From Solwaraspora sp. WMMD406 (GTDB taxonomy: Bacteria; Actinomycetota; Actinomycetes; Mycobacteriales; Micromonosporaceae): a DNA stretch of 64,000 nucleotides. The DNA is taken from positions 1,240,001 through 1,304,000 of the forward strand of contig NZ_JARUBF010000001.1 of the NCBI RefSeq assembly GCF_029626025.1, in the 5' to 3' direction. This document shows, in pieces, positions 1-64,000 of this stretch (position 1 is the stretch's first letter; every line of letters begins with the position of its first letter). A model generated the notes under the pieces. The model saw only the letters and a program-made list of their open reading frames with translations, was not told the DNA's origin and ran no database searches. A program made the position numbers and the translations under genes.

Positions 1-2
1 CG

Positions 3-68
3 GGGGAGCTGACCGGTCTGCACCGCAACGAGGTCTACGACCGGGTATCGGCGCTGCGTCTGCGGTGA
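3..68 (+). CDS. 3' end of an unidentified CDS (possibly RsmI)
   Basis: Only the last 21 codons are inside the window; the reading frame enters at base 3 and stops at TGA 66-68. The visible tail (GELTGLHRNEVYDRVSALRLR written in two parts: GELTGLHRNEV, YDRVSALRLR) looks like a short helix-turn-helix-like C-terminus. A similar leucine/arginine tail ends the actinobacterial 16S rRNA 2'-O-ribose methyltransferase RsmI, but 21 residues are too few to be sure. It is transcribed toward the cellulase gene but a separate promoter lies between them. Confidence 0.4.
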   Translation, partial: GELTGLHRNEVYDRVSALRLR

Positions 69-86
69 AGGGCCGGCATTGATCTA

Positions 87-143
87 TTGACATGCCCGTA
101 ACACGCTGCGAATATTCGAGTATCGCGGGTGGGAGCGCTCCCA
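87..143 (+). promoter_or_regulatory. Cellulase promoter with perfect CebR/CelR operator
   Basis: A TTGACA hexamer (87-92) is followed after 18 bases by AATATT (111-116), giving a plausible housekeeping promoter. Seven bases or so past the expected start point lies the perfect 14-bp palindrome TGGGAGCGCTCCCA (130-143). This is the known recognition sequence of CebR/CelR, the LacI-family repressor released by cellobiose/cellotriose in Streptomyces and Thermobifida. Its position over the transcription start suits roadblock repression of the GH9 cellulase gene that begins at 223. Confidence 0.9.
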
Positions 144-222
144 TCCGCTGCTTTCGATGCACGACCGCCTTCGCGGCGTCCGGCCCCACGGCGGCGCCGC
201 ACGACCATCGAAAGGACCCGGC

Positions 223-2487
223 GTGTCGATACTCTCCCGGCGGCGGACCGTTCCGCTCGCCGTCACCGCGGTGGCGGCGCTGACCGCCACCGCCCTCACC
301 GCCGCTCTTCCCGCCCACGCGCAGGAAGAAGCCCCCGAACAGATCGTCAACGGCACCTTCGACGACGGCCACGAACCCTGGTGGGGCACCCCCAACATCA
401 CCCTCGACTCCAGCAGCCAGCAGCTCTGCGCCGACATCCCCGGTGGCACCGTCAACCCGTGGGACGTGATCATCGGCCAGGACAACGTCCCGCTGGTCGC
501 CGGGGAGACGTACGAATACACGTTCTTCGCCACCGCGACCCCCAACAAGATCGTCCGGGCGTTGATCCAACTGCCGGTCGACCCGTGGACCCAGTACATG
601 GCGGCCAACCCCGAAATCAGCGTCTCCGGCAACAACTACACGTTCACCTTCACCGCCCCGACCGACCTGCCCAACGCGCAGGTGGCCTTCCAGATCGGCG
701 GCAGCGCCGACCCGTGGCGGTTCTGCCTCGACGACGTCTCGCTGCGCGGCGGGGCGGAGCCGGAGGAGTACGTGCCGGACACCGGACCCCGGGTACGGGT
801 CAACCAGGTCGGCTACCTGCCGAAGGGGCCGAAGAACGCCACCCTCGTCACCGACGCCACCGACCCGCTGCCCTGGAAGCTGTACGACTCAGGCGGCAAG
901 GTCGTCGTCAACGGCAAGACCAAGCCGTACGGGCTGGACGAGTCCTCCGGACAGAACGTCCACTCGATCACGTTCAGCCGCTTCGTCCGGCCCGGCACCG
1001 GCTACACCCTGGTCGCCGACGGCGAGACCAGCTACCCGTTCGAGATCGGCACCACCTTCTACACGCAGCTGCGCGCCGACGCGCTGAAGTTCTACTACAC
1101 CCAGCGCAGCGGCATCGAGATTCTGGACGAGCTGCGGCCCGGCTACGGCCGCCCGGCCGGACACGTCGGCGTCGCGCCCAACCAGGGTGACCTTTCAGTG
1201 CCCTGCCAGCCCGGTGTCTGCGACTACACCCTGGACGTCTCCGGTGGCTGGTACGACGCCGGTGACCACGGCAAGTACGTCGTCAACGGCGGCATCTCCG
1301 TCTACCAGCTGATGAACGAGTACGAGCGCGGCCTGCGGGTCGGCCAGGGCAACTCGTGGCTGCAGTACGACGGCACCCTGGACCTGCCGGAGAGCGGCAA
1401 CCAGCTGCCGGACATCCTCGACGAGGTCCGCTGGCAGCAGGAGTTCCTGCTCAAGATGCAGGTCCCGGCCGGGCAGCCGCTCGCCGGCATGGCCCACCAC
1501 AAGATCCACGACGCCGCGTGGACCGGTCTGCCGCTGCTGCCGCACCTCGACGCCCAGCTGCGCGAGTTGCACCCGCCGTCGACCGCCGCCACGCTCAACC
1601 TGGCGGCCACCGCCGCCCAGGCGGCGCGGGTGTTCGCGCCGTACGACCAGGACTTCGCCGACCGTAACCTGGACGCGGCCCGGACCGCGTGGGCGGCGGC
1701 CATGGCCAACCCGGAGATGTACGCCGATCCGGCGGACGCCATCGGCGGCGGCGCGTACGACGACGTCGACGTCACCGACGAGTTCTACTGGGCGGCGGCC
1801 GAGCTCTACCTGACCACCGGGGAGAGCGAGTTCCGCGACTTCGTGCTCGCCTCGCCGCACCACACCGGTGACATCTTCGACGAACGTGGCTTCGGCTGGC
1901 AGTGGACCGCGCCGCTGGGGCGGATGGCGCTGGCCACGACGCCAAACGACCTGCCGGGCTGGTGGCAGGTACGGGCGTCGGTGATCGCGGCGGCGGACCG
2001 CTACCTGGCCACGCTCAAGGCCCACCCGTACGGCATCCCGTACGCCCCGGCGGACAACCGCTACGACTGGGGTTCCAACCACCAGATCATCAACAACGCG
2101 ATCGTGATCGCCACCGCGTACGACCTGACCGGCAAGGAGAAGTACCGGGACGCGGTGCTGCAGACGATGGACTACATCTTCGGCCGCAACGCGCTCAACA
2201 TCTCCTACGTCACCGGCTACGGCACGGTGTCGTCGCAGAACCAGCACTCCCGCTGGTACGCCCGGCAGCTCAACGCGGACCTGCCGAACCCGCCGCGCGG
2301 CACCATCGCCGGTGGTCCGAACTCGTCCATCCAGGACCCGGTGGCGCAGCGGCTGCTGACCGGCTGCGCGCCGCAGTTCTGCTACATCGACGACATCGAG
2401 TCCTGGTCCACCAACGAGCTGACCATCAACTGGAACGCGCCGTTGGCCTGGATCGCGGCCTTCATCGTCGACCAGGGTCGCGGCTGA
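223..2487 (+). CDS. Secreted GH9 cellulase with N-terminal CBM4/9-like module
   Basis: A 754-residue extracellular endo/exo-beta-1,4-glucanase. Start GTG 223 is chosen because AAAGGA (211-216) sits 6 bases upstream and the first residues form a signal peptide: arginines, a hydrophobic core, then a cleavage site after AHA (about residue 34). Next come a CBM4/9-type beta-sandwich (about 40-175), a CelD_N immunoglobulin-like domain (about 195-285, RVNQVGYLP) and the GH9 (alpha/alpha)6 barrel to the end. The barrel has the catalytic aspartates in [11 protein letters not shown] (about 343-353) and the proton-donor Glu in [11 protein letters not shown] (about 732). It acts on cellulose outside the cell and is predicted to be induced by cello-oligosaccharides through the operator at 130-143. 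The domain order matches CelD/CbhA-type GH9 enzymes. Confidence 0.95.
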
Positions 2488-2509
2488 TCCGGCGACCTAC
2501 CGCGTGATC

Positions 2510-2569
2510 GCGGCGCCCCCGCCCCTGTCGTACGGGCGAACATGCCCTCGACCGGGGCGGGAGCGCCGC
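2510..2569. terminator. Bidirectional terminator-like hairpin
   Basis: Arms of 16 bases at 2510-2525 and 2554-2569 pair with one mismatch (GCGGCGCCCCCGCCCC against GGGGCGGGAGCGCCGC), with a 28-base loop. It lies between the convergent cellulase (ends 2487) and peptidase (ends 2595) genes, so it can serve both. Confidence 0.65.
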
Positions 2570-2594
2570 CCGGGGTATAAGCCCGGAACGCAGG

Positions 2595-5033
2595 TCAGTA
2601 GGTGTAGGTGCGGGCGACGGTGACCAGTTCACTGGTGTGTGAGCCGGCGATCCCGACCCCGGCCGGCCGGGGCGTGAAGCCGGGCAGCCCGGTCAGCCCG
2701 TCACTGCCGTCGCTCACCCGCAGCCCGACCGGACCATCCCCGGTCGGCCGTACCACCAGCACGATCTCGAAGCCGTCCGGCTGCGGGGCGTGGAAGACCG
2801 TACCGAAGCTCCACCGGCCCCCGCCTTCGGCCGCGCCTTCGCCCGAGTCGGCACCGGCGTCGGCGCCCGCCGATTCGACCGGGATCGACTGGCCGGCCAC
2901 CGTCGCCGAGCGCACCTCGGCGGTGTCGGCGGCCACGTGCAGGGCGACCAACCGGACCGGGCGTCGCGGCACCAGCTTCAGCCGGAGCGTACGCGTCCCG
3001 TCGGCGGACACCCCGCTGTCGTCGAGCAGGTCCAGCGTGGGCGCCGACAGCGCGGTGGCCGGCTTGGCCTCGCCGGACCGCAGCTCGTGCGTACCGAGCA
3101 GCGGGAACTCGGGGGCGGTGACCGCCTCGCCGGTGACGTGACGCATCGTCCACGGCTGCGGCCGGGTCTCCGCGCTGAACCAGCGGGCCTGGCCGGTGTC
3201 GGCGTCCAGGGCGTACATCAGATGGGTCGGCACCGGACGGTCGGCGTCGACGCGGTCGACGGCCAACCCGACGACGACCAGCACGACGGTGGCGGTCGCG
3301 GTGAGCGCCGCCGGCAGCGGACCGAGCCGCCGCGCCCGTACCGCCGCCGTCGCCCGCTGCCCGCCGGCCTGCGGCAGCAGCAGGTCGAGTACGGGCAGGA
3401 CGGCCAGCCCGAGCAGCACCGCGACGGCGGCCGCGACCCCCGAGGTGCCCATGCCCAGCGCCGGGAAGAGCAGCACCACGATCGGCAGCAACACCACCAC
3501 GGGCACCACGGCGGCGGCGACCAGCGCGACGACCGCCGCCGCCGAGGTCGTCCGCAGCGAGAGCGCGACCAGTCCACCGATCGCCCCGGCCAGGGCCGGC
3601 AGAGCCGCGAAGTAGGACCCGCCGGGTGCCACGGCGGCCAGCAGCACGCCGAGTACGGCGAGCCAGCCGAGCCCACCGACCGCCAGACCGGCCGGCCCGA
3701 TCCGCCGCCGCAGCAGGGCGTACCAGGTCAGCACGACGGTCGCGGCGAGCGCGAGCACCGCCAGCCGGTACGGCGTCGGCTGGTGCGGGTCGAGCAGATC
3801 GGCGTACGCCGGCCGGATGCCGGTCACCGCGAGCCACAGCAGTTGGGCGGCGACCGGGGCGAGCACCAGCGGGATCGCGGCCAGCGCGAACCCGCCGACG
3901 AGTCGGGGCCAGTCGCCGCGCCCGCGCCGTCGGGTCAGCCAGGCCAGCGCGGCGACGGCGGCTGCGGCCAGCAGGGCCAGCGGCCAGGTGAGTGTCGCTG
4001 AGTAGTGCACCAGCCCGAGCGGCGTGGGGAAGTAGGTGGCGTCGGTGTCGGTGGTCAGTCCCGGGATGTCGGTCGCGCCGAAGCCGAGGGTGAGGCCGAG
4101 CGTGTTGTCCCCGTGGTGCTGCAGACTGGCCAGGTTCATCGACTCGGGGGTGTCCTGCGGGGTGTGGTAGATCGCCGATCCGTCGAGGTAGGCGGAGTTC
4201 AGGCCGGCGAATCCGGCGTCGAGGAACGGGGTGAAGTCGGTGTCGTTGGGCAGTTGTCGGTAGACCTCGACGGCGAACGAGGTGCCGACCGGGTGGGGGG
4301 CCGAGCGGCCGAAGACGTCGATCAGCGCCGCGTTGTCGCGCGACGTCTCGAAGGTGATCACCGGTCCGGTCCGGCCGCGCGCCTCCAGGTTGAGCACGAC
4401 CCCGTCGCCGTCGGAGGCGAGCGCGTGGGCCGACACGAACGCCGACGCCCCGCACAGGCAGGCCTCTTCGGCGTCGGTGAACACCAGGACGACGTCGTTG
4501 CGGGGGCGGTCGGTCACGGTCAACGCCCGGGCCACCTCCAGCAGGGTGGCGACGCCCGCGCCGTCGTCGTTGGCCCCCGGACCGACCTGTACGGAGTCGT
4601 AGTGTGCGACGAGGAACACCCGCCCGGTCGGATCGGTGCCGGGGATCTGTGCGATGACGTTGCGTACCTGGGCCAGGGTGACGCCGTTGGCGGCACCGCT
4701 GAGCTGGCCGGCTTCCCGGCCGACCGCCGTCTGGATCTCGGGAATCAACCCGAGACCGGTCAGCGTGGCGACCAGGTATTCGCGGACCTCGTCGTTGCGG
4801 GCGCTGCCGGCCGGGTGCGGCGCCGCCGCGATCTGTTCGACGTGCTGGTGGGCGCGGTGCGCGCTGAACACCTCGGCTGGGGCGTCGGCCCCGCGCGGCG
4901 CCGGTGGACGCAGGTCGACGAGGGTGGCCGCGCCGACGGCCCCCAGAGTGGCGAGCGCCGCGATCCCGGCCAGCAGCCGGCGGTCGGGTCGGGCGAACGT
5001 ACGGTCGGCGGCGGCGGCGAGCGGTGCGCCCAT
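2595..5033 (-). CDS. Membrane-bound M28 family zinc aminopeptidase
   Basis: An 812-residue protein with an N-terminal anchor, an M28 peptidase domain (about 60-330), around eight or nine membrane spans (about 340-610) and a C-terminal soluble beta-rich domain. M28 zinc ligands are visible: VAHYDS near residue 141, ANDDGAG near 153, DAEEACLCG near 186 (metal-binding/catalytic Glu pair) and the late His in HTPQDTPE. The same layout is seen in fungal vacuolar membrane protease and Fxna-type M28 proteins, so the catalytic domain is probably outside the cytoplasm. ATG 5033 is preferred to an upstream in-frame ATG at 5075 because AGGAGA lies 6-7 bases before it and the shorter form begins near the anchor. 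Substrate unknown. Confidence 0.88.
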   Translation of the reverse strand: MGAPLAAAADRTFARPDRRLLAGIAALATLGAVGAATLVDLRPPAPRGADAPAEVFSAHRAHQHVEQIAAAPHPAGSARNDEVREYLVATLTGLGLIPEIQTAVGREAGQLSGAANGVTLAQVRNVIAQIPGTDPTGRVFLVAHYDSVQVGPGANDDGAGVATLLEVARALTVTDRPRNDVVLVFTDAEEACLCGASAFVSAHALASDGDGVVLNLEARGRTGPVITFETSRDNAALIDVFGRSAPHPVGTSFAVEVYRQLPNDTDFTPFLDAGFAGLNSAYLDGSAIYHTPQDTPESMNLASLQHHGDNTLGLTLGFGATDIPGLTTDTDATYFPTPLGLVHYSATLTWPLALLAAAAVAALAWLTRRRGRGDWPRLVGGFALAAIPLVLAPVAAQLLWLAVTGIRPAYADLLDPHQPTPYRLAVLALAATVVLTWYALLRRRIGPAGLAVGGLGWLAVLGVLLAAVAPGGSYFAALPALAGAIGGLVALSLRTTSAAAVVALVAAAVVPVVVLLPIVVLLFPALGMGTSGVAAAVAVLLGLAVLPVLDLLLPQAGGQRATAAVRARRLGPLPAALTATATVVLVVVGLAVDRVDADRPVPTHLMYALDADTGQARWFSAETRPQPWTMRHVTGEAVTAPEFPLLGTHELRSGEAKPATALSAPTLDLLDDSGVSADGTRTLRLKLVPRRPVRLVALHVAADTAEVRSATVAGQSIPVESAGADAGADSGEGAAEGGGRWSFGTVFHAPQPDGFEIVLVVRPTGDGPVGLRVSDGSDGLTGLPGFTPRPAGVGIAGSHTSELVTVARTYTY

Positions 5034-5288
5034 GATGATCTCCTGGCGAGCGGGGGTGGGGTACATCCTGCCCAACCAGGGCCGGCCGGGTCACCTGACG
5101 GCGGTCTGGTGGCCTAGGTTTGGTGCATGCCCGCCCCTCACTCTCCGGGTTCGCCGACGGCGTCGCCCAGCGACCGGTACGCCGGAAGTTGTGCAGCCCG
5201 CACGGGTGGGAGACGATCTGCGGGTCACCCATAAGGAGCCCACCATCAATACCGATCAACCATCGCGGCGGAGCAGTGAGGCACCGGC

Positions 5289-6511
5289 ATGACCGGTTCG
5301 TCTGTCGTACCGCCTCGGGCGTATCCCCGGACGGACGTGGGGCCGCCGGCTGTCGTGTCGCCGGCCGAGCGGCTGCGGGTGCTGCTGGTCGAGGACGACG
5401 AGGGTGACGCGTTTCTCGTCGGCGAGTTGTTGGCCGAGGCGCAGGCCGCGGTGGATCTCGTGGTGGCCAACAGTCTGAACCAGGCCCGGGAGCGCATCGC
5501 CGGAGTGGACTGCGTTCTGCTCGACCTGGGATTGCCGGACGCTCAGGGCCTGGACGGGCTGCGTCGGGTGCTGAGCCTGGCCAGCGGCGCGGCGGTCTGC
5601 GTGTTGACCGGCCGGCAGGACGAGCATCTCGGCATCGGCGCGGTCGCCGAGGGCGCCCAGGACTACCTGGTCAAAGGCCAGGTCGACGGGGTGCTGCTCA
5701 GCCGGGCGTTACGCTACGCGGTCGAACGCAAGCGGGCCGACGAGAACGCCCGCCGGTTGCGTGAGGTGGAGCTGCGCCAGGCCGAGTCGGCCCGGTTGGA
5801 ACGTGGCCTGTTGCCGCAGCCGCTGATGGACACCGACGAGGTGTCGGTGCACACCTTCTACCGCCCCGGTCGGCATGCCGCGCTGATCGGCGGTGACTTC
5901 TTCGACGTGGTGCAGACCCACCCGGACCGGATCGACCTGATCGTCGGCGACGTCTGCGGGCACGGGGTGGACGAGGCAGCCCTGGGGGTCGAGCTGCGGG
6001 TGGCCTGGCGGGCGTTGGTGCTGGCCAAGGTGGCCGACGACGCGGTGCTGCCGGCCCTGGAGCAGGTCCTGATAAGCGAGCGGCGGCTCCGCGAGATCTT
6101 CGCCACCGTCGCCGCGGTCCGGCTCGATCTGGCCGCCAACCGGGCCACTGTACGGTTGGCGGGACATCCGCCGCCGTTGTTGTTCAGCGGCGGCACGGTC
6201 GCACCGGTGCCTGCTCCGGGCGGTCTGCTGCTCGGTGTCCACCCCCGCCCGCCCCGCGCCTTCGATCTGGAGTTCGACACCGATGAGTGGTCCCTGTTGA
6301 TGTACACCGACGGTTTGATCGAAGGCCGGATCGACGACGGCGACGAACGGCTGGACGTCGCCGGGTTGCAGAGGCTGGTGACCGAGCCGGCGGCGTGTGA
6401 CGTGCCGTTGCCGGCGCTGCCGGGTTGGCTGGTCGGCCGGGCCGAGCAGGTCAACGGCGGGCCGCTCGCCGATGACGTGGCGATGCTGCTGGTCAGCCGG
6501 GGTGGCGGCCG

Positions 6512-6515
<4 letters not shown>
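5289..6515 (+). CDS. Response regulator with PP2C (SpoIIE-type) phosphatase output
   Basis: A 408-residue cytoplasmic protein. The receiver domain (about 28-150) has the acidic pair in LLVEDDEGD, phospho-acceptor Asp79 in LLDLGLPD, and a lysine in DYLVKGQ. A short coiled linker leads to a PP2C/RsbU-like phosphatase domain (about 185-405) with metal-binding motifs GGDFFDV and VGDVCGHGVDEA and a late DDVAMLL. Proteins of this type usually dephosphorylate an anti-sigma-factor antagonist, so phosphorylation by a kinase would tune a partner-switching pathway. It is the first gene of a four-gene operon and overlaps the kinase start (ATGA). No partner anti-sigma gene lies in the window. Confidence 0.92.
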
Positions 6516-8206
<1,691 letters not shown>

Positions 8207-8217
8207 AGGAGGCTGCG

Positions 8218-8670
8218 ATGACCGCACCGGCGGATGGCAAGAGCCCGATCGAGGTGCTGCTCGTCGAGGACGATCCGGGTGACGTGTTGATGACCCAGGA
8301 GGCGTTCGAGGAGCACAAGGTGCGTAACCGGCTCAACGTCGTCTCCGACGGCGCGGAGGCGCTCGCCTATCTGCGTCGGGAGGGCAAGTACGCCGACGTG
8401 ACGCTGCCCGATCTGATCCTGCTGGATCTCAACCTGCCCCGTCGTGACGGGCGTGAGGTGCTGGCCGAGATCAAGAAGGACGACGAACTCGGCCGGATCC
8501 CGGTGGTGGTGCTGACCACCTCCCAGGCCGACGAGGACATCCTGCGCTCGTACCAGCTGCACGCCAACGCGTACGTGACCAAGCCGGTGGACTTCGAGCG
8601 GTTCATCGCGGTGATCCGGCAGATCGACGAGTTCTTCGTCAGCGTGGTGAAGCTGCCGCCGCGCGGCTGA
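8218..8670 (+). CDS. Rcp1-like single-domain response regulator
   Basis: A 150-residue stand-alone receiver. The acidic pair is in LLVEDDPGD, the phospho-acceptor is Asp70 in LILLDLNLP, the switch Thr is in VLTTSQ and the lysine in YVTKPVD. The ATG at 8218 is preferred to an in-frame GTG at 8203 because AAGGAGG (8205-8211) lies 6 bases before it and overlaps the stop of the kinase gene. The lack of an output domain, and resemblance to cyanobacterial Rcp1 and similar partners of phytochrome-type kinases, suggest that it shuttles phosphate from the adjacent kinase or feeds the upstream receiver-phosphatase. Confidence 0.93.
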
Positions 8671-8673
8671 GCC

Positions 8674-9474
8674 ATGATCGACGAAGTAGGCGAGCTGCTG
8701 AAGGAAGCCGCCGCGCAGGCGGTGTTGCCCTGGTTCGACACGTTGACGGCCGAGCACGTCACCGAGAAGGCGCCGGGGGATCTGGTCACGGTCGCCGACC
8801 AGCAGGCCGAGGAGATCATCACCGCCGGGCTGCTGGGGCTGCTACCGGGTTCGGCGGTGGTCGGGGAGGAGGCCGTCGCGGCGGATGCCCGCCTGCTCGG
8901 CCGGCTCCGGGACACCGGGTCGGTCTGGCTGGTCGATCCGATCGACGGTACGGCGAACTTCGCCGCCGGTCGGCACCCGTTCGTGATGATGGTGGCCCTG
9001 CTGCGGGCCGGTGCGCCGGTGGCGAGTTGGATCTTCGACCCGGTGGCGGGTTCGTTGGCGGTCGCCGAGCACGGGTCGGGGTGTTTCGTCGACGGCGTAC
9101 GGCTGCCGGTCGCGTCCGATCGGCCGCCACTGCGCACGCTGCGCGGCTCGGCGCCGCTGCGGTATCTGCCGGCGCGGGCCCGGGCAACGGTGGCCGCTCG
9201 TGCTGCCCGGGTGGGGGCGGTCCTGCCGGGCCTGCACTGCGCCGGCCGGGAGCATTGGGACATCGCCGCCGGTCGGCAGGATTTCGCGATCTTCTGGCGG
9301 ACGCTGCCGTGGGATCACGTGCCGGGCACGTTGCTGGTACGGGAGACCGGTGGCGTCGCGTTGCGGTTCGACGGCAGCGCGTACGACTTCACCGACGACC
9401 GTGGTGGTCTGCTGGTGGCGCGGACCGAGTCGGCGTGGCAGGACTTGCGAGGGGCGCTGCTGACCGACGCGTGA
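8674..9474 (+). CDS. Inositol monophosphatase family protein
   Basis: A 266-residue Mg-dependent phosphatase of the IMPase/CysQ/FBPase fold. Motifs: GEE (about 67-69), the metal site DPIDGTANF (about 89-97) and WDHVPG near residue 213. The family hydrolyses myo-inositol-1-phosphate, histidinol phosphate or 3'-phosphoadenosine nucleotides, and the sequence does not tell which. It starts 3 bases after the receiver gene, so it is co-transcribed with the signalling genes, though a functional link is not evident. It ends just before a very long hairpin. Confidence 0.88.
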   Translation: MIDEVGELLKEAAAQAVLPWFDTLTAEHVTEKAPGDLVTVADQQAEEIITAGLLGLLPGSAVVGEEAVAADARLLGRLRDTGSVWLVDPIDGTANFAAGRHPFVMMVALLRAGAPVASWIFDPVAGSLAVAEHGSGCFVDGVRLPVASDRPPLRTLRGSAPLRYLPARARATVAARAARVGAVLPGLHCAGREHWDIAAGRQDFAIFWRTLPWDHVPGTLLVRETGGVALRFDGSAYDFTDDRGGLLVARTESAWQDLRGALLTDA

Positions 9475-9487
9475 CCCGGCTCGGACC

Positions 9488-9853
9488 TCAACGCTCGCCG
9501 GAGGTCGGGTCACACTCGCCGACCGTGGTACGTCGGCCGACGCTCGGGTCGTCGGCCGACGTACCACGGTCGGCGCGACGCCAGTCGACGGCCAGGCTCT
9601 CCCGGGCACCGAACCGCTCGAGGTGTTCGCCGACGAGGTATTCGACCTGTGCGAGGTGGATGGTGTCGACGCCGTCGGCGTGCAGCAGGAGTTTGTCGTC
9701 GCCGGCGGTCAACCGGCAGTTGCCGGAACCGAAGTCGACGAATCCGTCGTCGGTTGTCCAGCGGGCCGGTACGGCCAGGGCGAAGTGCTCGCACAACTGG
9801 GTGAGATAGCGGCGCGCGTGGCTGGTCTGGACGTGGGCCTCGGAGCGTGGCAC
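9488..9853 (-). CDS. DUF2218 family protein
   Basis: A 121-residue cytoplasmic protein. Residues 1 to about 92 match the DUF2218 family (ARRYLTQLCEHFA, DFGSGNCRL, VEYLVGEHLERFG), small proteins often encoded beside siderophore or iron-uptake genes in actinobacteria. The start is GTG 9853, preceded by GAGAGGAAG at a good distance. An IdeR-like box 23 bases upstream points to iron regulation. The C-terminal 28 residues are unlike the family and are encoded by a long perfect inverted repeat (9517-9575), so the hairpin seems to have invaded or extended the end of the gene. The biochemical role is unknown. Confidence 0.82.
   Translation of the reverse strand: MPRSEAHVQTSHARRYLTQLCEHFALAVPARWTTDDGFVDFGSGNCRLTAGDDKLLLHADGVDTIHLAQVEYLVGEHLERFGARESLAVDWRRADRGTSADDPSVGRRTTVGECDPTSGER
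9517..9575. repeat. 25-bp perfect inverted repeat inside the DUF2218 gene end
   Basis: Bases 9517-9541 and 9551-9575 are exact reverse complements around a 9-base loop. Each arm also contains the palindrome GTCGGCCGAC. It lies between the convergent IMPase-like (ends 9474) and DUF2218 (ends 9488) genes, overlapping the coding sequence of the latter. It probably acts as a bidirectional terminator. Confidence 0.85.
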
Positions 9854-9875
9854 CGGCTTCCTCTCGATGCGCGAT

Positions 9876-9894
9876 TTAGGTTAGCCTATCTTTA
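9876..9894 (-). promoter_or_regulatory. Putative IdeR/DmdR1 iron box
   Basis: TTAGGTTAGCCTATCTTTA matches the actinobacterial iron-box consensus TTAGGTTAGGCTAACCTAA at 15 of 19 positions, with one half-site perfect. It lies 23 bases upstream of the DUF2218 start codon on the minus strand, where Fe-bound IdeR/DmdR1 would block transcription when iron is plentiful. Confidence 0.7.
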
Positions 9895-10190
9895 TCAGAT
9901 GGGCTGTCGGGTGTGTGGCCGCCCGGTGCCACCCGCTCCGGCGCGCGCGGGCATAGCGACGTCGGAGCGCGGGCATCGTGACGCCGGGGCGCGGCATAGC
10001 GATTCTGGGTAATCAGTTCAACGCTGGAAGTAATAGTTCGGGGATGGCTGCGCACCATCTGCATGATGTGGTAATGCGAAGCCGTGGTTCGTGCCCGGAC
10101 GTTGGCCACGAAGTTCGGTAAGCTACCGGCGGTTTACGTCTGGCGGCCCACTCGCCGCCAGATCACCGAGCGGACTCGGGAGGGCCAGCT
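9895..10190. other. Intergenic region with a hairpin before a TTG-start gene
   Basis: No gene was found between the iron box and the coiled-coil hydrolase gene. The right part holds a hairpin, TCTGGCGG (10139-10146) pairing with CCGCCAGA (10155-10162), about 30 bases before the TTG start. Cell-wall hydrolase genes of actinobacteria often carry a c-di-AMP (ydaO-type) riboswitch, but the conserved elements of that aptamer were not recognised here. Confidence 0.4.
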
Positions 10191-11261
10191 TTGGTCGGCA
10201 CGACGGCATTGCCCGTGACGGCACCGCCACGGCAGCACCGGCGGGTCCGGACAGCCACCGTGGCAGCGCTGGCCGTCACCGCCGCACTGCTCGCCGGTGC
10301 CGCGTTCGCGATCGTCGGACCGGCCGCCGCCGCGGTCGCCGCGCCCAGCACTCCCGACGAAGGCGACGACAAGAGCCTGCGGGAAGTGCTGGAAGCCGCC
10401 TCCAAGGGCCACATCGAAGCCAAAGCCAAGCTGGACAACTCCAAGAAACGGCAACGCGAACTCACCGAACAGTTCGAACGCCTGCAGCTGGAGTTGTCCC
10501 TGCTCACCGACGAGATCGGTCTGATGGCCGCCGAGTCGTACCGACTGGGTCGGCTGAGCTCGGTCGGCATGCTGCTCAACAGCGCCTCACCCGAAGCGAT
10601 GCTGCAACGGGCCGCCGGCCTCGAAGTCATGGCCCAGCGTGAAGGGCGCAACCTGCGGGCCCTCGCCGAAGCCCACGAACAGGCCGCCCGGGCCAAGGCC
10701 GCGATCGACAACGAGGTACGCGAGCAGGAAAAACAGGTCGCCATCATGGCGCGCAAGAAGCAGGACGCCCAGCGCGCCCTGGCGGCGGTCGGCAGCCGAT
10801 CCAGCGGCGGTTTCGTCAGCGCCAATTCGGCGGCGGCCAATCCGGCACCCCGCAACTCCGACGGATCCTGGCCGTCGGAATCCTGCAGCGTCGACGACCC
10901 CACCACCTCCGGTTGCATCACTCCGCGTACCCTGCACGCGATGAACCAGGCGAAAACCGCCGGGTTCACCCGCTACGTCTCCTGTTTCCGTAACGGCGGC
11001 AGCGGCGAACACCCCAAGGGCCGGGCCTGCGACTTCTCCGCCGAATCCGGCGGCTTCAAAAATCGTGACGCCACCGGCGACAACCGCACGTACGGCAACA
11101 ACCTTGCCGCCTACTACGTCAACAACGCCGATCGCCTCGGTGTGCTCTACGTCATCTGGTATCGCCAGATCTGGATGCCCGGCAACGGCTGGAGTTCCTA
11201 CAACGGCGGCGGAAGTCCGGCCGGCGACCACACCAACCACGTGCACCTGTCGATGTTGTAG
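10191..11261 (+). CDS. Secreted coiled-coil protein with M15-like peptidoglycan hydrolase domain
   Basis: A 356-residue exported protein. TTG 10191 is chosen because CGGGAGGG (10177-10184) precedes it. The N-terminus has several arginines and a hydrophobic stretch (about 24-46), then a long coiled coil (about 60-200) of the kind that regulates PcsB/FtsX-linked hydrolases. The C-terminal domain (about 230-356) has the zinc-site pattern EHPKGRACDFS and HTNHVHLS expected of a D-Ala-D-Ala carboxypeptidase/endopeptidase-like (M15-type) fold. It probably trims peptidoglycan under the control of a membrane partner. A second coiled-coil hydrolase, of NlpC/P60 type, lies at 20554. Confidence 0.82.
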   Translation: MVGTTALPVTAPPRQHRRVRTATVAALAVTAALLAGAAFAIVGPAAAAVAAPSTPDEGDDKSLREVLEAASKGHIEAKAKLDNSKKRQRELTEQFERLQLELSLLTDEIGLMAAESYRLGRLSSVGMLLNSASPEAMLQRAAGLEVMAQREGRNLRALAEAHEQAARAKAAIDNEVREQEKQVAIMARKKQDAQRALAAVGSRSSGGFVSANSAAANPAPRNSDGSWPSESCSVDDPTTSGCITPRTLHAMNQAKTAGFTRYVSCFRNGGSGEHPKGRACDFSAESGGFKNRDATGDNRTYGNNLAAYYVNNADRLGVLYVIWYRQIWMPGNGWSSYNGGGSPAGDHTNHVHLSML

Positions 11262-11317
11262 GCGGCGCGCCAGTTCCGGCACCGGCCGCGCCAGTCCCGG
11301 CACCCGGCCCAGCCGGG

Positions 11318-12898
11318 ATGCGTACCATCACAGCGATGGACTCGCCACCACCTGACGTCGTCGACGCACCGCCCGCGCCGTTGCGTCCCGGACTCGCCGC
11401 CGCCCTGGTCTTCGTCTCCAGCGGCGCCGTCTTGGTGCTGGAGATCGTCGCGCTACGGCTGGTCGGCCCGTACGTCGGGGTGACCCTGCAGACCAACAGC
11501 TCGGTCATCGGCGTGGCACTGGGCGCCATCGCGTACGGCACCTGGGCCGGTGGCCGGCTCGCCGACCGCCGCGACCCGCGTCCGCTGATTCCGGCGGCAC
11601 TGGTGCTCGCCGCGATCACCACCGCGATCACCCTGCCCCTCGTCCGGTACGCCGGGGAGCTGCTGCGGGGCAGCGCGGTGGCCGGCATCCTGCTGCTCAC
11701 CATGGTCGCGGTGGTGCTGCCGGCGGCCCTGCTGTCCGCAGTGACGCCACTGGTCATCAAGCTGCAACTCGGCGACCTGCGCCGCACCGGCGAGGTGGTC
11801 GGCAAGCTGTCCAGCATCGGGACGCTCGGCGCCATCACCGCCACCCTGGGCACCGGGTTCTTCCTGGTCGCCACCTTACCGAGCAGTGTGATCATGATCG
11901 GTCTGGCGCTGCTGCTCGGCGTCAGCGGCATCGTGCTCGGCGTACACCTGCATCGGAGTCGTCCGGCGGACCCGGCGGCCGCCGTGCCCGGTCCGGGTGG
12001 CCGGACCGGGGTCGCGACCCGCGCGGCGATCGCGGCGGTCGGGCTGATCGTCGCGACGCTGGCGGTGATCGCCCCCGACCCGTGCGACGTGGAGACCGAG
12101 TACCACTGCGCGACCGTCCAAGCCGATCCGGACCGCGACGGCGGGCTGCTGCTGCTGCTCAACTCGGCCCGACACTCGTACGTCGATCTCCACGACCCCA
12201 CCCACCTGGAGTTCGCCTACACCAAGTGGATCGGCGCGGTCGCCGACGTGCTGGCCCCGCCCGGGGAACCGATCGACGCGCTGCACATCGGCGGCGGCGG
12301 GTTCACCATGCCCCGCTACCTCGGCGCGACCCGTCCGGGCACCCGCAGCACGGTCTACGAGATCGACGGCGGCCTCGTCGACCTGGGCATCCGGGAGCTC
12401 GACGTACGGCCGGGTCCAAACCTGGAAGCGGTCGTCGGGGACGCCCGGGTCCTGGTCACCGCCGCGCCGACGGACAGCGCCGACCTGGTCGTCGGCGACG
12501 CGTTCGGGCATCTGGTGGTGCCCTGGCATCTGGCGACCCGCGAGATGATGGCCGAGATCCGCCGGGTGACCCACCCGGACGGGATCTACGTGCAGAACGT
12601 CATCGACTACCCGCCGCTGCGGTTCATCCGGGCGGAGCTGGCCACCGTGGCGGCCGAGTTCCCCGAGGTCGCGCTCGTCACCCGGCCGGACGCGATGACG
12701 CTCGCCGGCGGCAGCAACTTCGTGATCATCGCCGCCGACCAGCCGTTGCCGCTGGACGAGGTCCGGGCCCGGTTGACCGCTACGGTGGGTGACGAGTACC
12801 TCATGCTGTCCGGTGCCGAGTTGACCGATTTCGTGGCCGGCGCCCAGCCGCTGAGCGACGACTACGCCCCGGTGGATCAACTCCTGGTCGCTCCCTGA
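11318..12898 (+). CDS. Membrane-fused spermidine synthase-like protein
   Basis: A 526-residue protein with about seven or eight membrane spans (residues 25-250) followed by a cytosolic Rossmann methyltransferase/aminopropyltransferase-like domain (about 280-526). The nucleotide-binding motif is HIGGGGFTMPRYL and the acidic strand end is TVYEIDGGLVDLG; VVGDAFGHLVVPWHL stands where polyamine synthases carry a catalytic acidic loop. This architecture is widespread in actinobacteria and annotated as fused MFS/spermidine synthase, with unproved activity. Starts at ATG 11318 or 11336 are both possible and neither has a strong ribosome site. Short CCTGATCC repeats follow its stop codon. Confidence 0.83.
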   Translation: MRTITAMDSPPPDVVDAPPAPLRPGLAAALVFVSSGAVLVLEIVALRLVGPYVGVTLQTNSSVIGVALGAIAYGTWAGGRLADRRDPRPLIPAALVLAAITTAITLPLVRYAGELLRGSAVAGILLLTMVAVVLPAALLSAVTPLVIKLQLGDLRRTGEVVGKLSSIGTLGAITATLGTGFFLVATLPSSVIMIGLALLLGVSGIVLGVHLHRSRPADPAAAVPGPGGRTGVATRAAIAAVGLIVATLAVIAPDPCDVETEYHCATVQADPDRDGGLLLLLNSARHSYVDLHDPTHLEFAYTKWIGAVADVLAPPGEPIDALHIGGGGFTMPRYLGATRPGTRSTVYEIDGGLVDLGIRELDVRPGPNLEAVVGDARVLVTAAPTDSADLVVGDAFGHLVVPWHLATREMMAEIRRVTHPDGIYVQNVIDYPPLRFIRAELATVAAEFPEVALVTRPDAMTLAGGSNFVIIAADQPLPLDEVRARLTATVGDEYLMLSGAELTDFVAGAQPLSDDYAPVDQLLVAP

Positions 12899-12965
12899 TC
12901 CACCGGGCCGGTCCACGACCTGATCCACCACCTGATCCACACCTGATCCCACCACCTGTTCCACC
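12894..12965. repeat. Irregular short repeats spanning a stop codon
   Basis: Five copies of CCTG(A/T)TCC(A/C)C start at about 12894, 12919, 12931, 12942 and 12955. The first copy contains the TGA of the spermidine-synthase-like gene. The rest of the gap up to the kinase gene shows nothing else recognisable. Confidence 0.6.
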
Positions 12966-13025
12966 GAAGGCCTGACGTTTCCGCAGCCAGGTGTAGTAAG
13001 CCGCAGATCGGGCAACTCCCAGACC

Positions 13026-14789
13026 ATGGGTGGGGTGGCACACGGCGGGCAGCCGGCGGACGGCGGCGGGCAGCTGCTCGGAGATCGGTACCGGCTGATC
13101 GCGCGGTTGGGCGTCGGCGGGATGTCGGTGGTCTGGCGCGGCCACGACGAGATCCTCGGCCGTCAGGTGGCGGTCAAGGTCCTCGCCCCGGAGTTCGCCC
13201 CCGATCAGGTGGTACGGAACCGGATCCGGGTGGAGGCGCAGGCCGCCGCCAGGCTGTGTCACCCGCACATCACCAACGTCTACGACTACGGCGAGGCCGT
13301 CCGCCAGGACGCCACCCTGCCGTACGTGGTGATGGAGCTGGTGGACGGCGAGTCGCTGGCCGCCCGGCTGCGCCGGGAGCACCGGCTGCCGTGGCGCACC
13401 GCCGTGGTCGCCTGCGCCGAGGTGGCCTCGGCACTCGCCGCCGCCCACACCAGCGGCGTGGTGCACCGGGACGTCACGCCGGCCAACGTGATGCTCACCA
13501 GCACCGGCGTGAAGGTCGTCGACTTCGGCATCTCGGCGCTCGCCGGGGAGAACGACGTCGGGCCCGACGGGAACCTGCTCGGCACCCCGGCGTACCTGGC
13601 CCCGGAGCGGCTCAACGGCGGCCAGGTGTCACCCGCGACGGACGTCTACGCCGTCGGGCTGTTGCTCTACCGTTCGCTCACCGGCCGGCTGCCCTGGCAG
13701 GCGGCGACCATCACCCAGATGCTCCGGGCGCACCTGCACACCGCGCCGGACCCGATGCCTCCGGTGGCCGGGCTGCCGGCGGAGGTCGTCGCACTCACCC
13801 ACCGGTGTCTGGCGAAGCGGCCGGCTGACCGGCCGACCAGCGAGGAGGTGGCGAAGATCCTCGCCGCGGCGGTCGGCGTGAACGCCGGGCTGTCCCCGTC
13901 GATGGTCGCCCTGCCGCTGCAGGCCACGCCGGAGGCCGGCGGTGGGTCCGCCGCCGCGACGGCAGCCCTGCCCGAATCCGATCTGGTGAGCGTCACCAGC
14001 GGCCTGGAGGTCACCGGCCTGGACATCGCCGGCTCGGCGGACGACGATCCGGCGGTCATGGATCCGGCGGTCATGGATCCGGCGGTCATGGATCCGGCGG
14101 TCATGGATCCGGCGGTCATGGATCTGGATGTTCCGGTCGAGATACCGGTCGACGTTCCGGTCGCGGTGGCCGCCGGTCCGGACGGTGCCGTGGGGCCGGC
14201 CCCGGCGGCACCGACGACCCCGAGTCCACCCGCGACACCGGGGGCACCCCGCCGCCGCCGACTCCGTACGTCGTGGGTGCAGCGTCGAGCCGAGGCCGCC
14301 ATGATCAGCATCGGGGTGCTGGTGGTCGGCACCCTGGTCTGGGCCGGTGCCGCGCCGTCCACCGCGACCGAACGGGCCCGGCAGGCGGTCGCCGCGCCGC
14401 CGTTCGGTCTGACCGCCCAGTCGCCGGCTCCGTGCCAGGTCGACTACCAGGTCCGCGACGACACCGGGGAGCGGTTCGTCGCGGCGGTCCAGGTCACCAA
14501 CACCGGTACGGCCGAGCTGACCGACTGGTCGCTGCGCTTCGTGTTCCCCGGCGACCAGCGGCTCGGCGCGGTCGAGGCGGTGCGCTGGCAGCAGGACGGC
14601 GCGACCGTACGGCTGCGACCGGCGCCGGACGCCGGACCGCTGCCGGTCGGCTCGTCCACCGTGATCCAGGTCGACGGGACCTATCAGGCGGCGAACCCGT
14701 TGCCGCTGGCGTTCCAGCTCGACGATGCCGACTGCGCGGTGACGGTCGTCGGGATGACCAGCCGGTCCGCCGCGCCGGGCGACACCTGA
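13026..14789 (+). CDS. Transmembrane Ser/Thr protein kinase with extracellular CBM2 domain
   Basis: A 587-residue PknB-type kinase. The catalytic domain (about 18-285) has the glycine loop RLGVGGMSVVWRG, the ATP lysine in VAVKVLAP, the catalytic loop HRDVTPANVM and DFG in VVDFGISA. The loop has Thr where most bacterial kinases have Lys (HRDVKPAN). A Pro/Ala/Val linker contains a five-fold PAVMD repeat, followed by one membrane span (about 425-445) and an outer domain (about 468-580). Cysteines at both ends and NTGTAELTDWSLRFVF / VIQVDGTYQ identify this domain as a family 2 carbohydrate-binding module. A polysaccharide-sensing kinase is inferred. ATG 13026 has only a weak ribosome site. Confidence 0.9.
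   Translation: MGGVAHGGQPADGGGQLLGDRYRLIARLGVGGMSVVWRGHDEILGRQVAVKVLAPEFAPDQVVRNRIRVEAQAAARLCHPHITNVYDYGEAVRQDATLPYVVMELVDGESLAARLRREHRLPWRTAVVACAEVASALAAAHTSGVVHRDVTPANVMLTSTGVKVVDFGISALAGENDVGPDGNLLGTPAYLAPERLNGGQVSPATDVYAVGLLLYRSLTGRLPWQAATITQMLRAHLHTAPDPMPPVAGLPAEVVALTHRCLAKRPADRPTSEEVAKILAAAVGVNAGLSPSMVALPLQATPEAGGGSAAATAALPESDLVSVTSGLEVTGLDIAGSADDDPAVMDPAVMDPAVMDPAVMDPAVMDLDVPVEIPVDVPVAVAAGPDGAVGPAPAAPTTPSPPATPGAPRRRRLRTSWVQRRAEAAMISIGVLVVGTLVWAGAAPSTATERARQAVAAPPFGLTAQSPAPCQVDYQVRDDTGERFVAAVQVTNTGTAELTDWSLRFVFPGDQRLGAVEAVRWQQDGATVRLRPAPDAGPLPVGSSTVIQVDGTYQAANPLPLAFQLDDADCAVTVVGMTSRSAAPGDT
14046..14120 (+). repeat. Five exact 15-bp tandem repeats in the kinase linker
   Basis: GATCCGGCGGTCATG occurs five times head to tail without a change, encoding PAVMD units in the cytosolic linker of the kinase. 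The unit length keeps frame, so copy-number change would lengthen or shorten the linker without breaking the protein. Confidence 0.95.
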
Positions 14790-14795
14790 CGGCGC

Positions 14796-15470
14796 TCAGG
14801 TGTTGGCGGCGAAGCGCTGCACCTGCTCGGTGGTGCCGGAGACGATCAGCAGAGCGCCCTGCGGCAGCTCTGTCTCCCGGCGGGCATAGGTGAACCGCTC
14901 ACCGGGCACCTTCACCCCGATGACCGTCACCCCGTACCTGGAACGGATGCCGGCCTCGGCCAGACGGCGGCCGACCGCGTCGGCCGGGATCCGGGTCTCC
15001 GCGATGGAGAAGCCGTCGTCGAACTCGATGAAGTCGAGCATCTTGCTGGTGATGAGGTGGGCGACCCGTTCGCCCATCGCCGCCTCCGGGAAGATGACGT
15101 TGGCGGCACCCACCGAGCGCAGGATCTTGCCGTGCTTTCCCGAGACCGCCTTGGCCCAGACGTCCCGTACGCCGATCTCGGTGAGGCTGAGCACGGTGAG
15201 CACACTGGCTTCGATGTCCGAACCGATCCCGACGACCACCCGTTGGAAGTCGTGCAGCCCGAGCTGTCGCAACGCCTCGGTGTCGGTCGAGTCGGCCTGC
15301 ACGACGTAGGTCAACCGGTCCGCCCACCGTTGCACGACCCCGGCGTGGCTGTCGACACCGAGCACGTCGAATCCCATCCGCAGCATGGAGTCGGCCACCT
15401 GGCCGCCGAACCGGCCGAGCCCGATGATCACGATGGTCCTGGTCGCCCTGGTGGCGGTACGGTCAGCCAA
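14796..15470 (-). CDS. KtrA/TrkA-type potassium uptake regulatory subunit
   Basis: A 224-residue cytosolic RCK protein. The Rossmann domain (about 11-135) begins with IVIIGLGRFGGQVA and has the acidic strand end GVDSH; the TrkA_C domain (about 145-224) follows. It gates the KtrB/TrkH channel through bound nucleotides. Start is TTG 15470, with GGAGGAG about 10 bases upstream. It overlaps the end of the channel gene by 8 bases, so the two are translationally coupled. Confidence 0.93.
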   Translation of the reverse strand: MADRTATRATRTIVIIGLGRFGGQVADSMLRMGFDVLGVDSHAGVVQRWADRLTYVVQADSTDTEALRQLGLHDFQRVVVGIGSDIEASVLTVLSLTEIGVRDVWAKAVSGKHGKILRSVGAANVIFPEAAMGERVAHLITSKMLDFIEFDDGFSIAETRIPADAVGRRLAEAGIRSRYGVTVIGVKVPGERFTYARRETELPQGALLIVSGTTEQVQRFAANT

Positions 15471-16809
15471 CGATCGGTCGCTCCTCCGGATAGTGGAACC
15501 GCTTCCTCCGGGTGTTCAACGCGATCGCCGAACCCAGCGTGACGCTGCCGATCCGACCCACGAACATCAACACGACCAGCAGCAGTTGCGCCGCCGCCGG
15601 CAGGTCGCCGGTGATGCCGGTCGACAGCCCGGCGGTGGCGAAGGCCGACGTCGCCTCGTAGAGCACCTGCTCGGGCGCGAACTGGTGGGTGAGGCTGAGT
15701 AGCGCCAGCGTGCTGGTTCCGACCAGGGCGACACCGATCAGCGCCACGGTGAGCGCCTGCCGCTGGCTGGCCCCGGCGATCCGGCGGTGGCCGATCACCA
15801 CGTCGTGCTCGCCGCGCAGCTCCGACCAGATGACGAAGGCCAGCAGGAAGAACGTCGTGACCTTGATCCCGCCAGCGGTGCTGGCGCTGCCGCCACCGAT
15901 GAACATCATTCCGATCGAGATCGCCGTGGTCTCCGGGTTGAGCGCCCCGGTGTCCACCGTGTTGAAGCCGCCGGACCGGGTCATCACGTCCTGGAACAGC
16001 GCGGCCAGCAGCTTGCTCGGCAGGTCGAGCGGGCCGAGGGTACGCGGATTGGTCCACTCGAAGGTCAGGAAACACAGGAAGCCGGCGCAGATCAGCGCGA
16101 GCGTGCCCCAGATCGTCAACCGGGTGTGCACTGACCACCGTGCCGGTCGCCGGCGTTCCCGTACCAGCTCGAACAGCGCCGGGAAGCCCAGTCCGCCGAT
16201 CACCACGCCGATGATCAACGGCAGGCAGATCCACGCGTCACCGACGAACCGGACCAGCCCGTCGGAGTAGAGGGCGAATCCGCCGTTGTTGAACGCCTGT
16301 ACGGCGTGAAACAGGCCGTACCAGAGGGCGCGGGCGGGCGGATAGTCGTAGGCCGACCACAGCCGGCCGGCCAGCAGCAGCGTGATCGCCGCTTCGCAGC
16401 CCAGCATGATCAGGGCGATCCGCAGCAGGACCTGGCGGATGTCGGACAGGCCCAGACTGCTCGTCTCGGCCTGCGCGGTGAGCCGGCTGCGCAGGCCGAG
16501 CCGGCGCGAGATCAGCAGGCCGAGCAGGGTGGCCAGCGACATGATTCCGAATCCGCCGAGCTGGGTGAGCACGGTGATCAGCGCCAGCCCGAGCGGCGAC
16601 CAGTAGGTCGAGGTGTCCGTGACGGCCAACCCGGTGACGCAGACCGCCGAGGTGGCGGTGAACAACGCGGTGACGAACGGTGCCGGGTCGGGTCCGGACC
16701 GGCTCGCCGGCAGCATCATCAGGCCGGTACCGACGGTGATGGCGCCGAGGAACGCGATCGGCACGATCCGGGCGGGGTTTCGTAACGGCCGGCGCATCAG
16801 AACTGTCAT
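15463..16809 (-). CDS. KtrB/TrkH-type potassium channel subunit
   Basis: A 448-residue membrane protein of the TrkH/KtrB superfamily, with repeated membrane-pore-membrane units. Pore loops are visible as TSAVCVTGLAVTD (about 52-64), FNNGGFALYSDG, MTRSGGFNTVDTG and TAGLSTGITGD; each selectivity-filter-like loop carries the family glycine. It lies upstream of, and overlaps, the gene for its cytosolic gating ring. GAG precedes the ATG at 16809. The pair should form a K+ (or Na+-dependent K+) uptake system. Confidence 0.94.
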   Translation of the reverse strand: MTVLMRRPLRNPARIVPIAFLGAITVGTGLMMLPASRSGPDPAPFVTALFTATSAVCVTGLAVTDTSTYWSPLGLALITVLTQLGGFGIMSLATLLGLLISRRLGLRSRLTAQAETSSLGLSDIRQVLLRIALIMLGCEAAITLLLAGRLWSAYDYPPARALWYGLFHAVQAFNNGGFALYSDGLVRFVGDAWICLPLIIGVVIGGLGFPALFELVRERRRPARWSVHTRLTIWGTLALICAGFLCFLTFEWTNPRTLGPLDLPSKLLAALFQDVMTRSGGFNTVDTGALNPETTAISIGMMFIGGGSASTAGGIKVTTFFLLAFVIWSELRGEHDVVIGHRRIAGASQRQALTVALIGVALVGTSTLALLSLTHQFAPEQVLYEATSAFATAGLSTGITGDLPAAAQLLLVVLMFVGRIGSVTLGSAIALNTRRKRFHYPEERPIVG

Positions 16810-17034
16810 ACCATCTCAAAACCGCCCACACTGGAGATTGATCGGCTTTCATCTTGCGGTCAGCGGTCGACTGCCCGTACGTCGACTGGCGGTCGTCCGT
16901 ACGTCGTCCGGGCGGGTTTCACTGGCGCGAACGGCGCCCCGGACCCGGACCCCGGACCTCGCATCCCGACCCACCCGGGTCGGCACCGGACCCGGCCCGG
17001 GGCGCCGATCAGGTCACCGACCAAGGAGACGACG

Positions 17035-18147
17035 TTGCCGCGTACCCTTCCGATCATGCTGCTCGCCGGCGCGCTGCTGGCCTCCGTCGCCATCCCCGCC
17101 GCCGCGACCGCGACCCGGCCGGCCCAACGAGGCAAGCCACAGGCCGAGGCCGCTCCACTGGTGATCGCCCACCGAGGTGCCAGCGGCTACCGCCCGGAGC
17201 ACACCCTGGCCGCCTACCAGTTGGCGATCCGGCAAGGCGCCGACTACATCGAGCCGGACCTGGTGCCGACCGCCGACGGCGTGCTGGTCGCCCGGCACGA
17301 AAACGAGATCTCCGGTACGACCGACGTGGCCGACCGGGCCGAGTTCGCCGACCGCCGTACCACCAAGACCATCGACGGCGTCTCGGTCACCGGCTGGTTC
17401 ACCGAGGACTTCACCCTGGCCGAGCTGCGCACCCTGCGGGCCCTCGAACGGCTGCCGCAGGTTCGTCCGACCAACACCGTCTTCGACGGCCAGTTCCCGG
17501 TGCCGACGCTGCAGGAGATCATCGACCTGGCCCGGACCGAGAGCCGTCGGCTCGGCCGCACGATCGGCATCTACCCGGAGACCAAGCACCCGACCTACTT
17601 CCAGTCGATCGGCCTGCCGCTGGAGGAACCGCTCGTCGCGACCTTGCGCCGCAACCGGCTCACCAGCCGTACGGACGCGGTGTTCATCCAGTCGTTCGAG
17701 ACGGCCAACCTGCGCAAGCTGAGCCGGATGACCGACGTACGGCTGGTGCAGCTGCTCAACTCCAGCGGCCGACCGTACGACTTCACCGTCGACGGCGACC
17801 CGCGCACCTACGCCGACCTTGCCACCCCCGCCGGCCTGCGGTGGATCGCCGGGTACGCCGACGGGGTCGGCCCCAACAAGGACCTGATCGTGCCGCGCGA
17901 CGCCACCGGCCGCCTGCGTACCCCGACGACGCTGATCCGCGACGCGCACCGCGCCCGGCTGGTGGTGCACGCCTGGACGTTCCGGGCGGAGAACCAGTTC
18001 CTGCCGGCCGACCACCGGATCGGCACCGATCCGACCGCGCGCGGCGACATCACCGCCGAGTACGAGCTCTTCTACGGCCTGGGCCTGGACGGCGTCTTCG
18101 CCGACCACCCGGACACGGCGGTCGCCGCCCGGGTCGGACTGCCCTGA
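17035..18147 (+). CDS. Secreted glycerophosphodiester phosphodiesterase
   Basis: A 370-residue exported GDPD TIM-barrel enzyme that releases glycerol-3-phosphate from glycerophosphodiesters. TTG 17035 is supported by AAGGAG (17023-17028), 6 bases upstream. A signal peptide ends near AAATA (about residue 26). Catalytic residues are in HRGASGYRPEHT (about 42-53), the metal-binding IEPDLVPTADG and ARHENEI (general acid His). The C-terminal WTFRAENQF and DGVFADHPDT are typical of longer actinobacterial GDPDs. The gene ends inside a 14-bp tandem repeat that begins at its stop codon. Confidence 0.92.
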   Translation: MPRTLPIMLLAGALLASVAIPAAATATRPAQRGKPQAEAAPLVIAHRGASGYRPEHTLAAYQLAIRQGADYIEPDLVPTADGVLVARHENEISGTTDVADRAEFADRRTTKTIDGVSVTGWFTEDFTLAELRTLRALERLPQVRPTNTVFDGQFPVPTLQEIIDLARTESRRLGRTIGIYPETKHPTYFQSIGLPLEEPLVATLRRNRLTSRTDAVFIQSFETANLRKLSRMTDVRLVQLLNSSGRPYDFTVDGDPRTYADLATPAGLRWIAGYADGVGPNKDLIVPRDATGRLRTPTTLIRDAHRARLVVHAWTFRAENQFLPADHRIGTDPTARGDITAEYELFYGLGLDGVFADHPDTAVAARVGLP

Positions 18148-18192
18148 TCGGGATGCCCTGATCGGGATGCCCTGATCGGGATGCCCTGATCG
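18143..18192 (+). repeat. 14-bp tandem repeat beginning at a stop codon
   Basis: Three exact copies and a partial copy of CCTGATCGGGATGC. The first copy contains the TGA (18145-18147) of the GDPD gene. It lies between this gene and recQ-like helicase, with no promoter motif seen inside it. Confidence 0.9.
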
Positions 18193-18252
18193 TCGCGTGA
18201 CCGGGAGCGTCGCCGATCTGCCCGTCGTGCCGGGACTTGGTACCGTCCCGGC

Positions 18253-20520
18253 ATGACGGGCACAGTCGACCGCACCGAGGTACGTCGCCGCGCCGAAGAG
18301 GTGTTGCACCGCCTCGCCGGCCCGGCGGCCCGGCTCCGCGACGACCAGTGGCGGGCCATCGAGGCGTTGGTCGTCGACCGGCGGCGGGTGCTCTGCGTCC
18401 AGCGCACCGGGTGGGGCAAGTCGGCGGTCTACTTCATCGCCACCGCGCTGCTGCGCACCCCCGACGGCCGAACCGACCCGACTGCCGACCCCGGTACGGG
18501 TGCCGGTGCCGGTGCCGGTCCGACGGTGATCGTCTCGCCGTTGCTCGCGTTGATGCGCAACCAGGTGGAGGCGGCCGAGCGGGCCGGGATCCGGGCCCGG
18601 ACCGTCAACTCCGCCAACATCGACGAGTGGGACGAGGTCACCGCCGAGATCCAGGCCGGCACCGTCGACGTGCTGCTGATCAGCCCCGAGCGGCTCAACA
18701 ATCCCGACTTCCGGGACACCATTCTGCCCAGCCTGGCCAGGACCACCGGCCTGCTGGTCATCGACGAGGCACACTGCGTCTCCGACTGGGGTCACGACTT
18801 CCGCCCGGACTACCGGCGCATCCGTACGTTCCTGCGGGAACTCGCCCCCGGTACGCCGGTGCTGGCCACCACCGCCACCGCCAACGCCCGGGTCACCGCC
18901 GACGTGGCCGAACAACTCGCCGGCACCGGCGCGTCCGGCGCGTCCGCTGCGCCTGAGTCGTCCGCTGCGCCCGAGTCGTCCGCAGCGCTCGGCGACACCC
19001 TGGTGCTGCGCGGACCGCTGGACCGGCGGTCGCTGCGGCTGGCCGTGATCGACCTGCCCAGCCCGGCGCATCGGCTCGGCTGGCTCGCCGAACACCTCGA
19101 CAGCCTGACCGGTTCCGGCATCGTCTACACCCTCACCGTCGCGGCGGCCGCTGAGACCGCCGAGTTCCTGCGTTCCCGGGGCTACCCGGTCGCCGCCTAC
19201 AGCGGCCAGTCCGACGACGCCGACCGGCGCGCGGCCGAACAGGACCTGCTCGACAACAAGATCAAAGCGCTGGTGGCGACCTCGGCCCTCGGTATGGGGT
19301 TCGACAAACCCGACCTGGGGTTCGTGGTGCACCTCGGCGCGCCACCCTCGCCGATCGCCTACTACCAGCAGGTGGGCCGGGCCGGCCGGGCCCTCGACGG
19401 CGACCGGTTCGCCGAGGTCGTCCTGCTGCCCGGGGCCGAGGACCAGGCCATCTGGCGCTACTTCGCCTCGCTGGCCTTCCCCGCCGAGGAACAGGTCCGA
19501 TCGGTGCTCGCCGCGCTGGAGCGCGCCGGCCGGCCGCTGTCCACCCAGGCGCTGGAGCCGATGGTCGACCTACGGCGTACCCGGCTGGAACTGATGCTCA
19601 AGGTGCTCGACGTCGACGGCGCGGTCCGGCGGGTCCGCGGCGGCTGGGCCGCCACCGGCGAACCCTGGCACTACGACGCCGCCCGGCTGCGGCGGGTGGC
19701 CGACGCGAGGACCGCCGAGCAGCAGATCATGCGCGAGTACGCCGCGACCGGCCCCGCCGGCCCGGCCTGCCGGATGGAGTTCCTCCGTCGATGCCTGGAC
19801 GACCCGCAGGCCACCGTCTGCGGTCGCTGCGACCGCTGCGCCGGACCGTGGCTGTCCGACCAGGTCGGCGCGGAGTCGCTGCGCGCCGCCCAGGTGTTCC
19901 TGGGCCGACCCGGGGTGGCGATCGCCGCCAAGAAGCTCTGGCCGGCCGGCCTGGAAGCGGTCGGGGTCCCGCTGCGCGGCCGGATCGACGCCAGGGAGCA
20001 GGCGCTGCCCGGCCGGGCCGTCGGCCGCCTGTCCGACCTCGGATGGGGTAGCCGACTGCGGGCGGTCGTCGGCCCCGGCCAGCCGGACGGGGAGCTGCCG
20101 GAGGACCTGGCCGGGGCGGTGATCGAGGTGCTCGCCGACTGGGCCCGTGGCGACCATCCGTGGCCGGCGCGGCCGGTCGGTGTGGTCGCGGTCGCCTCCC
20201 GGACCCGCCCGACGCTGGTGGCCAGCACCGCCGGGCGGATCGCCGACGTCGGGCGGCTGCCGCTGCTCGGCGCGGTGCGACCCACGACGTCCGAGCCGGC
20301 GACCGGCGGCCGGGGCAACAGCGCCCAACGGGTACGGGCGCTGCACGAGATGTTCGCCGTACCGCCGGATCTTGCCTCGGCGCTGGCCGGCCTCGACGGT
20401 CCGGTGCTGCTGGTCGACGACCTGGTGGATTCGGGCTGGACCCTGACCGTGGTGGCGCGTCTGCTCTGTCAGGCGGGTGCGCCGGCGGTGCTGCCGTTTG
20501 CCCTCGCCACCACCAGCTGA
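18253..20520 (+). CDS. RecQ family DNA helicase fused to a phosphoribosyltransferase-like domain
   Basis: A 755-residue superfamily 2 helicase: Walker A RTGWGKSAV (about 52-60), DEAH in VIDEAHCVSDWGHDF (about 170), ATTATAN motif III and QVGRAGRA motif VI. A zinc-binding segment with clustered cysteines (CRMEFLRRC ... CGRCDRC, about 505-530) follows. In place of an HRDC domain, the C-terminus (about 640-755) has a PRPP-binding-like motif, VLLVDDLVDSGWT (about 717), typical of type I phosphoribosyltransferases. This fusion is common in actinobacteria but its second activity is untested. An imperfect PESSAA repeat lies between the helicase lobes (18935-18990). Confidence 0.9.
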   Translation: MTGTVDRTEVRRRAEEVLHRLAGPAARLRDDQWRAIEALVVDRRRVLCVQRTGWGKSAVYFIATALLRTPDGRTDPTADPGTGAGAGAGPTVIVSPLLALMRNQVEAAERAGIRARTVNSANIDEWDEVTAEIQAGTVDVLLISPERLNNPDFRDTILPSLARTTGLLVIDEAHCVSDWGHDFRPDYRRIRTFLRELAPGTPVLATTATANARVTADVAEQLAGTGASGASAAPESSAAPESSAALGDTLVLRGPLDRRSLRLAVIDLPSPAHRLGWLAEHLDSLTGSGIVYTLTVAAAAETAEFLRSRGYPVAAYSGQSDDADRRAAEQDLLDNKIKALVATSALGMGFDKPDLGFVVHLGAPPSPIAYYQQVGRAGRALDGDRFAEVVLLPGAEDQAIWRYFASLAFPAEEQVRSVLAALERAGRPLSTQALEPMVDLRRTRLELMLKVLDVDGAVRRVRGGWAATGEPWHYDAARLRRVADARTAEQQIMREYAATGPAGPACRMEFLRRCLDDPQATVCGRCDRCAGPWLSDQVGAESLRAAQVFLGRPGVAIAAKKLWPAGLEAVGVPLRGRIDAREQALPGRAVGRLSDLGWGSRLRAVVGPGQPDGELPEDLAGAVIEVLADWARGDHPWPARPVGVVAVASRTRPTLVASTAGRIADVGRLPLLGAVRPTTSEPATGGRGNSAQRVRALHEMFAVPPDLASALAGLDGPVLLVDDLVDSGWTLTVVARLLCQAGAPAVLPFALATTS

Positions 20521-20553
20521 TCAGGTCCCGTCAGGCGAGCAGGGTCTACCGGA

Positions 20554-21549
20554 TCAGCCGGGCCGGCCGTACCCGCGAATCGGCTGGTAGTCGATCCGCT
20601 CGACGCGGACCCGTTCACCGTGCCGGGGCGCGTGGATCATCTTGCCGTCGCCGACGTAGATGCCGACGTGCTGCACGTTGCTGTAGAAGAAGACCAGGTC
20701 GCCCGGGGCGAGCTGGCTCCGGCTGACGCGGGTGACCACGCCGAACTGCCGACGTGCGTTGTGCGGCAGCCGTACCCCGGCCTTCGCCCACGCCGCCGAG
20801 GTCAGGCCGGAACAGTCGTACGAGCCCGGTCCGGCGGAACCCCACCGGTACGGTTTGCCGAGCTGGGCGTACGCGAAGGCGACGGCGACGGCGGCCCGAC
20901 CGGTCACCGTCCCGGACGGACGGTTGGCCGCCGGGTCCTCCGCCGGGCTGCGACCGGCCGCCGCCGCGCCGGAGCGGCTCAGTAGCGCCTGCTGCCGGTT
21001 GCGCAGCTCGGTCAGGTGCCGGATCTCGCCCTCGATCTGCCGCCGGTTCGCCGCCAGCTGCTGCTCCTGCAGCAACTGCTGCTCGATCAGCGCGGTGGCG
21101 GCGCGGCGCGCGGCTTCACTTCGGTCCCGGGCTTCGCGCAGCTCGGCGATGGTCCGGGTGCGGTCCCGGGTGATCACGTCGGCGATCAGCAGCTGGTCGA
21201 CGAAGTGTTCGGCGGACGCGGTGGTCAGCAACGTGACGACCGGTTTGCTGCCGTTGACCCGGTAGGTGCTGGCCGCGAGGAGTCCCACCTCGTCGCGGCG
21301 GGCGGTGAGTCGGGCGTCCAGTTCGGTGATGGTGCTGCTGAGCCCGCCAGCGCGTTCCTGGTTGGCGTGCAGCTGCACGCGGATCTCGTTGTATTGCTCG
21401 ACCACCGCTTCCAACTGGTGTGCCGCCTGGTCGATCCGACGGGTCAGGTCGGCGAGGTTCGCCTGGGCCTGAGCCGGCACCGGAAACAACGCGGCGGTGA
21501 CAGTGGTGACGAGGACGGCCGTATGGCCTGCCAAGCTGATAACGGTCAC
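20554..21549 (-). CDS. Secreted NlpC/P60 peptidoglycan endopeptidase
   Basis: A 331-residue RipA-like protein: signal peptide cleaved near PAQAQA (about 28), a long coiled coil (about 35-195), a Pro/Ser linker and an NlpC/P60 cysteine peptidase domain (about 220-331). The catalytic Cys is in YDCSGLT (about 246), with histidines in QHVGIYVG and IHAPRHG. It should cleave stem peptides during cell separation, the coiled coil holding it inactive. GTG 21549 has no strong ribosome site, so the start is less certain. Confidence 0.9.
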   Translation of the reverse strand: MTVISLAGHTAVLVTTVTAALFPVPAQAQANLADLTRRIDQAAHQLEAVVEQYNEIRVQLHANQERAGGLSSTITELDARLTARRDEVGLLAASTYRVNGSKPVVTLLTTASAEHFVDQLLIADVITRDRTRTIAELREARDRSEAARRAATALIEQQLLQEQQLAANRRQIEGEIRHLTELRNRQQALLSRSGAAAAGRSPAEDPAANRPSGTVTGRAAVAVAFAYAQLGKPYRWGSAGPGSYDCSGLTSAAWAKAGVRLPHNARRQFGVVTRVSRSQLAPGDLVFFYSNVQHVGIYVGDGKMIHAPRHGERVRVERIDYQPIRGYGRPG

Positions 21550-21730
21550 AGGGGGTACAACGACCGAAGGTTACGAAAGCCACGGCCGGCCGGTCAATGA
21601 GCTCGCCAGCGACTGTCGCGGCGATCCGCCGCCCGCTACCGTCGGGACGAGCGACACGAGTCGACCATGACCGAGTCGGGACCACGACTGAGTCGGTACA
21701 ACGACCAGGTCGGCGGGGAGGGGAAGTCCG

Positions 21731-22645
21731 GTGCCGGACATGAGCACGCTACGGCTCGCCGCTGCGGTGGGCGGGTTCCTGCTCGCACTGCTGGCCGGCT
21801 TCGCCCTCGGCCGAGCGGTCACCGCACCGACCGGACCGGCCGCCGCCGGCAGCGGGTACGCGGCGACCTCCGGCGACCACACCCACCCGCCGGGCACCCA
21901 GGCGCACAACCACGGCAACGGAGCCGACGGCGGCGACGGCCAGGTCGCCGGGCTGTCGCTCAGCGACAGCGGCTACACGCTGGTGCCGGCGACGACCGTG
22001 CTGACGGCCGGCGTCGACACCGACTTCGAATTCCAGGTGATCGGTGCGGGCCGCCAGCCGGTGACCGAGTTCGAGGTGGTGCACGAGAAGCGGCTGCATC
22101 TCATCGTCGCCCGGCGGGACCTCACCGGCTTTCAGCACCTACATCCGGAGCTGGCCCCGGACGGCACCTGGAGCGTGCCGCTGCGGCTGGACGCGCCCGG
22201 GATCTGGCGGGTCTACACCGACTTCTCGGTACGGGAACCGGGCGGCACCCCGCGCGCGATGACGCTCGGCGTCGACCTGGTGGTTGCCGGCGACTACGCC
22301 CCGGTCGGATTGCCGGCGGCGACGACCAGCGCCCAGGTCGACGACTTCACCGTACGGATGGAGGGTGCCCCGCAGGTCGGGGCGTCGGCGCCGCTGCTGT
22401 TCCGGGTGACGCGCGACGGCGTACCGGTGACGGATCTGGAGCCCTACCTCGGCGCGTACGGGCACCTGGTCGCGTTGCGCGCCGGAGACCTGGGCTATCT
22501 GCACGTGCACCCCGAGCCCGATCTGGTGGACGGTGCGGTGAAGTTCTGGTTGGCCGCGCCGAGTCCCGGTGACTATCGGCTGTTCCTGGACTTCCAGGTG
22601 GCCGGTGAGGTACGGACCGCCGAGTTCACCGTCACGGTCGACTGA
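21731..22645 (+). CDS. Exported histidine-rich protein, possibly metal binding
   Basis: A 304-residue protein with an N-terminal membrane anchor (about 8-28) and a histidine-rich segment (DHTHPPGTQAHNHGNG, about 52-67). Two beta-sandwich-like halves follow, each with conserved histidines: HEKRLHLIV...FQHLHPEL and GAYGHLVALRAGDLGYLHVHP. The second motif recurs in actinobacterial exported proteins linked to copper or heavy-metal handling. The function was not identified; binding of Cu or Zn is inferred. GTG 21731 follows GGAGGGGAAG. Its end overlaps the convergent methyltransferase by 14 bases. Confidence 0.65.
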   Translation: MPDMSTLRLAAAVGGFLLALLAGFALGRAVTAPTGPAAAGSGYAATSGDHTHPPGTQAHNHGNGADGGDGQVAGLSLSDSGYTLVPATTVLTAGVDTDFEFQVIGAGRQPVTEFEVVHEKRLHLIVARRDLTGFQHLHPELAPDGTWSVPLRLDAPGIWRVYTDFSVREPGGTPRAMTLGVDLVVAGDYAPVGLPAATTSAQVDDFTVRMEGAPQVGASAPLLFRVTRDGVPVTDLEPYLGAYGHLVALRAGDLGYLHVHPEPDLVDGAVKFWLAAPSPGDYRLFLDFQVAGEVRTAEFTVTVD

Positions 22646-23783
22646 CCAGCAGGGCCGCCAGCCGTGGGCTGACCGGCCAGGCGGTGGTCAGCTCGGCGTA
22701 CGCCCGCTGGTGTGCCTCCCGGTCGCCGCCCCCGCCCCGGCGGGCGCGCAGCAGCAGGTTGCGTGGGGTGTGCTGGGAGTCGATGAACTCGACCACGTCG
22801 ACCCGGTAGCCGTGTGCCCGCAGCAGCGTCGCGCGCAGCGTGTCGGTGAGGACGTCGGCGAAGCGTTCCCGCAGGATGCCGGCGGAGACCAGGGGTCCGT
22901 ACGGGTCCGGTGCCGGCGCGCGGCGCAGCTGGGCGGCGATGTCGTGGTGGCAGCAGGGCGCGGCGAGCACCCATTTCGCCCGCCAGGCGACCGCCCGAGC
23001 GAGCGCTTCGTCGGTCGCGGTGTCGCAGGCGTGTAGCGCGAGGACCAGGTCGGGCGGTGGCTCGACGGGCGCGTCGAGGATGGTGCCGGCCACGAAACGG
23101 ACCTGGTCGGCGCAGCCGAGTTCGGCGGCCAACGCGGTGTTGCGGCGGCGCTGGTCCTCGCGGACGTCCACACCGGTCACTGTGACCTGCGCGCCCCGGT
23201 CGACCAGATAACGGTACGCGGCGAAGGTCAGGTAGGCGTTTCCGCAGCCGAGGTCGACCACCCGCAGCGGACCGGCGGGCAGCGGGTCCGGCAGGGTGGC
23301 GGCGAGCGCCCGCAGGAACGCGTCGACCTGCCGACGTTTCGCCGCGTTGGCGCCGATCGCGGTGAACAGTGGATCGGCCGGGTCGAGCAGATACTGTTTG
23401 GCCCGGTCGTGGCCGGTCGGGCCGCCGACCGGGCGGCTGGCCGCGACCCGGTACACCTGAGCGTCGCCTTTCTTGGTCACCCGCAGCTGTACGGTGGCGT
23501 CCGCGGTCTCGACGTGCCAGTTGCCGAACGGTTCGGCGAGCAGCGCGTCGACGGCGGTTTCGGCGTCCGGACCGGGAGCCACGTTGCGGGTCGACGGGCG
23601 CGATCCGTCGGTGGTGACGATCTGCAGGTGGGTGCCGGCGCGCAGCGCGACCGGCCGGAGTTCGGCGCGGGTGAGTGACGGGGTGGCGCCGCGTCGCCGA
23701 CCTGCCGCGACGGCTCGGTTCAGCGTCGGGCTGAGGAGCAGGTCGCGCAGGTCGGCGAGGGCGGCGTCCAGTGGTTCCGGCAT
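22632..23783 (-). CDS. SAM-dependent methyltransferase (Methyltransf_32/GSTCD-like)
   Basis: A 383-residue protein. An N-terminal basic domain (about 1-125) precedes a Rossmann methyltransferase domain with motif I VVDLGCGNAYLTF (about 187), GVDVRED, and the family signatures LHACDTATDEAL and APCCHHDI. These last motifs are shared with GSTCD and other Methyltransf_32 proteins, thought to modify RNA; the substrate here is unknown. It starts just beyond a hairpin that follows the helicase gene. Confidence 0.8.
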   Translation of the reverse strand: MPEPLDAALADLRDLLLSPTLNRAVAAGRRRGATPSLTRAELRPVALRAGTHLQIVTTDGSRPSTRNVAPGPDAETAVDALLAEPFGNWHVETADATVQLRVTKKGDAQVYRVAASRPVGGPTGHDRAKQYLLDPADPLFTAIGANAAKRRQVDAFLRALAATLPDPLPAGPLRVVDLGCGNAYLTFAAYRYLVDRGAQVTVTGVDVREDQRRRNTALAAELGCADQVRFVAGTILDAPVEPPPDLVLALHACDTATDEALARAVAWRAKWVLAAPCCHHDIAAQLRRAPAPDPYGPLVSAGILRERFADVLTDTLRATLLRAHGYRVDVVEFIDSQHTPRNLLLRARRGGGGDREAHQRAYAELTTAWPVSPRLAALLVSRP

Positions 23784-23797
23784 GGGTCAATGATCCG

Positions 23798-23840
23798 GAT
23801 CAGGCCCGGGTGGCCCGGACCCGGGCGGTTCGGGCTGATC
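23798..23840. terminator. Nested hairpin between helicase and methyltransferase genes
   Basis: Outer arms GATCAG (23798-23803) and CTGATC (23835-23840) enclose CCCGGGT (23805-23811) and ACCCGGG (23819-23825). It lies just past the stop of the minus-strand helicase gene (23847) and upstream of the methyltransferase start, suiting an intrinsic terminator without a U-run. Confidence 0.5.
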
Positions 23841-23846
23841 GGGCGG

Positions 23847-25799
23847 TCAGGCGTCGGTGCCGGAGTCCCGGCCGACCTGGCTGTCGCCGCTGCCACTGCC
23901 GCTGCCGCTGCCGGTCCGGTCGCCGCTGCCGCCGCGCCGACGGCGACGTCGGGTCCGGGTGGGACCGTCCGACGCGGTCTCGGTGACGACGGCGGCACCC
24001 GCGACCCCGCCGACGGCGGGGTCCGGGCCGCCACCGGTACGGGCGGCTGCCAGGCTGTCGGCCCGGCCGTCGATACGGGCTTCGCCGCGCCGCCGGGGCG
24101 TCCGGCCGCCGGTCTGCGCAGTGCCGGGCCCGGCCTGCACGCTGCCGGAATCGGCCTGCACGCTGCCGGAATCGGTCTGCGTGCTGCCGGAATCGGCCTG
24201 CGCGCCGCCGTTGTCGGCCCCGCCTGGACCGTCCTGGCCGGTGACGAGTTGACCGGCCCGGCGGCGGCGACGCTGACGAGGCTGACGGGTCGACGTACCG
24301 GTGCCGTCGGGGTCGGCCACGACGGTGTCGGCTGGGCCGGCGGTGCCGTCGGAGTCACCGGACCGGGTGCTGGAGCGGCGACGTGCGCGGCCGACTCCGC
24401 CTCGGCCTTCTCCACCCCGGCTTTCGCCGCGCGGGCCGCGCTCGGAGCGTCCGCCGTCGCGCCGGCGTCCGGCGGACCGAGACCGACCGCCGAGGTCTTC
24501 CTCGACTTCGGCGGAGAGGCCGGCCCGGGTCCGTTCCGCGCTCGGCAACGTTCCGGCGACGTCCCGGGAGATGTCGAGGTCGGTGTAGAGATGTTCCGAG
24601 GTGTGGTAGGTCTCGGGTGGCTCGGGCATCTCCAGGCCGAGCGTCTTGTCGATGATCCGCCACCGGGTGATGTCTTCCCAGTCGACGAAGGTGACCGCGA
24701 CACCGGTCGCCCCGGCCCGGCCGGTCCGGCCGATCCGGTGGGTGTAGGTGTCCTGGTCCTCCGGGCAGTCGTAGTTGATCACGTGGGTCACGCCGGAGAC
24801 GTCGAGTCCCCGGGCGGCCACGTCGGTGGCGACCAGGATGTCGATCTTGCCGGTACGGAACGCGCGGAGCGCCCGCTCACGTGCGCCCTGCCCGAGATCG
24901 CCGTGAACGGCGGCCACCGCGAATCCGCGGAAGTCCAGGTCCTCGGCCACCCGATCGGCGGCGCGCTTGGTCCGGGTGAAGATCATCGTCAGGCCGCGTT
25001 CGTCGGCCTGCAGGATCCGGGCCACGATCTCGATCTTGTTCATCGGGTGGGTGCGGTAGACCAGCTGCCGGGTCAACGGCGACGCGGCGGTCTCGGCCGA
25101 GTGCCCGGCGTGGATCGTGATCGGCTGCCGCAGGAACCGGCGGGACAGCGCGACGATCGGATCGGGCATCGTGGCGGAGAAGAGCATGGTCTGCCGGTCC
25201 TCCGGCAGCATCGCCAGGATCCGCTCGACGTCGTCGAGGAATCCCAGGTCGAGCATCCGGTCTGCCTCGTCGAGCACCAGGGCACGGATCCGGTCCAACC
25301 GCAGCTTCTTCTGCTTGGCCAGGTCCATCAGCCGGCCCGGCGTGCCGACCAGGATCTCCACTCCGGCGCGCAGCGTCTCGATCTGTGGCTCGTAGGCGAC
25401 GCCGCCGTAGATCGGCAGCACCCGTACGCCACGGGTCCGTCCGGCCGCCGCCAGGTCCTTGGCGACCTGCAGACCCAACTCGCGGGTCGGTACGACGACG
25501 AGCGCCTGCGGGAGGCCGTCGGCACCCTCGGACGGGGCGAAGACCCGGTCGACCAGCGGTACGCCGAAGCCGAGGGTCTTACCGGTGCCGGTGGGCGCCT
25601 GGCCGATCAGGTCGCTGCCGCGCAGCGCGATCGGCAGGGCGTACTCCTGGATCGCGAAGGCGTGCACGATGCCGACCTCGGCGAGCGCTCGGACCGTCTC
25701 GGGCCGTGCGCCCAGGTCGGCGAAGGTCGGGCTGTCCGGACGGGTCGGTGCCTTCGTGGCCGGATCGGATCCGGCGTTCTGTTCGGTGATGTCAGTCAT
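23847..25799 (-). CDS. DEAD-box ATP-dependent RNA helicase with repetitive basic tail
   Basis: A 650-residue RNA helicase. ATG 25799 is chosen because the DEAD-box N-terminus (Q-motif region FADLGARPETVRALAEVG) begins about 25 residues later. Motifs: APTGTGKT (about 70), VLDEADRMLD (about 178), SAT, and HRIGRTGRAG (about 355). The tail (about 430-650) is rich in Arg, Gly, Ser and Gln, with a four-fold 21-bp repeat (24134-24217) coding for DSGS-Q units and RRRRR clusters, as in the RNA-binding tails of RhlE/CsdA proteins. It probably unwinds structured mRNA or rRNA. A long GGCGC-rich leader precedes it. Confidence 0.93.
   Translation of the reverse strand: MTDITEQNAGSDPATKAPTRPDSPTFADLGARPETVRALAEVGIVHAFAIQEYALPIALRGSDLIGQAPTGTGKTLGFGVPLVDRVFAPSEGADGLPQALVVVPTRELGLQVAKDLAAAGRTRGVRVLPIYGGVAYEPQIETLRAGVEILVGTPGRLMDLAKQKKLRLDRIRALVLDEADRMLDLGFLDDVERILAMLPEDRQTMLFSATMPDPIVALSRRFLRQPITIHAGHSAETAASPLTRQLVYRTHPMNKIEIVARILQADERGLTMIFTRTKRAADRVAEDLDFRGFAVAAVHGDLGQGARERALRAFRTGKIDILVATDVAARGLDVSGVTHVINYDCPEDQDTYTHRIGRTGRAGATGVAVTFVDWEDITRWRIIDKTLGLEMPEPPETYHTSEHLYTDLDISRDVAGTLPSAERTRAGLSAEVEEDLGGRSRSAGRRRDGGRSERGPRGESRGGEGRGGVGRARRRSSTRSGDSDGTAGPADTVVADPDGTGTSTRQPRQRRRRRAGQLVTGQDGPGGADNGGAQADSGSTQTDSGSVQADSGSVQAGPGTAQTGGRTPRRRGEARIDGRADSLAAARTGGGPDPAVGGVAGAAVVTETASDGPTRTRRRRRRGGSGDRTGSGSGSGSGDSQVGRDSGTDA
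24134..24217 (-). repeat. Four 21-bp tandem repeats in the helicase tail
   Basis: Copies at 24134, 24155, 24176 and 24197; the first two are identical and the last two diverge. They encode (A/T)DSGS(V/T)Q units in the disordered C-terminus of the RNA helicase. Confidence 0.85.
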
Positions 25800-26301
25800 T
25801 GGGTGTCGGGGGTGCCCTCTCGTGGTGCGCCCCGTTCGTTGCGCGAGGGCGCGATTGGTATGGCGCCGTGCTGGCGCGATCTCTCTGTGGCGCCACGGCG
25901 GGCGCCGTCTCGGCGCGCCGCCAGGGTGGCGCGGTGTCTGTGGCGCCGGGGCGGCGCGGGATCCGGTTGGCGCGGGCCACACGCGAACGTCAGGTCGCGG
26001 GCCGCACGCGCGCCGCGTACCCGGCTCGAGCTGACTCGACGGCCGCAGCATCTGCCGACCATGGTAACCGACAGCCTGCGCCGATGCGGAAAATAGTGAT
26101 GGCGCGGACCGTAACCAGGGTAGCAAAATGTGACCTGGATAACAGGTGCTCGGGGGTGGAGAGCCCGCCGCCGTGGACGGACGGCAACCGCGCGGGGGGT
26201 GCATGCACCAGCGGAACGGGGAGTTTCGACCCGAGTGGGATCAGCTCGACCCGGCGTTGGATGGCGTCGACCGGAACACCGTTCCGGTCGACGCGAGGAA
26301 C
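25800..26301. other. Long leader region with repeated GGCGC motifs, and a terminator
   Basis: No gene was found. From about 25857 to 25975, GGCGC occurs about nine times, mostly as TGGCGC, at irregular spacing. This segment would be the 5' leader of the RNA helicase mRNA, a plausible place for autoregulation by structure. The sequence near 26080-26140 is less GC-rich (GGAAAATAGTGATGG, AGCAAAATGTGACC) and may hold the promoter. The far end carries the hairpin of the DUF3107 gene. Confidence 0.5.
26264..26294. terminator. Strong terminator hairpin
   Basis: GCGTCGACCGGAAC (26264-26277) pairs perfectly with GTTCCGGTCGACGC (26281-26294) around a 3-base loop, 8 bases past the stop of the minus-strand DUF3107 gene. 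Confidence 0.8.
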
Positions 26302-26526
26302 TCAGCGGACGGTGAACCCGACCGCGCGGGGCGCCGACTCGGCGATCTCGACGTACGCCACCTTGCTGACCGGAACGATGACCCGGCGACCCCGCTCGTC
26401 GGTGAGCGACAAGGTGCCCTCGCTCGCGATCGCCTGGGTCACGAGCTCCTCGATCTCAGCCGGAGACTGAGTGCTCTCCAGCACCAGCTCGCGCGGCGCG
26501 TACTGCACGCCGATCTTGACCTCCAC
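26302..26526 (-). CDS. DUF3107 protein
   Basis: A 74-residue small cytosolic protein matching the actinobacterial DUF3107 family in length and sequence (VKIGVQYAPREL, SLTDERGRRVIVPVSKVAYVEI). GTG 26526 is preceded by AAGGAGG. The family is nearly universal in actinobacteria and often sits near DEAD-box helicase and TetR genes, as here. The role is unknown. A perfect hairpin follows it. Confidence 0.85.
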   Translation of the reverse strand: MEVKIGVQYAPRELVLESTQSPAEIEELVTQAIASEGTLSLTDERGRRVIVPVSKVAYVEIAESAPRAVGFTVR

Positions 26527-26592
26527 AGGTCCTCCTTGATGTGGGCGAAAGCAACGCCATCGCGAAGGTTAGCCGATCCGGACCCGCTGCGG

Positions 26593-27291
26593 TCAGGATG
26601 CCTCGCCCCGTGCCTCGTCCAGTGACGGGGCCGGCGGCTGGCCCGGTGCCTCCCCGGGTGCCTCGCCCTGCAGCGGAAAGCCCGCGATGCCGCGCCAGGA
26701 CAGCGCGGCCAGCAACGCCTCCGCCTCGTCCTTGGGCACTTGGCGGCCGCCGGCCAGCCAGAACTGGGCGGCGGTCTCCGCCGCGCCGACCAGGCCGGAA
26801 GCGAGCAGTTCGGCCCGGGACCGGCTGACCCCGGTGTCCGAGATGATCGTGTCGGTGATCGCCGCGATGCAGTCCCGTTCGACCCGTTCGACCCGTTCCC
26901 GGACCGCCGGTTCGTTGCGCAGGTCCGAGTCGAAGACGAGCCGGAAGGCGCCACTCTCCTCGTCGACGAAGTCGAAGTAGGCCTGCACCGCCCCGCTGAC
27001 CCGCTCCTTGTTGTCGTTCGTCGCCGCCATCGCCGCCGCCACCTTGGCGATGATCGCGTCGCAGTGGGTGTCCAGCAGGGCGAGATACAGCTCCAGCTTG
27101 CCGGGGAAGTGTTGGTACAACACCGGCTTGGAGACGCCCGCGCGTTCCGCGATGTCGTCCATCGCCGCCGCGTGGTAACCCTGCGCGACGAACACCTCTT
27201 GGGCGGCGGCGAGTAGTTGCTTGCGCCGCGCCGAGCGCGGCAGCCTAGCTGACCTGCCGGCCGTCTGTGCGCCGCTCGACGCAGCAGTCAT
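26593..27291 (-). CDS. TetR family transcriptional regulator
   Basis: A 232-residue regulator. The N-terminal HTH (about 20-65) reads RRKQLLAAAQEVFVAQGYHAAAMDDIAERAGVSK in outline, with the recognition helix near KPVLYQHFPGK. The C-terminal ligand domain is followed by a Pro/Glu/Ala-rich tail. ATG 27291 is chosen because GGAGG lies 6 bases upstream. The conserved actinobacterial order helicase-DUF3107-TetR suggests a housekeeping regulator of stress or lipid genes, but no target is visible. Confidence 0.88.
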   Translation of the reverse strand: MTAASSGAQTAGRSARLPRSARRKQLLAAAQEVFVAQGYHAAAMDDIAERAGVSKPVLYQHFPGKLELYLALLDTHCDAIIAKVAAAMAATNDNKERVSGAVQAYFDFVDEESGAFRLVFDSDLRNEPAVRERVERVERDCIAAITDTIISDTGVSRSRAELLASGLVGAAETAAQFWLAGGRQVPKDEAEALLAALSWRGIAGFPLQGEAPGEAPGQPPAPSLDEARGEAS

Positions 27292-27439
27292 GTCGAACCT
27301 CCGGATGTACGGGCGGAACCTCTGGTCGGCGTGCGAACGATCAGTGCATACCACCTGGCCCGTCAATTAGCCCGACGTTGCAACTTATCGCCACTGTCAG
27401 CACACGGTAGCCTCAGCGGGGGCGACCGAGGAGCGCACG

Positions 27440-30400
27440 GTGGACGAATCAGGTGGACCCGGCAGGGCCGCACCGGGGCAGGGCGAGGGCGGAGTCGATC
27501 CGCGAGACCGTCGTGACCAGGCGACAAGCGGCTGGGCGGGGGCGCGTTCGGGAGGGTCGGACCCGGCTGGATCAGAGTTCGACTTCGACCGATCGGGTTC
27601 TGGCTGGATGCCGGACAACTCCCCGGTCAGCGGACCGGCCTGGGCTGATCCGCCGACGCGCTACGCCGAGGTGCTGCCCTTCACCCGTACGCCCCGCAGC
27701 GGTGGCACGGCGGCCCGCGGCACCCGCGGTCCGGCCGATACCGCCGCCACCGCCGCGACCAGCGCGGATTCGGACCCGGGCCGTCGTCAGCCCGGCGACA
27801 GCCCGACGAGCGGTGGTCCGATCAGTGCCGGTCCGACGAGCGGTGGCCCGACCAGCGCGTTGCCCTACCCCTACTCGGAGGACCCGGCCGGTGCCGGACG
27901 ACGGGCCGTGGTGCCTACGCCACGACCGGCACCGTCGCGGGAATCCACCGACACCAGCGACGCGAACGACGCCCACCCGGGGCCGACCGCCGACAACTCC
28001 CGACCACGGGTCACCCCGGTGAACCCACCGCCCCGCTGGCAGGAGACCGCGCGGGCGGTGCCGTCGACGCCGCTGAGGGCGGTTCCGGTGTCCTCGGCGC
28101 AGCCGGTGTCGCCGGCACCCGTGCGCCCTGTGCGACCGGGAACGCCGCCGGGCTTCCAGGCTCCCTCGATCAACCGACCCGAGACCGAGCGGTCAGAGTC
28201 CGGCCGCGACACCGATCCCGGGCCGACGCAGCCGACCGGCGGGCGGTGGGAGGACTCACCGGCCGACCGGGGACCCGACCGGAGTGGACGCCAAGGTGAG
28301 CGCGACGTCCGCGACGGCCGGGCGAGCGACCCCGGCGACCAGCTCGCGGACCGAGCCGATCGTGCCGATCGATCCGTACCCGGGTCGGCCTCAGCGCTCG
28401 GCGCGGAGCCGGAACATCCCGGTTCGGCGCGATCCCGACCGGACGTCGTCGGCCAGCGCCGGACCGGCGAGTGGCCGCAGTCTGGCGGAACCGGCGAGTG
28501 GCCGCAGCCCGGCGCGACGGGCGAGTGGCCGCAGTCTGGCGGAACCGGCGAGCGGCCGCAGCCCGAGCGGTCGCGTCCGCAGGTGACGGGCGAGCGGTCG
28601 GGCGGGGCGGCGGCGACCGGCCCGGGACAGCCGTCGGGTCAGGAGCCACGTACGGCATCCACCGGCGAATGGCCGCAACCGGGTTCCGACGAATGGTCGC
28701 CGCAGCGGACGCCGCCGACCTGGTCGTCGCCACCGGGCTCCGCGCTGCCCCGGCCGGACTGGGCGGCGGACGGGCGCGGACCTGGCGACGCCGACGGTCC
28801 CACCGCCGAACAGCGGCCACTTCCGCAGGCCACCTCCGCCGCTGCCGGGTCGGGCGACGCCGATCCGGACTGGACGTACGGACAGAGCTGGGCGCCGGCC
28901 GAGCCGACCTGGCCGGCGGAGTCCGTCGCACCGGACTGGTCCTCGACCGAACCGACCCGCGCCTGGTCGGACGAGCCCGCGGCCCGCTGGACCAACGAAC
29001 CTGCGGCGACGTGGGCCGACGACTCGGCGCCCGGCTGGTCGCCTGCGCCCGCCGCGCGCTGGGCCAGCGACGAGGACGCCAGCTGGACGGCCGAGCACGT
29101 CGAGCGAGACGAGCCGGTACGGTCGCCGCACGAGCCGGTACGGTCGCCGCACGAGCCGGTACGGTCGTTGCCGCACGAGCCGTCCCATGGCGGTTCGGGG
29201 CGCGCCCCCAGCCATGGCGGCGGGTCGTCGCCGACCGGGCCGTCGGTCCAGGGCCAACAGCCGTCCCCGGGCGAGCAACAGCCGGCGCGCGCCGCGATGC
29301 CGCACGACGAGGCACCCTGGCGTCCGGACCGGCCGACTGATCTCGGCCAGACGTCCGGGTATCAACCAGCGGCGGGTCAGCCTCGGTACGAGCCGGTGAC
29401 GCCCGTGACGCCGCCGGCGGCCGTCGACGGGCCGCCCCAGCGTCGCCGGGTCACCCTGAGCCGTCCGGCGACCGGCGGCGGGCAGGCCGCCGACCAGCCC
29501 GGGCAGGCCGCCGACCAGCCACCGGTCGCACCGGTCTCCGGCCCGGTCTTCGCCGACCCGTCCACTCCGATCGCCGCCGCCGCCCTCGACGCGCTGCCGC
29601 AGCGGGTCCCCGCCGATCCGGACGTACCAGTCGTGCCACAGCCACCAGCGGTCGAGCCGGCGGCGGAAACGCCGGAACTCGCCCGGATCGCCTCGCACCT
29701 ACGGCGTGGCGACACCTCCCAGCAGCCCCAGGAGCGGCCGGAAGGGTTCGACGTCAACGCCATCCTCGCGGCGGTCCGGGGCGTCGGCGGCGTACGCGAC
29801 GCCTCGCTGCGGACCACCGACGCCGGGGCGCACAGCCTGCGGCTGGACCTGGCGGAGGGTGCGGATCCGGCCGAAGTGAGCCGGCTGGTGGCCCGGCTGC
29901 TGCAGGAACGGATGGGACTCGCCGCGGCGCCGCAGAACCTGCCCGGCGTCGACCCGGCCCAGGCCCTGCCGGCACTGCCCTCCGGCGTACGCCAGACGAT
30001 GCCGCCCGGCCCGTCGTTTCCCGGCTGGGCGCCCCCGGAACCGGCCGACGTTCCGCGCCGCCGCCGCCAGCCGCAGCGCACCCGACCCGCCGCCGAGGAT
30101 CAGCCCTCGAGCGGGATTCCGATGGCGTGCCCGGAACCCGGTACCGGTCCGGAAAGCGGCCCACCACGTCCGTTGAACCCCGGCGGACGCCCCGGCCCAC
30201 GGGTCGTTCTCGATCACGTACAGGTCAGCACCTTCGGGGTGGACGCGACGGTCGAGGTACGGCTGACCGCCGGTGCGCGGCCGGCGTCCGGAGTGGCGAC
30301 CGGGCCCGCCGTCGACGGGTACGTGTTGCGGCTGTGCGCGGTGGCGGCGGCCTCGGCGATCGAGCAGCTGCTCAGCGGTACGCCGGGTTCACCTGACCGG

Positions 30401-30598
30401 GGACGGTGCTTCGTGGAACACGCGGCGGTCGTCCCGATGGGCGGGGTCGAGGTGTCCGTGGTCGTGGTGCTGCTCGCCTGCGGTGGTTGGGTGGAGCAGC
30501 TGGCCGGTTCCGCCGTCGTTTCCGGCGATCCCCGACAGGCTGTGGTGCGGGCCACTCTCGCCGCCGTCAACCGACGCCTGGACGCCCTGCTGGCCTAG
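27440..30598 (+). CDS. Large disordered protein with a conserved C-terminal domain
   Basis: A 1052-residue protein of unknown function. GTG 27440 follows GAGGAG at a good distance. The first 750 residues are of low complexity (Pro, Ser, Gly, Arg, Asp, Trp) with tandem repeats: four 27-bp units coding TGEWPQ(S/P)G(G/A) (28463-28570) and a 21-bp EPVRSPH unit (from 29111). The region about 770-840 (FDVNAILAAVRGVGGVRDASL...) and the last 140 residues (VVLDHVQVSTFGVDATVEVRL...VEQLAGSAVV) look folded and resemble conserved actinobacterial hypothetical domains. Similar proteins are often misnamed as IF-2-like because of their composition. It may be a scaffold. It ends at the first unit of a 15-bp repeat. 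Confidence 0.75.
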   Translation: MDESGGPGRAAPGQGEGGVDPRDRRDQATSGWAGARSGGSDPAGSEFDFDRSGSGWMPDNSPVSGPAWADPPTRYAEVLPFTRTPRSGGTAARGTRGPADTAATAATSADSDPGRRQPGDSPTSGGPISAGPTSGGPTSALPYPYSEDPAGAGRRAVVPTPRPAPSRESTDTSDANDAHPGPTADNSRPRVTPVNPPPRWQETARAVPSTPLRAVPVSSAQPVSPAPVRPVRPGTPPGFQAPSINRPETERSESGRDTDPGPTQPTGGRWEDSPADRGPDRSGRQGERDVRDGRASDPGDQLADRADRADRSVPGSASALGAEPEHPGSARSRPDVVGQRRTGEWPQSGGTGEWPQPGATGEWPQSGGTGERPQPERSRPQVTGERSGGAAATGPGQPSGQEPRTASTGEWPQPGSDEWSPQRTPPTWSSPPGSALPRPDWAADGRGPGDADGPTAEQRPLPQATSAAAGSGDADPDWTYGQSWAPAEPTWPAESVAPDWSSTEPTRAWSDEPAARWTNEPAATWADDSAPGWSPAPAARWASDEDASWTAEHVERDEPVRSPHEPVRSPHEPVRSLPHEPSHGGSGRAPSHGGGSSPTGPSVQGQQPSPGEQQPARAAMPHDEAPWRPDRPTDLGQTSGYQPAAGQPRYEPVTPVTPPAAVDGPPQRRRVTLSRPATGGGQAADQPGQAADQPPVAPVSGPVFADPSTPIAAAALDALPQRVPADPDVPVVPQPPAVEPAAETPELARIASHLRRGDTSQQPQERPEGFDVNAILAAVRGVGGVRDASLRTTDAGAHSLRLDLAEGADPAEVSRLVARLLQERMGLAAAPQNLPGVDPAQALPALPSGVRQTMPPGPSFPGWAPPEPADVPRRRRQPQRTRPAAEDQPSSGIPMACPEPGTGPESGPPRPLNPGGRPGPRVVLDHVQVSTFGVDATVEVRLTAGARPASGVATGPAVDGYVLRLCAVAAASAIEQLLSGTPGSPDRGRCFVEHAAVVPMGGVEVSVVVVLLACGGWVEQLAGSAVVSGDPRQAVVRATLAAVNRRLDALLA
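28463..28570 (+). repeat. Four 27-bp in-frame tandem repeats
   Basis: Units start at 28463, 28490, 28517 and 28544, with units 1 and 3 nearly identical. They encode a nine-residue TGEWPQ-type motif in the disordered part of the 1052-residue protein. Confidence 0.9.
29111..29172 (+). repeat. 21-bp in-frame tandem repeat
   Basis: Two exact copies and most of a third of the unit GAGCCGGTACGGTCGCCGCA plus C, starting at 29111, 29132 and 29153, encode EPVRSPH in the disordered protein. Confidence 0.88.
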
Positions 30599-30670
30599 CC
30601 GGCCTGGCGGTAGCCGGCCTGGCGGTAGCCGGCCTGGCGGTAGCCGGCCTGGCGGTAGCCGGCCTGGCGG
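30596..30670 (+). repeat. Five exact 15-bp repeats starting at a stop codon
   Basis: TAGCCGGCCTGGCGG is repeated five times without change. The first TAG is the stop codon of the 1052-residue gene, and because the unit is a multiple of three the next four TAGs are in the same frame. Each unit also contains the palindrome GCCGGC. There is no spacer diversity, so it is not a CRISPR array. Confidence 0.95.
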
Positions 30671-30719
30671 GGTGGCGGGGGCGACCGCCGGGCGGGAGGT
30701 TGTGGCAGGCTGGTCGGCG

Positions 30720-31676
30720 ATGTCTGTTGGTAGCACACGCCCCGTCCGTCACTCTGGCCCGGATTGGGCGACCACCAGCCGGGTACACCGTCGGGCCGCC
30801 GCCCCGGCGCGGTCTCGCGCGCAGCGGCGGTCGCGGCCGCGGTCCCGGTCGTGGTGGCAGCGGTCCCGGTTGCCGGTGCTGAGCGCACTGCTCGTGACCG
30901 TGGTCGGGTTGGCGGCGATCGGGATCGCCTTGTTCCGGATCACGGCCGACACCGGCTCCAGCGCGCTCGCCGCGCCCGTCACGACGACGGCACCGGCGGA
31001 CGAGAACGCCAGCCCCACCCCGGCACCGACCACGCCGGCGCCGGCACCGACGACTCCGCCACCGCCGGTGCTGCGGTTGGCGGGTCCGGTGCCGTCGGCC
31101 GGCTCGGGCGAGTTCGACTTCGGCGCCACGCAGGGGCCGGTGGCCGGCCGGTCCGGCACGTTGCGCCGGTACCGGGTGGCGGTCGAGGTCGGTTCCGAGG
31201 CCGACGTCGAGGAGTTCGGCACGCTGGTCGAGCGGACCTTGTCCGATCCGCGTAGCTGGATCGGCGGTGACCAGGTGCGGCTGCAGCGGGTCGCGGGCGG
31301 CGGCAACCACGATTTCATCGTCTACCTGGCGACCGCCCAGACCGCCGCGCGGATGTGCCAGGCCGGCTGGGTGGACATCCGGATCGACGGCAAGCCGTAC
31401 ACGTCCTGCCGGGCGCAGGGCAAGGTGATCATCAACCTGGATCGGTGGCGGCTGTCGGTCGACCACTTTGTGCGGGCGGGTGTTCCGTTGGACGTCTACC
31501 GGGCGTACGTGGTCAACCATGAGGTGGGTCACGAGCTGGGGCACGGCCACGAACGCTGCCCGGGTGGCGGCGATCCGGCGCCGGTGATGATGCAGCAGAC
31601 GCTGTTCCTCAACGGATGTGTGGCCAATCCGTGGCCGTACCTGGCTGGTGAGCGGTACGCCGGCCCGCCGCTGTGA
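30720..31676 (+). CDS. DUF3152 membrane-anchored putative zinc metalloprotease (copy 1)
   Basis: A 318-residue exported protein. A basic N-terminus precedes one membrane span (about 58-80), a Thr/Pro/Ala linker (about 90-125) and a DUF3152 domain (about 130-318). The domain contains NHEVGHELGHGHERCP, a zincin HExxH-like motif with a third His three residues on, and paired cysteines (CQAGW, SCRAQ, ERCPG, NGCVANPWP). Proteolysis at the cell surface is inferred. ATG 30720 is used, with an in-frame GTG at 30702 as an alternative. The second copy follows 212 bases downstream, suggesting a duplication. Confidence 0.85.
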   Translation: MSVGSTRPVRHSGPDWATTSRVHRRAAAPARSRAQRRSRPRSRSWWQRSRLPVLSALLVTVVGLAAIGIALFRITADTGSSALAAPVTTTAPADENASPTPAPTTPAPAPTTPPPPVLRLAGPVPSAGSGEFDFGATQGPVAGRSGTLRRYRVAVEVGSEADVEEFGTLVERTLSDPRSWIGGDQVRLQRVAGGGNHDFIVYLATAQTAARMCQAGWVDIRIDGKPYTSCRAQGKVIINLDRWRLSVDHFVRAGVPLDVYRAYVVNHEVGHELGHGHERCPGGGDPAPVMMQQTLFLNGCVANPWPYLAGERYAGPPL

Positions 31677-31888
31677 GGACGGATGCCGCCGGGTCGGCCA
31701 GGGGATACGGGGCAAATAGCCAGATTGATCCGATAAACCGGTGATGCCGGCGCGTCAATCGGGCTCGTCGACTCTGTCGTGACACGCTGTGATCGTCAGG
31801 CCATGGGTCCACGCCGTACCGCCCCCCGACCCGCATCACCACCTCGACCGGCGTGGGTGGCGTAGCGCGCCATGAGGGGCAGCCAGAT

Positions 31889-32758
31889 ATGCGGGTCGTG
31901 CAGGGAAACGCCGACCGACGAAGGATTCCGCGCGGTACCGGGCCAGCCGGCGGCTGGCCGCCGGCCGAGCGCCGGGCGCGCCGCCGTCGACGGCGGGCCG
32001 GCGTACTCGCGTTGGTGGTGGTCGCGGCCAGCCTGATCGGATTCGACCTGGTGCACGGCGGGTCCGACGCCGCCGAAGGCAGGGCTCCGGCGGCCGTACG
32101 GGAACCGGGTCCCGGTGCCGGGTCGGCCGTACCCGACGCCGCCGTACCCGGCGGGGTGGGCGGCGTTCCCCGGCCGTCGACGTCCGGTCATCCGGTGACC
32201 GGACCCGGTACGTTCGGCTACCTCACCGGGGCCGGCCCGGTGCTCGGCTGGGCCGGTGACCTGCGCCGGTTCCACATCGCCGTGGAGGACGGCATCGGTC
32301 AACGGGCCGACGAGTTCGCCGGGATCGTCGACGCCACCCTCGGCGACGAACGGAGCTGGGTGGCGTCGCGCCAGTTCCGGCTGCAGCGGGTGCCCCGTGC
32401 CGTCGCCGCCGAGTTCACCATCTACCTGGCCAGCCCCGGCACGTCGGAGAGAATGTGCGCGTTGGGCGGGCTGGCCACCGAGAAGTACACCTCCTGTCGG
32501 CTGCCCGGCCAGGTGATCATCAACGTGGCCCGCTGGCTGGAGGCGGTGCCGCACTTCGACGCCCCGCTCGCCGAATACCGGGCGTACGCGATCAACCACG
32601 AGGTCGGTCACCAGTTCGGCATGGGCCACGAGATCTGCCCGGCCGCCGGGCGACCCGCGCCGGTGATGCAACAGCAGACGTACGGCATGCAGGGGTGCCT
32701 GCCCAACGGCTGGCCGTACCTGGGCGGTACCCGCTACACCGGCCCGCCGATACCGTAG
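31889..32758 (+). CDS. DUF3152 membrane-anchored putative zinc metalloprotease (copy 2)
   Basis: A 289-residue paralogue of the preceding gene. ATG 31889 is preferred to GTG 31853 because GAGGGG lies 9 bases before it. Its layout is an arginine-rich N-terminus, one membrane span (about 36-55), a Pro/Gly linker and a DUF3152 domain with NHEVGHQFGMGHEICP and cysteines at matching places. The linkers of the two copies are unrelated while the domains are close, so the duplication is old. A 32-bp direct repeat spans its stop codon. Confidence 0.85.
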   Translation: MRVVQGNADRRRIPRGTGPAGGWPPAERRARRRRRRAGVLALVVVAASLIGFDLVHGGSDAAEGRAPAAVREPGPGAGSAVPDAAVPGGVGGVPRPSTSGHPVTGPGTFGYLTGAGPVLGWAGDLRRFHIAVEDGIGQRADEFAGIVDATLGDERSWVASRQFRLQRVPRAVAAEFTIYLASPGTSERMCALGGLATEKYTSCRLPGQVIINVARWLEAVPHFDAPLAEYRAYAINHEVGHQFGMGHEICPAAGRPAPVMQQQTYGMQGCLPNGWPYLGGTRYTGPPIP

Positions 32759-32804
32759 CCGGGCACTGACCCGGCCCGCCGATGCCGTGGCCGGGCATTG
32801 GCCG
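32741..32804 (+). repeat. Two-copy 32-bp direct repeat over a stop codon
   Basis: The sequence at 32741-32772 is repeated from 32773 with a few changes. The first copy contains the TAG (32756-32758) of the second DUF3152 gene. Confidence 0.75.
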
Positions 32805-32944
32805 CCGGGTGCGGTGACCCGCGTGGGACGGTATTCCCGGATCCCGGATCGCGGGCGGTGGCGCTACTCATGGCCGAGCGGCGGCTCGGCGAGCAACAAT
32901 GGCCTGCAGCCATAGCCATCATTGCCGATCCCGGGGAGTTCACC

Positions 32945-34105
32945 GTGTCGTTGCCCCCGCTCGTCGAACCCGCCGCCGAGCTGACCGTAGATGAGATCCG
33001 CCGCTACTCGCGGCACCTGATCATCCCGGACGTCGGCGTCGACGGTCAGAAACGCCTCAAGAACGCCAAGGTGCTCTGCGTCGGGGCCGGTGGTCTCGGC
33101 TCGCCCGCGCTGATGTACCTGGCGGCGGCCGGCGTCGGCACCCTCGGCATCGTCGACTTCGACACCGTCGACGAGTCCAACCTGCAGCGCCAGATCATCC
33201 ACGGCCAGTCCGACATCGGTAAGTCCAAGGCCGAGTCGGCCGCCGCGTCGGTCCGGGAGATCAACCCGTACGTCAGCATCCAGATCCACGACGTGGCGCT
33301 GGACAACGACAACGTGTTCGACATCTTCGGCCAGTACGACCTGATCCTCGACGGCACCGACAACTTCGCCACCCGTTACCTGGTCAACGACGCCTGCGTG
33401 CTGCTCGGCAAGCCGTACGTGTGGGGCTCGATCTACCGGTTCGACGGCCAGGTCAGCGTCTTCTGGGACCAGCACGGACCCAACTACCGGGACCTCTACC
33501 CGGAGCCGCCGCCGCCCGGCATGGTGCCGTCCTGCGCCGAAGGTGGCGTGCTCGGCGTGCTGTGCGCCTCGATCGGGTCGGTCATGGTCACCGAGGCGAT
33601 CAAGTTGATCACCGGCATCGGTGACCCGCTGCTCGGCCGGCTGATGGTCTACGACGCCCTGGAGATGAGCTACCGGGTGATCAAGATCCGTAAGGATCCG
33701 AACGGCGAGCCGATCACCGGCCTGATCGACTACGACGACTTCTGCGGCGCGGTCTCGGTCGAGGCCGAGGAGGCGGTCGTCGACTCCACGATCACCGCCC
33801 GGGAGCTCAAGGAGTGGCAGGACGCCGGCAAGGACTTCTTCCTGATCGACGTCCGCGAACCGGCCGAGTACGAGATCGTCAAGATCCCCGGCTCGACGCT
33901 GATCCCCAAGGGCGAGTTCCTCAACGGTGAGGCCCTGGCCAAGCTGCCGCAGGGCCGGCAGATCGTGCTGCACTGCAAGTCCGGCGTACGGTCGGCCGAA
34001 GCCCTCGCCGCGGTCAAGGCCGCCGGTTTCTCCGACGCTGTCCACGTGCAGGGCGGGGTGCTGTCCTGGGTCAAGCAGATCGACCCGTCGCTGCCCAGCT
34101 ACTGA
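32945..34105 (+). CDS. moeZ: Adenylyltransferase/sulfurtransferase MoeZ
   Basis: A 386-residue fusion of a ThiF/MoeB E1-like adenylyltransferase (about 1-275) and a rhodanese domain (about 285-386). The ATP site is GAGGLGSPAL (about 45) with the Arg-finger region NLQRQIIH; the rhodanese active Cys is in HCKSGVRSAE. It activates the C-terminal Gly-Gly of sulfur carriers (CysO, MoaD, ThiS) and transfers sulfur for cysteine, molybdopterin and thio-metabolite synthesis. GTG 32945 is chosen because GGGGAG lies 6 bases upstream and the family begins SLPPLVEP. A 13-bp perfect hairpin follows. Confidence 0.94.
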   Translation: MSLPPLVEPAAELTVDEIRRYSRHLIIPDVGVDGQKRLKNAKVLCVGAGGLGSPALMYLAAAGVGTLGIVDFDTVDESNLQRQIIHGQSDIGKSKAESAAASVREINPYVSIQIHDVALDNDNVFDIFGQYDLILDGTDNFATRYLVNDACVLLGKPYVWGSIYRFDGQVSVFWDQHGPNYRDLYPEPPPPGMVPSCAEGGVLGVLCASIGSVMVTEAIKLITGIGDPLLGRLMVYDALEMSYRVIKIRKDPNGEPITGLIDYDDFCGAVSVEAEEAVVDSTITARELKEWQDAGKDFFLIDVREPAEYEIVKIPGSTLIPKGEFLNGEALAKLPQGRQIVLHCKSGVRSAEALAAVKAAGFSDAVHVQGGVLSWVKQIDPSLPSY

Positions 34106-34117
34106 TCCGCCGGCACC

Positions 34118-34148
34118 GCCGGGGATCTGGTTCGTCCAGATCCCCGGC
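34118..34148. terminator. Terminator hairpin after moeZ
   Basis: GCCGGGGATCTGG (34118-34130) pairs perfectly with CCAGATCCCCGGC (34136-34148) around TTCGT, 12 bases past the moeZ stop. It supports the view that the following gene has its own promoter or a later start. Confidence 0.8.
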
Positions 34149-34212
34149 CGGCTAAATGACCTTGGCTGACTTCCTGAGGCGGGATCCCGCACCCGCCGGT
34201 AACCTTTCGCCC

Positions 34213-35007
34213 GTGGTCGATATGGATGCCGCCATCGGGTTCGTGGTGGCGCACGGGGACACCGTGGACCGAGCACGGTTGTCCTGGTTACGTACCGGTG
34301 CCGCCCCGCAGCCCGAGGCGCTCGCCAGCGCCGAGATCGGTCAGGCGCCCGAAGGCGGTTGGCCGGCCCTCTGGGCCGGCGACGTCGCTTCGGTCGACGC
34401 CACCTGCTTCCGGCTGGCCGAGTTGGACGATCTCGGCGCGCTCGGCCGGCCGCCGGCCCGCAAGGCCCTCGACTGGCTGGTCAGCCGGCAACGTCCGGAC
34501 GGCAGCTGGGAAGAGGACGAAAGCCTCGCCGGCGATGCCCCCGAATGGGCCCGCCCCGGTGACCCGGAAGCCACCTACTATCTGACCGCGAACGCCGGCT
34601 ACTGGCTCAGCGTCGCCGGCAGCCTGCAACACGACGCCGGCCACGCCGACGCCGCCCAGCGGGCCGGCCGGTTCCTCGGTGCGGTGATGCGCCCGGACGG
34701 CACCTGGCCGTCCTATCTGATGGCCGGCTGGTTGGCCGCCGGCACCCTCTACCGGCAGACGATGTTCTACGAGTCGGCCCGGATGCAGGTGGTCCTCAAC
34801 GACCGGCTGGCCAGCATGATGCCTGGCGACGTGGCGCAGTTGGCGGCCGCGCTGCGCCGCGCCGGGCTGGCCGACGACGACTGGCTGCTGGTCAACGCCC
34901 GCCGCCGGCTGGCCGCCACCCAACGCAGCGACGGCGGCTGGGACAGCGACGCGGGCGACCCGTTCGAGGTACACGTCGCCCTGGCCGCCATCCGCGCCTG
35001 CCGCTGA
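34213..35007 (+). CDS. Squalene-cyclase/prenyltransferase-fold protein
   Basis: A 264-residue alpha-toroid protein with QW-like repeats: QRPDGSWEEDES (about 96), MRPDGTWPSYL (about 157) and QRSDGGWDSDAG (about 237). These repeats mark the (alpha/alpha) barrel shared by triterpene cyclases and prenyltransferase beta-subunits. The protein is about half the length of squalene-hopene cyclases and lacks an obvious DXDD motif, so enzymatic cyclisation is doubtful. GTG 34213 is preferred because an earlier ATG at 34156 would begin only 8 bases after the moeZ terminator; both remain possible. It is convergent with proA. Confidence 0.68.
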   Translation: MVDMDAAIGFVVAHGDTVDRARLSWLRTGAAPQPEALASAEIGQAPEGGWPALWAGDVASVDATCFRLAELDDLGALGRPPARKALDWLVSRQRPDGSWEEDESLAGDAPEWARPGDPEATYYLTANAGYWLSVAGSLQHDAGHADAAQRAGRFLGAVMRPDGTWPSYLMAGWLAAGTLYRQTMFYESARMQVVLNDRLASMMPGDVAQLAAALRRAGLADDDWLLVNARRRLAATQRSDGGWDSDAGDPFEVHVALAAIRACR

Positions 35008-35023
35008 GCCCGGGGCCAGTCGG

Positions 35024-36268
35024 CTACTGGCGCAGGTGGCCGTCGCCGGTCACGACGTACTTGGTGGACGTCAGTTCCGGCAGCCCCATCGGGCCGCGCG
35101 CGTGCAGCTTCTGCGTCGAGATGCCGATCTCCGCGCCGAACCCGAACTGGCCGCCGTCGGTGAACCGGGTCGACGCGTTCACCATCACCGCCGCCGCGTC
35201 GACCCGGGCCACGAACTCCCGGGCCGCGCTGGCCGAGTCGGTGACGATCGCCTCGGTGTGCCCGGTGCCGTACCGCTTGATGTGCGCCACCGCCGCGTCG
35301 AGCGAGGCGACGACGGCGACCGAGATGTCCGCCGACAGATACTCGGTGGCGAAGTCCTCGTCGGTGGCCGCCACCACGTCGGACGAGAACGCCGCGACCT
35401 CCGGCGTACCGTGCACCGTCACCCCGGCGTCCCGCAGCTCGGTGAGGACCTTCGGCAGGAACGCCGCCGCGACATCCACGTGCACCAGCAGCGACTCGGC
35501 GGTGTTGCAGGTGGACAGCCGCTGCGTCTTGGAGTTCACCGCCACCGCAAGAGCCTTGTCGAGGTCGGCGGCGGCGTCGACGTACACGTGGCAGTTGCCG
35601 ACCCCGGTCTCGATCACCGGGACCGTCGACTCCTCGACCACGGTACGGATCAGGTCCGCGCCGCCGCGCGGGATCAGCACGTCGACCAGCCCCCGGGCCC
35701 GCATCAGCTCCTTGACCGAGTCCCGCGACGAGGCGTCCAGCAGCTGCACCGCGTCGGCCGGCAGCCCGGCGCCGACCAGCGCGTCCCGCAGCACCCGTAC
35801 CAGGACGGCGTTGGAGTGCGCCGCCGACGACGAACCACGCAGCAGCGCCGCGTTGCCCGACTTCAGGCAGATCCCGGCGGCGTCGACGGTCACGTTCGGC
35901 CGCGCCTCGTAGATGATGCCGACCACCCCGAACGGCACCCGTACCTGCCGCAGCTCCAGCCCGTTGGGCAGCGTCGAGCCGCGCACCACCTCGCCGACCG
36001 GGTCGGCGAACCCGGCCATCTCCCGCAACGCCTGCGCCATGTCGTCAATACGCTTCTCGTTGAGGGCCAGGCGGTCCAGGATCGCCGTCGACAGGCCGCC
36101 GGCCCGTCCGGCGTCCAGGTCGGCCGCGTTCGCGGCCACGATCTCGGCGGTACGGGCGACGAGCGCGTCGGCCATCGCCAGCAACCCGGCGTCCTTGGTC
36201 GCCCGGGTGGCGGTGACCAGTTCGTCGGCGGCCGTCCGCGCCCGGCGGGCCTGCTCGGTCACGCTCAT
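35024..36268 (-). CDS. proA: Gamma-glutamyl phosphate reductase
   Basis: A 414-residue NADPH-dependent enzyme of the aldehyde dehydrogenase fold; it makes glutamate-5-semialdehyde, the second step of proline synthesis. Recognisable segments include [21 protein letters not shown] in part, [11 protein letters not shown], the active Cys in [13 protein letters not shown] and [16 protein letters not shown] near the end. ATG 36268 follows GAGGAGACG. It starts 22 bases after proB on the same strand, so the two are co-transcribed. Confidence 0.97.
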
Positions 36269-36290
36269 CGTCGTCTCCTCACATGTTCTG

Positions 36291-37400
36291 CTACAGCAGT
36301 ACCAGGTCGTCGCGGTGCACGACTTCCCGCTCGTACGCCGGCCCGAGGGCGGCGGCCAGCTCGCCGGTGGAGCGGCCCAGCAGGGTCGGCAACTCCACCG
36401 CGTCATAGTTGACCAGACCACGGGCCACCGGCGCACCGGCGGTGTCGACCAGGTCGACCGGGTCGCCGGCGGTGAACGCCCCGTCGACGGCGGTGATCCC
36501 GGCCGGCAGCAGCGACTTGCGCCGGGCCACGACCGCCTGCACCGCCCCGGCGTCCAGGTGCAGCCGGCCCCGGGGCGCGGTGGCGTGCGCCAGCCAGAAC
36601 AGCCGGGCGGTCGGGCGGCGCTCCACCCGGTGGAACAGGGTGCCGACCGGTTCGCCGGCCAGCGCCGCTCGGGCCAGCGGGGCGGCGGTCAGCACCACCG
36701 GGATGCCGAAGCCGGTGGCGATCCGGGCGGCCTCGACCTTGGTCACCATGCCGCCGGTGCCGACCCCGGCCCGCCCGGCCCGGCCGATCGCCACCCCGGC
36801 CAGGTCGGCGGCGTCACGTACCTCGCTGATCCGTTCACTGGCCGGCTTGGCCGGGTCGCCGGTGTAGAGGGCGTCGACGTCGGAGAGCAGCACCAGCAGG
36901 TCGGCGTGGACCAGGGCGGCGACCAGGGCGGCCAGTCGGTCGTTGTCGCCGAACCGGATCTCGTCGGTGGCGACGGTGTCGTTCTCGTTGACGATCGGCA
37001 CCGCCCCGAGGTCGAGCAGTTTGCGCAGCGTGCGGTACGCGTTGCGATAGTGCACCCGACGGGTGACGTCGTCGACGGTGAGCAGCACCTGGCCCGCCGT
37101 CAGGCCGTGCCGGGCCAGGCTGGCGGCGTACCGGCCGATCAGCAGGCCCTGCCCGACGCTCGCCGCCGCCTGCTGGGCGGCCAGGTCACGCGGGCGTCGG
37201 GTCAGCCCGAGCGGCGCGAGCCCGGCGGCGATCGCCCCGGACGAGACGAGCACCACTTCCTTCTTGTCCGCGGTCAGGGAAGCGAGGACGTCGGCCAGGG
37301 CGTCGACCCGGTCGCCGTCGAGCCCGCCGGACGCCGTGGTCAGCGACGACGAGCCGATCTTGACTACCACCCTCTTGGCTTCCGTCACTTCAGCACGCAC
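36291..37400 (-). CDS. proB: Glutamate 5-kinase
   Basis: A 369-residue amino-acid kinase that phosphorylates glutamate in proline synthesis. The kinase domain (about 8-260) has [30 protein letters not shown] and [12 protein letters not shown]; a PUA domain (about 280-360) mediates feedback and oligomerisation. GTG 37400 is preferred, though GTG 37388 is in frame and neither has a clear ribosome site. It precedes proA as in other actinobacteria. Confidence 0.96.
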
Positions 37401-37451
37401 CCGCCCATTCTGCGTCCCTGCCCGGCGATGCCTGGCGGGAGATCTCATATC

Positions 37452-37769
37452 GTGGCCCGGGTGACACCGCAGGAGTACGTGGAGGAAGTGCTCGCCCTCG
37501 TCGAACGCATCCCGCCCGGCCGCGTCATGTCGTACGGCGCCATCGCCGACGCGCTTTCTGACCTTTCCGGTCGTTCTTCTGCCCGGCTGGTCGGCAGCAT
37601 CATGGCCCGGCACGGCGGCGGCGTCCCCTGGCACCGGGTGGTGACGTCGGCCGGCCGGCTGCCACCGGGACATGAGGAGCGGGCTCGGGCGTTGTTGCGC
37701 GCCGAAAGCTGCCCGTTGCGCGCCGACGGCGTTTTCGTCGACATGAAGGCCGCCGGCTGGTACCCATGA
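37452..37769 (+). CDS. Alkyltransferase-like protein (ATL)
   Basis: A 105-residue protein of the O6-alkylguanine-DNA alkyltransferase fold. In place of the active-site PCHR it has PWHR (GGVPWHRVV, about 58-66), the hallmark of ATL proteins. These bind O6-alkylguanine and flag it for nucleotide excision repair without transferring the alkyl group. GTG 37452 follows GGGAGA by 9 bases. It is divergent from proBA and is followed after 4 bases by a transporter gene. Confidence 0.92.
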   Translation: MARVTPQEYVEEVLALVERIPPGRVMSYGAIADALSDLSGRSSARLVGSIMARHGGGVPWHRVVTSAGRLPPGHEERARALLRAESCPLRADGVFVDMKAAGWYP

Positions 37770-37773
37770 CGGC

Positions 37774-39126
37774 ATGGCCGTCCAGCAGCGGGTGCGCCTC
37801 GGGTACGCGTCCGGTTCGCTGGTCACCGGGGCGTTCGGCACCGTACCCGGGTTGCTGCTGCTGCCGTACCTGACCGACAACCTGGGCGTCGCCGCCGGGC
37901 TGGCCGGTCTGCTGGTGCTGCTGCCGAAAGCCTGGGATGTGCTGGTCAACCCGGTCGCCGGGCGGATCTCCGACCGGACCCGCAGCCGTTGGGGTGCCCG
38001 CCGGCCGTACCTGCTGGTCGGTGGCCTGGCCCTGGCGGCCGGCTTCGCCGCGATCTTCGCCGCCCCGTCTGGCACCGGCGCGGGTGCCGGCCCGGCGCTT
38101 TATGTGGCCGTCGCGTTCCTGGTCACCGCTACCGCGTTCGCGTTCTTCCAGGTGCCGTACGTGGCGATGCCGGCCGAGCTGACCGACTCGTACGAGGAAC
38201 GTACCCGGCTGATGACCTGGCGGATCGCGGTCCTGGCGGTGGCGATCCTGGTCTCCGGCGCGCTCGCCCCGCTGGTCGTCACCGCTGGCGGCGACGGCAT
38301 CACCGGGCACCGCTGGATGGGCGTCTTCGTCGCCGCGCTGATCGTGGTCGGCACGCTCGGCGTCTTCGCCGGTACGGCCGGCGCGCCGACCGGATCGGTC
38401 CAGGCCAGCGAGCCGTCGCTGCGCGCCCAGCTCGCCGTCGCCGCCGGCAACCGGCCGTTCCGGCTGCTGCTGGCCTGCTTCGTGATCCAGTCGGCGGGGA
38501 TCGCCACCGTCCTCGCCGGGGTGAAATATTTCGCCGGCCAGATCCTCGACTCGCCGGACCTGGGGACCACGCTGCTGTTCGGCTGTTTCGTCGGGCCGGC
38601 GCTGCTGGTGATGCCACTGTGGTCGTGGGCCGGTAAGCGGTGGGGCAAACTGCGCGCCCTGGTGGTCGCGTCACTGCTGCTCGCCGGGGCGGCCGGTGTG
38701 CTGGCCACCGCCCTGGTCCTGCCGGCAGTCGGCGTGTACGTGCTGGTCGCGGCGATGGGTGCCGGGTACGCCGGCCAGCAGGTGTTCGCCCTCGCCATGC
38801 TGCCGGACTGTGTCGCCTACGACACCGCCCGGACCGGTCGGCGGCAAGCCGGGGTGTTCACCGGGCTGTGGACGGCCGGGGAGACGTTCGGGCTGGCGCT
38901 CGGCCCCGGCATCTACGCCCTGGTGCTGCAAGTCTCCGGCTACGTGTCGTCGCGGGCCGGAGTCGACGCGGCCCAGCCGACGTCGGCGCGGCTCGGTGTC
39001 CTGCTCGGCTTCACCCTGCTGCCGGCCATCCTGGTGGCGGTGCCGGTGCTGCTGCTGCGCGGCTACGACCTGACCGAGGAGAAGCTGGCCCAGGTCAACG
39101 CGTCTGCGCTCCCGCCGTTGCGCTAG
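37774..39126 (+). CDS. GPH-type (MFS_2) sugar/cation symporter-like transporter
   Basis: A 450-residue membrane protein with about 12 spans. The loop between spans 2 and 3, NPVAGRISDRTRSRWGARRPYLL, and the later AFFQVPYVAMPAELTDSYEERTRL region are typical of the glycoside-pentoside-hexuronide symporter group. The substrate may be a sugar or another small organic molecule. It starts 4 bases after the ATL stop, so the two are probably co-transcribed, without an evident functional link. Confidence 0.88.
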   Translation: MAVQQRVRLGYASGSLVTGAFGTVPGLLLLPYLTDNLGVAAGLAGLLVLLPKAWDVLVNPVAGRISDRTRSRWGARRPYLLVGGLALAAGFAAIFAAPSGTGAGAGPALYVAVAFLVTATAFAFFQVPYVAMPAELTDSYEERTRLMTWRIAVLAVAILVSGALAPLVVTAGGDGITGHRWMGVFVAALIVVGTLGVFAGTAGAPTGSVQASEPSLRAQLAVAAGNRPFRLLLACFVIQSAGIATVLAGVKYFAGQILDSPDLGTTLLFGCFVGPALLVMPLWSWAGKRWGKLRALVVASLLLAGAAGVLATALVLPAVGVYVLVAAMGAGYAGQQVFALAMLPDCVAYDTARTGRRQAGVFTGLWTAGETFGLALGPGIYALVLQVSGYVSSRAGVDAAQPTSARLGVLLGFTLLPAILVAVPVLLLRGYDLTEEKLAQVNASALPPLR

Positions 39127-39152
39127 CAGGACCGCCGTCGCGCTGAGCTAGC

Positions 39153-40715
39153 GTGACCGCCATGGCGGGAGCGTTGCCGGTGGACGGCGTACCAGGTGAT
39201 CAGGTGCTGGACGAGATTCGGGCGTTGCGGGCCGGTGACGCGCCCACGCACGGCGGACGGCTGTTCGCCTACGTCTACGATCCGGCGGTCGTCGGGCTCG
39301 ACGAGTTGGCGCACGCCGCGTACGGGCTGTCGGCGCACGTCAACGGGCTGGACCCGACGGCGTTCCCGTCGCTGCTGGCGATGGAGAACGCCCTGGTCGG
39401 CGCGGCCGCCGCGCTGCTCGGCGGCGGCCCGGTCGGCGGCGGCCTGACCTCCGGCGCGCCGGGTGCGTCGTCCGGTGCGCCGGATGTGGTCGGCAGTGTC
39501 ACCAGCGGTGGCACCGAGTCGCTGATCCTGGCGGTCAAGGCGGCCCGGGACGCCCGGCCGGAGGTGACTGCCCCTCGCCTGGTGGTACCCGCCAGCGCGC
39601 ATGCCGCGTTCGCCAAAGCCGCCCACTACCTGGGCGTACGGGTGGACACCGTGCCGGTGTCGCCAGTCACGTTGCGCCCGGATCCGGCGGATGTCGCGGC
39701 GGCGATCGGCCCGGACACGGTGCTGGTGGTGTGCTCGGCCCCGTCGTACGCGCACGGGGTGATCGACCCGGTGGAGCAGATAGCGTCACTCGCGGCGGAG
39801 GCCGGGGTGCGGTGTCATGTGGACGCCTGCTTCGGCGGCTGGTCGTTGCCGTGGCTGCGGCGGCTGGGCCGGCCGGTGCCGGCGTTCGACTTCACCGTGC
39901 CCGGGGTGACGTCGATCTCGGTTGACCTGCACAAGTACGCGTACACGCCGAAGGGAGTGTCGGTGCTCCTGCACCGGGATCCGTCGCTGCGCCGCCCGCA
40001 GTACTTCGCGTACGCCGACTGGCCCGGCTACACGATGATCAACCCAGGTGTGCTTTCCACCCGCTCGGGTGGGCCGATCGCCGCCGCGTACGCCGTCCTG
40101 CGCCACCTCGGCGAAGCCGGCTACCTGGCACTGGCGCAGACAACCTTGACGGCAGTGGACGTGCTGGCCGACGCCGTACGGGCGACGGACGGCGTACGGC
40201 TGCTCGCCGAGCCGGAGTCCACAGTAGTCTGTTTCATGGCGTCCGATCCCGCCGTCGATGTGTTCGTCCTGGCCGACGAGTTGGCGGCGCGCGGCTGGCA
40301 CACCCAACCCCAGATGTCGTACGGCGACATCCCGGCCAGCATCCATTTGAGCGTCGCCGCGTCGGTGGCGGACGAAGCACCGTCCTTCGCTGACGCCCTG
40401 GCGGATGCCGTTTCTGCCGCGCAGGCCCATGGCCCGGTGACGTTGCCGCCTGAGCTGGCCGCCATGCTTGGCGCTCTGGCGTCGCATGGGTCGTCGGCGT
40501 CGCCAGGGCCGGCCCTTACCCCGGACGTCGTGGCTGCGCTCGCTGGCCAACTGGGGTTGGGCAGTCCTTCCGCTGGTGGTGCCCCGTCTCCTTCTTCGTC
40601 TCCGTTGCCGGAGCGGATGGCGGTGGTCAACACCGTGCTCGACCTTGCCCCGCCGTCCCTCCGCGAACACCTGCTCATCGAGTTCCTGAGCCTGCTGCAG
40701 CGCCCCACCTACTGA
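39153..40715 (+). CDS. PLP-dependent decarboxylase/sphingosine-phosphate lyase-like enzyme
   Basis: A 520-residue fold-type I PLP enzyme. The Schiff-base lysine is in SVDLHKYAYTPKG (about residue 269), preceded by HVDACFGGWSLP, and VTSGGTESLILAVKAAR holds the phosphate-binding loop. The arrangement is that of sphingosine-1-phosphate lyase and the pyridoxal-dependent decarboxylases beside it. Bacterial relatives act on aldol or amino-acid substrates that cannot be predicted from the sequence. The last 80 residues are a Pro/Ser/Ala extension ending in a helical segment. GTG 39153 or ATG 39162 may be the start. Confidence 0.82.
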   Translation: MTAMAGALPVDGVPGDQVLDEIRALRAGDAPTHGGRLFAYVYDPAVVGLDELAHAAYGLSAHVNGLDPTAFPSLLAMENALVGAAAALLGGGPVGGGLTSGAPGASSGAPDVVGSVTSGGTESLILAVKAARDARPEVTAPRLVVPASAHAAFAKAAHYLGVRVDTVPVSPVTLRPDPADVAAAIGPDTVLVVCSAPSYAHGVIDPVEQIASLAAEAGVRCHVDACFGGWSLPWLRRLGRPVPAFDFTVPGVTSISVDLHKYAYTPKGVSVLLHRDPSLRRPQYFAYADWPGYTMINPGVLSTRSGGPIAAAYAVLRHLGEAGYLALAQTTLTAVDVLADAVRATDGVRLLAEPESTVVCFMASDPAVDVFVLADELAARGWHTQPQMSYGDIPASIHLSVAASVADEAPSFADALADAVSAAQAHGPVTLPPELAAMLGALASHGSSASPGPALTPDVVAALAGQLGLGSPSAGGAPSPSSSPLPERMAVVNTVLDLAPPSLREHLLIEFLSLLQRPTY

Positions 40716-40716
40716 A

Positions 40717-40736
40717 CCGCCACTTCCGGTTGGCGG
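40717..40736. terminator. Short bidirectional hairpin
   Basis: CCGCCA (40717-40722) pairs with TGGCGG (40731-40736) between the convergent PLP-enzyme (ends 40715) and arginase-family (ends 40757) genes. Confidence 0.45.
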
Positions 40737-40756
40737 ATCGTTCGCCTCGCGGCCGG

Positions 40757-41641
40757 TCAGAGAGTCGAGTCGAGCAGCCGTACGAGGTCGTCGGCGTGCC
40801 GGCCGTCCGGGTCCAGGTCGGGGCGGAAGTCGGCGACGCTGACACCGGCCAGGTTCGGCGACGCCGCCAGCGGGGCGAGGACGGCGGCGAGCTGGTCGAA
40901 GTCGAGCCCGCCGTCCTGCGGGTACGTCACTGCCGGCATCACCGACGGGTCGAGCACGTCCACGTCGAGGTGCAGCCACATCGGCAGGCCGAGCCGGCTG
41001 GCCCAGTCTGCGGCGCGGCCGCCCGCCCCGGCCGGGTCGCGGAGTACCTGCGGAGCGTCGATGGTGAACAGACCGGAGGGCAGTCGGGCCAGTTCGGCCG
41101 CCGAGTCGGGGTCGAGGTCGACGGTGCGGTGCCCGATCAGTGCGGCGTGCCGGGCGTTCATCATCGGGACGGTGCCGGCCAGGCCGATCAACTCCGCCGG
41201 ACCGTCGCCGGTCAGCACTGCGAGTTCCAGATCGGCGGTTTCACCGGTCTCCGAGTCTGCTGCGGCCAAGTAGTCAGGGTGGCCGTCGACCAGCCAGAGT
41301 CCGACGTTATTTAGCGCCGGGCTGAGCTGGGCGAACACGCCGAGGAGCAGGCTGCAGTCGCCGCCGACGACGAGCGGCCGGCGCTGCGGGTGGTCCCGCA
41401 TGGAATTCCGTAACGTCGCCGCCAGGGTGTGCGCTGCGGTGACGGTGTCTGGCAGCGCCCGTACCTGGGTGATGTCGTCGCGGTGGTTGCTGCCGATGTG
41501 GGTCGCGGCGTCGCCACAGTCGACGTTGATCAGGTCGCGCAGGCCGGCGGCGCGCAGGGCGTCCGGCGCCTGCTCCTCGCCCCGGCTGCGGCCTGAGCTG
41601 TCCCAGGGCGCGCCGAGCAGGAACCAGTCGGAGTCGTTCAC
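40757..41641 (-). CDS. Arginase/agmatinase family ureohydrolase
   Basis: A 294-residue binuclear-manganese hydrolase fold protein. The metal-binding motifs are partly altered: VVGGDCSLLLG (usually GGDHS), LVDGHPDYLAA (usually DAHxDxN) and LDVDVLDPSVMPA (intact). The GGDCS change replaces a metal-binding His with Cys, seen in some actinobacterial members of unknown substrate. It may act on an agmatine- or guanidino-like compound. GTG 41641 is directly preceded by GGAGGG, closer than usual. Confidence 0.82.
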   Translation of the reverse strand: MNDSDWFLLGAPWDSSGRSRGEEQAPDALRAAGLRDLINVDCGDAATHIGSNHRDDITQVRALPDTVTAAHTLAATLRNSMRDHPQRRPLVVGGDCSLLLGVFAQLSPALNNVGLWLVDGHPDYLAAADSETGETADLELAVLTGDGPAELIGLAGTVPMMNARHAALIGHRTVDLDPDSAAELARLPSGLFTIDAPQVLRDPAGAGGRAADWASRLGLPMWLHLDVDVLDPSVMPAVTYPQDGGLDFDQLAAVLAPLAASPNLAGVSVADFRPDLDPDGRHADDLVRLLDSTL

Positions 41642-41719
41642 CCCTCCGACGGTACGGCGAGGAGGTCCTGCCGTGAGCCGGTTTCGCGGTGGCTCGTCGA
41701 GTGGCTCATTGCGTCGCTC

Positions 41720-41785
41720 GCGTCGAGTTGAGGGCTCACGTACGTAATTTCGCGGGATTACGTACGCCAGCCCTCAACTCGACGC
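41720..41785. terminator. Long inverted repeat with 17-bp and 10-bp paired segments
   Basis: GCGTCGAGTTGAGGGCT (41720-41736) pairs exactly with 41769-41785. After a 2-base mismatch, CGTACGTAAT (41739-41748) pairs with ATTACGTACG (41757-41766), leaving an 8-base loop. It lies 3 bases beyond the stop of the minus-strand DUF559-like gene, suiting a terminator. It is unusually long for that role. Confidence 0.75.
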
Positions 41786-41787
41786 GG

Positions 41788-42720
41788 TCAGCTGGCGCGC
41801 TCGGCGATCGCCTGCCGGACCGTCTGCACGAGTTGCCCGTGTTGTCGGAGTACGTCGTCCGCGGTGAAGCGCAGCGCCAGCCAGCCGGCGGAGCGCAGGG
41901 CGTTGAAGCGGTGCACGTCACGGCGAAAGGCTGCCCGCTCCCGGTGATGGTCGCCTTCGTACTCGATGGCGATCTTCCACTGCGGGTACGCCAGGTCGAC
42001 CCTGGCGATGAACTTCACGCCGCCTGTCGGGTCCGGGGTGCGCACTTCGTACTGCGGGGTGGGTTTGGGCAGGCCGGCGTCGTGCAGCAGGAGGCGTAGC
42101 CGGCTCTCCATCGGCGAGGCGCTCAACGGATCAGAAAGCATGACCAGCTCCCTGAGTTGTGTGACGTTGCGCCGGCGAGGGTGGTGGTCGATGTATGCCG
42201 TGAGCTGGGTTTTGGTGAGGGTACGGCGGCGGAGCATGGCGTCCAGGGCGATGAGTGCGTCGGCGCGGGACGGCGCCCTTCCCAGGTCGAAGGCGGTCCG
42301 GACCCCGGTGGTGACGGGCATGCCGGACAGTGACGTGACGTCGTGCTCCGGGTCGAGGACCAGATTGGTGTATTTGATCATCAGGTGCGGTTCTGGCCGG
42401 GCCGCCGGCCGGACGGCGACCTGCACGGGCACTACCGCCCGTCCGGGGCGGCGGTGTGGCAGCAGGTCGACGCCCCACAGGTAGGCGGCGCTGAGCCCGT
42501 AGATAGCTGCGCTGGCGGGGAGGCGGGCGGCAACGGCGAGGCACCACATCCGGTGGTCGTCGGCGTCGTAGGAGTCTGCGTGCACGTAGACGTCGTGGAG
42601 CAGCCGGCGCCAGGACGGGCCGTGGAGCATGCGCCGGGTGATCAGGCCGGCGGCGACAGCCCGGCTGCCGGAGAACGGTTCGAAACTCAACTCGCGGGGG
42701 ATCTTGGCGTTGCGGGCCAT
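41788..42720 (-). CDS. DUF559-type endonuclease-fold protein
   Basis: A 310-residue protein. The N-terminal half (about 10-190) resembles the AbiEi-like winged-helix/transcriptional domain common to actinobacterial proteins of this group (ITRRMLHGPSWRRLLHDVYVHAD). The C-terminal part (about 205-305) is a Vsr/DUF559-like PD-(D/E)xK fold with RVDLAYPQWKIAIEYEGDHH, the acidic and lysine residues expected for metal-dependent cleavage, then RDVHRFNALRSAGWLALRFT. It may be a stand-alone nuclease or part of a defence system. It marks the left edge of the accessory region. Confidence 0.78.
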   Translation of the reverse strand: MARNAKIPRELSFEPFSGSRAVAAGLITRRMLHGPSWRRLLHDVYVHADSYDADDHRMWCLAVAARLPASAAIYGLSAAYLWGVDLLPHRRPGRAVVPVQVAVRPAARPEPHLMIKYTNLVLDPEHDVTSLSGMPVTTGVRTAFDLGRAPSRADALIALDAMLRRRTLTKTQLTAYIDHHPRRRNVTQLRELVMLSDPLSASPMESRLRLLLHDAGLPKPTPQYEVRTPDPTGGVKFIARVDLAYPQWKIAIEYEGDHHRERAAFRRDVHRFNALRSAGWLALRFTADDVLRQHGQLVQTVRQAIAERAS

Positions 42721-42803
42721 CGGCCAAGCCTGCCGGGGTACGGGCGGTGTTCGCTGTCCATAGTGCTGGTCGCGTCGCAGATCCGACTGTCGAGCGGGGA
42801 CAC

Positions 42804-44747
42804 TCAGGCGTGGGTAGTCGTGACCGCTGCGGCGACTGCTTGGGTGAGGGTGCTGGCGGTGGCCACCAGCTTCGTGTGGTGCGGGCCGTCTTCGAGGTAG
42901 ACCTCATAGCGGTGTGGGGTGAGGACGACGGTGACGGCGACGCCGGGGTGACGTGCGGCGAGGGCGGTGAGGGCCGGCACCGGGTCAGGCGCTGGCCCGC
43001 TGCCGTCGGGCTGATGCGGCTGGTCGGGCCGGTCGGCGCTGTGCGGTACGGGGATCGGGGTGGACGGGTCGGCCGGTACGGTCCGGTCGGTGGCGTTGCG
43101 GACGTACTCCAGCGCGTCGGCGATCGCTGTGCGCAGGCCGGGGTGGTATGCCCCGGGGTTCCACCGTTGCTCGGCGGCGGCATGTGGTGGGGCGAAGCGG
43201 ACTCCCCAGCGGAGGCCCTGGGCCTGGTGGGGGATGCCGGCGTTATGGCGGTAGTCGGCGACGCCGACGACCAAGGCCAGGCCGAGGGCGTACGCCAGGG
43301 TGAGCATTGTGGCCAGGGACGGCACCGTCGGCGGGGTGGCGTGCAGCAGGATGCGTGCGCCGGGGTGCCCTTTGGTGACGTTCTCGGCGTACGCGGTGAG
43401 CGGGTCGCAGCCGGGTCGGTGGACGGTGGCGTAGCCGTGTAGCAGTTCGTGCTCGTTGAGGTACATCGGTGTGTCGTCGAGGGTGGCGAGGTGGTCGGGG
43501 TCGAGGCCGAGGGCGGTCAGGTGGTGGGCGAGCCGGTATTCGGGCGGGAGGTGGTGGAACGGTTTGCCGTTCGGGTGGGCGCCGATTTGTGGTGCGGCTG
43601 TGGCCGTACCGTCGAGGGGTGGCCAGTTGAGGTGGCGGACCCGGCGGCGGCCGGCGTGGATGGTGACGACGGCGCCTTGGTAGATGCGGTGGCTGCCGGC
43701 GCAGGTGCGGCAGCCACCGATGCGCTCGCAGTCGCAATCCGTCCAGTGTGGCAGGTGGGTGCAGTCGGGGCAGGGCTGGTGCGGGATCGGCGGGCCTTGC
43801 CAGGACGGTGGGGGTGGCTGCCAGGTGCGGGTCAGCCGTACGCCCCGTCCGGTGCCGGACGGGGTGCCGGTGGCGCGCAGGGTGGTGTGCCACCAGCGGC
43901 CGTCGCGCCAGATGGCGTGTGCGCCGGGGGTGGGGTCGCCGGTGAGCAGGGCGACGCAGTCGGCGTGGATGCGGCGTTCGAGCTGGTCGACGTCGACTGG
44001 TGGCGGGCCGAGCGGTACGCCGTTGACCGGGCGTGGGGTGACGTGGTGGGCGGGGGCGTGTCGACTGCGGTCGACGAGTTCGCGGCAGGCACGGGTGATG
44101 TCGACTCTGATGGCGGCTTCGGTGAAGCTGTCGTAGCGTCCGGTGCTGGCGGGGACGGGGCTGCCGGGCAGTTCGAAGCGGACGTCCCAGTGGAGGGTGT
44201 CGCTGCCGGGGCGGGCGCGGCGGGCTTCGACGACGAGGTCGAGGCAGAGGAGTTCGGCGGTGTCGCAGAGGGTGGCGAGGCTGCGGGCGGGGTCGGGGGC
44301 GGGTGGGGTGGTGTTGCGGCCGAGCCAGACGCGCCAGGGTTCGTAGCCTTCGGCGGCGATCGACACGGCTTCGAGGGCGTGTCGCTGGTCGGTGGGCAGG
44401 TCGGGTTGCCAACCGGCGGGGAGTTGGGTCCAGGGGGCGAAGATGGGTTCGTCGGGGACTTCGGGGTCGTAGACGTGTCCGGCGCCGACGCGGGTGGCGA
44501 GGTCGGCGACGACGGGTGCCAGGTCAAGGCACCAGAATCGACCATCGTCGGTACGGGTGGGGGTGACCGCGCCGGGGACGACGTTGGCGGAGGCGACGGC
44601 GGCGGTGTCGATGTTGACGACGGTGCAGACGAACTGGGCGCGGCGTTTGCCGGCTCCGTCGCAGCGCGTACAGCTGGTGGTGGGGTCGCCGTCGCAGCGG
44701 GGGCAGGTGACGACGGTGACGGTGTGTGGTGTGGTCGGGTCGGTCAC
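42804..44747 (-). CDS. Large hypothetical protein with DnaJ-like zinc ribbons
   Basis: A 647-residue protein not assigned to a known function. The N-terminus has CPRCDGDPTTSCTRCDGAG, a zinc ribbon like that of DnaJ. A second cysteine cluster (CPDCTHLPHWTDCDC ... CRTCAGS) lies near residue 325-360. The middle is rich in Trp, His and Pro; the last 120 residues contain a Pro/Asp linker and a small domain (VAVTVVLTPHRYEVYLED). GTG 44747 overlaps the DivIVA-like gene's TGA (GTGA), with AGGACAG upstream. Similar genes occur in actinobacterial integrative elements beside GntR regulators. Confidence 0.65.
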   Translation of the reverse strand: MTDPTTPHTVTVVTCPRCDGDPTTSCTRCDGAGKRRAQFVCTVVNIDTAAVASANVVPGAVTPTRTDDGRFWCLDLAPVVADLATRVGAGHVYDPEVPDEPIFAPWTQLPAGWQPDLPTDQRHALEAVSIAAEGYEPWRVWLGRNTTPPAPDPARSLATLCDTAELLCLDLVVEARRARPGSDTLHWDVRFELPGSPVPASTGRYDSFTEAAIRVDITRACRELVDRSRHAPAHHVTPRPVNGVPLGPPPVDVDQLERRIHADCVALLTGDPTPGAHAIWRDGRWWHTTLRATGTPSGTGRGVRLTRTWQPPPPSWQGPPIPHQPCPDCTHLPHWTDCDCERIGGCRTCAGSHRIYQGAVVTIHAGRRRVRHLNWPPLDGTATAAPQIGAHPNGKPFHHLPPEYRLAHHLTALGLDPDHLATLDDTPMYLNEHELLHGYATVHRPGCDPLTAYAENVTKGHPGARILLHATPPTVPSLATMLTLAYALGLALVVGVADYRHNAGIPHQAQGLRWGVRFAPPHAAAEQRWNPGAYHPGLRTAIADALEYVRNATDRTVPADPSTPIPVPHSADRPDQPHQPDGSGPAPDPVPALTALAARHPGVAVTVVLTPHRYEVYLEDGPHHTKLVATASTLTQAVAAAVTTTHA

Positions 44748-45193
44748 GGCTGTCCTGCATATCGGGTGGCGGGGGCGGCACCCGTCCAGGCGGGCAGTTT
44801 GATCGTGGTCTGGGCGGTGGCGGTGGCGTGGTTCGCGGCGGCGTGGGCGGCGGTGGCCTGGCTGGTCTGCCAGCGGCGGAGGGCGTCTTTGATGCGGTCG
44901 TTTTGTTCGATGGTGCGGTCGAGTTCGGCGTAGAGGATGCCGAGGTCGTGGGCGACGCGGTCGAGGAAGGCGGTGACTTCGCCGGGGTCGAGGCCGCGGC
45001 CGCCGCCGCGTCGGGTGGCGGTGGGGAAGCGGTGGGCGCGGATCTGCCAGGGTCGGATCGGTCGGTACGCGGTGCGTCGTTGGTTGCGGTGGATGTCGGC
45101 GGGTACGCGGTGGACGCCGTTGCCGGCGGGCCATTGGCGGGGTGGGGTGGCCTTCATCCGGTGGCGTCGCCAGCGTTGCCAGAGTTCTCGCAT
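44744..45193 (-). CDS. DivIVA-domain-like protein
   Basis: A 149-residue protein. The segment RGLDPGEVTAFLDRVAHDLGILYAELDRT (about 78-106, quoted in outline) is the DivIVA-type GLD/xEVxxFL motif followed by a coiled coil. Full DivIVA proteins are longer and act at the cell pole; this is a short form with a basic N-terminus. ATG 45193 is preceded by GGGAGG. It is the first gene of a two-gene operon with the zinc-ribbon protein and is divergent from the mini-GntR gene across a perfect operator. Confidence 0.72.
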   Translation of the reverse strand: MRELWQRWRRHRMKATPPRQWPAGNGVHRVPADIHRNQRRTAYRPIRPWQIRAHRFPTATRRGGGRGLDPGEVTAFLDRVAHDLGILYAELDRTIEQNDRIKDALRRWQTSQATAAHAAANHATATAQTTIKLPAWTGAAPATRYAGQP

Positions 45194-45540
45194 CACGTCT
45201 GCCTCCCGTTGGGGGTGTTCGGGTGTGGTCGTGGATGGGGTGGCCCTGCCCGTTGCCGTTGCTGCGGGGCCACCCCGGCCGCCGATCGCCGCAGCCTTGT
45301 TCGGCGGTACGGCGACCAGGGCACATCTTTGGGGGTCGGGGCGCTCGACGGCGTGACTCGCCGACCGCCCCGACCGGCCACGTGGCGTCCTCTGAGGTTG
45401 GAGACCAAGGAGGAAACCTCGCACCGAGGAACCTAAGCGAAGTAGTTCGCTTAAGTCAACACCACTAGTTCGCTGTACCGGCATCTTGCTGCCTGTGGTG
45501 CGAGCGTGATCTCATGGCGGGTGGAGACCAAGGAGTGCCC
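45194..45540. other. Divergent control region of the DivIVA-like operon and mini-GntR
   Basis: No gene found. It contains the operator/promoter at 45431-45459. The 13-mer GGAGACCAAGGAG occurs twice, at about 45400 and 45523; the second copy supplies the ribosome site of the GntR gene while the first has no start codon after it, which may mark a duplicated or lost gene start. Confidence 0.55.
45431..45459 (-). promoter_or_regulatory. Promoter with embedded palindromic operator
   Basis: Read on the minus strand, TTGACT (45459-45454) and TTAGGT (45436-45431) are 17 bases apart, a good -35/-10 pair for the DivIVA-like operon. The spacer is filled by the perfect palindrome TAAGCGAA-GTAG-TTCGCTTA (45434-45453). 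A further half-site, AGTTCGCT, lies at about 45467-45474. The adjacent GntR-type protein is the obvious candidate ligand. Confidence 0.75.
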
Positions 45541-45759
45541 ATGCCCGCCACCAAGTGGGAGAAGCTTGCTGACCACATTCGCGCTCAGGTCAAGAGCGGC
45601 GAGTTGCGGCCCGGCGACAAGCTTCCATCAACAGCCCAGCTCAAGGCCGAGCACAACGTCTCGGACTCGGTGATCCGCTACGCCATGCACGCCCTGCGCA
45701 CGGAGGGCCTTGTCGAGAGCGCTCATGGCGTTGGCGTCTTCGTCGCCGAACCAAAGTGA
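45541..45759 (+). CDS. GntR-type winged-helix regulator without effector domain
   Basis: A 72-residue protein that consists only of the GntR DNA-binding domain: KLADHIRAQVKSGELRPGDKLPS, a recognition helix in NVSDSVIRYAMHALRTEGLV and the beta-wing. ATG 45541 has AAGGAG 6 bases upstream. The lack of a ligand domain is typical of plasmid and integrative-element regulators (KorSA/TraR-like). It probably represses the divergent operon, and perhaps itself, through the palindrome at 45434-45453. Confidence 0.88.
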   Translation: MPATKWEKLADHIRAQVKSGELRPGDKLPSTAQLKAEHNVSDSVIRYAMHALRTEGLVESAHGVGVFVAEPK

Positions 45760-45786
45760 CTGCTTCCTGACACGACCGCCGTCACG

Positions 45787-46670
45787 GAGGCTTATTCAGC
45801 AGGCCTCCGACCCGCTACAGTAGACCCCCAATAAAAGGACGATCCGCTCTTCCGTAGGATGGAGTTACCACACAACATCACAAAGAAAAGCGGACCGCCG
45901 AACATGTATCATACCACTGGCTTCACCACGGACCAGATCCGCGACCTCTGCGTGCTGGTCCGAGCGGAATGCCAGGATCTGGATGTGGAGCCGTGGCCCC
46001 CGGTCCTTGGTCTCTACCGCGCTGTCGTCGTCGCGTTGACCTACATGCGTCGCAACCGCGTCCAAGCGGAGATCGCCGAAGCACACGGCGTCTCCCAGCC
46101 GACGATCTCGCGAGCGGTCACCGGCATCACCCCGGTCCTCGATCGCGTGCTGACGGAGTTCGTACCGACAGCCGACGACCTCAGCCCGACCGACCAGTAC
46201 ATCGTCGACGGCACCCTGCTTCCCTGCTGGTCATGGCGCACGCACCGCTGTCTGTACTCCGGCAAGCACAAGACCACGGGCATGAGCGTCCAGGTCGCCT
46301 GCACCCTCGACGGCGCGCTCGCCTGGATCTCCGATCCCGTCACCGGCAACCACCACGACTCGTACGCGATCAACGACACCGGGGTCCTCGTCACCCTGAA
46401 TCCCGGAGACTGGATCGGTGACAAGGGCTACGTCGGCAACGGCATGATCACCCCGTACAAGAAGCCCAAAGGTGGCGAGCTCGCGGAATGGCAGAAGGAA
46501 TACAACAGGCAGGTCAACAAGATCCGCTGGGTTGTGGAACAGGTCGTCGCGAACCTGAAGACATGGCGGATCCTGCACACCGACTACCGCAGACCGCTCG
46601 CGACCTTCACAGAAACGATCTCCTGTGTTATCGGGTTGCACTTCTACAGGATGGCCTGTGAATAGACCTC
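45787..46670 (+). mobile_element. IS5-family insertion sequence, 884 bp
   Basis: Imperfect terminal inverted repeats are seen: left GAGGCTTATTCAGCAGGCC (45787-45805) and right, read inward, GAGGTCTATTCACAGGCC (46670-46653). The trinucleotide ACG flanks both ends (45784-45786 and 46671-46673), a likely target duplication. One intact transposase gene lies inside, with its stop codon within the right repeat, as in compact IS5-family elements. It sits between the mini-GntR gene and the four-gene helical operon. Confidence 0.82.
45859..46665 (+). CDS. IS5-family DDE transposase
   Basis: A 268-residue transposase: an HTH_Tnp_4-type domain (about 70-100, RRNRVQAEIAEAHGVSQPTISRAV) and a DDE_Tnp_4 nuclease domain. 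The catalytic acids are expected in IVDGTLLPCW (first Asp), IGDKGYVGNG (second Asp) and the C-terminal Glu of VVEQVVANLK. The gene is full-length for the family, so the element may be active. ATG 45859 is used; the internal ATG 45904, which begins MYHTTGF, may be the true start. Confidence 0.9.
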   Translation: MELPHNITKKSGPPNMYHTTGFTTDQIRDLCVLVRAECQDLDVEPWPPVLGLYRAVVVALTYMRRNRVQAEIAEAHGVSQPTISRAVTGITPVLDRVLTEFVPTADDLSPTDQYIVDGTLLPCWSWRTHRCLYSGKHKTTGMSVQVACTLDGALAWISDPVTGNHHDSYAINDTGVLVTLNPGDWIGDKGYVGNGMITPYKKPKGGELAEWQKEYNRQVNKIRWVVEQVVANLKTWRILHTDYRRPLATFTETISCVIGLHFYRMACE

Positions 46671-46753
46671 ACGGTCGAAGTGGGGACCACCGCCTTCGAT
46701 AGGCTCAACGGGAGCGGGTGGATGTCGCGGCGTGACCTCGGGGAGGCGACAGG

Positions 46754-47017
46754 GTGTCCAGCATTCAAGAAGTCAAAGCAGGTCTGGCGCAGGCGGCCCA
46801 GCACGGCAACGCGACGACCCAACAGATCCGAGCCGCCACCGACGCGCTTGATCGGATGATCGCCGGCCTCCGCGCGGCGGCGGCTGGGTCCGGTCACCCG
46901 TTGATCGGTGAGGCCATCAGCCGCTGCGAACAGAGTAAACAGCACCTCGCAGACGCGGCCGGCCTCGTCCAGGGCGCAGGCGAAGCCACCCGGAACTACA
47001 GCGGAATGCTTGGCTGA
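46754..47017 (+). CDS. Small helical protein (DUF6244/ESX-like), gene 1 of a four-gene operon
   Basis: An 87-residue acidic all-alpha protein predicted to form a helical hairpin; it has no signal peptide and no clear WxG turn. It resembles small actinobacterial proteins classed as DUF6244. The size and helix-loop-helix pattern recall the WXG100/ESX fold, but the motif is missing, so that link is only a guess. GTG 46754 follows GGGGAGG. It is the first gene of a compact operon that starts 84 bases beyond the IS element. Confidence 0.65.
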   Translation: MSSIQEVKAGLAQAAQHGNATTQQIRAATDALDRMIAGLRAAAAGSGHPLIGEAISRCEQSKQHLADAAGLVQGAGEATRNYSGMLG

Positions 47018-47028
47018 GCGCGGCTGAC

Positions 47029-47286
47029 ATGAGTGTCGACGACATCAAGCGGGACCTTGACCGCGCCAAGACCTTGATGACGCAGGGCAGGGCTGGCTTC
47101 GAGGGGGCGGCAGAGACAGGCGAACGCGGTACCGCTTTGGCATTCGCGACGGTGAGTGACAGTGCTGACGGCGAGGTCATGAAAGCGGCGGCGGCCTTGA
47201 AGGCAGCCGATGACGAGGTCGTCCGAGTCCTAACGCGGGTCGAGGCCGCTTTAGGGTTAGCCGACGCCTATCGGAAAGCGCTCTGA
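47029..47286 (+). CDS. Small helical protein, gene 2 of a four-gene operon
   Basis: An 85-residue all-alpha protein of unknown function (VDDIKRDLDRAKTLMTQGR ...). It is about the same length as the first gene product and has a similar helix-turn-helix outline, so the two may pair as heterodimers, as ESX partners do. It begins 11 bases after gene 1 and its stop overlaps the start of gene 3 (TGATG). No WxG motif is present. Confidence 0.65.
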   Translation: MSVDDIKRDLDRAKTLMTQGRAGFEGAAETGERGTALAFATVSDSADGEVMKAAAALKAADDEVVRVLTRVEAALGLADAYRKAL

Positions 47287-47912
47287 TGTCCTCCAGTATG
47301 GAGCAGGTCATCGCCCAGATGCAGCAGGCCAAAGATCAACTTGCCGAAGCTGCTGTGCGAGCGATGCGGGCCAAGGGAGACTTCGACGAAGCGTACAAGC
47401 TGTATTTCCAGCTGTCCGAAGGATCGGCGAACCCGGATATCAGCCGCGCCGCTTCGGAAGCTCAGATCGCCGCTGCCAAAGCTGGCAGATATGCCAACCT
47501 CCTCGATCGAGCGCAGCGCCACTACCAGGCATACTTCGCAAAAGTAGCCCCAGCTGCTGGTTTCAAAGAACCGTCGGGCATGCCTTCAGGTGAAGAGTTG
47601 ATCTCCGACACCGACCGTAGGCGCCGCAGGCAGGATGCGCTCTGGAGTCGTCAGGTTCAGAAAGCAGACGACATCCAAGATTCCTTCACGAACGCCGAGT
47701 CGCACGCGAAGGCTGTGTTCAAGAGTCTCCCGGATCCACCGGGCGCTACTAGCTCGCATCCAGTGAAGGCCGATCCTTCGCCTGTTGCTGACCGTGTAGA
47801 GGTTGACAATCCGATCACTGCTGCGGCGATGGCAGCCGGTGCAATGGCGGTCGCCGCAAAATCAATCTGGCAAGGTGTCAAGAAACGTCGAGAAAGGAAG
47901 CGGGCGCAATGA
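47286..47912 (+). CDS. Coiled-coil protein with possible C-terminal membrane segment, gene 3
   Basis: A 208-residue protein. The first 100 residues are helical and coiled-coil-like (MEQVIAQMQQAKDQLAEAAV), the middle is polar with KRRRRQ-type clusters, and an Ala/Met-rich stretch (about 176-195, ITAAAMAAGAMAVAAKSIW) could lie in a membrane, followed by a very basic end (KKRRERKRAQ). The first part resembles a longer version of the ESX/LXG helical fold. It overlaps the genes on both sides (TGATG and ATGA), which shows strong translational coupling. Confidence 0.65.
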   Translation: MSSSMEQVIAQMQQAKDQLAEAAVRAMRAKGDFDEAYKLYFQLSEGSANPDISRAASEAQIAAAKAGRYANLLDRAQRHYQAYFAKVAPAAGFKEPSGMPSGEELISDTDRRRRRQDALWSRQVQKADDIQDSFTNAESHAKAVFKSLPDPPGATSSHPVKADPSPVADRVEVDNPITAAAMAAGAMAVAAKSIWQGVKKRRERKRAQ

Positions 47913-48337
47913 CCCTGCACCCCGAGTTGCCAATGTACATCCGGACTTTGGTCCGAGGTGAGCATGAGCTCAATGACGAAATCGAAGCGAGGTTGGATCG
48001 AGACGGCTGGGACGGATTCCCGCGCTTCCTCGCGTCCCTTTTCTTCATCGCCGTTGATCGTAGATTCAGTGAAAATGCTCCGTCTGTCGAAATTATCCGC
48101 TTCGTCGCGGCGCTTCGCGAGGACTTGAGTCATGGTGGCCCTGATATCGATCCGATCGGCGCTGAGTCTTTGATCAGGTCTGTACTTGACCCGGCTGTTG
48201 ATTATGATTTGAAGCCAGAGATGATTACTAAGGTTCAAGCCGCCACCATGTACAAGATATTTTCGGAGGGTGACCTATCCGACGCCGAACTCGACGAGAT
48301 CCTCGCCGAAGCGACCGAATTCGCCATGCAGGACTAA
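47909..48337 (+). CDS. Acidic helical protein, gene 4 of a four-gene operon
   Basis: A 142-residue acidic, soluble protein with no recognised family; it starts with ATGA overlap on gene 3. It has no nuclease or transferase motif. A small acidic last gene after helical secretion-like proteins is the typical place for an immunity protein or chaperone, but this is a guess. Codon usage becomes less GC-rich along this gene, marking the approach to the low-GC cassette. Confidence 0.6.
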   Translation: MTLHPELPMYIRTLVRGEHELNDEIEARLDRDGWDGFPRFLASLFFIAVDRRFSENAPSVEIIRFVAALREDLSHGGPDIDPIGAESLIRSVLDPAVDYDLKPEMITKVQAATMYKIFSEGDLSDAELDEILAEATEFAMQD

Positions 48338-48501
48338 GGTCCGCTGCGCCCTTCATCGGTGGCTGAAGATGGCTACAGCTGTTCGTCCCAGCGCGCGTCA
48401 ATGAGCTTTGGCCGTCTATCCCCGCTCGTGCGGCTCGATTGACGTTGTGTCAGAATCCAACCTCGTTCAGACATCGAAAGTGGCGTAGGTGTCAATTGTG
48501 G

Positions 48502-48626
48502 ATGGCAGAGTTCCGGCTCAGCATCACCAGGGCTCTAGCCGACCAGTTGGAAGCCACGCTGGAGTCGTTGGGGCCGCTTGACGAAGGCCAACCTGGAAGC
48601 GGTCGACCAGGTGTCTACACTACTAG
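48502..48626 (+). pseudogene. Possible 5' fragment of a gene cut by the MITE
   Basis: From ATG 48502, 41 codons of plausible protein (MAEFRLSITRALADQLEATL, then GPLDE...RPGVYTT) run straight into the left end of the miniature element, after which the sequence is no longer protein-like. The PGVY at the break recalls the start of a GIY-YIG nuclease domain, but too little is left to claim it. It may be a small nuclease gene disrupted by insertion. Confidence 0.3.
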
Positions 48627-48694
48627 GAGGGTTATTCAGGCTAACGTCGAGCATAAGCTTGACCTGCGGCGATGTACACGCCTGAATAACCCTC
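48627..48694. mobile_element. 68-bp MITE-like element with IS5-family ends
   Basis: GAGGGTTATTCAGGC (48627-48641) is exactly repeated in inverse at 48680-48694. Both ends are flanked by TAG (48624-48626 and 48695-48697), a likely 3-bp target duplication. The tips match the resident IS5-family element (GAGGCTTATTCAG) at 12 of 13 bases, so this is probably a non-autonomous derivative moved by that or a related transposase. Confidence 0.8.
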
Positions 48695-48957
48695 TAGGTC
48701 GAGCTGAACAGTTCGTGCGCCTCCGTCTGTGCGGCGCTCACTTGAAATGCGATGAGGGCGAGTGCGAACCGCTGATCTGCTGGGTCGTAGTCGCCACCCC
48801 ATGACTTCCTCGCGGCTTCTATTGAGCCGATGACGCTGGCTGGTTCCCGCTGACGATGCCGGCGACCAAGGAAGTATTTCTCAAAGTAGATCAGAGCATC
48901 GCGCACCTCGGCAGCCCGAACTTCCCGCCGGAAGCGCTCGATCGTGGAGCGCAGCAA
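48694..48957 (-). CDS. Hypothetical protein ending at the MITE boundary
   Basis: An 87-residue frame, with start TTG 48957 and no good ribosome site. Its composition looks real (IERFRREVRAAEVRDALIYF; YDPADQRFALALIAFQ). Its stop codon, TAG, is formed by the target duplication next to the MITE, so the insertion may have shortened the C-terminus. The start region has no ATG, and the frame continues upstream as unlikely sequence, so it may be a gene remnant. No family recognised. Confidence 0.4.
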   Translation of the reverse strand: MLRSTIERFRREVRAAEVRDALIYFEKYFLGRRHRQREPASVIGSIEAARKSWGGDYDPADQRFALALIAFQVSAAQTEAHELFSST

Positions 48958-49291
48958 AGCGCGAGCACTGCGTCGACTCGCGAGACAACCTCGGACATTA
49001 TTGCGGCGGCTCTTAGGACCTGTCCGAGAGCGGCAGCAAGATGCCTTACATCGATCTGCCGTTCGGGGTCTTGGCCATCGAGTATGCGGCGGACGAAAAA
49101 GTCAACAGTCCATAACGACCTGTGCAGGCCTTCTGAATTTTTGTCCCTGACTCCGCCGACTCGCGCGACGATCTTTGATCGTTCCTGGCAATTATTCCAG
49201 ATATCGCGAGCGCGAATCGGTGGGACCAGTCTAAGAAAGTACTTGGTCAGTGGTTCTTGTGCCCGTCATAAACCCGGGGTATCATGCAACC

Positions 49292-50479
49292 ATGACAATA
49301 AGCGTTGTGGACCTGTTTTCTGGTGGCGGGGGAGCCAGCGCCGGTTTTGCTGCGCACCCGGAATTCGCCGTGGTTGGTGCGGCAGATGCTCAATTCGGAA
49401 AGCCCAGTAGTCCAAAGGGTAGTTTGGCATGTAACGCGACTTACTTGGCAAATCTCGGGATAACTCCGGTTACGGCAGACCTTGGCCTTTCGACTCCGAA
49501 TGAGCTGGCCGAAAAAATGAGGCTTCGATCGTCGCCCCAGGTGCTTATATCCTGCCCGCCGTGCACGGGATTCTCGCGCACCTTAGCTAAGAACCACCTA
49601 CGCGATGACCCCAGAAACAGTCTGGTGCGACGTACCGCAATCTTTGTCAAGGAGTGGAGGCCTGCTGTACTGGTAATGGAGAACGCCAGAGAGCTTGTTA
49701 TGGGTCGGTTCAGAGACCATCTTTCACTGCTTGTTTCCGACCTTAAAGAGATGAATTACAATGTGCGTTACTCAACTCACTTTTTGAACAAGTTCGGCCT
49801 TCCTCAGAAACGAGAGCGGGCGCTGGTCATCGCAGCCAGGCGAGGGCTACCGCTCTTCTCGTTAGAAGATCTTTGGCGCGGTTTTGAAGTGGATATCAAA
49901 GCTACTCATGTGAGAAGAGCGATCTGGCACCTCCCTGAGCTCGACGAGGGCGAGGCCGATCCTGGAGATAAAGAGCATGCCTGCCCTCGATTCTCCAGTG
50001 AGCTTGCCCGGGCCCGGACCTGTTTGATCCCGAAGGATGGCGGGTCCTGGTTCGATCTCTCTCGTGCTGCGACGTCAAACAGTATTGAATTGCTGACTCC
50101 TACGATGCGCGATCGTCTCGAGAAAGGAAATCTGGGTAGCCATCCAGACGTCTATGGACGAATGTGGTGGGACCGGCCGGCGCCAACCATAAAGCGTGAA
50201 TGCTCACATGTTGGGAATGGACGATACACTCATCCAGAGCAGGATCGTTTATGCTCGGTCCGTGAGATGGCGATTCTCAACGGATTTCCATCTTCATACA
50301 GGTTTCTTGGGAGCATCAACAATATGTATCGGCACGTCGGGGATGCGGTGCCGCCCTTGATTAGCTACCAACTCGCTGGCTTAGTGAGCTGGATGATATC
50401 TGGGCGGAGGCCGGAGATGGATCAGTTGGTCATGCCCGGTACCCACTTGACTTCTGACGATATCCGAAGGCTGCCATGA
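49292..50479 (+). CDS. DNA (cytosine-5-)-methyltransferase
   Basis: A 395-residue C5 methyltransferase of a type II restriction-modification system. Motif I is DLFSGGGGASAGF, the catalytic Cys is in CPPCTGFSR (motif IV), ENARELV is motif VI, GLPQKRERALV is motif VIII and VGDAVPPLISYQLA is motif X. ATG 49292 is used because the family begins a few residues before motif I. The target recognition region lies about 215-310 and its site is not predictable. ATGA overlap couples it to the Vsr gene. Codons are AT-richer than the core genome, a sign of transfer. Confidence 0.95.
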   Translation: MTISVVDLFSGGGGASAGFAAHPEFAVVGAADAQFGKPSSPKGSLACNATYLANLGITPVTADLGLSTPNELAEKMRLRSSPQVLISCPPCTGFSRTLAKNHLRDDPRNSLVRRTAIFVKEWRPAVLVMENARELVMGRFRDHLSLLVSDLKEMNYNVRYSTHFLNKFGLPQKRERALVIAARRGLPLFSLEDLWRGFEVDIKATHVRRAIWHLPELDEGEADPGDKEHACPRFSSELARARTCLIPKDGGSWFDLSRAATSNSIELLTPTMRDRLEKGNLGSHPDVYGRMWWDRPAPTIKRECSHVGNGRYTHPEQDRLCSVREMAILNGFPSSYRFLGSINNMYRHVGDAVPPLISYQLAGLVSWMISGRRPEMDQLVMPGTHLTSDDIRRLP

Positions 50480-51156
50480 AGCCACCCGCAAGCTCGGCCG
50501 GTGTCTCTGATCGAATGCGCAAGCAGAAGTCATTCGATACGGAGTTGGAGTTGAGTCTGCGCCGTAAGCTTTATCAGCGTGGGTTGCGGTACCGTGTGCA
50601 TAGTCAGGCCGTTCCGGGTACGAGGCGAACGATCGACATAGCTTTTCTCTCCGCGAAGGTTGCCGTCTTCCTTGACGGATGCTTTTGGCATGGATGTCCA
50701 ATTCATGGCACCTCGCCGAAGGCCAATTCCAAATGGTGGGCGGACAAGATTAGCGAAAATCAGAGACGGGATGTCGATACCAATCGGCGGATGGAGAATG
50801 CCGGCTGGCTTGTGGTCCGTGTTTGGGGACACCAGGATCTAGAGAGAGCGGCTGCGGAGGTTGAAAGAATAGTTCGCGAGCGTCGACCTCTACGGAAGCC
50901 AGTCGAAGGTTCTGCGGATTCCGCATCACACGGAACTGTCTCTGCGTATCGCGGGTCCGGGTGTCGTTGTCAGGAATGCAAGTCTGCGAACGCGGTGTAT
51001 CAGCGACAATTGCGAAATAAGTATAGAAGTGAGGGTGGAAGGGGGCAACATGGTACGGACTACCGATACCGGACAGGCTGCCGTTGCGACGCTTGCAGAT
51101 CTGCTCACGCGGCTGAAGATCGGGCCTATCGAGAACGGCGAAGGCTGACCCTGTAA
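50476..51156 (+). CDS. Very short patch repair endonuclease with cysteine-rich C-terminal repeats
   Basis: A 226-residue protein. Residues 12-140 are a Vsr endonuclease (RMRKQKSFDTELELSLR, RTIDIAFLSAKVAVFLDGCFWHGCP, NQRRDVDTNRRMENAGW), which nicks next to T:G mismatches caused by deamination of 5-methylcytosine. The rest, unlike ordinary Vsr, has two repeats of about 35 residues, each HGT followed by a tyrosine segment and GCRCxxC+SA: one near 152-185, one near 192-224. These four-cysteine patterns look like small zinc modules known from actinobacterial and phage nucleases. ATG 50476 overlaps the methyltransferase stop. Confidence 0.93.
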   Translation: MKPPASSAGVSDRMRKQKSFDTELELSLRRKLYQRGLRYRVHSQAVPGTRRTIDIAFLSAKVAVFLDGCFWHGCPIHGTSPKANSKWWADKISENQRRDVDTNRRMENAGWLVVRVWGHQDLERAAAEVERIVRERRPLRKPVEGSADSASHGTVSAYRGSGCRCQECKSANAVYQRQLRNKYRSEGGRGQHGTDYRYRTGCRCDACRSAHAAEDRAYRERRRLTL

Positions 51157-51197
51157 CATTTACCCTCGCAGTACAGCGCTCGCGAGGAGTATTTTTA

Positions 51198-51971
51198 GTG
51201 CCAGATGATAGCCAGCGGTCTCGTCTTGTAGGGATTATCGAACAACTCCGCGATGTCCAGATCGGCAGGCTACTGCAGCTTGCCGAAGCCATTGCGACAC
51301 CCATTGCGTGTCGGATTGATGATAGGTCAATCATGGTGACCCCTGAGTTCGCCGACGAATTCGGGGCGAGGCTGAGCGTCCATCATGCGACACACAGCAA
51401 GCAGCTAGATCGTGTCGGCCTCGAGGACGCCCTGCGGGCTGCTTCTCGTGCGGCTGGTCGGCGTGTTAACGGTCCGATGGGCGCTACACGTCGGTTTATT
51501 GATGAGATTATCGATGGAGAGAAAGTCGCTATTAAGAGCACTGCAGCAAAGGATGTTAGCAAGAACTTCGTGCATATTAGCAAGATGTCCGAGGCGTCAT
51601 GGATCCAGGACGTGAGGGGTCCTCAGGCCAGGGAGGGTAGGACTAAGCAGCACTTTCGTGAATACATATCGGAGGTGGATCGTTTGATACAGATGCGGAC
51701 CATCCCGGATCGTGTTAGCTGGGTCTATCAGCTTGTTGAGATTCCAATGGAGCTTCTAAGTCCAATTTTGGAACTTGGGCGAGTGCATTTTGCGCCAGAT
51801 GGCCCTCGTATCGAGGTGTCCGACTCGCGAGGTCCGTGTCTTACGCTTATCTTGGATCGCAGTGACGCTAAAATTACTTTGAGTCGTATACCGCTGGTGC
51901 GGTGCCTCGTGCATGCGGAATGGACCTTGCCAAAGCGCGTCGGAGATGCCGGATTTGCAACGGACTCTTAG
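51198..51971 (+). CDS. Candidate type II restriction endonuclease
   Basis: A 257-residue protein not recognised by family. It directly follows the C5 methyltransferase and Vsr genes and shares their low-GC codon use, the usual place for the cognate restriction enzyme. FIDEIIDGEKVAIKSTAAKD (about 98-117) resembles a PD-(D/E)xK core: an acidic pair, then E-x-K (here VAIKST). GTG 51198 follows GAGGAG by about 10 bases. The assignment rests mainly on context. Confidence 0.6.
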   Translation: MPDDSQRSRLVGIIEQLRDVQIGRLLQLAEAIATPIACRIDDRSIMVTPEFADEFGARLSVHHATHSKQLDRVGLEDALRAASRAAGRRVNGPMGATRRFIDEIIDGEKVAIKSTAAKDVSKNFVHISKMSEASWIQDVRGPQAREGRTKQHFREYISEVDRLIQMRTIPDRVSWVYQLVEIPMELLSPILELGRVHFAPDGPRIEVSDSRGPCLTLILDRSDAKITLSRIPLVRCLVHAEWTLPKRVGDAGFATDS

Positions 51972-52100
51972 GTGCGGCGTACGGCAGGCGGCGGTTGCCT
52001 GGGTGGCACATGGCAGGGCGAGGAGCCAGAGGAGGTGGTGGCGTGTGACGGGCAGACTGGGGTATTCATCGTTCAGGTGGGATATCATCGCGTCGTGGCG

Positions 52101-52499
52101 ATGGATGATGGTGGGCAGTGTGTGACGGCGAACGTCGCGGCGGGGATGACGCCGGCTGTGGCGCTGTTCCGGTCGTTGGCCGACGAAACCCGGCTGCGGA
52201 TCGTACGGCGGCTCGCGGCCGGCGAAGCGCGGGTCGTGGACCTCACCGGCGCGCTCGGGCTGGCGCAGTCGACCGTGTCGAAGCACCTCGCCTGCCTGCG
52301 TGACTGCGGCCTGATCGACTACCGGGTCGAGGGGCGGCAGTCGTTCTACTCGCTGACCCGCCCCGAACTGATGGACCTGCTCCAAGCCGCCGAAGGGGTG
52401 CTGGCGGCCACCGGCGACGCCGTCGACCTCTGCCCGACGTACGGCACGGGTCCGGCGTACGGCAGCGGCACGACGAGCACGACGGCGCTGCCACGATGA
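52101..52499 (+). CDS. ArsR family metal sensor, CmtR-like
   Basis: A 132-residue winged-helix regulator. The recognition helix region holds KHLACLRDCGLIDY, whose two cysteines spaced CLRDC match the Cd/Pb-binding pair of mycobacterial CmtR, and a third cysteine (VDLCPTYG) lies in the C-terminal tail, as CmtR requires. It should release DNA when Cd(II) or Pb(II) binds. The neighbouring CDF exporter overlaps its stop codon (ATGA). ATG 52101 or GTG 52122 may be the start; neither has a strong ribosome site. Confidence 0.85.
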   Translation: MDDGGQCVTANVAAGMTPAVALFRSLADETRLRIVRRLAAGEARVVDLTGALGLAQSTVSKHLACLRDCGLIDYRVEGRQSFYSLTRPELMDLLQAAEGVLAATGDAVDLCPTYGTGPAYGSGTTSTTALPR

Positions 52500-53125
52500 G
52501 TGTCACCACGTCGACCCTGGCCCCGCAGCGGCGAGCCCGACTCAACCGGCGCAGCCTGCACCTGGCCTACGCCACCGCCGGCTACAACCTGCTCGAAGGC
52601 GTCGTCGCGGTCGCGGCCGGCGCGGCGGCCTCGTCGACCGCGCTGCTCGGCTTCGGCCTCGACTCCTTCATCGAGGTGTCCTCCGCGCTGGTGGTGATCT
52701 GGCAGTTCCGCTCCCGGCTGCCCGAGACCCGGGAACGGCTCGCGCTGCGGCTGATCGCAGTGTCGTTCTTCGCCCTCGCCGGATGGGTCGGCTTCGACGC
52801 GGCCCGGTCCCTGCTGGGCCAGGGCGAGGCGGCACCGTCCCCGGTCGGCATCGGGCTTGCCGCCGTCTCCGTGGTCGTGATGCCGCTGCTGGTCTGGGCC
52901 AAACGCCGTACCGGGCGGGAACTCGGCTCGGCGACCGTGGTCGCCGACTCCACCCAGACCCTGCTCTGCACCTACCTGTCCGCGATCCTGCTCGTCGGCC
53001 TGGTCCTCAACGCCTGGCTGGGCTGGGCGTGGGCCGACCCGATCGCCGGCCTGGTCATCGCCGCCGTCGCCGTACGCGAAGGGGTCGAAGCCTGGCGGGG
53101 CGAGCAGTGCGACGACTGCTGCTGA
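52496..53125 (+). CDS. CDF-type cation efflux protein lacking the cytosolic domain
   Basis: A 209-residue inner-membrane transporter with about six spans. The family signature lies in ALLGFGLDSFIEVSSALVV (about 50-68), with metal-binding acidic residues there and in VVADSTQTLLCT. It ends at CDDCC, a possible metal-binding tip, and lacks the usual C-terminal regulatory domain. It is translationally coupled to the CmtR-like regulator, so cadmium, lead or zinc efflux is the likely job. Confidence 0.88.
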   Translation: MSVTTSTLAPQRRARLNRRSLHLAYATAGYNLLEGVVAVAAGAAASSTALLGFGLDSFIEVSSALVVIWQFRSRLPETRERLALRLIAVSFFALAGWVGFDAARSLLGQGEAAPSPVGIGLAAVSVVVMPLLVWAKRRTGRELGSATVVADSTQTLLCTYLSAILLVGLVLNAWLGWAWADPIAGLVIAAVAVREGVEAWRGEQCDDCC

Positions 53126-53207
53126 GCGCGGAGTCCGGCGACGGCGGTGTGGTTGACTGGGTGAGACCGTACGCGGGGCGGCGTGAGCCGGAGGAGGTGG
53201 CGGCGCG

Positions 53208-53849
53208 GTGGTGCAGTTGCCGGCGGTGCTCGGCGAGCCGATCCGGTTCGTGCTGAACTGGGGTCGCCGCTACTCGCTCTGGGTGTTCAACTTCGGCCTG
53301 GCCTGCTGCGCGATCGAGTTCATCGCCACCAGCATGGGCCGGCACGACTTCATCCGGCTCGGCGTCATCCCGTTCGCCCACGGACCGCGCCAAGCTGACC
53401 TGATGGTCGTCTCCGGCACCGTCACCGACAAGATGGCCCCGGCGATCAAACGGCTCTACGACCAGATGCCCGAACCCAAGTACGTCATCTCGTTCGGCGC
53501 CTGCTCCAACTGCGGCGGCCCCTACTGGGATTCGTACTCGGTGACCAAGGGCGTCGACCAGCTGATCCCGGTCGACGTGTACGTGCCCGGCTGCCCGCCC
53601 CGGCCAGAAGCGCTGCTGCACGGCATCCTGCGCCTCCAGGACAAGATAGCCGCCGAGCGGTCCGGCATCGGCGGCGTACACCGGCCCGACCCGCTCGCCT
53701 CCCCGGCCGACCTGGCAGCCGAACCGGCCACCGCGCCCGGCGACCCGCGCCCCGGCACACCGGCCGGCACACGACCCGGCCAGCCGCCCGCGCGGTCGAA
53801 GTCTGTCGACGCGTTCACCGCGCCCGTCATCCCACCGCCGGCCCGCTGA
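53208..53849 (+). CDS. nuoB: NADH-quinone oxidoreductase subunit B (orphan copy)
   Basis: A 213-residue protein. Residues 1-155 match NuoB, with the [4Fe-4S] N2 cluster cysteines in [17 protein letters not shown] and VPGCPPRPE. The last 55 residues are a Pro/Ala/Asp tail not found in standard NuoB. GTG 53208 follows GGAGG by about 11 bases. No NuoA or NuoC is adjacent: NuoC and NuoH appear only 7 kb downstream. It is probably part of a second, incomplete complex I set. Confidence 0.92.
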
Positions 53850-53970
53850 CTGAGCCGCCGCACCGCTGACCAGCCAACACCGTGTCGCCGACCACCTGGT
53901 ATGGCGTACCGCTGGGATCTGAGCCGACACTCAGCGGAGCTGTTGCTGACGCGGGGTAGCCTGCGCGAAC

Positions 53971-55290
53971 GTGAGTGATTCTCAGCGCGCGACGCAGATC
54001 GTCGACATCCTGACCGCCGAGTTCGGTGAGCTGATGGCCATCGACCCGGCCGCCTTCCAGCGCAAGTTCCGCAAGATGGCCGCCAGCCCGTTCGCGTTCT
54101 ACCGGGGCACCGCCTGCCTGTTCTACGCCGACCAGACCGCCCCCGGCGGGCCGTTCAACGACGACAGCTTCTGCGACAAGCAGACCAGCCGCGTCTGGAT
54201 CCACGGCGACCTGCACGCCGAGAATTTCGGCACCTACATGAACGGCTCCGGCGAGCTGGTCTTCAACGTCAACGACTTCGACGAGGCCTACGTCGGCCCG
54301 TTCATCTGGGACCTGCGGCGCTTCGCCGCCAGCGTCGCCCTCCTCGGCTACGCCAAAGCGCTCTCCGACGACGTCATCGGCACCCTGGTACGGACCTTCG
54401 CCACCGCCTACCTGACCGAACTGCGGGCCATCGTCGCCGGCGGCGAGGAAGCCATCGGCTCCATCACCCTGGCCAACGCCACCGGCGTGCTGCGCCACGT
54501 GTTGCAGGAAGCCCGGCTCAACACCCGCGTCGCCCTGCTCGAAAACCTCACCACCATCAACGACTACGAGCGCCGGTTCATCGTCCGCGACGGCGTGTAC
54601 GAGATCGACGACGACACCCGCGCCGCCGTCACCGCCGCCTTCGCCGAATACCTGACCACGCTGCCGCAGCGCGCCGACGGCAGCCGGACCGACCCCGCCC
54701 ACATCAAGGACATCGTGCTGCGCAAAGGCGTCGGCATCGGCTCCGCCGGGCTGCCGTCCTACAGCATCCTGCTCGAAGGCCACACCCAGGCCTTGGAAAA
54801 CGACGTCGTCGTCTACATGAAGCAGGCCCAGACGCCGGCCGTCGCCCGACACGTCGACGACGACGGCATCCGCTCCTACTTCCGCCACCAGGGGCACCGC
54901 ACCGCCGAGTCGCAGCGCGCGCTGCAGGCCCACGCCGACCCGTGGCTCGGCTTCACCGAACTCGGCGGCGTCGGCCAACTCGTCGCCGAAGTGTCCCCGT
55001 ACGCCGCCGACCTGGACTGGTCCGACGTCAACGAGCTGGCCGACCTGACCGGCGTCGTCGCCGACCTGGCCCACTCGGTGGCGAGAATGCACTCGGTCGC
55101 CGACGACGAGTCCAGCCACGACCTGGTCGACTTTTCCACCGAGGAGGCGATCGTCGCGGCGGTCGACACCGACGAGGCCGGGTTCGTCGAGGGCCTGGTC
55201 GACTTCGCCCACGCGTACGGTGCCCGCGCCCGCACCGACCACCGGATCTTCGTCGACCTGTTCCGCAACGGCCAGCTGCCCTGGGTCTAG
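53971..55290 (+). CDS. DUF2252 kinase-fold protein
   Basis: A 439-residue cytosolic protein of the DUF2252 family. The segments WIHGDLHAENFGTY (about 79-92) and VFNVNDFDEAYVGP (about 98-111) look like the catalytic loop and metal-binding motif of aminoglycoside-phosphotransferase-like kinases. Activity and substrate are unknown. It starts with GTG 53971 and a weak ribosome site. Neighbours give no clear hint. Confidence 0.88.
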   Translation: MSDSQRATQIVDILTAEFGELMAIDPAAFQRKFRKMAASPFAFYRGTACLFYADQTAPGGPFNDDSFCDKQTSRVWIHGDLHAENFGTYMNGSGELVFNVNDFDEAYVGPFIWDLRRFAASVALLGYAKALSDDVIGTLVRTFATAYLTELRAIVAGGEEAIGSITLANATGVLRHVLQEARLNTRVALLENLTTINDYERRFIVRDGVYEIDDDTRAAVTAAFAEYLTTLPQRADGSRTDPAHIKDIVLRKGVGIGSAGLPSYSILLEGHTQALENDVVVYMKQAQTPAVARHVDDDGIRSYFRHQGHRTAESQRALQAHADPWLGFTELGGVGQLVAEVSPYAADLDWSDVNELADLTGVVADLAHSVARMHSVADDESSHDLVDFSTEEAIVAAVDTDEAGFVEGLVDFAHAYGARARTDHRIFVDLFRNGQLPWV

Positions 55291-55345
55291 CCGGCGGCGA
55301 CTCCTTTGGCCGCTGTGGACGCCACGGCCACGCTAGCCTCGATGG

Positions 55346-55361
55346 TCGAACATGTGTTCTA
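55346..55361 (+). promoter_or_regulatory. LexA-like SOS box before the Panacea gene
   Basis: TCGAACATGTGTTCTA is one base off the palindromic actinobacterial SOS box (CGAAC-N4-GTTCG), with the GAAC/GTTC halves intact. It ends at the base before ATG 55362. A possible -10 (TAGCCT, 55334-55339) lies just upstream, so LexA could block transcription start. Confidence 0.68.
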
Positions 55362-56057
55362 ATGAGCGTCAAGTCTGCTGCGTCGGGCGAGGGTGGGGTA
55401 GCGTTGCGAGAGATGGTAGAGTCCGCGCCCCCGCTGTCCGCGTCGCGACGAATGGTCGCGGCGTACGTGGCGGTGCTGAGGTTGGCGCGCGAACGCGGGT
55501 ACGTGGTCACCCGGCTGAAGATGGCGAAGTTCCTCTACCTGACCGATCTCGCTGCGGTACGCGAGGGTGAGGACCCCGTTTCCGGGGTCGAATGGCGATG
55601 GCTGCACCACGGCCCGTTCAACAACACCCTGCAGTTCCTCGAAAACGAGCTCGTCGAGCGCGGCGTGGTGCGGCGCGATCCCTACTATCAGGGATTCCAG
55701 ATTCGACTCGTCGACGAACTGCCCGGTTACGACATGCCTGCCGACGACATGGCGATCCTGGAGAGGACTCTGACGCAGCTGGGAGGGCTCGCGGCGGCGA
55801 CACTCAAGGACCTGAGTTACCAGACCCCGCCGATGGAGGACGCGCAGCAACGCGGGCGGGGCGTCGTGCTCGACCTGTCGCTCGCGCGTCCCCGCCCCAA
55901 GCTCGCGAAGCTCGCGCGGAGAATGTCGGCGGTGCTCAGGCAGCTTCCCGAGCAGGAGAACGACCCAGGGATTGGCCAAGAGCTTGAGCAGGAGATGACC
56001 GAGCTGGCCGACGCGCGCCGGCGAGCAACAGGAGTGCTGCTTGACGACGACCAATAG
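55362..56057 (+). CDS. Panacea-domain (SocA-like) antitoxin
   Basis: A 231-residue protein. The Panacea/DUF4065 domain (about 28-170) has RLKMAKFLYLTDLAAVREGE and GVEWRWLHHGPFNNTL. The domain is the common antitoxin part of PanAT toxin-antitoxin modules and neutralises many unrelated toxins. The C-terminal helix (about 175-231) probably contacts the toxin. The gene overlaps the PemK-like toxin gene by 17 bases. ATG 55362 abuts the SOS box; ATG 55413, upstream of the domain, is an alternative start. Confidence 0.88.
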   Translation: MSVKSAASGEGGVALREMVESAPPLSASRRMVAAYVAVLRLARERGYVVTRLKMAKFLYLTDLAAVREGEDPVSGVEWRWLHHGPFNNTLQFLENELVERGVVRRDPYYQGFQIRLVDELPGYDMPADDMAILERTLTQLGGLAAATLKDLSYQTPPMEDAQQRGRGVVLDLSLARPRPKLAKLARRMSAVLRQLPEQENDPGIGQELEQEMTELADARRRATGVLLDDDQ

Positions 56058-56445
56058 CCTGGTCATCAACGGCGGGATCTACTACGTCAAGGACAAAGCC
56101 ATCTCGCTTCCGCCAAACGACGGCCGTAACTATCACGATGAACGTCGGCCCGTGGTCGTGCTCAGTGGGCCAGACACGAACAGCCTCGCCGGCTGGCCCA
56201 CTGTCCTGGTCGCTCCGATCTCCACCTCGCCCAAGCTCAAGACGCAGTACTGCGTCAAGCTCGGCGCCAGCGAGGGTGGTCTGCCCAAGAAGTGCTGGGT
56301 ACGGGTGGTCGCGGTGCAGCCGCTCCTCAAGTCGGATCTCCAGGACCGTCTCGGCGTCCTCTCGGCCGAGCGACTCGAAGAGATCCAGGCGCGACTTTCC
56401 AGTACATGGGTCTGTACATCGAGGGCATGGACGACGTCGAGCTGA
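56041..56445 (+). CDS. PemK/MazF-like toxin, probably frameshifted at its end
   Basis: A 134-residue frame from TTG 56041. It matches PemK/MazF-like endoribonuclease toxins: PVVVLSGPDTN, WPTVLVAPISTS, LPKKCWVRVVAVQPLLKSDL, then RLGVLSAERLEEIQARL. After residue ~119 the frame yields an odd tail (SSTWVCTSRAW...). Another frame, entered by one added base in the CTTTCC run near 56398, gives QYMGLYIEGMDDVELT and stops at TAG 56448-56450, a natural end for the family. It is therefore frameshifted by one base, or the sequence has an error. It should be neutralised by the Panacea partner. Confidence 0.82.
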   Translation: MTTTNSLVINGGIYYVKDKAISLPPNDGRNYHDERRPVVVLSGPDTNSLAGWPTVLVAPISTSPKLKTQYCVKLGASEGGLPKKCWVRVVAVQPLLKSDLQDRLGVLSAERLEEIQARLSSTWVCTSRAWTTSS

Positions 56446-56446
56446 C

Positions 56447-57013
56447 CTAGCCGAGGACGGCGCGGACCAGGGCGACGACGCCGGCTCTGATCCGCTCCAG
56501 CGGTTCGTCGCGCAGGTGATCGAGCAGGTCGCTGCGTACGGCGGCGAGCAGGGCGTGCGCCAGGAAGTCGGCGTGCTCCGGGCCGCGTACGCCGGTGACG
56601 ATGTCGGTCAGCTGGCGGTGCAGGTCGCCGTACGCCGGGCTGCGGTACGGGCTGCCCCGGCCGGCGTTTTCCAGCGCGAGCGCCAGTGACCGGTTGGCCT
56701 GCTTGTACGCGAGGATCGCGTCGAAGATCGCGATGACCTGGGCCTGCGGATCCCGATCCGCTCCCTGCCGAGGGTCCCGGAGGGCGGCCTGCAGGGCGAC
56801 ACCGCGCTGGGCGGCGAGGGCCTGCAGCAGGCCGGTGCGGTCGCCGAAGCCGCGAAACAGGGTGCCTTTGCCGACGCCGGCCGCCTGGGCGACGGCGTCC
56901 ATGGTGACCTCGTCCGGGTCGTCGGCGGCGTCGAGTAGCCGGCCGGCGGCGGCCAGTACGGTTTCCCGGTTGCGGGCGGCGTCGGCCCGTTCCTTGCGTG
57001 CTGCTGGCGGCAC
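56447..57013 (-). CDS. TetR family repressor of the SnoaL-NmrA operon
   Basis: A 188-residue regulator: HTH about 12-60 (VTMDAVAQAAGVGKGTLFRGFGDR) and a C-terminal ligand domain. It begins with GTG 57013. It is divergent from the SnoaL-like gene, and two perfect 15-bp palindromes lie in the shared promoter, so autoregulation and control of the neighbour are very likely. Its stop codon overlaps the alternative-frame stop of the PemK-like gene. Confidence 0.88.
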   Translation of the reverse strand: MPPAARKERADAARNRETVLAAAGRLLDAADDPDEVTMDAVAQAAGVGKGTLFRGFGDRTGLLQALAAQRGVALQAALRDPRQGADRDPQAQVIAIFDAILAYKQANRSLALALENAGRGSPYRSPAYGDLHRQLTDIVTGVRGPEHADFLAHALLAAVRSDLLDHLRDEPLERIRAGVVALVRAVLG

Positions 57014-57038
57014 AGGTGACCGTCCTCTCGCCCTCGTG

Positions 57039-57088
57039 TTGGATATCCGGACCGACGGTCCGTATAGTTGATCCGGACCGCTGGTCCG
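57039..57088 (+). promoter_or_regulatory. Promoter with two perfect TetR-type operators
   Basis: TTGGAT (57039-57044) and TATAGT (57063-57068), 18 bases apart, are a good promoter for the SnoaL-like gene. CGGACCGACGGTCCG fills the spacer (57048-57062) and CGGACCGCTGGTCCG (57074-57088) covers the transcription start. The two palindromes have the same arms and are 26 bases centre to centre. Confidence 0.88.
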
Positions 57089-57106
57089 AATCTTAGAGGA
57101 GGCACC

Positions 57107-57580
57107 GTGCCCGAAGCGCCCACCCCGACCGCCAGCCCCGCCGCCCGGCTACTGCACCGCTGCCTCGATCATCTGCTCGCCAAGGACATGCCCGGCTTCC
57201 TCGCGCACTGGCACGACGACGCGGTCGCCGAGTTCCCGTTCGCCCCACCCGGCTACCCGCGCCGCCTCGACGGCATCGCCGCCGTCACCGACTACCTGAT
57301 CGATTACCCGAAACTGATCGACATCGCCGAGTTCCCCGACGTGACCGTGCACCAGAACGTCGACCCCGACGTGGTGATCGCCGAACTCACCGCCACCGGC
57401 ACCGTCGTGCCCACCGGGCAGCCGTACCGGATGTCGTACGTCGTCGTGGTGACCGTCCGGGACGGCAAGATCGCCCACTACCGCGACTACTGGAACCCGC
57501 TGGCCGTCCCCGACCTGACCCCGGCCCCCGACCTGACCATGGCCGCCCCCGACCTGACCCCGGCCGGTACCGATGCCTGA
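57107..57580 (+). CDS. SnoaL-like polyketide-cyclase-fold protein
   Basis: A 157-residue NTF2-fold protein (LLHRCLDHLLAKDMPGFLAHW, DYWNPLAVPDL). The family includes cyclases, dehydratases and ligand-binding proteins, so the reaction is unknown. The C-terminal Asp-Leu-Thr-Pro repeats look disordered. GTG 57107 follows GAGGAGG. It overlaps the next gene by 8 bases and is controlled by the TetR palindromes. Confidence 0.83.
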   Translation: MPEAPTPTASPAARLLHRCLDHLLAKDMPGFLAHWHDDAVAEFPFAPPGYPRRLDGIAAVTDYLIDYPKLIDIAEFPDVTVHQNVDPDVVIAELTATGTVVPTGQPYRMSYVVVVTVRDGKIAHYRDYWNPLAVPDLTPAPDLTMAAPDLTPAGTDA

Positions 57581-58445
57581 CCAGCGGATAGTCCTGGTGA
57601 CCGGCGCGACCGGCAACACCGGCCGGCGTATAGTCGCCACCCTCGTCGCAGCCGGCCACCCGGTGCGGGCCGCCAGCCGGCACCGCCCCACCCACCCGGC
57701 AGCCGCCGCCGGCCACGTCCCCTTCGACTGGCACGACCCCGCCACCCACCGCCCTGCCGTCGACGACGTCCACGCCATCTACCTGATGCCGCCGCCCGCC
57801 AGTGCCGACCCGGTCGGCCAGGTCGGCGCGCTCCTCGACCTGGCCCAGGACGCCGGCGTACGCCGGATCGTGCTGCTCAGCTCGTCGGCGATCCGCAGCG
57901 GCGACCCCGGCCCCGGCCAACTGCCCGCCACCGTCGCCGACCGGTTCCCCGAGTGGACCGTGCTGCGCCCGTCCTGGTTCATGCAGAACTTCGTCGCCGA
58001 GCAGCACCACCACGGCGTCAGCATCCGGCGCGACGGCGAGATCGTCACCGCCACCGACGACGGCCGAATCGCCTTCATCGACGTCGCCGACATCGCCGCC
58101 GTCGCCGTACGGGCCCTGACCGACCCGGTGCCGCACAACGCCGAACACCTGCTCACCGGCCCGCAGACGCACAGCTACACCGAGGTCGCGACCATGATCA
58201 GCGAGGTCAGCGGCCGGCCGGTCCGACACCGTACGGTCGACGTCGCCACGATGCGCCACCGACTCGCCGACTTCGGCATCCCGGACGGCTTCGCCGCCCT
58301 CCTGGCCGGCATGGACGCGGCCATCGCCGCCGGAGCCGAAGACCGGACCACGCGTACGGTCGCCGACGTCACCGGCCGGCAGCCGACCAGCCTGCGTGAC
58401 TTTTGCACCGCCCACGCCGACCACTGGCGACGGACGGCGGCGTGA
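57573..58445 (+). CDS. NmrA-type NAD(P)-binding oxidoreductase
   Basis: A 290-residue atypical short-chain dehydrogenase-like protein: VTGATGNTGRRIVATL at the N-terminus, AASRH as the NADP-binding strand and FMQNFVAEQ in the middle. Members reduce quinones or sense NADPH; the YxxxK catalytic pair is not evident, so the role is uncertain. With the SnoaL-like protein it forms a TetR-controlled operon, which fits a small detoxification pathway. Confidence 0.85.
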   Translation: MPDQRIVLVTGATGNTGRRIVATLVAAGHPVRAASRHRPTHPAAAAGHVPFDWHDPATHRPAVDDVHAIYLMPPPASADPVGQVGALLDLAQDAGVRRIVLLSSSAIRSGDPGPGQLPATVADRFPEWTVLRPSWFMQNFVAEQHHHGVSIRRDGEIVTATDDGRIAFIDVADIAAVAVRALTDPVPHNAEHLLTGPQTHSYTEVATMISEVSGRPVRHRTVDVATMRHRLADFGIPDGFAALLAGMDAAIAAGAEDRTTRTVADVTGRQPTSLRDFCTAHADHWRRTAA

Positions 58446-58460
58446 CCGGGCTACCGTCGA

Positions 58461-59675
58461 ATGGTGGCCCGACCCGGTTGGCGTTTCGAATCGACAGAGC
58501 TGCTGAGCGCCCCACTGGTGGCCGGTGGTCTCGTCCACGTCGCCGGCGAAGACGGGCACGTCCACACCCTTGACGCCGGCAGCGGCCGGCCCCGGTGGCG
58601 CGGCCGGCGCGGCGACCCGAAGCCCAACCCGTACTTTCCGCCGCTGCCGCCGGTGCTCGCCGGTGACGTCCTGGCCGTCACCGGTTCCCTCGGCGGGTCC
58701 GGCTGGGCGGACACGGTGCTCGGGCTGGCCGCCGCCGACGGGACCCAACGGTGGACGTACCCGCTCGTCGGCACCACCGTCACCGGTCTCACCGCCGACG
58801 ACTCAGCCGTCGTCGTCACCGGTCGCAACGGTCTGACCTGCCTCGACCCGGCCGAGGGGCGGGTGCGGTGGACGGTGCCGCCGCCGGAGACGACCGGGCC
58901 GTGGCAGGCCAGCTTCGACCAACCGGCGGTCGACGACGACCACGTGTACGCGATCGCCCGGTTCAGCCGACCGGACACGGCGCTCGACGGCGGCTATTTG
59001 ATCCTGGCCCTCGACAGGTCCACCGGCACCAGGGTCTGGGGTGTCCAGGTCCACGACGGCTGGGGCGCCACGCTGACCGTCGGCGGTGACCTGGTCTTCG
59101 TCGGCGACGGTCAGGGGTGGTTCATCGTGCTCCGCAGCGACACCGGCGACACGGCCTGGTCGACGCAGATCCGGCCGAAGCTCGGGCTGCCGGTTGGGTC
59201 CGGGACGTTGCCGTTCGCCGCGCCGACCGGGGCGGCCGCGTTCGCCGGTGAGCAGGTGGACCAGCCGGTGCTCGCCGAGCAGGAGCTCCACGTGCCGAGC
59301 CGCAACGGCGACGTCCACCTGATGGACCGGGACACCGGTGCGGTGCGGCGCGTCTGGCGGATCGGCGTACCGGCGCTGAGCATCGCCGTCTCGGACGACC
59401 TGCTGCACGTCGGCGGCATCCACGGGCTGCTGGTCGCGTTCCACCGGGACCGCCGCGAGGTGAGCTGGTGGCGGAGGCTGCCGGTCGGCCGGATCGACGC
59501 GTTGACCGTTGCCGACGGCCTGCTCCACGTCGGCGGCGAACGGCACCTCGCCGCGCTGGACCCGGTCACCGGGGCCGGAGCCTGGCGTCGCTTCCCGGCC
59601 CGGGTCCACCGGTCGTCGTATCCGCCGGGATCGGCCGGCCGGGAGCTGACCAACGCCGACCTGCCCTGGGCCTGA
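58461..59675 (+). CDS. PQQ-like beta-propeller repeat protein
   Basis: A 404-residue protein built of WD/PQQ-like blades: repeating GxxxALDxxTGxxxW motifs such as LDAGSGRPRWRG, LDPAEGRVRWTV, LDRSTGTRVWGV, RSDTGDTAWST and MDRDTGAVRRVW. No signal peptide is visible, so it is probably cytosolic, and the PQQ-dehydrogenase catalytic residues are absent. Such proteins act as scaffolds or sensors. It follows the NmrA-like gene by 15 bases and may belong to the same transcript. Confidence 0.8.
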   Translation: MVARPGWRFESTELLSAPLVAGGLVHVAGEDGHVHTLDAGSGRPRWRGRRGDPKPNPYFPPLPPVLAGDVLAVTGSLGGSGWADTVLGLAAADGTQRWTYPLVGTTVTGLTADDSAVVVTGRNGLTCLDPAEGRVRWTVPPPETTGPWQASFDQPAVDDDHVYAIARFSRPDTALDGGYLILALDRSTGTRVWGVQVHDGWGATLTVGGDLVFVGDGQGWFIVLRSDTGDTAWSTQIRPKLGLPVGSGTLPFAAPTGAAAFAGEQVDQPVLAEQELHVPSRNGDVHLMDRDTGAVRRVWRIGVPALSIAVSDDLLHVGGIHGLLVAFHRDRREVSWWRRLPVGRIDALTVADGLLHVGGERHLAALDPVTGAGAWRRFPARVHRSSYPPGSAGRELTNADLPWA

Positions 59676-59709
59676 CGGCCCTCCGTCGACACGGACAGGC
59701 GTGGACCGG

Positions 59710-60747
59710 TCAGAACTCGATCACGGTCTTGATGCCGCTCTGCTCGGCGTACGCCTGGGCGTAGTCGTCCAGGCCGTACCGGTGGGTGATCATGCCCATC
59801 AGCCAGTCGTGGTCGGCGCGGGCCAGCGCGTCGGCCGCCTGCGCCCAATGCCGCCGGTTGGCGTTGACCGTGCCGAAGATGACGTTGTTCTTCAACACCA
59901 GGCAGCGGTTGAGCTCGTTGAGGTCCAACTCGATGTGGTGGGCGCTGGCGTTGATCCCGGTCAGACAGCCGACGCCGTTCGGGGCCAGCTTGCCGAACAC
60001 CTCCCGCACCACCGGCGGCGCACCCGTGCACTCGACGATGATGTCCGGGTCGAAGTCCAGGTCCGCCACCGGCACCGCGTGGTACGTCGCACCCAGCCGG
60101 CGGGCCAGCTCCGGCTTCGGCCCGGACGTACCCCGCGCCAACACGTGCGTCTCGAACCCGCGCTGCACACTCAGCAGCGCCGCCAACAACCCGATCGGCC
60201 CGGAACCGGTCACCAGCACCCGCCGAGGTGCCCAGAACCCCCGCGCCCCGATCCGGTCGATGTGGTCCCACGCTTTGGCGACCACGCTCGCCGGCTCCAG
60301 CAGCACCCCGGCCAGCCCCAACTCAGGTGCCAGCGGTACGGCGTACTCGGCCGGCACCCGCCACCGCTGCCGGGCGAACCCGTCGACGCCCTTGATCCCG
60401 CACTCGGTGTAGCGCCCGTTGCTGCACAGATCCCACTCGCCGGCCGCGCAGTACGGGCACGGCACCGGATCACGGTGCCGGACGATCCCGGCGACCAGAT
60501 CACCCGGCTCCAGGGTGCCCGTCGGGTCCTCGACCACCCGGCCCAGCGACTCGTGCCCGATGACGAGGGTGTCCCGCCCAGCGGGCGGCTCACCGTAGTC
60601 ACCGGCGAGGATCTCCGAATCCGTACCGCAGATCCCGACCGCGACCGCCTCGACCAGCACCTCACCCTCAGCCTGCGTCGGCTCCGGCGCGTCGTCGACG
60701 AGGCGCAGCGAATCGGCCTTGCCCGGAGTCACGGTCAGCGCACGCAT
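59710..60747 (-). CDS. Glucose 1-dehydrogenase-like zinc dehydrogenase
   Basis: A 345-residue medium-chain zinc dehydrogenase. GICGTDSEIL carries the catalytic Cys, GHESLG the zinc ligands, and CPYCAAGEWDLCSNGRYTECG spans the structural zinc site in part; VLVTGSGPIGLLAALL is the nucleotide fold. The sequence and the C-terminal Glu_dehyd_C-like domain match glucose 1-dehydrogenase, which oxidises glucose with NAD(P). ATG 60747 is the start. It is divergent from nuoC. Confidence 0.88.
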   Translation of the reverse strand: MRALTVTPGKADSLRLVDDAPEPTQAEGEVLVEAVAVGICGTDSEILAGDYGEPPAGRDTLVIGHESLGRVVEDPTGTLEPGDLVAGIVRHRDPVPCPYCAAGEWDLCSNGRYTECGIKGVDGFARQRWRVPAEYAVPLAPELGLAGVLLEPASVVAKAWDHIDRIGARGFWAPRRVLVTGSGPIGLLAALLSVQRGFETHVLARGTSGPKPELARRLGATYHAVPVADLDFDPDIIVECTGAPPVVREVFGKLAPNGVGCLTGINASAHHIELDLNELNRCLVLKNNVIFGTVNANRRHWAQAADALARADHDWLMGMITHRYGLDDYAQAYAEQSGIKTVIEF

Positions 60748-60840
60748 ACCAGCAGGCTTTCCCTGCCGGGCGGGAGCTACACGGGCCGCGCCGCGAAAAT
60801 CAGCGTCCGATTTCGTCCCAGCCACACGATTTGGTATCCG

Positions 60841-60877
60841 TTGCCGCCCCGACGGCACCTTTAGTATCTGTGCCATG
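60841..60877 (+). promoter_or_regulatory. Probable leaderless promoter of nuoC
   Basis: TAGTAT (60862-60867) lies 7 bases before ATG 60875, so the transcript should begin at the start codon itself. TTGCCG (60841-60846), 15 bases upstream, is a weak -35. There is no ribosome site before the ATG, as expected for a leaderless gene. Confidence 0.6.
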
Positions 60878-61531
60878 AGCCCCGACGAGATCGGCGCACA
60901 CCTGGTCGAGCTGCTGACGCGGGAACCGACACCGGACGTCACCGCCACCGTCTCCGGGGGCGGCCGCCACGCCCGCGCCACCGTCGACGTACCGGCCGCG
61001 AACTGGCCGGACGCGCTGCGCCTCGCCCGCGACGACACCGACCTCGACTGCGACTTCTTCGACTGGCTGTCCGCCGTCGACGAACTCGACGACGGGTTCG
61101 CGATCGTCGCCCACCTGTGGTCCACCCGGGCCCGGCACGGCCTGCTGATCCGCACCCGCGTCCCCCGCGACCGCCCCGTACTGCCCAGCGTGGTCGGTGT
61201 CTTCCCCGGCGCGGACTGGCACGAGCGGGAAACCCACGAAATGTTCGGCGTCGACTTCACCGGCCACCCGCACCTGGCCCCGCTGCTGCTGCCACCCCAG
61301 TTCGAAGGGCATCCGCTACGCAAGGAGTTCGTCCTCGCCTCCCGGGTCGCCAAACCATGGCCGGGCGCGAAGGAACCCGGCGAATCCGAAGGCGGCGGCA
61401 CCCGCCGCGCGCCGATGCGGCCACCGGGCGTACCGCTGCCGACCGAATGGGGTCCGCAGGCCGCCCGGCCCGCCCGCGACACCGACCCCGACGCAGGTCA
61501 AAAGGCCGACCCCGACGGGGGTACGGCGTGA
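60875..61531 (+). CDS. nuoC: NADH-quinone oxidoreductase subunit C (orphan copy)
   Basis: A 218-residue protein. The core (about 10-155) matches NuoC: DCDFFDWLSAVDELDDGFAIVAHL, GADWHERETHEMFGVDFTGH, LRKEFVL. The last 60 residues are disordered. ATG 60875 may be leaderless. It overlaps nuoH by one base (TGATG). NuoD, which usually follows NuoC, is missing here. Confidence 0.92.
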   Translation: MSPDEIGAHLVELLTREPTPDVTATVSGGGRHARATVDVPAANWPDALRLARDDTDLDCDFFDWLSAVDELDDGFAIVAHLWSTRARHGLLIRTRVPRDRPVLPSVVGVFPGADWHERETHEMFGVDFTGHPHLAPLLLPPQFEGHPLRKEFVLASRVAKPWPGAKEPGESEGGGTRRAPMRPPGVPLPTEWGPQAARPARDTDPDAGQKADPDGGTA

Positions 61532-62493
61532 TGCCGCTCTGGCTGGAGTTGACCATCCGGGTCGGCGCCGTCGTCGTCGCGTTCCTGACCCTGCCGCTGC
61601 TCGTCGGACACATGGAACACAAGGCGATGGCGCACATGCAGGGCCGACTCGGCCCGATGTACGCCGGCGGCTTCCACGGCTGGGCGCAACTCGTCGCCGA
61701 CGGCATCAAGTTCGTGCAGAAGGAAGACATCACCCCACGCGCCGCCGACCGGCCGGTGTTCCGGCTCGCCCCGGCGATCGCGCTCGTGCCGTACCTGCTG
61801 GTCCTGCTCGTCATCCCACTCGGGCCGAACGATCTCGTCGGCCAGCCGCTCGACGTCGGCCTGTTCTTCGTCCTGGCCGTGATGGGCGTCGGCGTCGTCG
61901 CCGTGCTGATGGCCGCCTGGGCGTCGGCCAACAAGTACAGCCTGCTCGGCGGGCTGCGCGGTGCCGCCCAACTCCTCGCCTACGAACTGCCGCTGGTGCT
62001 CGCCGCAGCCAGCGTCGCGATGGCCGCCGGCACCCTGTCGCTGTCCGGCATCGTCGACGCGTGGCAACCGTGGTGGCTGCTCTGGCAGGCCCCCGCCCTG
62101 ATCGTGTTCTTCCTCGCCGGCATGGCCGAGATCCGCCGCCCGCCGTTCGACATGCCGATCGCCGACTCCGAGCTCGTCTTCGGCTACCTGACCGAATACA
62201 CCGGACTGCGGTTCGCGTTCTTCCTGCTCGCCGAGTACGCCGGCATCGTCGTCATCGCCGCGCTGACCACCGTGCTGTTCCTCGGCGGCTGGCACGGGCC
62301 GTTCGGCGTCGACCAGCTCGGCTGGCTGTGGACCATGCTCAAGGTGTTCGCCGTCTCGTTCGTCATCATCTGGATCCGGGTGTCGTTCCCCCGGCTGCGC
62401 GAAGACCAGCTGCAACGGCTGTGCTGGCTGGTGCTGGTGCCGGTCGCGTTGGCGCAGCTGGTGCTCACCGCAGGTGTGAAGATCGCGCTCTGA
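61531..62493 (+). CDS. nuoH: NADH-quinone oxidoreductase subunit H (orphan copy)
   Basis: A 320-residue membrane protein with about eight spans. NuoH motifs include ERKAMAHMQGRLGP-like HKAMAHMQGRLGP, the quinone-site region VQKEDITPRAADR, EIRRPPFDMPIADSELVFGY and RVSFPRLREDQL. It forms the quinone chamber between the hydrophilic arm and the membrane arm. ATG 61531 is used (GTG 61528 in frame). It is followed by a glycosyltransferase gene overlapping the stop codon. Confidence 0.94.
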   Translation: MPLWLELTIRVGAVVVAFLTLPLLVGHMEHKAMAHMQGRLGPMYAGGFHGWAQLVADGIKFVQKEDITPRAADRPVFRLAPAIALVPYLLVLLVIPLGPNDLVGQPLDVGLFFVLAVMGVGVVAVLMAAWASANKYSLLGGLRGAAQLLAYELPLVLAAASVAMAAGTLSLSGIVDAWQPWWLLWQAPALIVFFLAGMAEIRRPPFDMPIADSELVFGYLTEYTGLRFAFFLLAEYAGIVVIAALTTVLFLGGWHGPFGVDQLGWLWTMLKVFAVSFVIIWIRVSFPRLREDQLQRLCWLVLVPVALAQLVLTAGVKIAL

Positions 62494-64000
62494 TGACCAC
62501 GCTGACGCCGGGCCGCGCCACCCCTGACACCGCTCCCGACACCGTCCCCGATGCCACCCCCGACATCGCTCCCGACGCCGATCTTGACGCCGCCCCCGGC
62601 GACCCGCGCAGGGCGTTCGGCAGCGCGTTCGGCAGGGCGTTCGGTGTCGCGCCCGGCGTACTGCTCGGAGTCGTACTCGCCGCCGGCGCGGCCGGGCAGA
62701 TCGCCGTCTGGGCCGCCGGCACCTGGCTGTGGAACGACGAGACCGCGATCGCCATCAACCTGCGGCGCGGCTTCCTCGCCCTCACCCGGGGGCTCGAATT
62801 CCAGCAGGTCGCCCCGGTCGGCTGGCTCTGGCTGGAAAAAGCCCTGCTGTACGCCTTCGGCACCGACGAACGGGTCCTGCGGCTGCCGTCCCTGCTCGGC
62901 ATGCTCACCGTCCTGGTGCTCACGGCCGTCGTCACCCGCCGGGCGGTCGGCCGGTGGGCGGCGGTCGCCGCCACCGCGCTGATCGCCGCCGCGCCGATGA
63001 TCCTGACCTACGTCGGCGAGCTCAAGCAGTACGCCGTCGAAGCGGCGGTCACCCTCGTCGTACTGCTGCTCACCGAACGGTTCCTCGCGGCACTCCGGTC
63101 GCGCCCCGAACCGCGACGGCTCCTGCTGCCGTTGGCCGGCTGGCTGGCCGCCACCGGAGTCGCCGTCTTCGTCAGCCTGACCGCCGTCTTGGCCCTGGCC
63201 GGCGCGGTCGCCGGGGCGGTCCTGATTTCGGCGGTACGTCGCCGCTGGCGCGACGCGCTGCTGCTGGCGGTCGGTTCGGTGCCGGCCGCCGGCTTCGCCG
63301 CCGCGCTGATTTATCGCCGCCGGCAGTACCCGTTCATGCCCGGCCAGGCCGACTACTTCACCGGCGGCACCCCGCCGGCCGGCAGCGGGCCGGCCGAGCT
63401 CCTCGCCTGGCTGCCGCAGATGTGGACCGGCTTCGTCAGCATCACCCTGCAGTGGCGGTATCCGCTGCTGATCTTGCTGCTGATGCTGGCCGGCCTGGTG
63501 GCGCTCGCCTGGCGGGGCCGCCCGCAGGGCCGGCTGTCCCGAACGTCGTGGCGGGACCGGCAGACATGGCGGGACCGGCAGACGTGGGCGGCCATGCTCG
63601 GCGGCGTACTGCTGATGGCGGTGCTGGCGGCGGCGGCCCGTGGCCTGCCGCTGGCCGATCGGGTCGCCACCTGGCTGATCGCCCCCACGGTCATCCTGGT
63701 CGTCGCCGGCCTCGACGGCACCGCCCGGCTCGTGGTCCGGGCCGGCCGCCGCTGGAGCCGACCGGGTCGCGCGGCGCGGACGGTGTGGACCGCGCTGACC
63801 GCACTGGCCGTCCTGTTGACCGCCGCCGTGCTGCCGACGGTCGCGGCACCGGCCGCCGACGCCGCCTACCGGCAGGCGCTCGACCCCCGGGTCAAGGACG
63901 CCGGTCCGGCCGCGCTCGCCGACGTCGCCCAGCAGCTCCAACCCGGCGACGTCGTACTCGTCTACTGGTTCAGCTACCGGATGGTGCAGTGGTACGGCCC
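62493..64000 (+). CDS. GT39-like membrane glycosyltransferase (truncated by window end)
   Basis: Open to the window end after 502 codons; 3' end missing. The N-terminus carries a PD-rich repeat (PDTAPDTVPDATPDIAPD). Then come many membrane spans (from about residue 50) with the acidic motif LWNDETAIAIN in the first outer loop, as in protein O-mannosyltransferase/ArnT-like GT-C enzymes, where such Asp/Glu residues bind the lipid-linked sugar. It would transfer a sugar from a polyprenyl carrier outside the membrane. A WRDRQT duplication lies near residue 350. It is translationally coupled to nuoH (TGATG). Confidence 0.82.
   Translation, partial: MTTLTPGRATPDTAPDTVPDATPDIAPDADLDAAPGDPRRAFGSAFGRAFGVAPGVLLGVVLAAGAAGQIAVWAAGTWLWNDETAIAINLRRGFLALTRGLEFQQVAPVGWLWLEKALLYAFGTDERVLRLPSLLGMLTVLVLTAVVTRRAVGRWAAVAATALIAAAPMILTYVGELKQYAVEAAVTLVVLLLTERFLAALRSRPEPRRLLLPLAGWLAATGVAVFVSLTAVLALAGAVAGAVLISAVRRRWRDALLLAVGSVPAAGFAAALIYRRRQYPFMPGQADYFTGGTPPAGSGPAELLAWLPQMWTGFVSITLQWRYPLLILLLMLAGLVALAWRGRPQGRLSRTSWRDRQTWRDRQTWAAMLGGVLLMAVLAAAARGLPLADRVATWLIAPTVILVVAGLDGTARLVVRAGRRWSRPGRAARTVWTALTALAVLLTAAVLPTVAAPAADAAYRQALDPRVKDAGPAALADVAQQLQPGDVVLVYWFSYRMVQWYG

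What the first reader, a model, noticed from the sequence alone, without database searches (positions are those of the whole stretch)
49292..51971. Low-GC Dcm-Vsr cassette with an unrecognised candidate restriction enzyme
A C5 methyltransferase, a Vsr nuclease and a 257-residue unknown protein form one AT-richer cassette. The unknown protein has an acidic/E-x-K segment like a PD-(D/E)xK core and no recognised family, so it may be a new type II restriction enzyme.
Basis: partly seen in the sequence, partly recalled or inferred. Interest (0 to 1): 0.7.

Follow-up and report, generated by a model that had tools for sequence, protein, structure and literature searches.

The report
SmaI-type restriction system with repair nuclease
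The genes are a bacterial DNA-defence operon of a known general kind: the 'unknown' protein belongs to the family of the laboratory restriction enzyme SmaI, teamed here with a different class of DNA methyltransferase and a mismatch-repair nuclease, and the whole operon probably acts at the sequence CCCGGG.

Summary
The 257-residue protein is in Pfam SmaI (PF17411; E 2.5e-8, 34.1 bits, cut-off 27.3) and fits a PADLOC type II REase model (E 3.3e-18). Its model is confident (pLDDT 93) with a PD-(D/E)xK-like order of elements and invariant Asp102/Lys113, but structure matches are weak. The C5 MTase belongs to a clade found near SmaI-family REases in 29 of 80 genome loci (10 of the 29 also with Vsr), and with XcyI/TspMI-like REases on Thermus plasmids. 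Both REase types point to CCCGGG, and the Thermus MTase has exactly the motif published for M.TspMI. So: an m5C type II R-M operon, probably CCCGGG-specific, with a Vsr guard. Variant details: a SmaI-family REase with a C5 instead of an N4 MTase; a Vsr with two Cys-rich repeats; a CCCGGG box next to a -10-like element at the MTase start, identically placed in the nearest complete system seen, but not enriched across the clade.

The parts
49292..50479 (+). C5-cytosine DNA methyltransferase, 395 aa, M.TspMI-like clade; predicted to make 5-methylcytosine in CCCGGG
   Evidence: Pfam DNA_methylase E 1.4e-36, 127 bits; PCT, EN and QxRxR motifs kept and YGRx8TIx9GRxTH in the recognition region; clade pairing census
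50476..51156 (+). Vsr-type mismatch endonuclease, 226 aa; start overlaps the MTase stop
   Evidence: Pfam Vsr 60.2 bits (cut-off 27), NCBIfam TIGR00632 108.6 bits (cut-off 97.85), alignment to solved DNA mismatch endonuclease 1cw0
50929..51153 (+). C-terminal tail of the Vsr with two HGTxxYR.GCRCxxC-like repeats (putative metal-binding module; inference)
   Evidence: motif scan, alignment with L016; low-confidence model with one helix per repeat
51198..51971 (+). SmaI-family type II restriction endonuclease, 257 aa
   Evidence: Pfam SmaI PF17411 E 2.5e-8; PADLOC REase_II E 3.3e-18 over residues 6-242; alignment of 29; model pLDDT 93.1, pTM 0.88
49257..49294 (+). putative promoter and own-site element: TTGTGC (49257-49262), CCCGGG (49273-49278), TATCAT (49280-49285), six bases, ATG 49292
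   Evidence: read from sequence; same CCCGGG-N-TANNNT-N6-ATG layout in L016; only match in the window; the simple promoter scan did not list it
51184..51189 (+). GAGGAG, likely ribosome-binding site of the REase gene
   Evidence: read from sequence

Best explanation
A three-gene type II restriction-modification operon. The MTase puts 5-methylcytosine into the host's copies of the recognition site, most likely CCCGGG; the SmaI-family nuclease, a PD-(D/E)xK-variant enzyme, cuts unmethylated copies in incoming DNA; the Vsr nicks at the T:G mismatches that arise when 5-methylcytosine deaminates in the site, so that repair restores C:G. Shown here: family membership of all three, operon-like layout, recurrence of the pair, conservation of motif residues. 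Inferred: the CCCGGG site, cleavage, the Vsr target. More speculative: the CCCGGG box one base from the -10-like element of the MTase gene lets methylation of, or MTase binding to, its own site set the operon's expression.
For: Families over curated Pfam cut-offs, Vsr also over NCBIfam's; REase aligns with 28 relatives, 13 invariant columns including Asp102 and Lys113; model 93.1 pLDDT with helix 72-85, strands 103-105, 108-116, 124-132, helix 142-159, strand 162-170; two best Foldseek hits are chains of one restriction endonuclease. SmaI-family REase near this MTase in 29 of 80 genome loci, Vsr in 10 of the 29, plus L005 and L010. Distances of MTase and REase correlate, r 0.74, 0 of 5000 permutations. 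Site: SmaI CCC|GGG and XmaI C|CCGGG (passages of PMC4081073); same MTase clade with XcyI/TspMI-like REase and Vsr in L011, L012; M.TspMI is named as recognising CCCGGG, with motif YGRx8TIx9GRxLH, in a section on C5 MTases (PMC2413257, section 6 read), exactly the motif of L011/L012 and one residue off in the window. Own-site box shared with L016.
Against: No cleavage or methylation data. Host genome is not specially poor in CCCGGG: observed/expected 0.84 in a 400 kb sample, 0.72 in a congener in which no copy of this MTase or REase was found: no sign of long-term restriction. The published motif is nearly the same in GTCGAC enzymes, so it does not fix the site alone. The XcyI match of the Thermus REases is weak (E 0.0023 and 0.0025, under cut-off 25) and their identity with TspMI is inferred. 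CCCGGG is not enriched in the 200 bases upstream of the MTase in 37 loci with an REase (3 seen, and two of the three are the window and L016; 3.49 expected); 7 seen and 4.49 expected in 34 loci without. The 69% relative in G737 has neither box, Vsr nor REase in the 6.5 kb read. Foldseek found nothing at E <= 0.001. A SmaI-family REase is missing from 51 of the 80 loci of the MTase clade (48 with neither REase nor Vsr, 2 Vsr alone, 1 XcyI/TspMI-like).
Confidence: 0.75

Rival explanations
1. Same kind of R-M operon but another recognition site (for example GTCGAC, or a degenerate or different GC-rich palindrome): SmaI-family members may have drifted in specificity.
For: REase only 21-57% identical to its 28 aligned relatives and only 34 bits to the Pfam SmaI model; MTase motif shape is shared with GTCGAC enzymes; no CCCGGG depletion beyond that of a congener.
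Against: The MTase recognition region is much conserved across a clade paired with two different REase families, SmaI-like and XcyI/TspMI-like, whose known common property is CCCGGG; own-site CCCGGG box also in L016.
Confidence: 0.2
2. The operon is present but the nuclease is silent or dead, and the MTase with Vsr acts as a solitary epigenetic pair.
For: Many relatives of the MTase look solitary: of 80 genome loci 48 have neither REase nor Vsr within the DNA held, 33 of them in one conserved neighbourhood; G737 copy likewise. Position 115, Glu in many relatives, is Thr here.
Against: REase frame intact, with all 13 invariant residues and a likely ribosome-binding site; Ser or Thr at 115 occurs in other intact members (L016, L021, L024, L033, L089).
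Confidence: 0.08
3. One reading: a new, unrecognised family of restriction enzyme.
For: No NCBIfam model up to E 1, no PDB sequence relative up to E 10, no Foldseek hit at E <= 0.001.
Against: Over the curated Pfam SmaI cut-off; PADLOC REase_II model over residues 6-242; its neighbour L016 also over the Pfam cut-off, 43.3 bits.
Confidence: 0.03

Closest known systems
R.SmaI family (Pfam PF17411)
   Same: Sequence family over cut-off; conserved Asp...Lys core; near an MTase gene
   Different: Divergent; the classical partner M.SmaI is listed as a cytosine-4 (N4) MTase (table passage in PMC8557920), and relatives L007 and L008 sit beside N6_N4_Mtase genes; here the partner is a C5 MTase
TspMI R-M system (CCCGGG, PMC2413257; cut position and kinship with XmaI recalled)
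   Same: MTase motif, and by inference clade; the Thermus relatives in L011/L012 also have a Vsr gene
   Different: REase in L011/L012 is XcyI/TspMI-like, 378-379 aa, not SmaI-family; Vsr gene on the opposite strand and 138 aa, without the tail
E. coli Dcm-Vsr (recalled system)
   Same: C5 MTase plus Vsr as overlapping genes; Vsr core alignable to solved 1cw0 (its E. coli origin recalled)
   Different: Dcm is solitary and CCWGG-specific (recalled); here an REase gene follows; Vsr has a C-terminal Cys-rich tail; Asp stands where 1cw0 has the first His of HGCFWH
CfrBI system (expression control by methylation of its own site)
   Same: Own recognition site as a control element (only the title of Beletskaya 2000 seen, in the reference list of PMC3874152)
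   Different: Here only a sequence layout in two systems, no expression data

Membership tests
Type II restriction-modification system | Neighbouring MTase and REase genes, both intact | tested here: met
   Frames and motifs intact; pair recurs in 29 of 80 loci
Type II restriction-modification system | MTase and REase share one recognition site; REase cuts unmethylated DNA | not testable with these tools
   Needs methylome and cleavage assay
SmaI family (PF17411) | Profile score over the curated cut-off | tested here: met
   34.1 against 27.3 bits, residues 17-188 to profile 8-178 of 240
SmaI family (PF17411) | Alignment over the whole length with conserved putative catalytic residues | tested here: met
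   A3, 29 sequences, Asp102, Lys113, Lys129, Glu132 invariant, Glu or Asp at 76 in all rows
SmaI family (PF17411) | CCC|GGG cleavage with blunt ends | not testable with these tools
   Inferred from family and MTase clade only
PD-(D/E)xK nuclease fold | alpha-beta-beta-beta-alpha-beta core with Asp and (D/E)xK (definition recalled) | tested here: inconclusive
   Order of elements fits, Asp102 and Lys113 in place, acid at 111 missing; structural matches weak, best E 4.2e-3, TM about 0.3
M.TspMI-like C5 MTase | YGRx8TIx9GRxLH in the recognition region | tested here: inconclusive
   All but one position: Thr for Leu in the window; exact in L011/L012 (motif from PMC2413257); motif nearly shared with GTCGAC enzymes
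Vsr endonuclease (PF03852 / TIGR00632) | Profile scores over both curated cut-offs | tested here: met
   60.2 over 27 and 108.6 over 97.85 bits
Long-held orthodox type II system (PMC4687349 abstract and passages) | Recognition site under-represented in the host (secondary trait, about half of cases in that paper) | tested here: not met
   CCCGGG observed/expected 0.84 in host sample, 0.72 in congener sample

The most novel reading that the evidence does not exclude
A widespread, so far unnamed subtype of CCCGGG restriction-modification in which SmaI-family nucleases have exchanged their N4 methyltransferase for a TspMI-type C5 methyltransferase and, in part of the clade, recruited Vsr to pay the resulting mutation cost; in the sublineage of this window the system also reads its own methylation state through a CCCGGG box next to the -10 element at the MTase start, and its Vsr carries a Cys-rich module shared with actinobacterial integrases.
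Probability: 0.3. Interest if true: 0.5.

Novelty: new member of a known kind. Interest (0 to 1): 0.32.

Why it matters
It removes a claimed new enzyme family and replaces it with a testable assignment (CCCGGG, m5C). It adds a clear case of one REase family serving with two chemically different MTase classes, and one MTase clade serving with two REase families, which bears on how R-M pairs are shuffled. The MTase-Vsr-REase operon also lets one ask whether Vsr follows the change from N4 to C5 methylation, which makes deamination mutagenic.

Tried and rejected
Rejected: 'unrecognised family'. Rejected: site avoidance as proof of CCCGGG (376 seen, 448.8 expected in the host sample; 419 and 583.6 in the congener sample). 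Rejected: a clade-wide own-site promoter rule (71 of 92 loci could be scored; the 21 dropped, because the start motif of the MTase was not found, all lack an REase). Weak: structure search. Nothing found: PDB sequence search of the REase, single-protein scan of genome contigs with the REase, phage records with the REase. PF17411 is rare: 3 of 396 sampled genomes of the phylum, this one included; a match to this REase in 3 of 300 genomes of the family, this one included. Paper searches bearing on novelty; judged from the listings, none reports a SmaI-family REase with a C5 MTase, but REBASE and most subscription journals are not held, so this is no proof of absence.

Limits: the 29 loci with a SmaI-family REase include one cut by a contig end (L026) and one in two pieces (L029), both left out of alignment A3; 'near' means in the same fetched DNA (in L017 about 1 kb apart; in L081 the Vsr lies next to a second MTase). 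The Mantel test uses raw distances of 31 systems and does not separate shared ancestry from functional coupling; the fused MTase of L091 was cut to 400 residues there. The 48 loci without REase or Vsr were judged only on the DNA held, some of it ended by contigs. By equal contig length L006 and L082 are one locus, and L245/L315 and L084 another; L011 and L012 are near-identical. One search covered a pattern taken from the two sequences that it found, so it shows rarity elsewhere (315 loci, 3.1 Mb), not an independent test. Vsr tail model has low confidence. The P-C-T form of motif IV was noted and not pursued.

Full report
What is there. The three ORFs exist as described: MTase 49292-50479, Vsr 50476-51156 (ATGA overlap with the MTase stop), third gene 51198-51971 with GAGGAG eight bases before its GTG. 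GC is 54-56% in the three genes and about 70% in the window. The low-GC stretch starts earlier, near 47.3 kb, and 46689-48330 has a counterpart (73% identical) at the same place in congener G428, in which neither this REase nor this MTase was found. So the cassette lies in a variable site and is not the only AT-rich part of it.

The third protein. Pfam assigns it to SmaI, PF17411 (E 2.5e-8, 34.1 bits, cut-off 27.3; residues 17-188), and PADLOC to a type II REase model (E 3.3e-18, residues 6-242). NCBIfam has no match. Twenty-eight relatives, 27 from genome contigs and one from a viral contig, align with it: 13 columns are invariant, among them Asp102, Lys113, Lys129 and Glu132, and position 76 is Glu or Asp in all rows. 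The AlphaFold2 model (pLDDT 93.1, pTM 0.88) has, from residue 72 to 170, helix, three strands, helix, strand, the order known from PD-(D/E)xK nucleases (recalled), with Asp102 before the first strand and Lys113 in the second. The usual acid two residues before the lysine is Ala or Ser in all 29, so another acid (Glu132 or position 76) may replace it; this is inference. Foldseek gave no hit at E <= 0.001; the two best of 809 were two chains of one restriction endonuclease, 3ndh (E 4.2e-3 and 4.8e-3, TM about 0.3), and several of the next are unrelated histidine kinases.

The methyltransferase and its clade. The MTase has the C5 motifs. A scan of genome contigs with an eight-member alignment confirmed 218 relatives, of which the best 80 were kept. 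In these 80 loci, with profiles built here, 29 have a SmaI-family REase (10 of them also Vsr), 1 an XcyI/TspMI-like REase, 2 Vsr alone, 48 neither within the DNA held. MTase and REase distances over 31 systems correlate (r 0.74, 0 of 5000 permutations, largest permuted 0.24). The nearest complete system seen, L016 (Humibacillus MAG, MTase 66% and REase 57% identical), has the same order MTase, Vsr with tail, SmaI-family REase.

Why CCCGGG. SmaI cuts CCC|GGG and XmaI C|CCGGG (passages of PMC4081073). The same MTase clade sits on two Thermus plasmids with a Vsr gene and an REase that fits a PADLOC REase model over its full length (893 and 901 bits) and, weakly, Pfam RE_XcyI (E 0.0023 and 0.0025, below cut-off); that XcyI is of the XmaI/Cfr9I kind is recalled. 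The BsaHI paper (PMC2413257, passage and section 6 read), writing of C5 MTases, gives M.TspMI, recognising CCCGGG, the motif YGRx8TIx9GRxLH, and says that GTCGAC enzymes have nearly the same. The Thermus MTases have it exactly; the window has Thr for Leu. Thus one MTase clade serves two REase families whose known common property is CCCGGG. The classical enzymes M.SmaI, M.Cfr9I and M.XcyI are listed as cytosine-4 MTases (table passage in PMC8557920), and SmaI-family relatives L007 and L008 sit beside N6_N4_Mtase genes. The window system is therefore a SmaI-family REase with a different modification chemistry.

Vsr. Both curated cut-offs are passed. Aligned with 1cw0, the Asp of the core and the FWH histidine are kept, while the first His of HGCFWH is Asp, as in 6 of the 14 other Vsr proteins aligned (L016, L021, L030, L033, L049, L082). 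The tail holds two HGT..Y..CRCxxC repeats; L016 has the same tail, the other 13 aligned do not. In 101 genomes of the host's family 13, this one included, have a match to the tail. The family is Micromonosporaceae if G406 is Actinocatenispora rupis, as the equal contig length of L006 and L082 suggests. Of eleven such loci read, nine are integrase-like ORFs with one repeat (by eye; one confirmed by Pfam), one (L233) is another Vsr with two repeats at its N-terminus (Pfam), one is a short ORF.

Own-site box. CCCGGG at 49273-49278 lies one base from TATCAT and 19 bases before the MTase ATG, with TTGTGC 17 bases before TATCAT. L016 has CCCGGG-N-TANNNT-N6-ATG at the same distance, while the 140 bases before the ATG agree at 29% in that register (20-32% in shifted registers), i.e. 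at chance level. The pattern occurs in 2 of 315 loci held, L016 and L209 (the window's own gene), and once in the window, in 0 of 100 shuffles. Against it: no enrichment in 37 loci with an REase (3 seen, two of them the window and L016; 3.49 expected), 7 seen and 4.49 expected in 34 loci without; no box in the 69% relative of G737, which also lacks Vsr and REase in the 6.5 kb read; the promoter scan did not list it; and the pattern was chosen after seeing it. I hold own-site control at about one in three.

Host and site. The MTase is in 1 of 7 genomes of the genus. CCCGGG is not depleted more than in a congener. This fits recent gain (PMC4687349, abstract and passages seen, links avoidance with lifespan) but is no support for the site. 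At the same place other congeners carry other C5 MTase and Vsr genes (G487, G473), a C5 MTase (G454), or an SRA domain gene (G428, G499, G508).

Verdict. A real, probably working type II R-M operon with Vsr; REase of a known family; site CCCGGG at about 0.75. New member of a known kind, with variant features that deserve a short test.

Noticed in passing
window 45760-53140 and L226-L231 (same place in six congeners): Variable defence site: C5 MTase genes in G000, G487 (two), G473, G454, and an SRA domain gene (SRA-HNH in G428 by Pfam), likely 5-methylcytosine-directed, in G428, G499, G508; never both at this place in 7 of 7 genomes. G428 and G508 do have C5 MTase matches elsewhere. G487 also has AIPR, Z1 and GHKL ATPase genes here.
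   Followed up: partly
33 loci between L031 and L094 (Lentzea, Saccharothrix, Umezawaea, Actinosynnema and a Nocardia sp.): Copies of this MTase clade without REase or Vsr in a conserved neighbourhood, followed by a gene whose product, in the one tested (L036), has a thioester domain (TED). Looks like a fixed, orphan C5 MTase worth a methylome test.
   Followed up: partly
L091:4869-6818 (Syntrophobacteraceae MAG): C5 MTase and SmaI-family REase in one 650-residue open frame, i.e. a fused R-M protein, next to a Vsr gene.
   Followed up: partly
L233:1024-1797 and L235-L243: The Cys-rich HGT..CRCxxC repeat of the Vsr tail also sits at the N-terminus of another Vsr and singly inside integrase-like ORFs.
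   Followed up: partly
L244/L314 (G737:C52): Closest MTase found (69%) has no Vsr, REase or CCCGGG box in the 6.5 kb read; the gene before it looks like a flavoprotein by eye.
   Followed up: yes
window 45781-46671: Transposase-bearing element (DDE_Tnp_4; IS5 by an NCBIfam match under its cut-off) with at least seven further about 100% copies in this genome.
   Followed up: no
400 kb samples of G000 (L165-L184) and G428 (L185-L204): CTCGAG (observed/expected 0.22 and 0.24) and CCGCGG (0.29 and 0.37) are strongly depleted in both genomes; cause not examined.
   Followed up: no
window 46754-48337: Four small ORFs, the three scanned without a Pfam match over cut-off, with counterparts in congener G428 at the same place.
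   Followed up: no
L014 (Polymorphobacter plasmid): MTase of this clade with Vsr and a TspMI-like REase beside a CBASS-type cyclase and a DndB gene.
   Followed up: no
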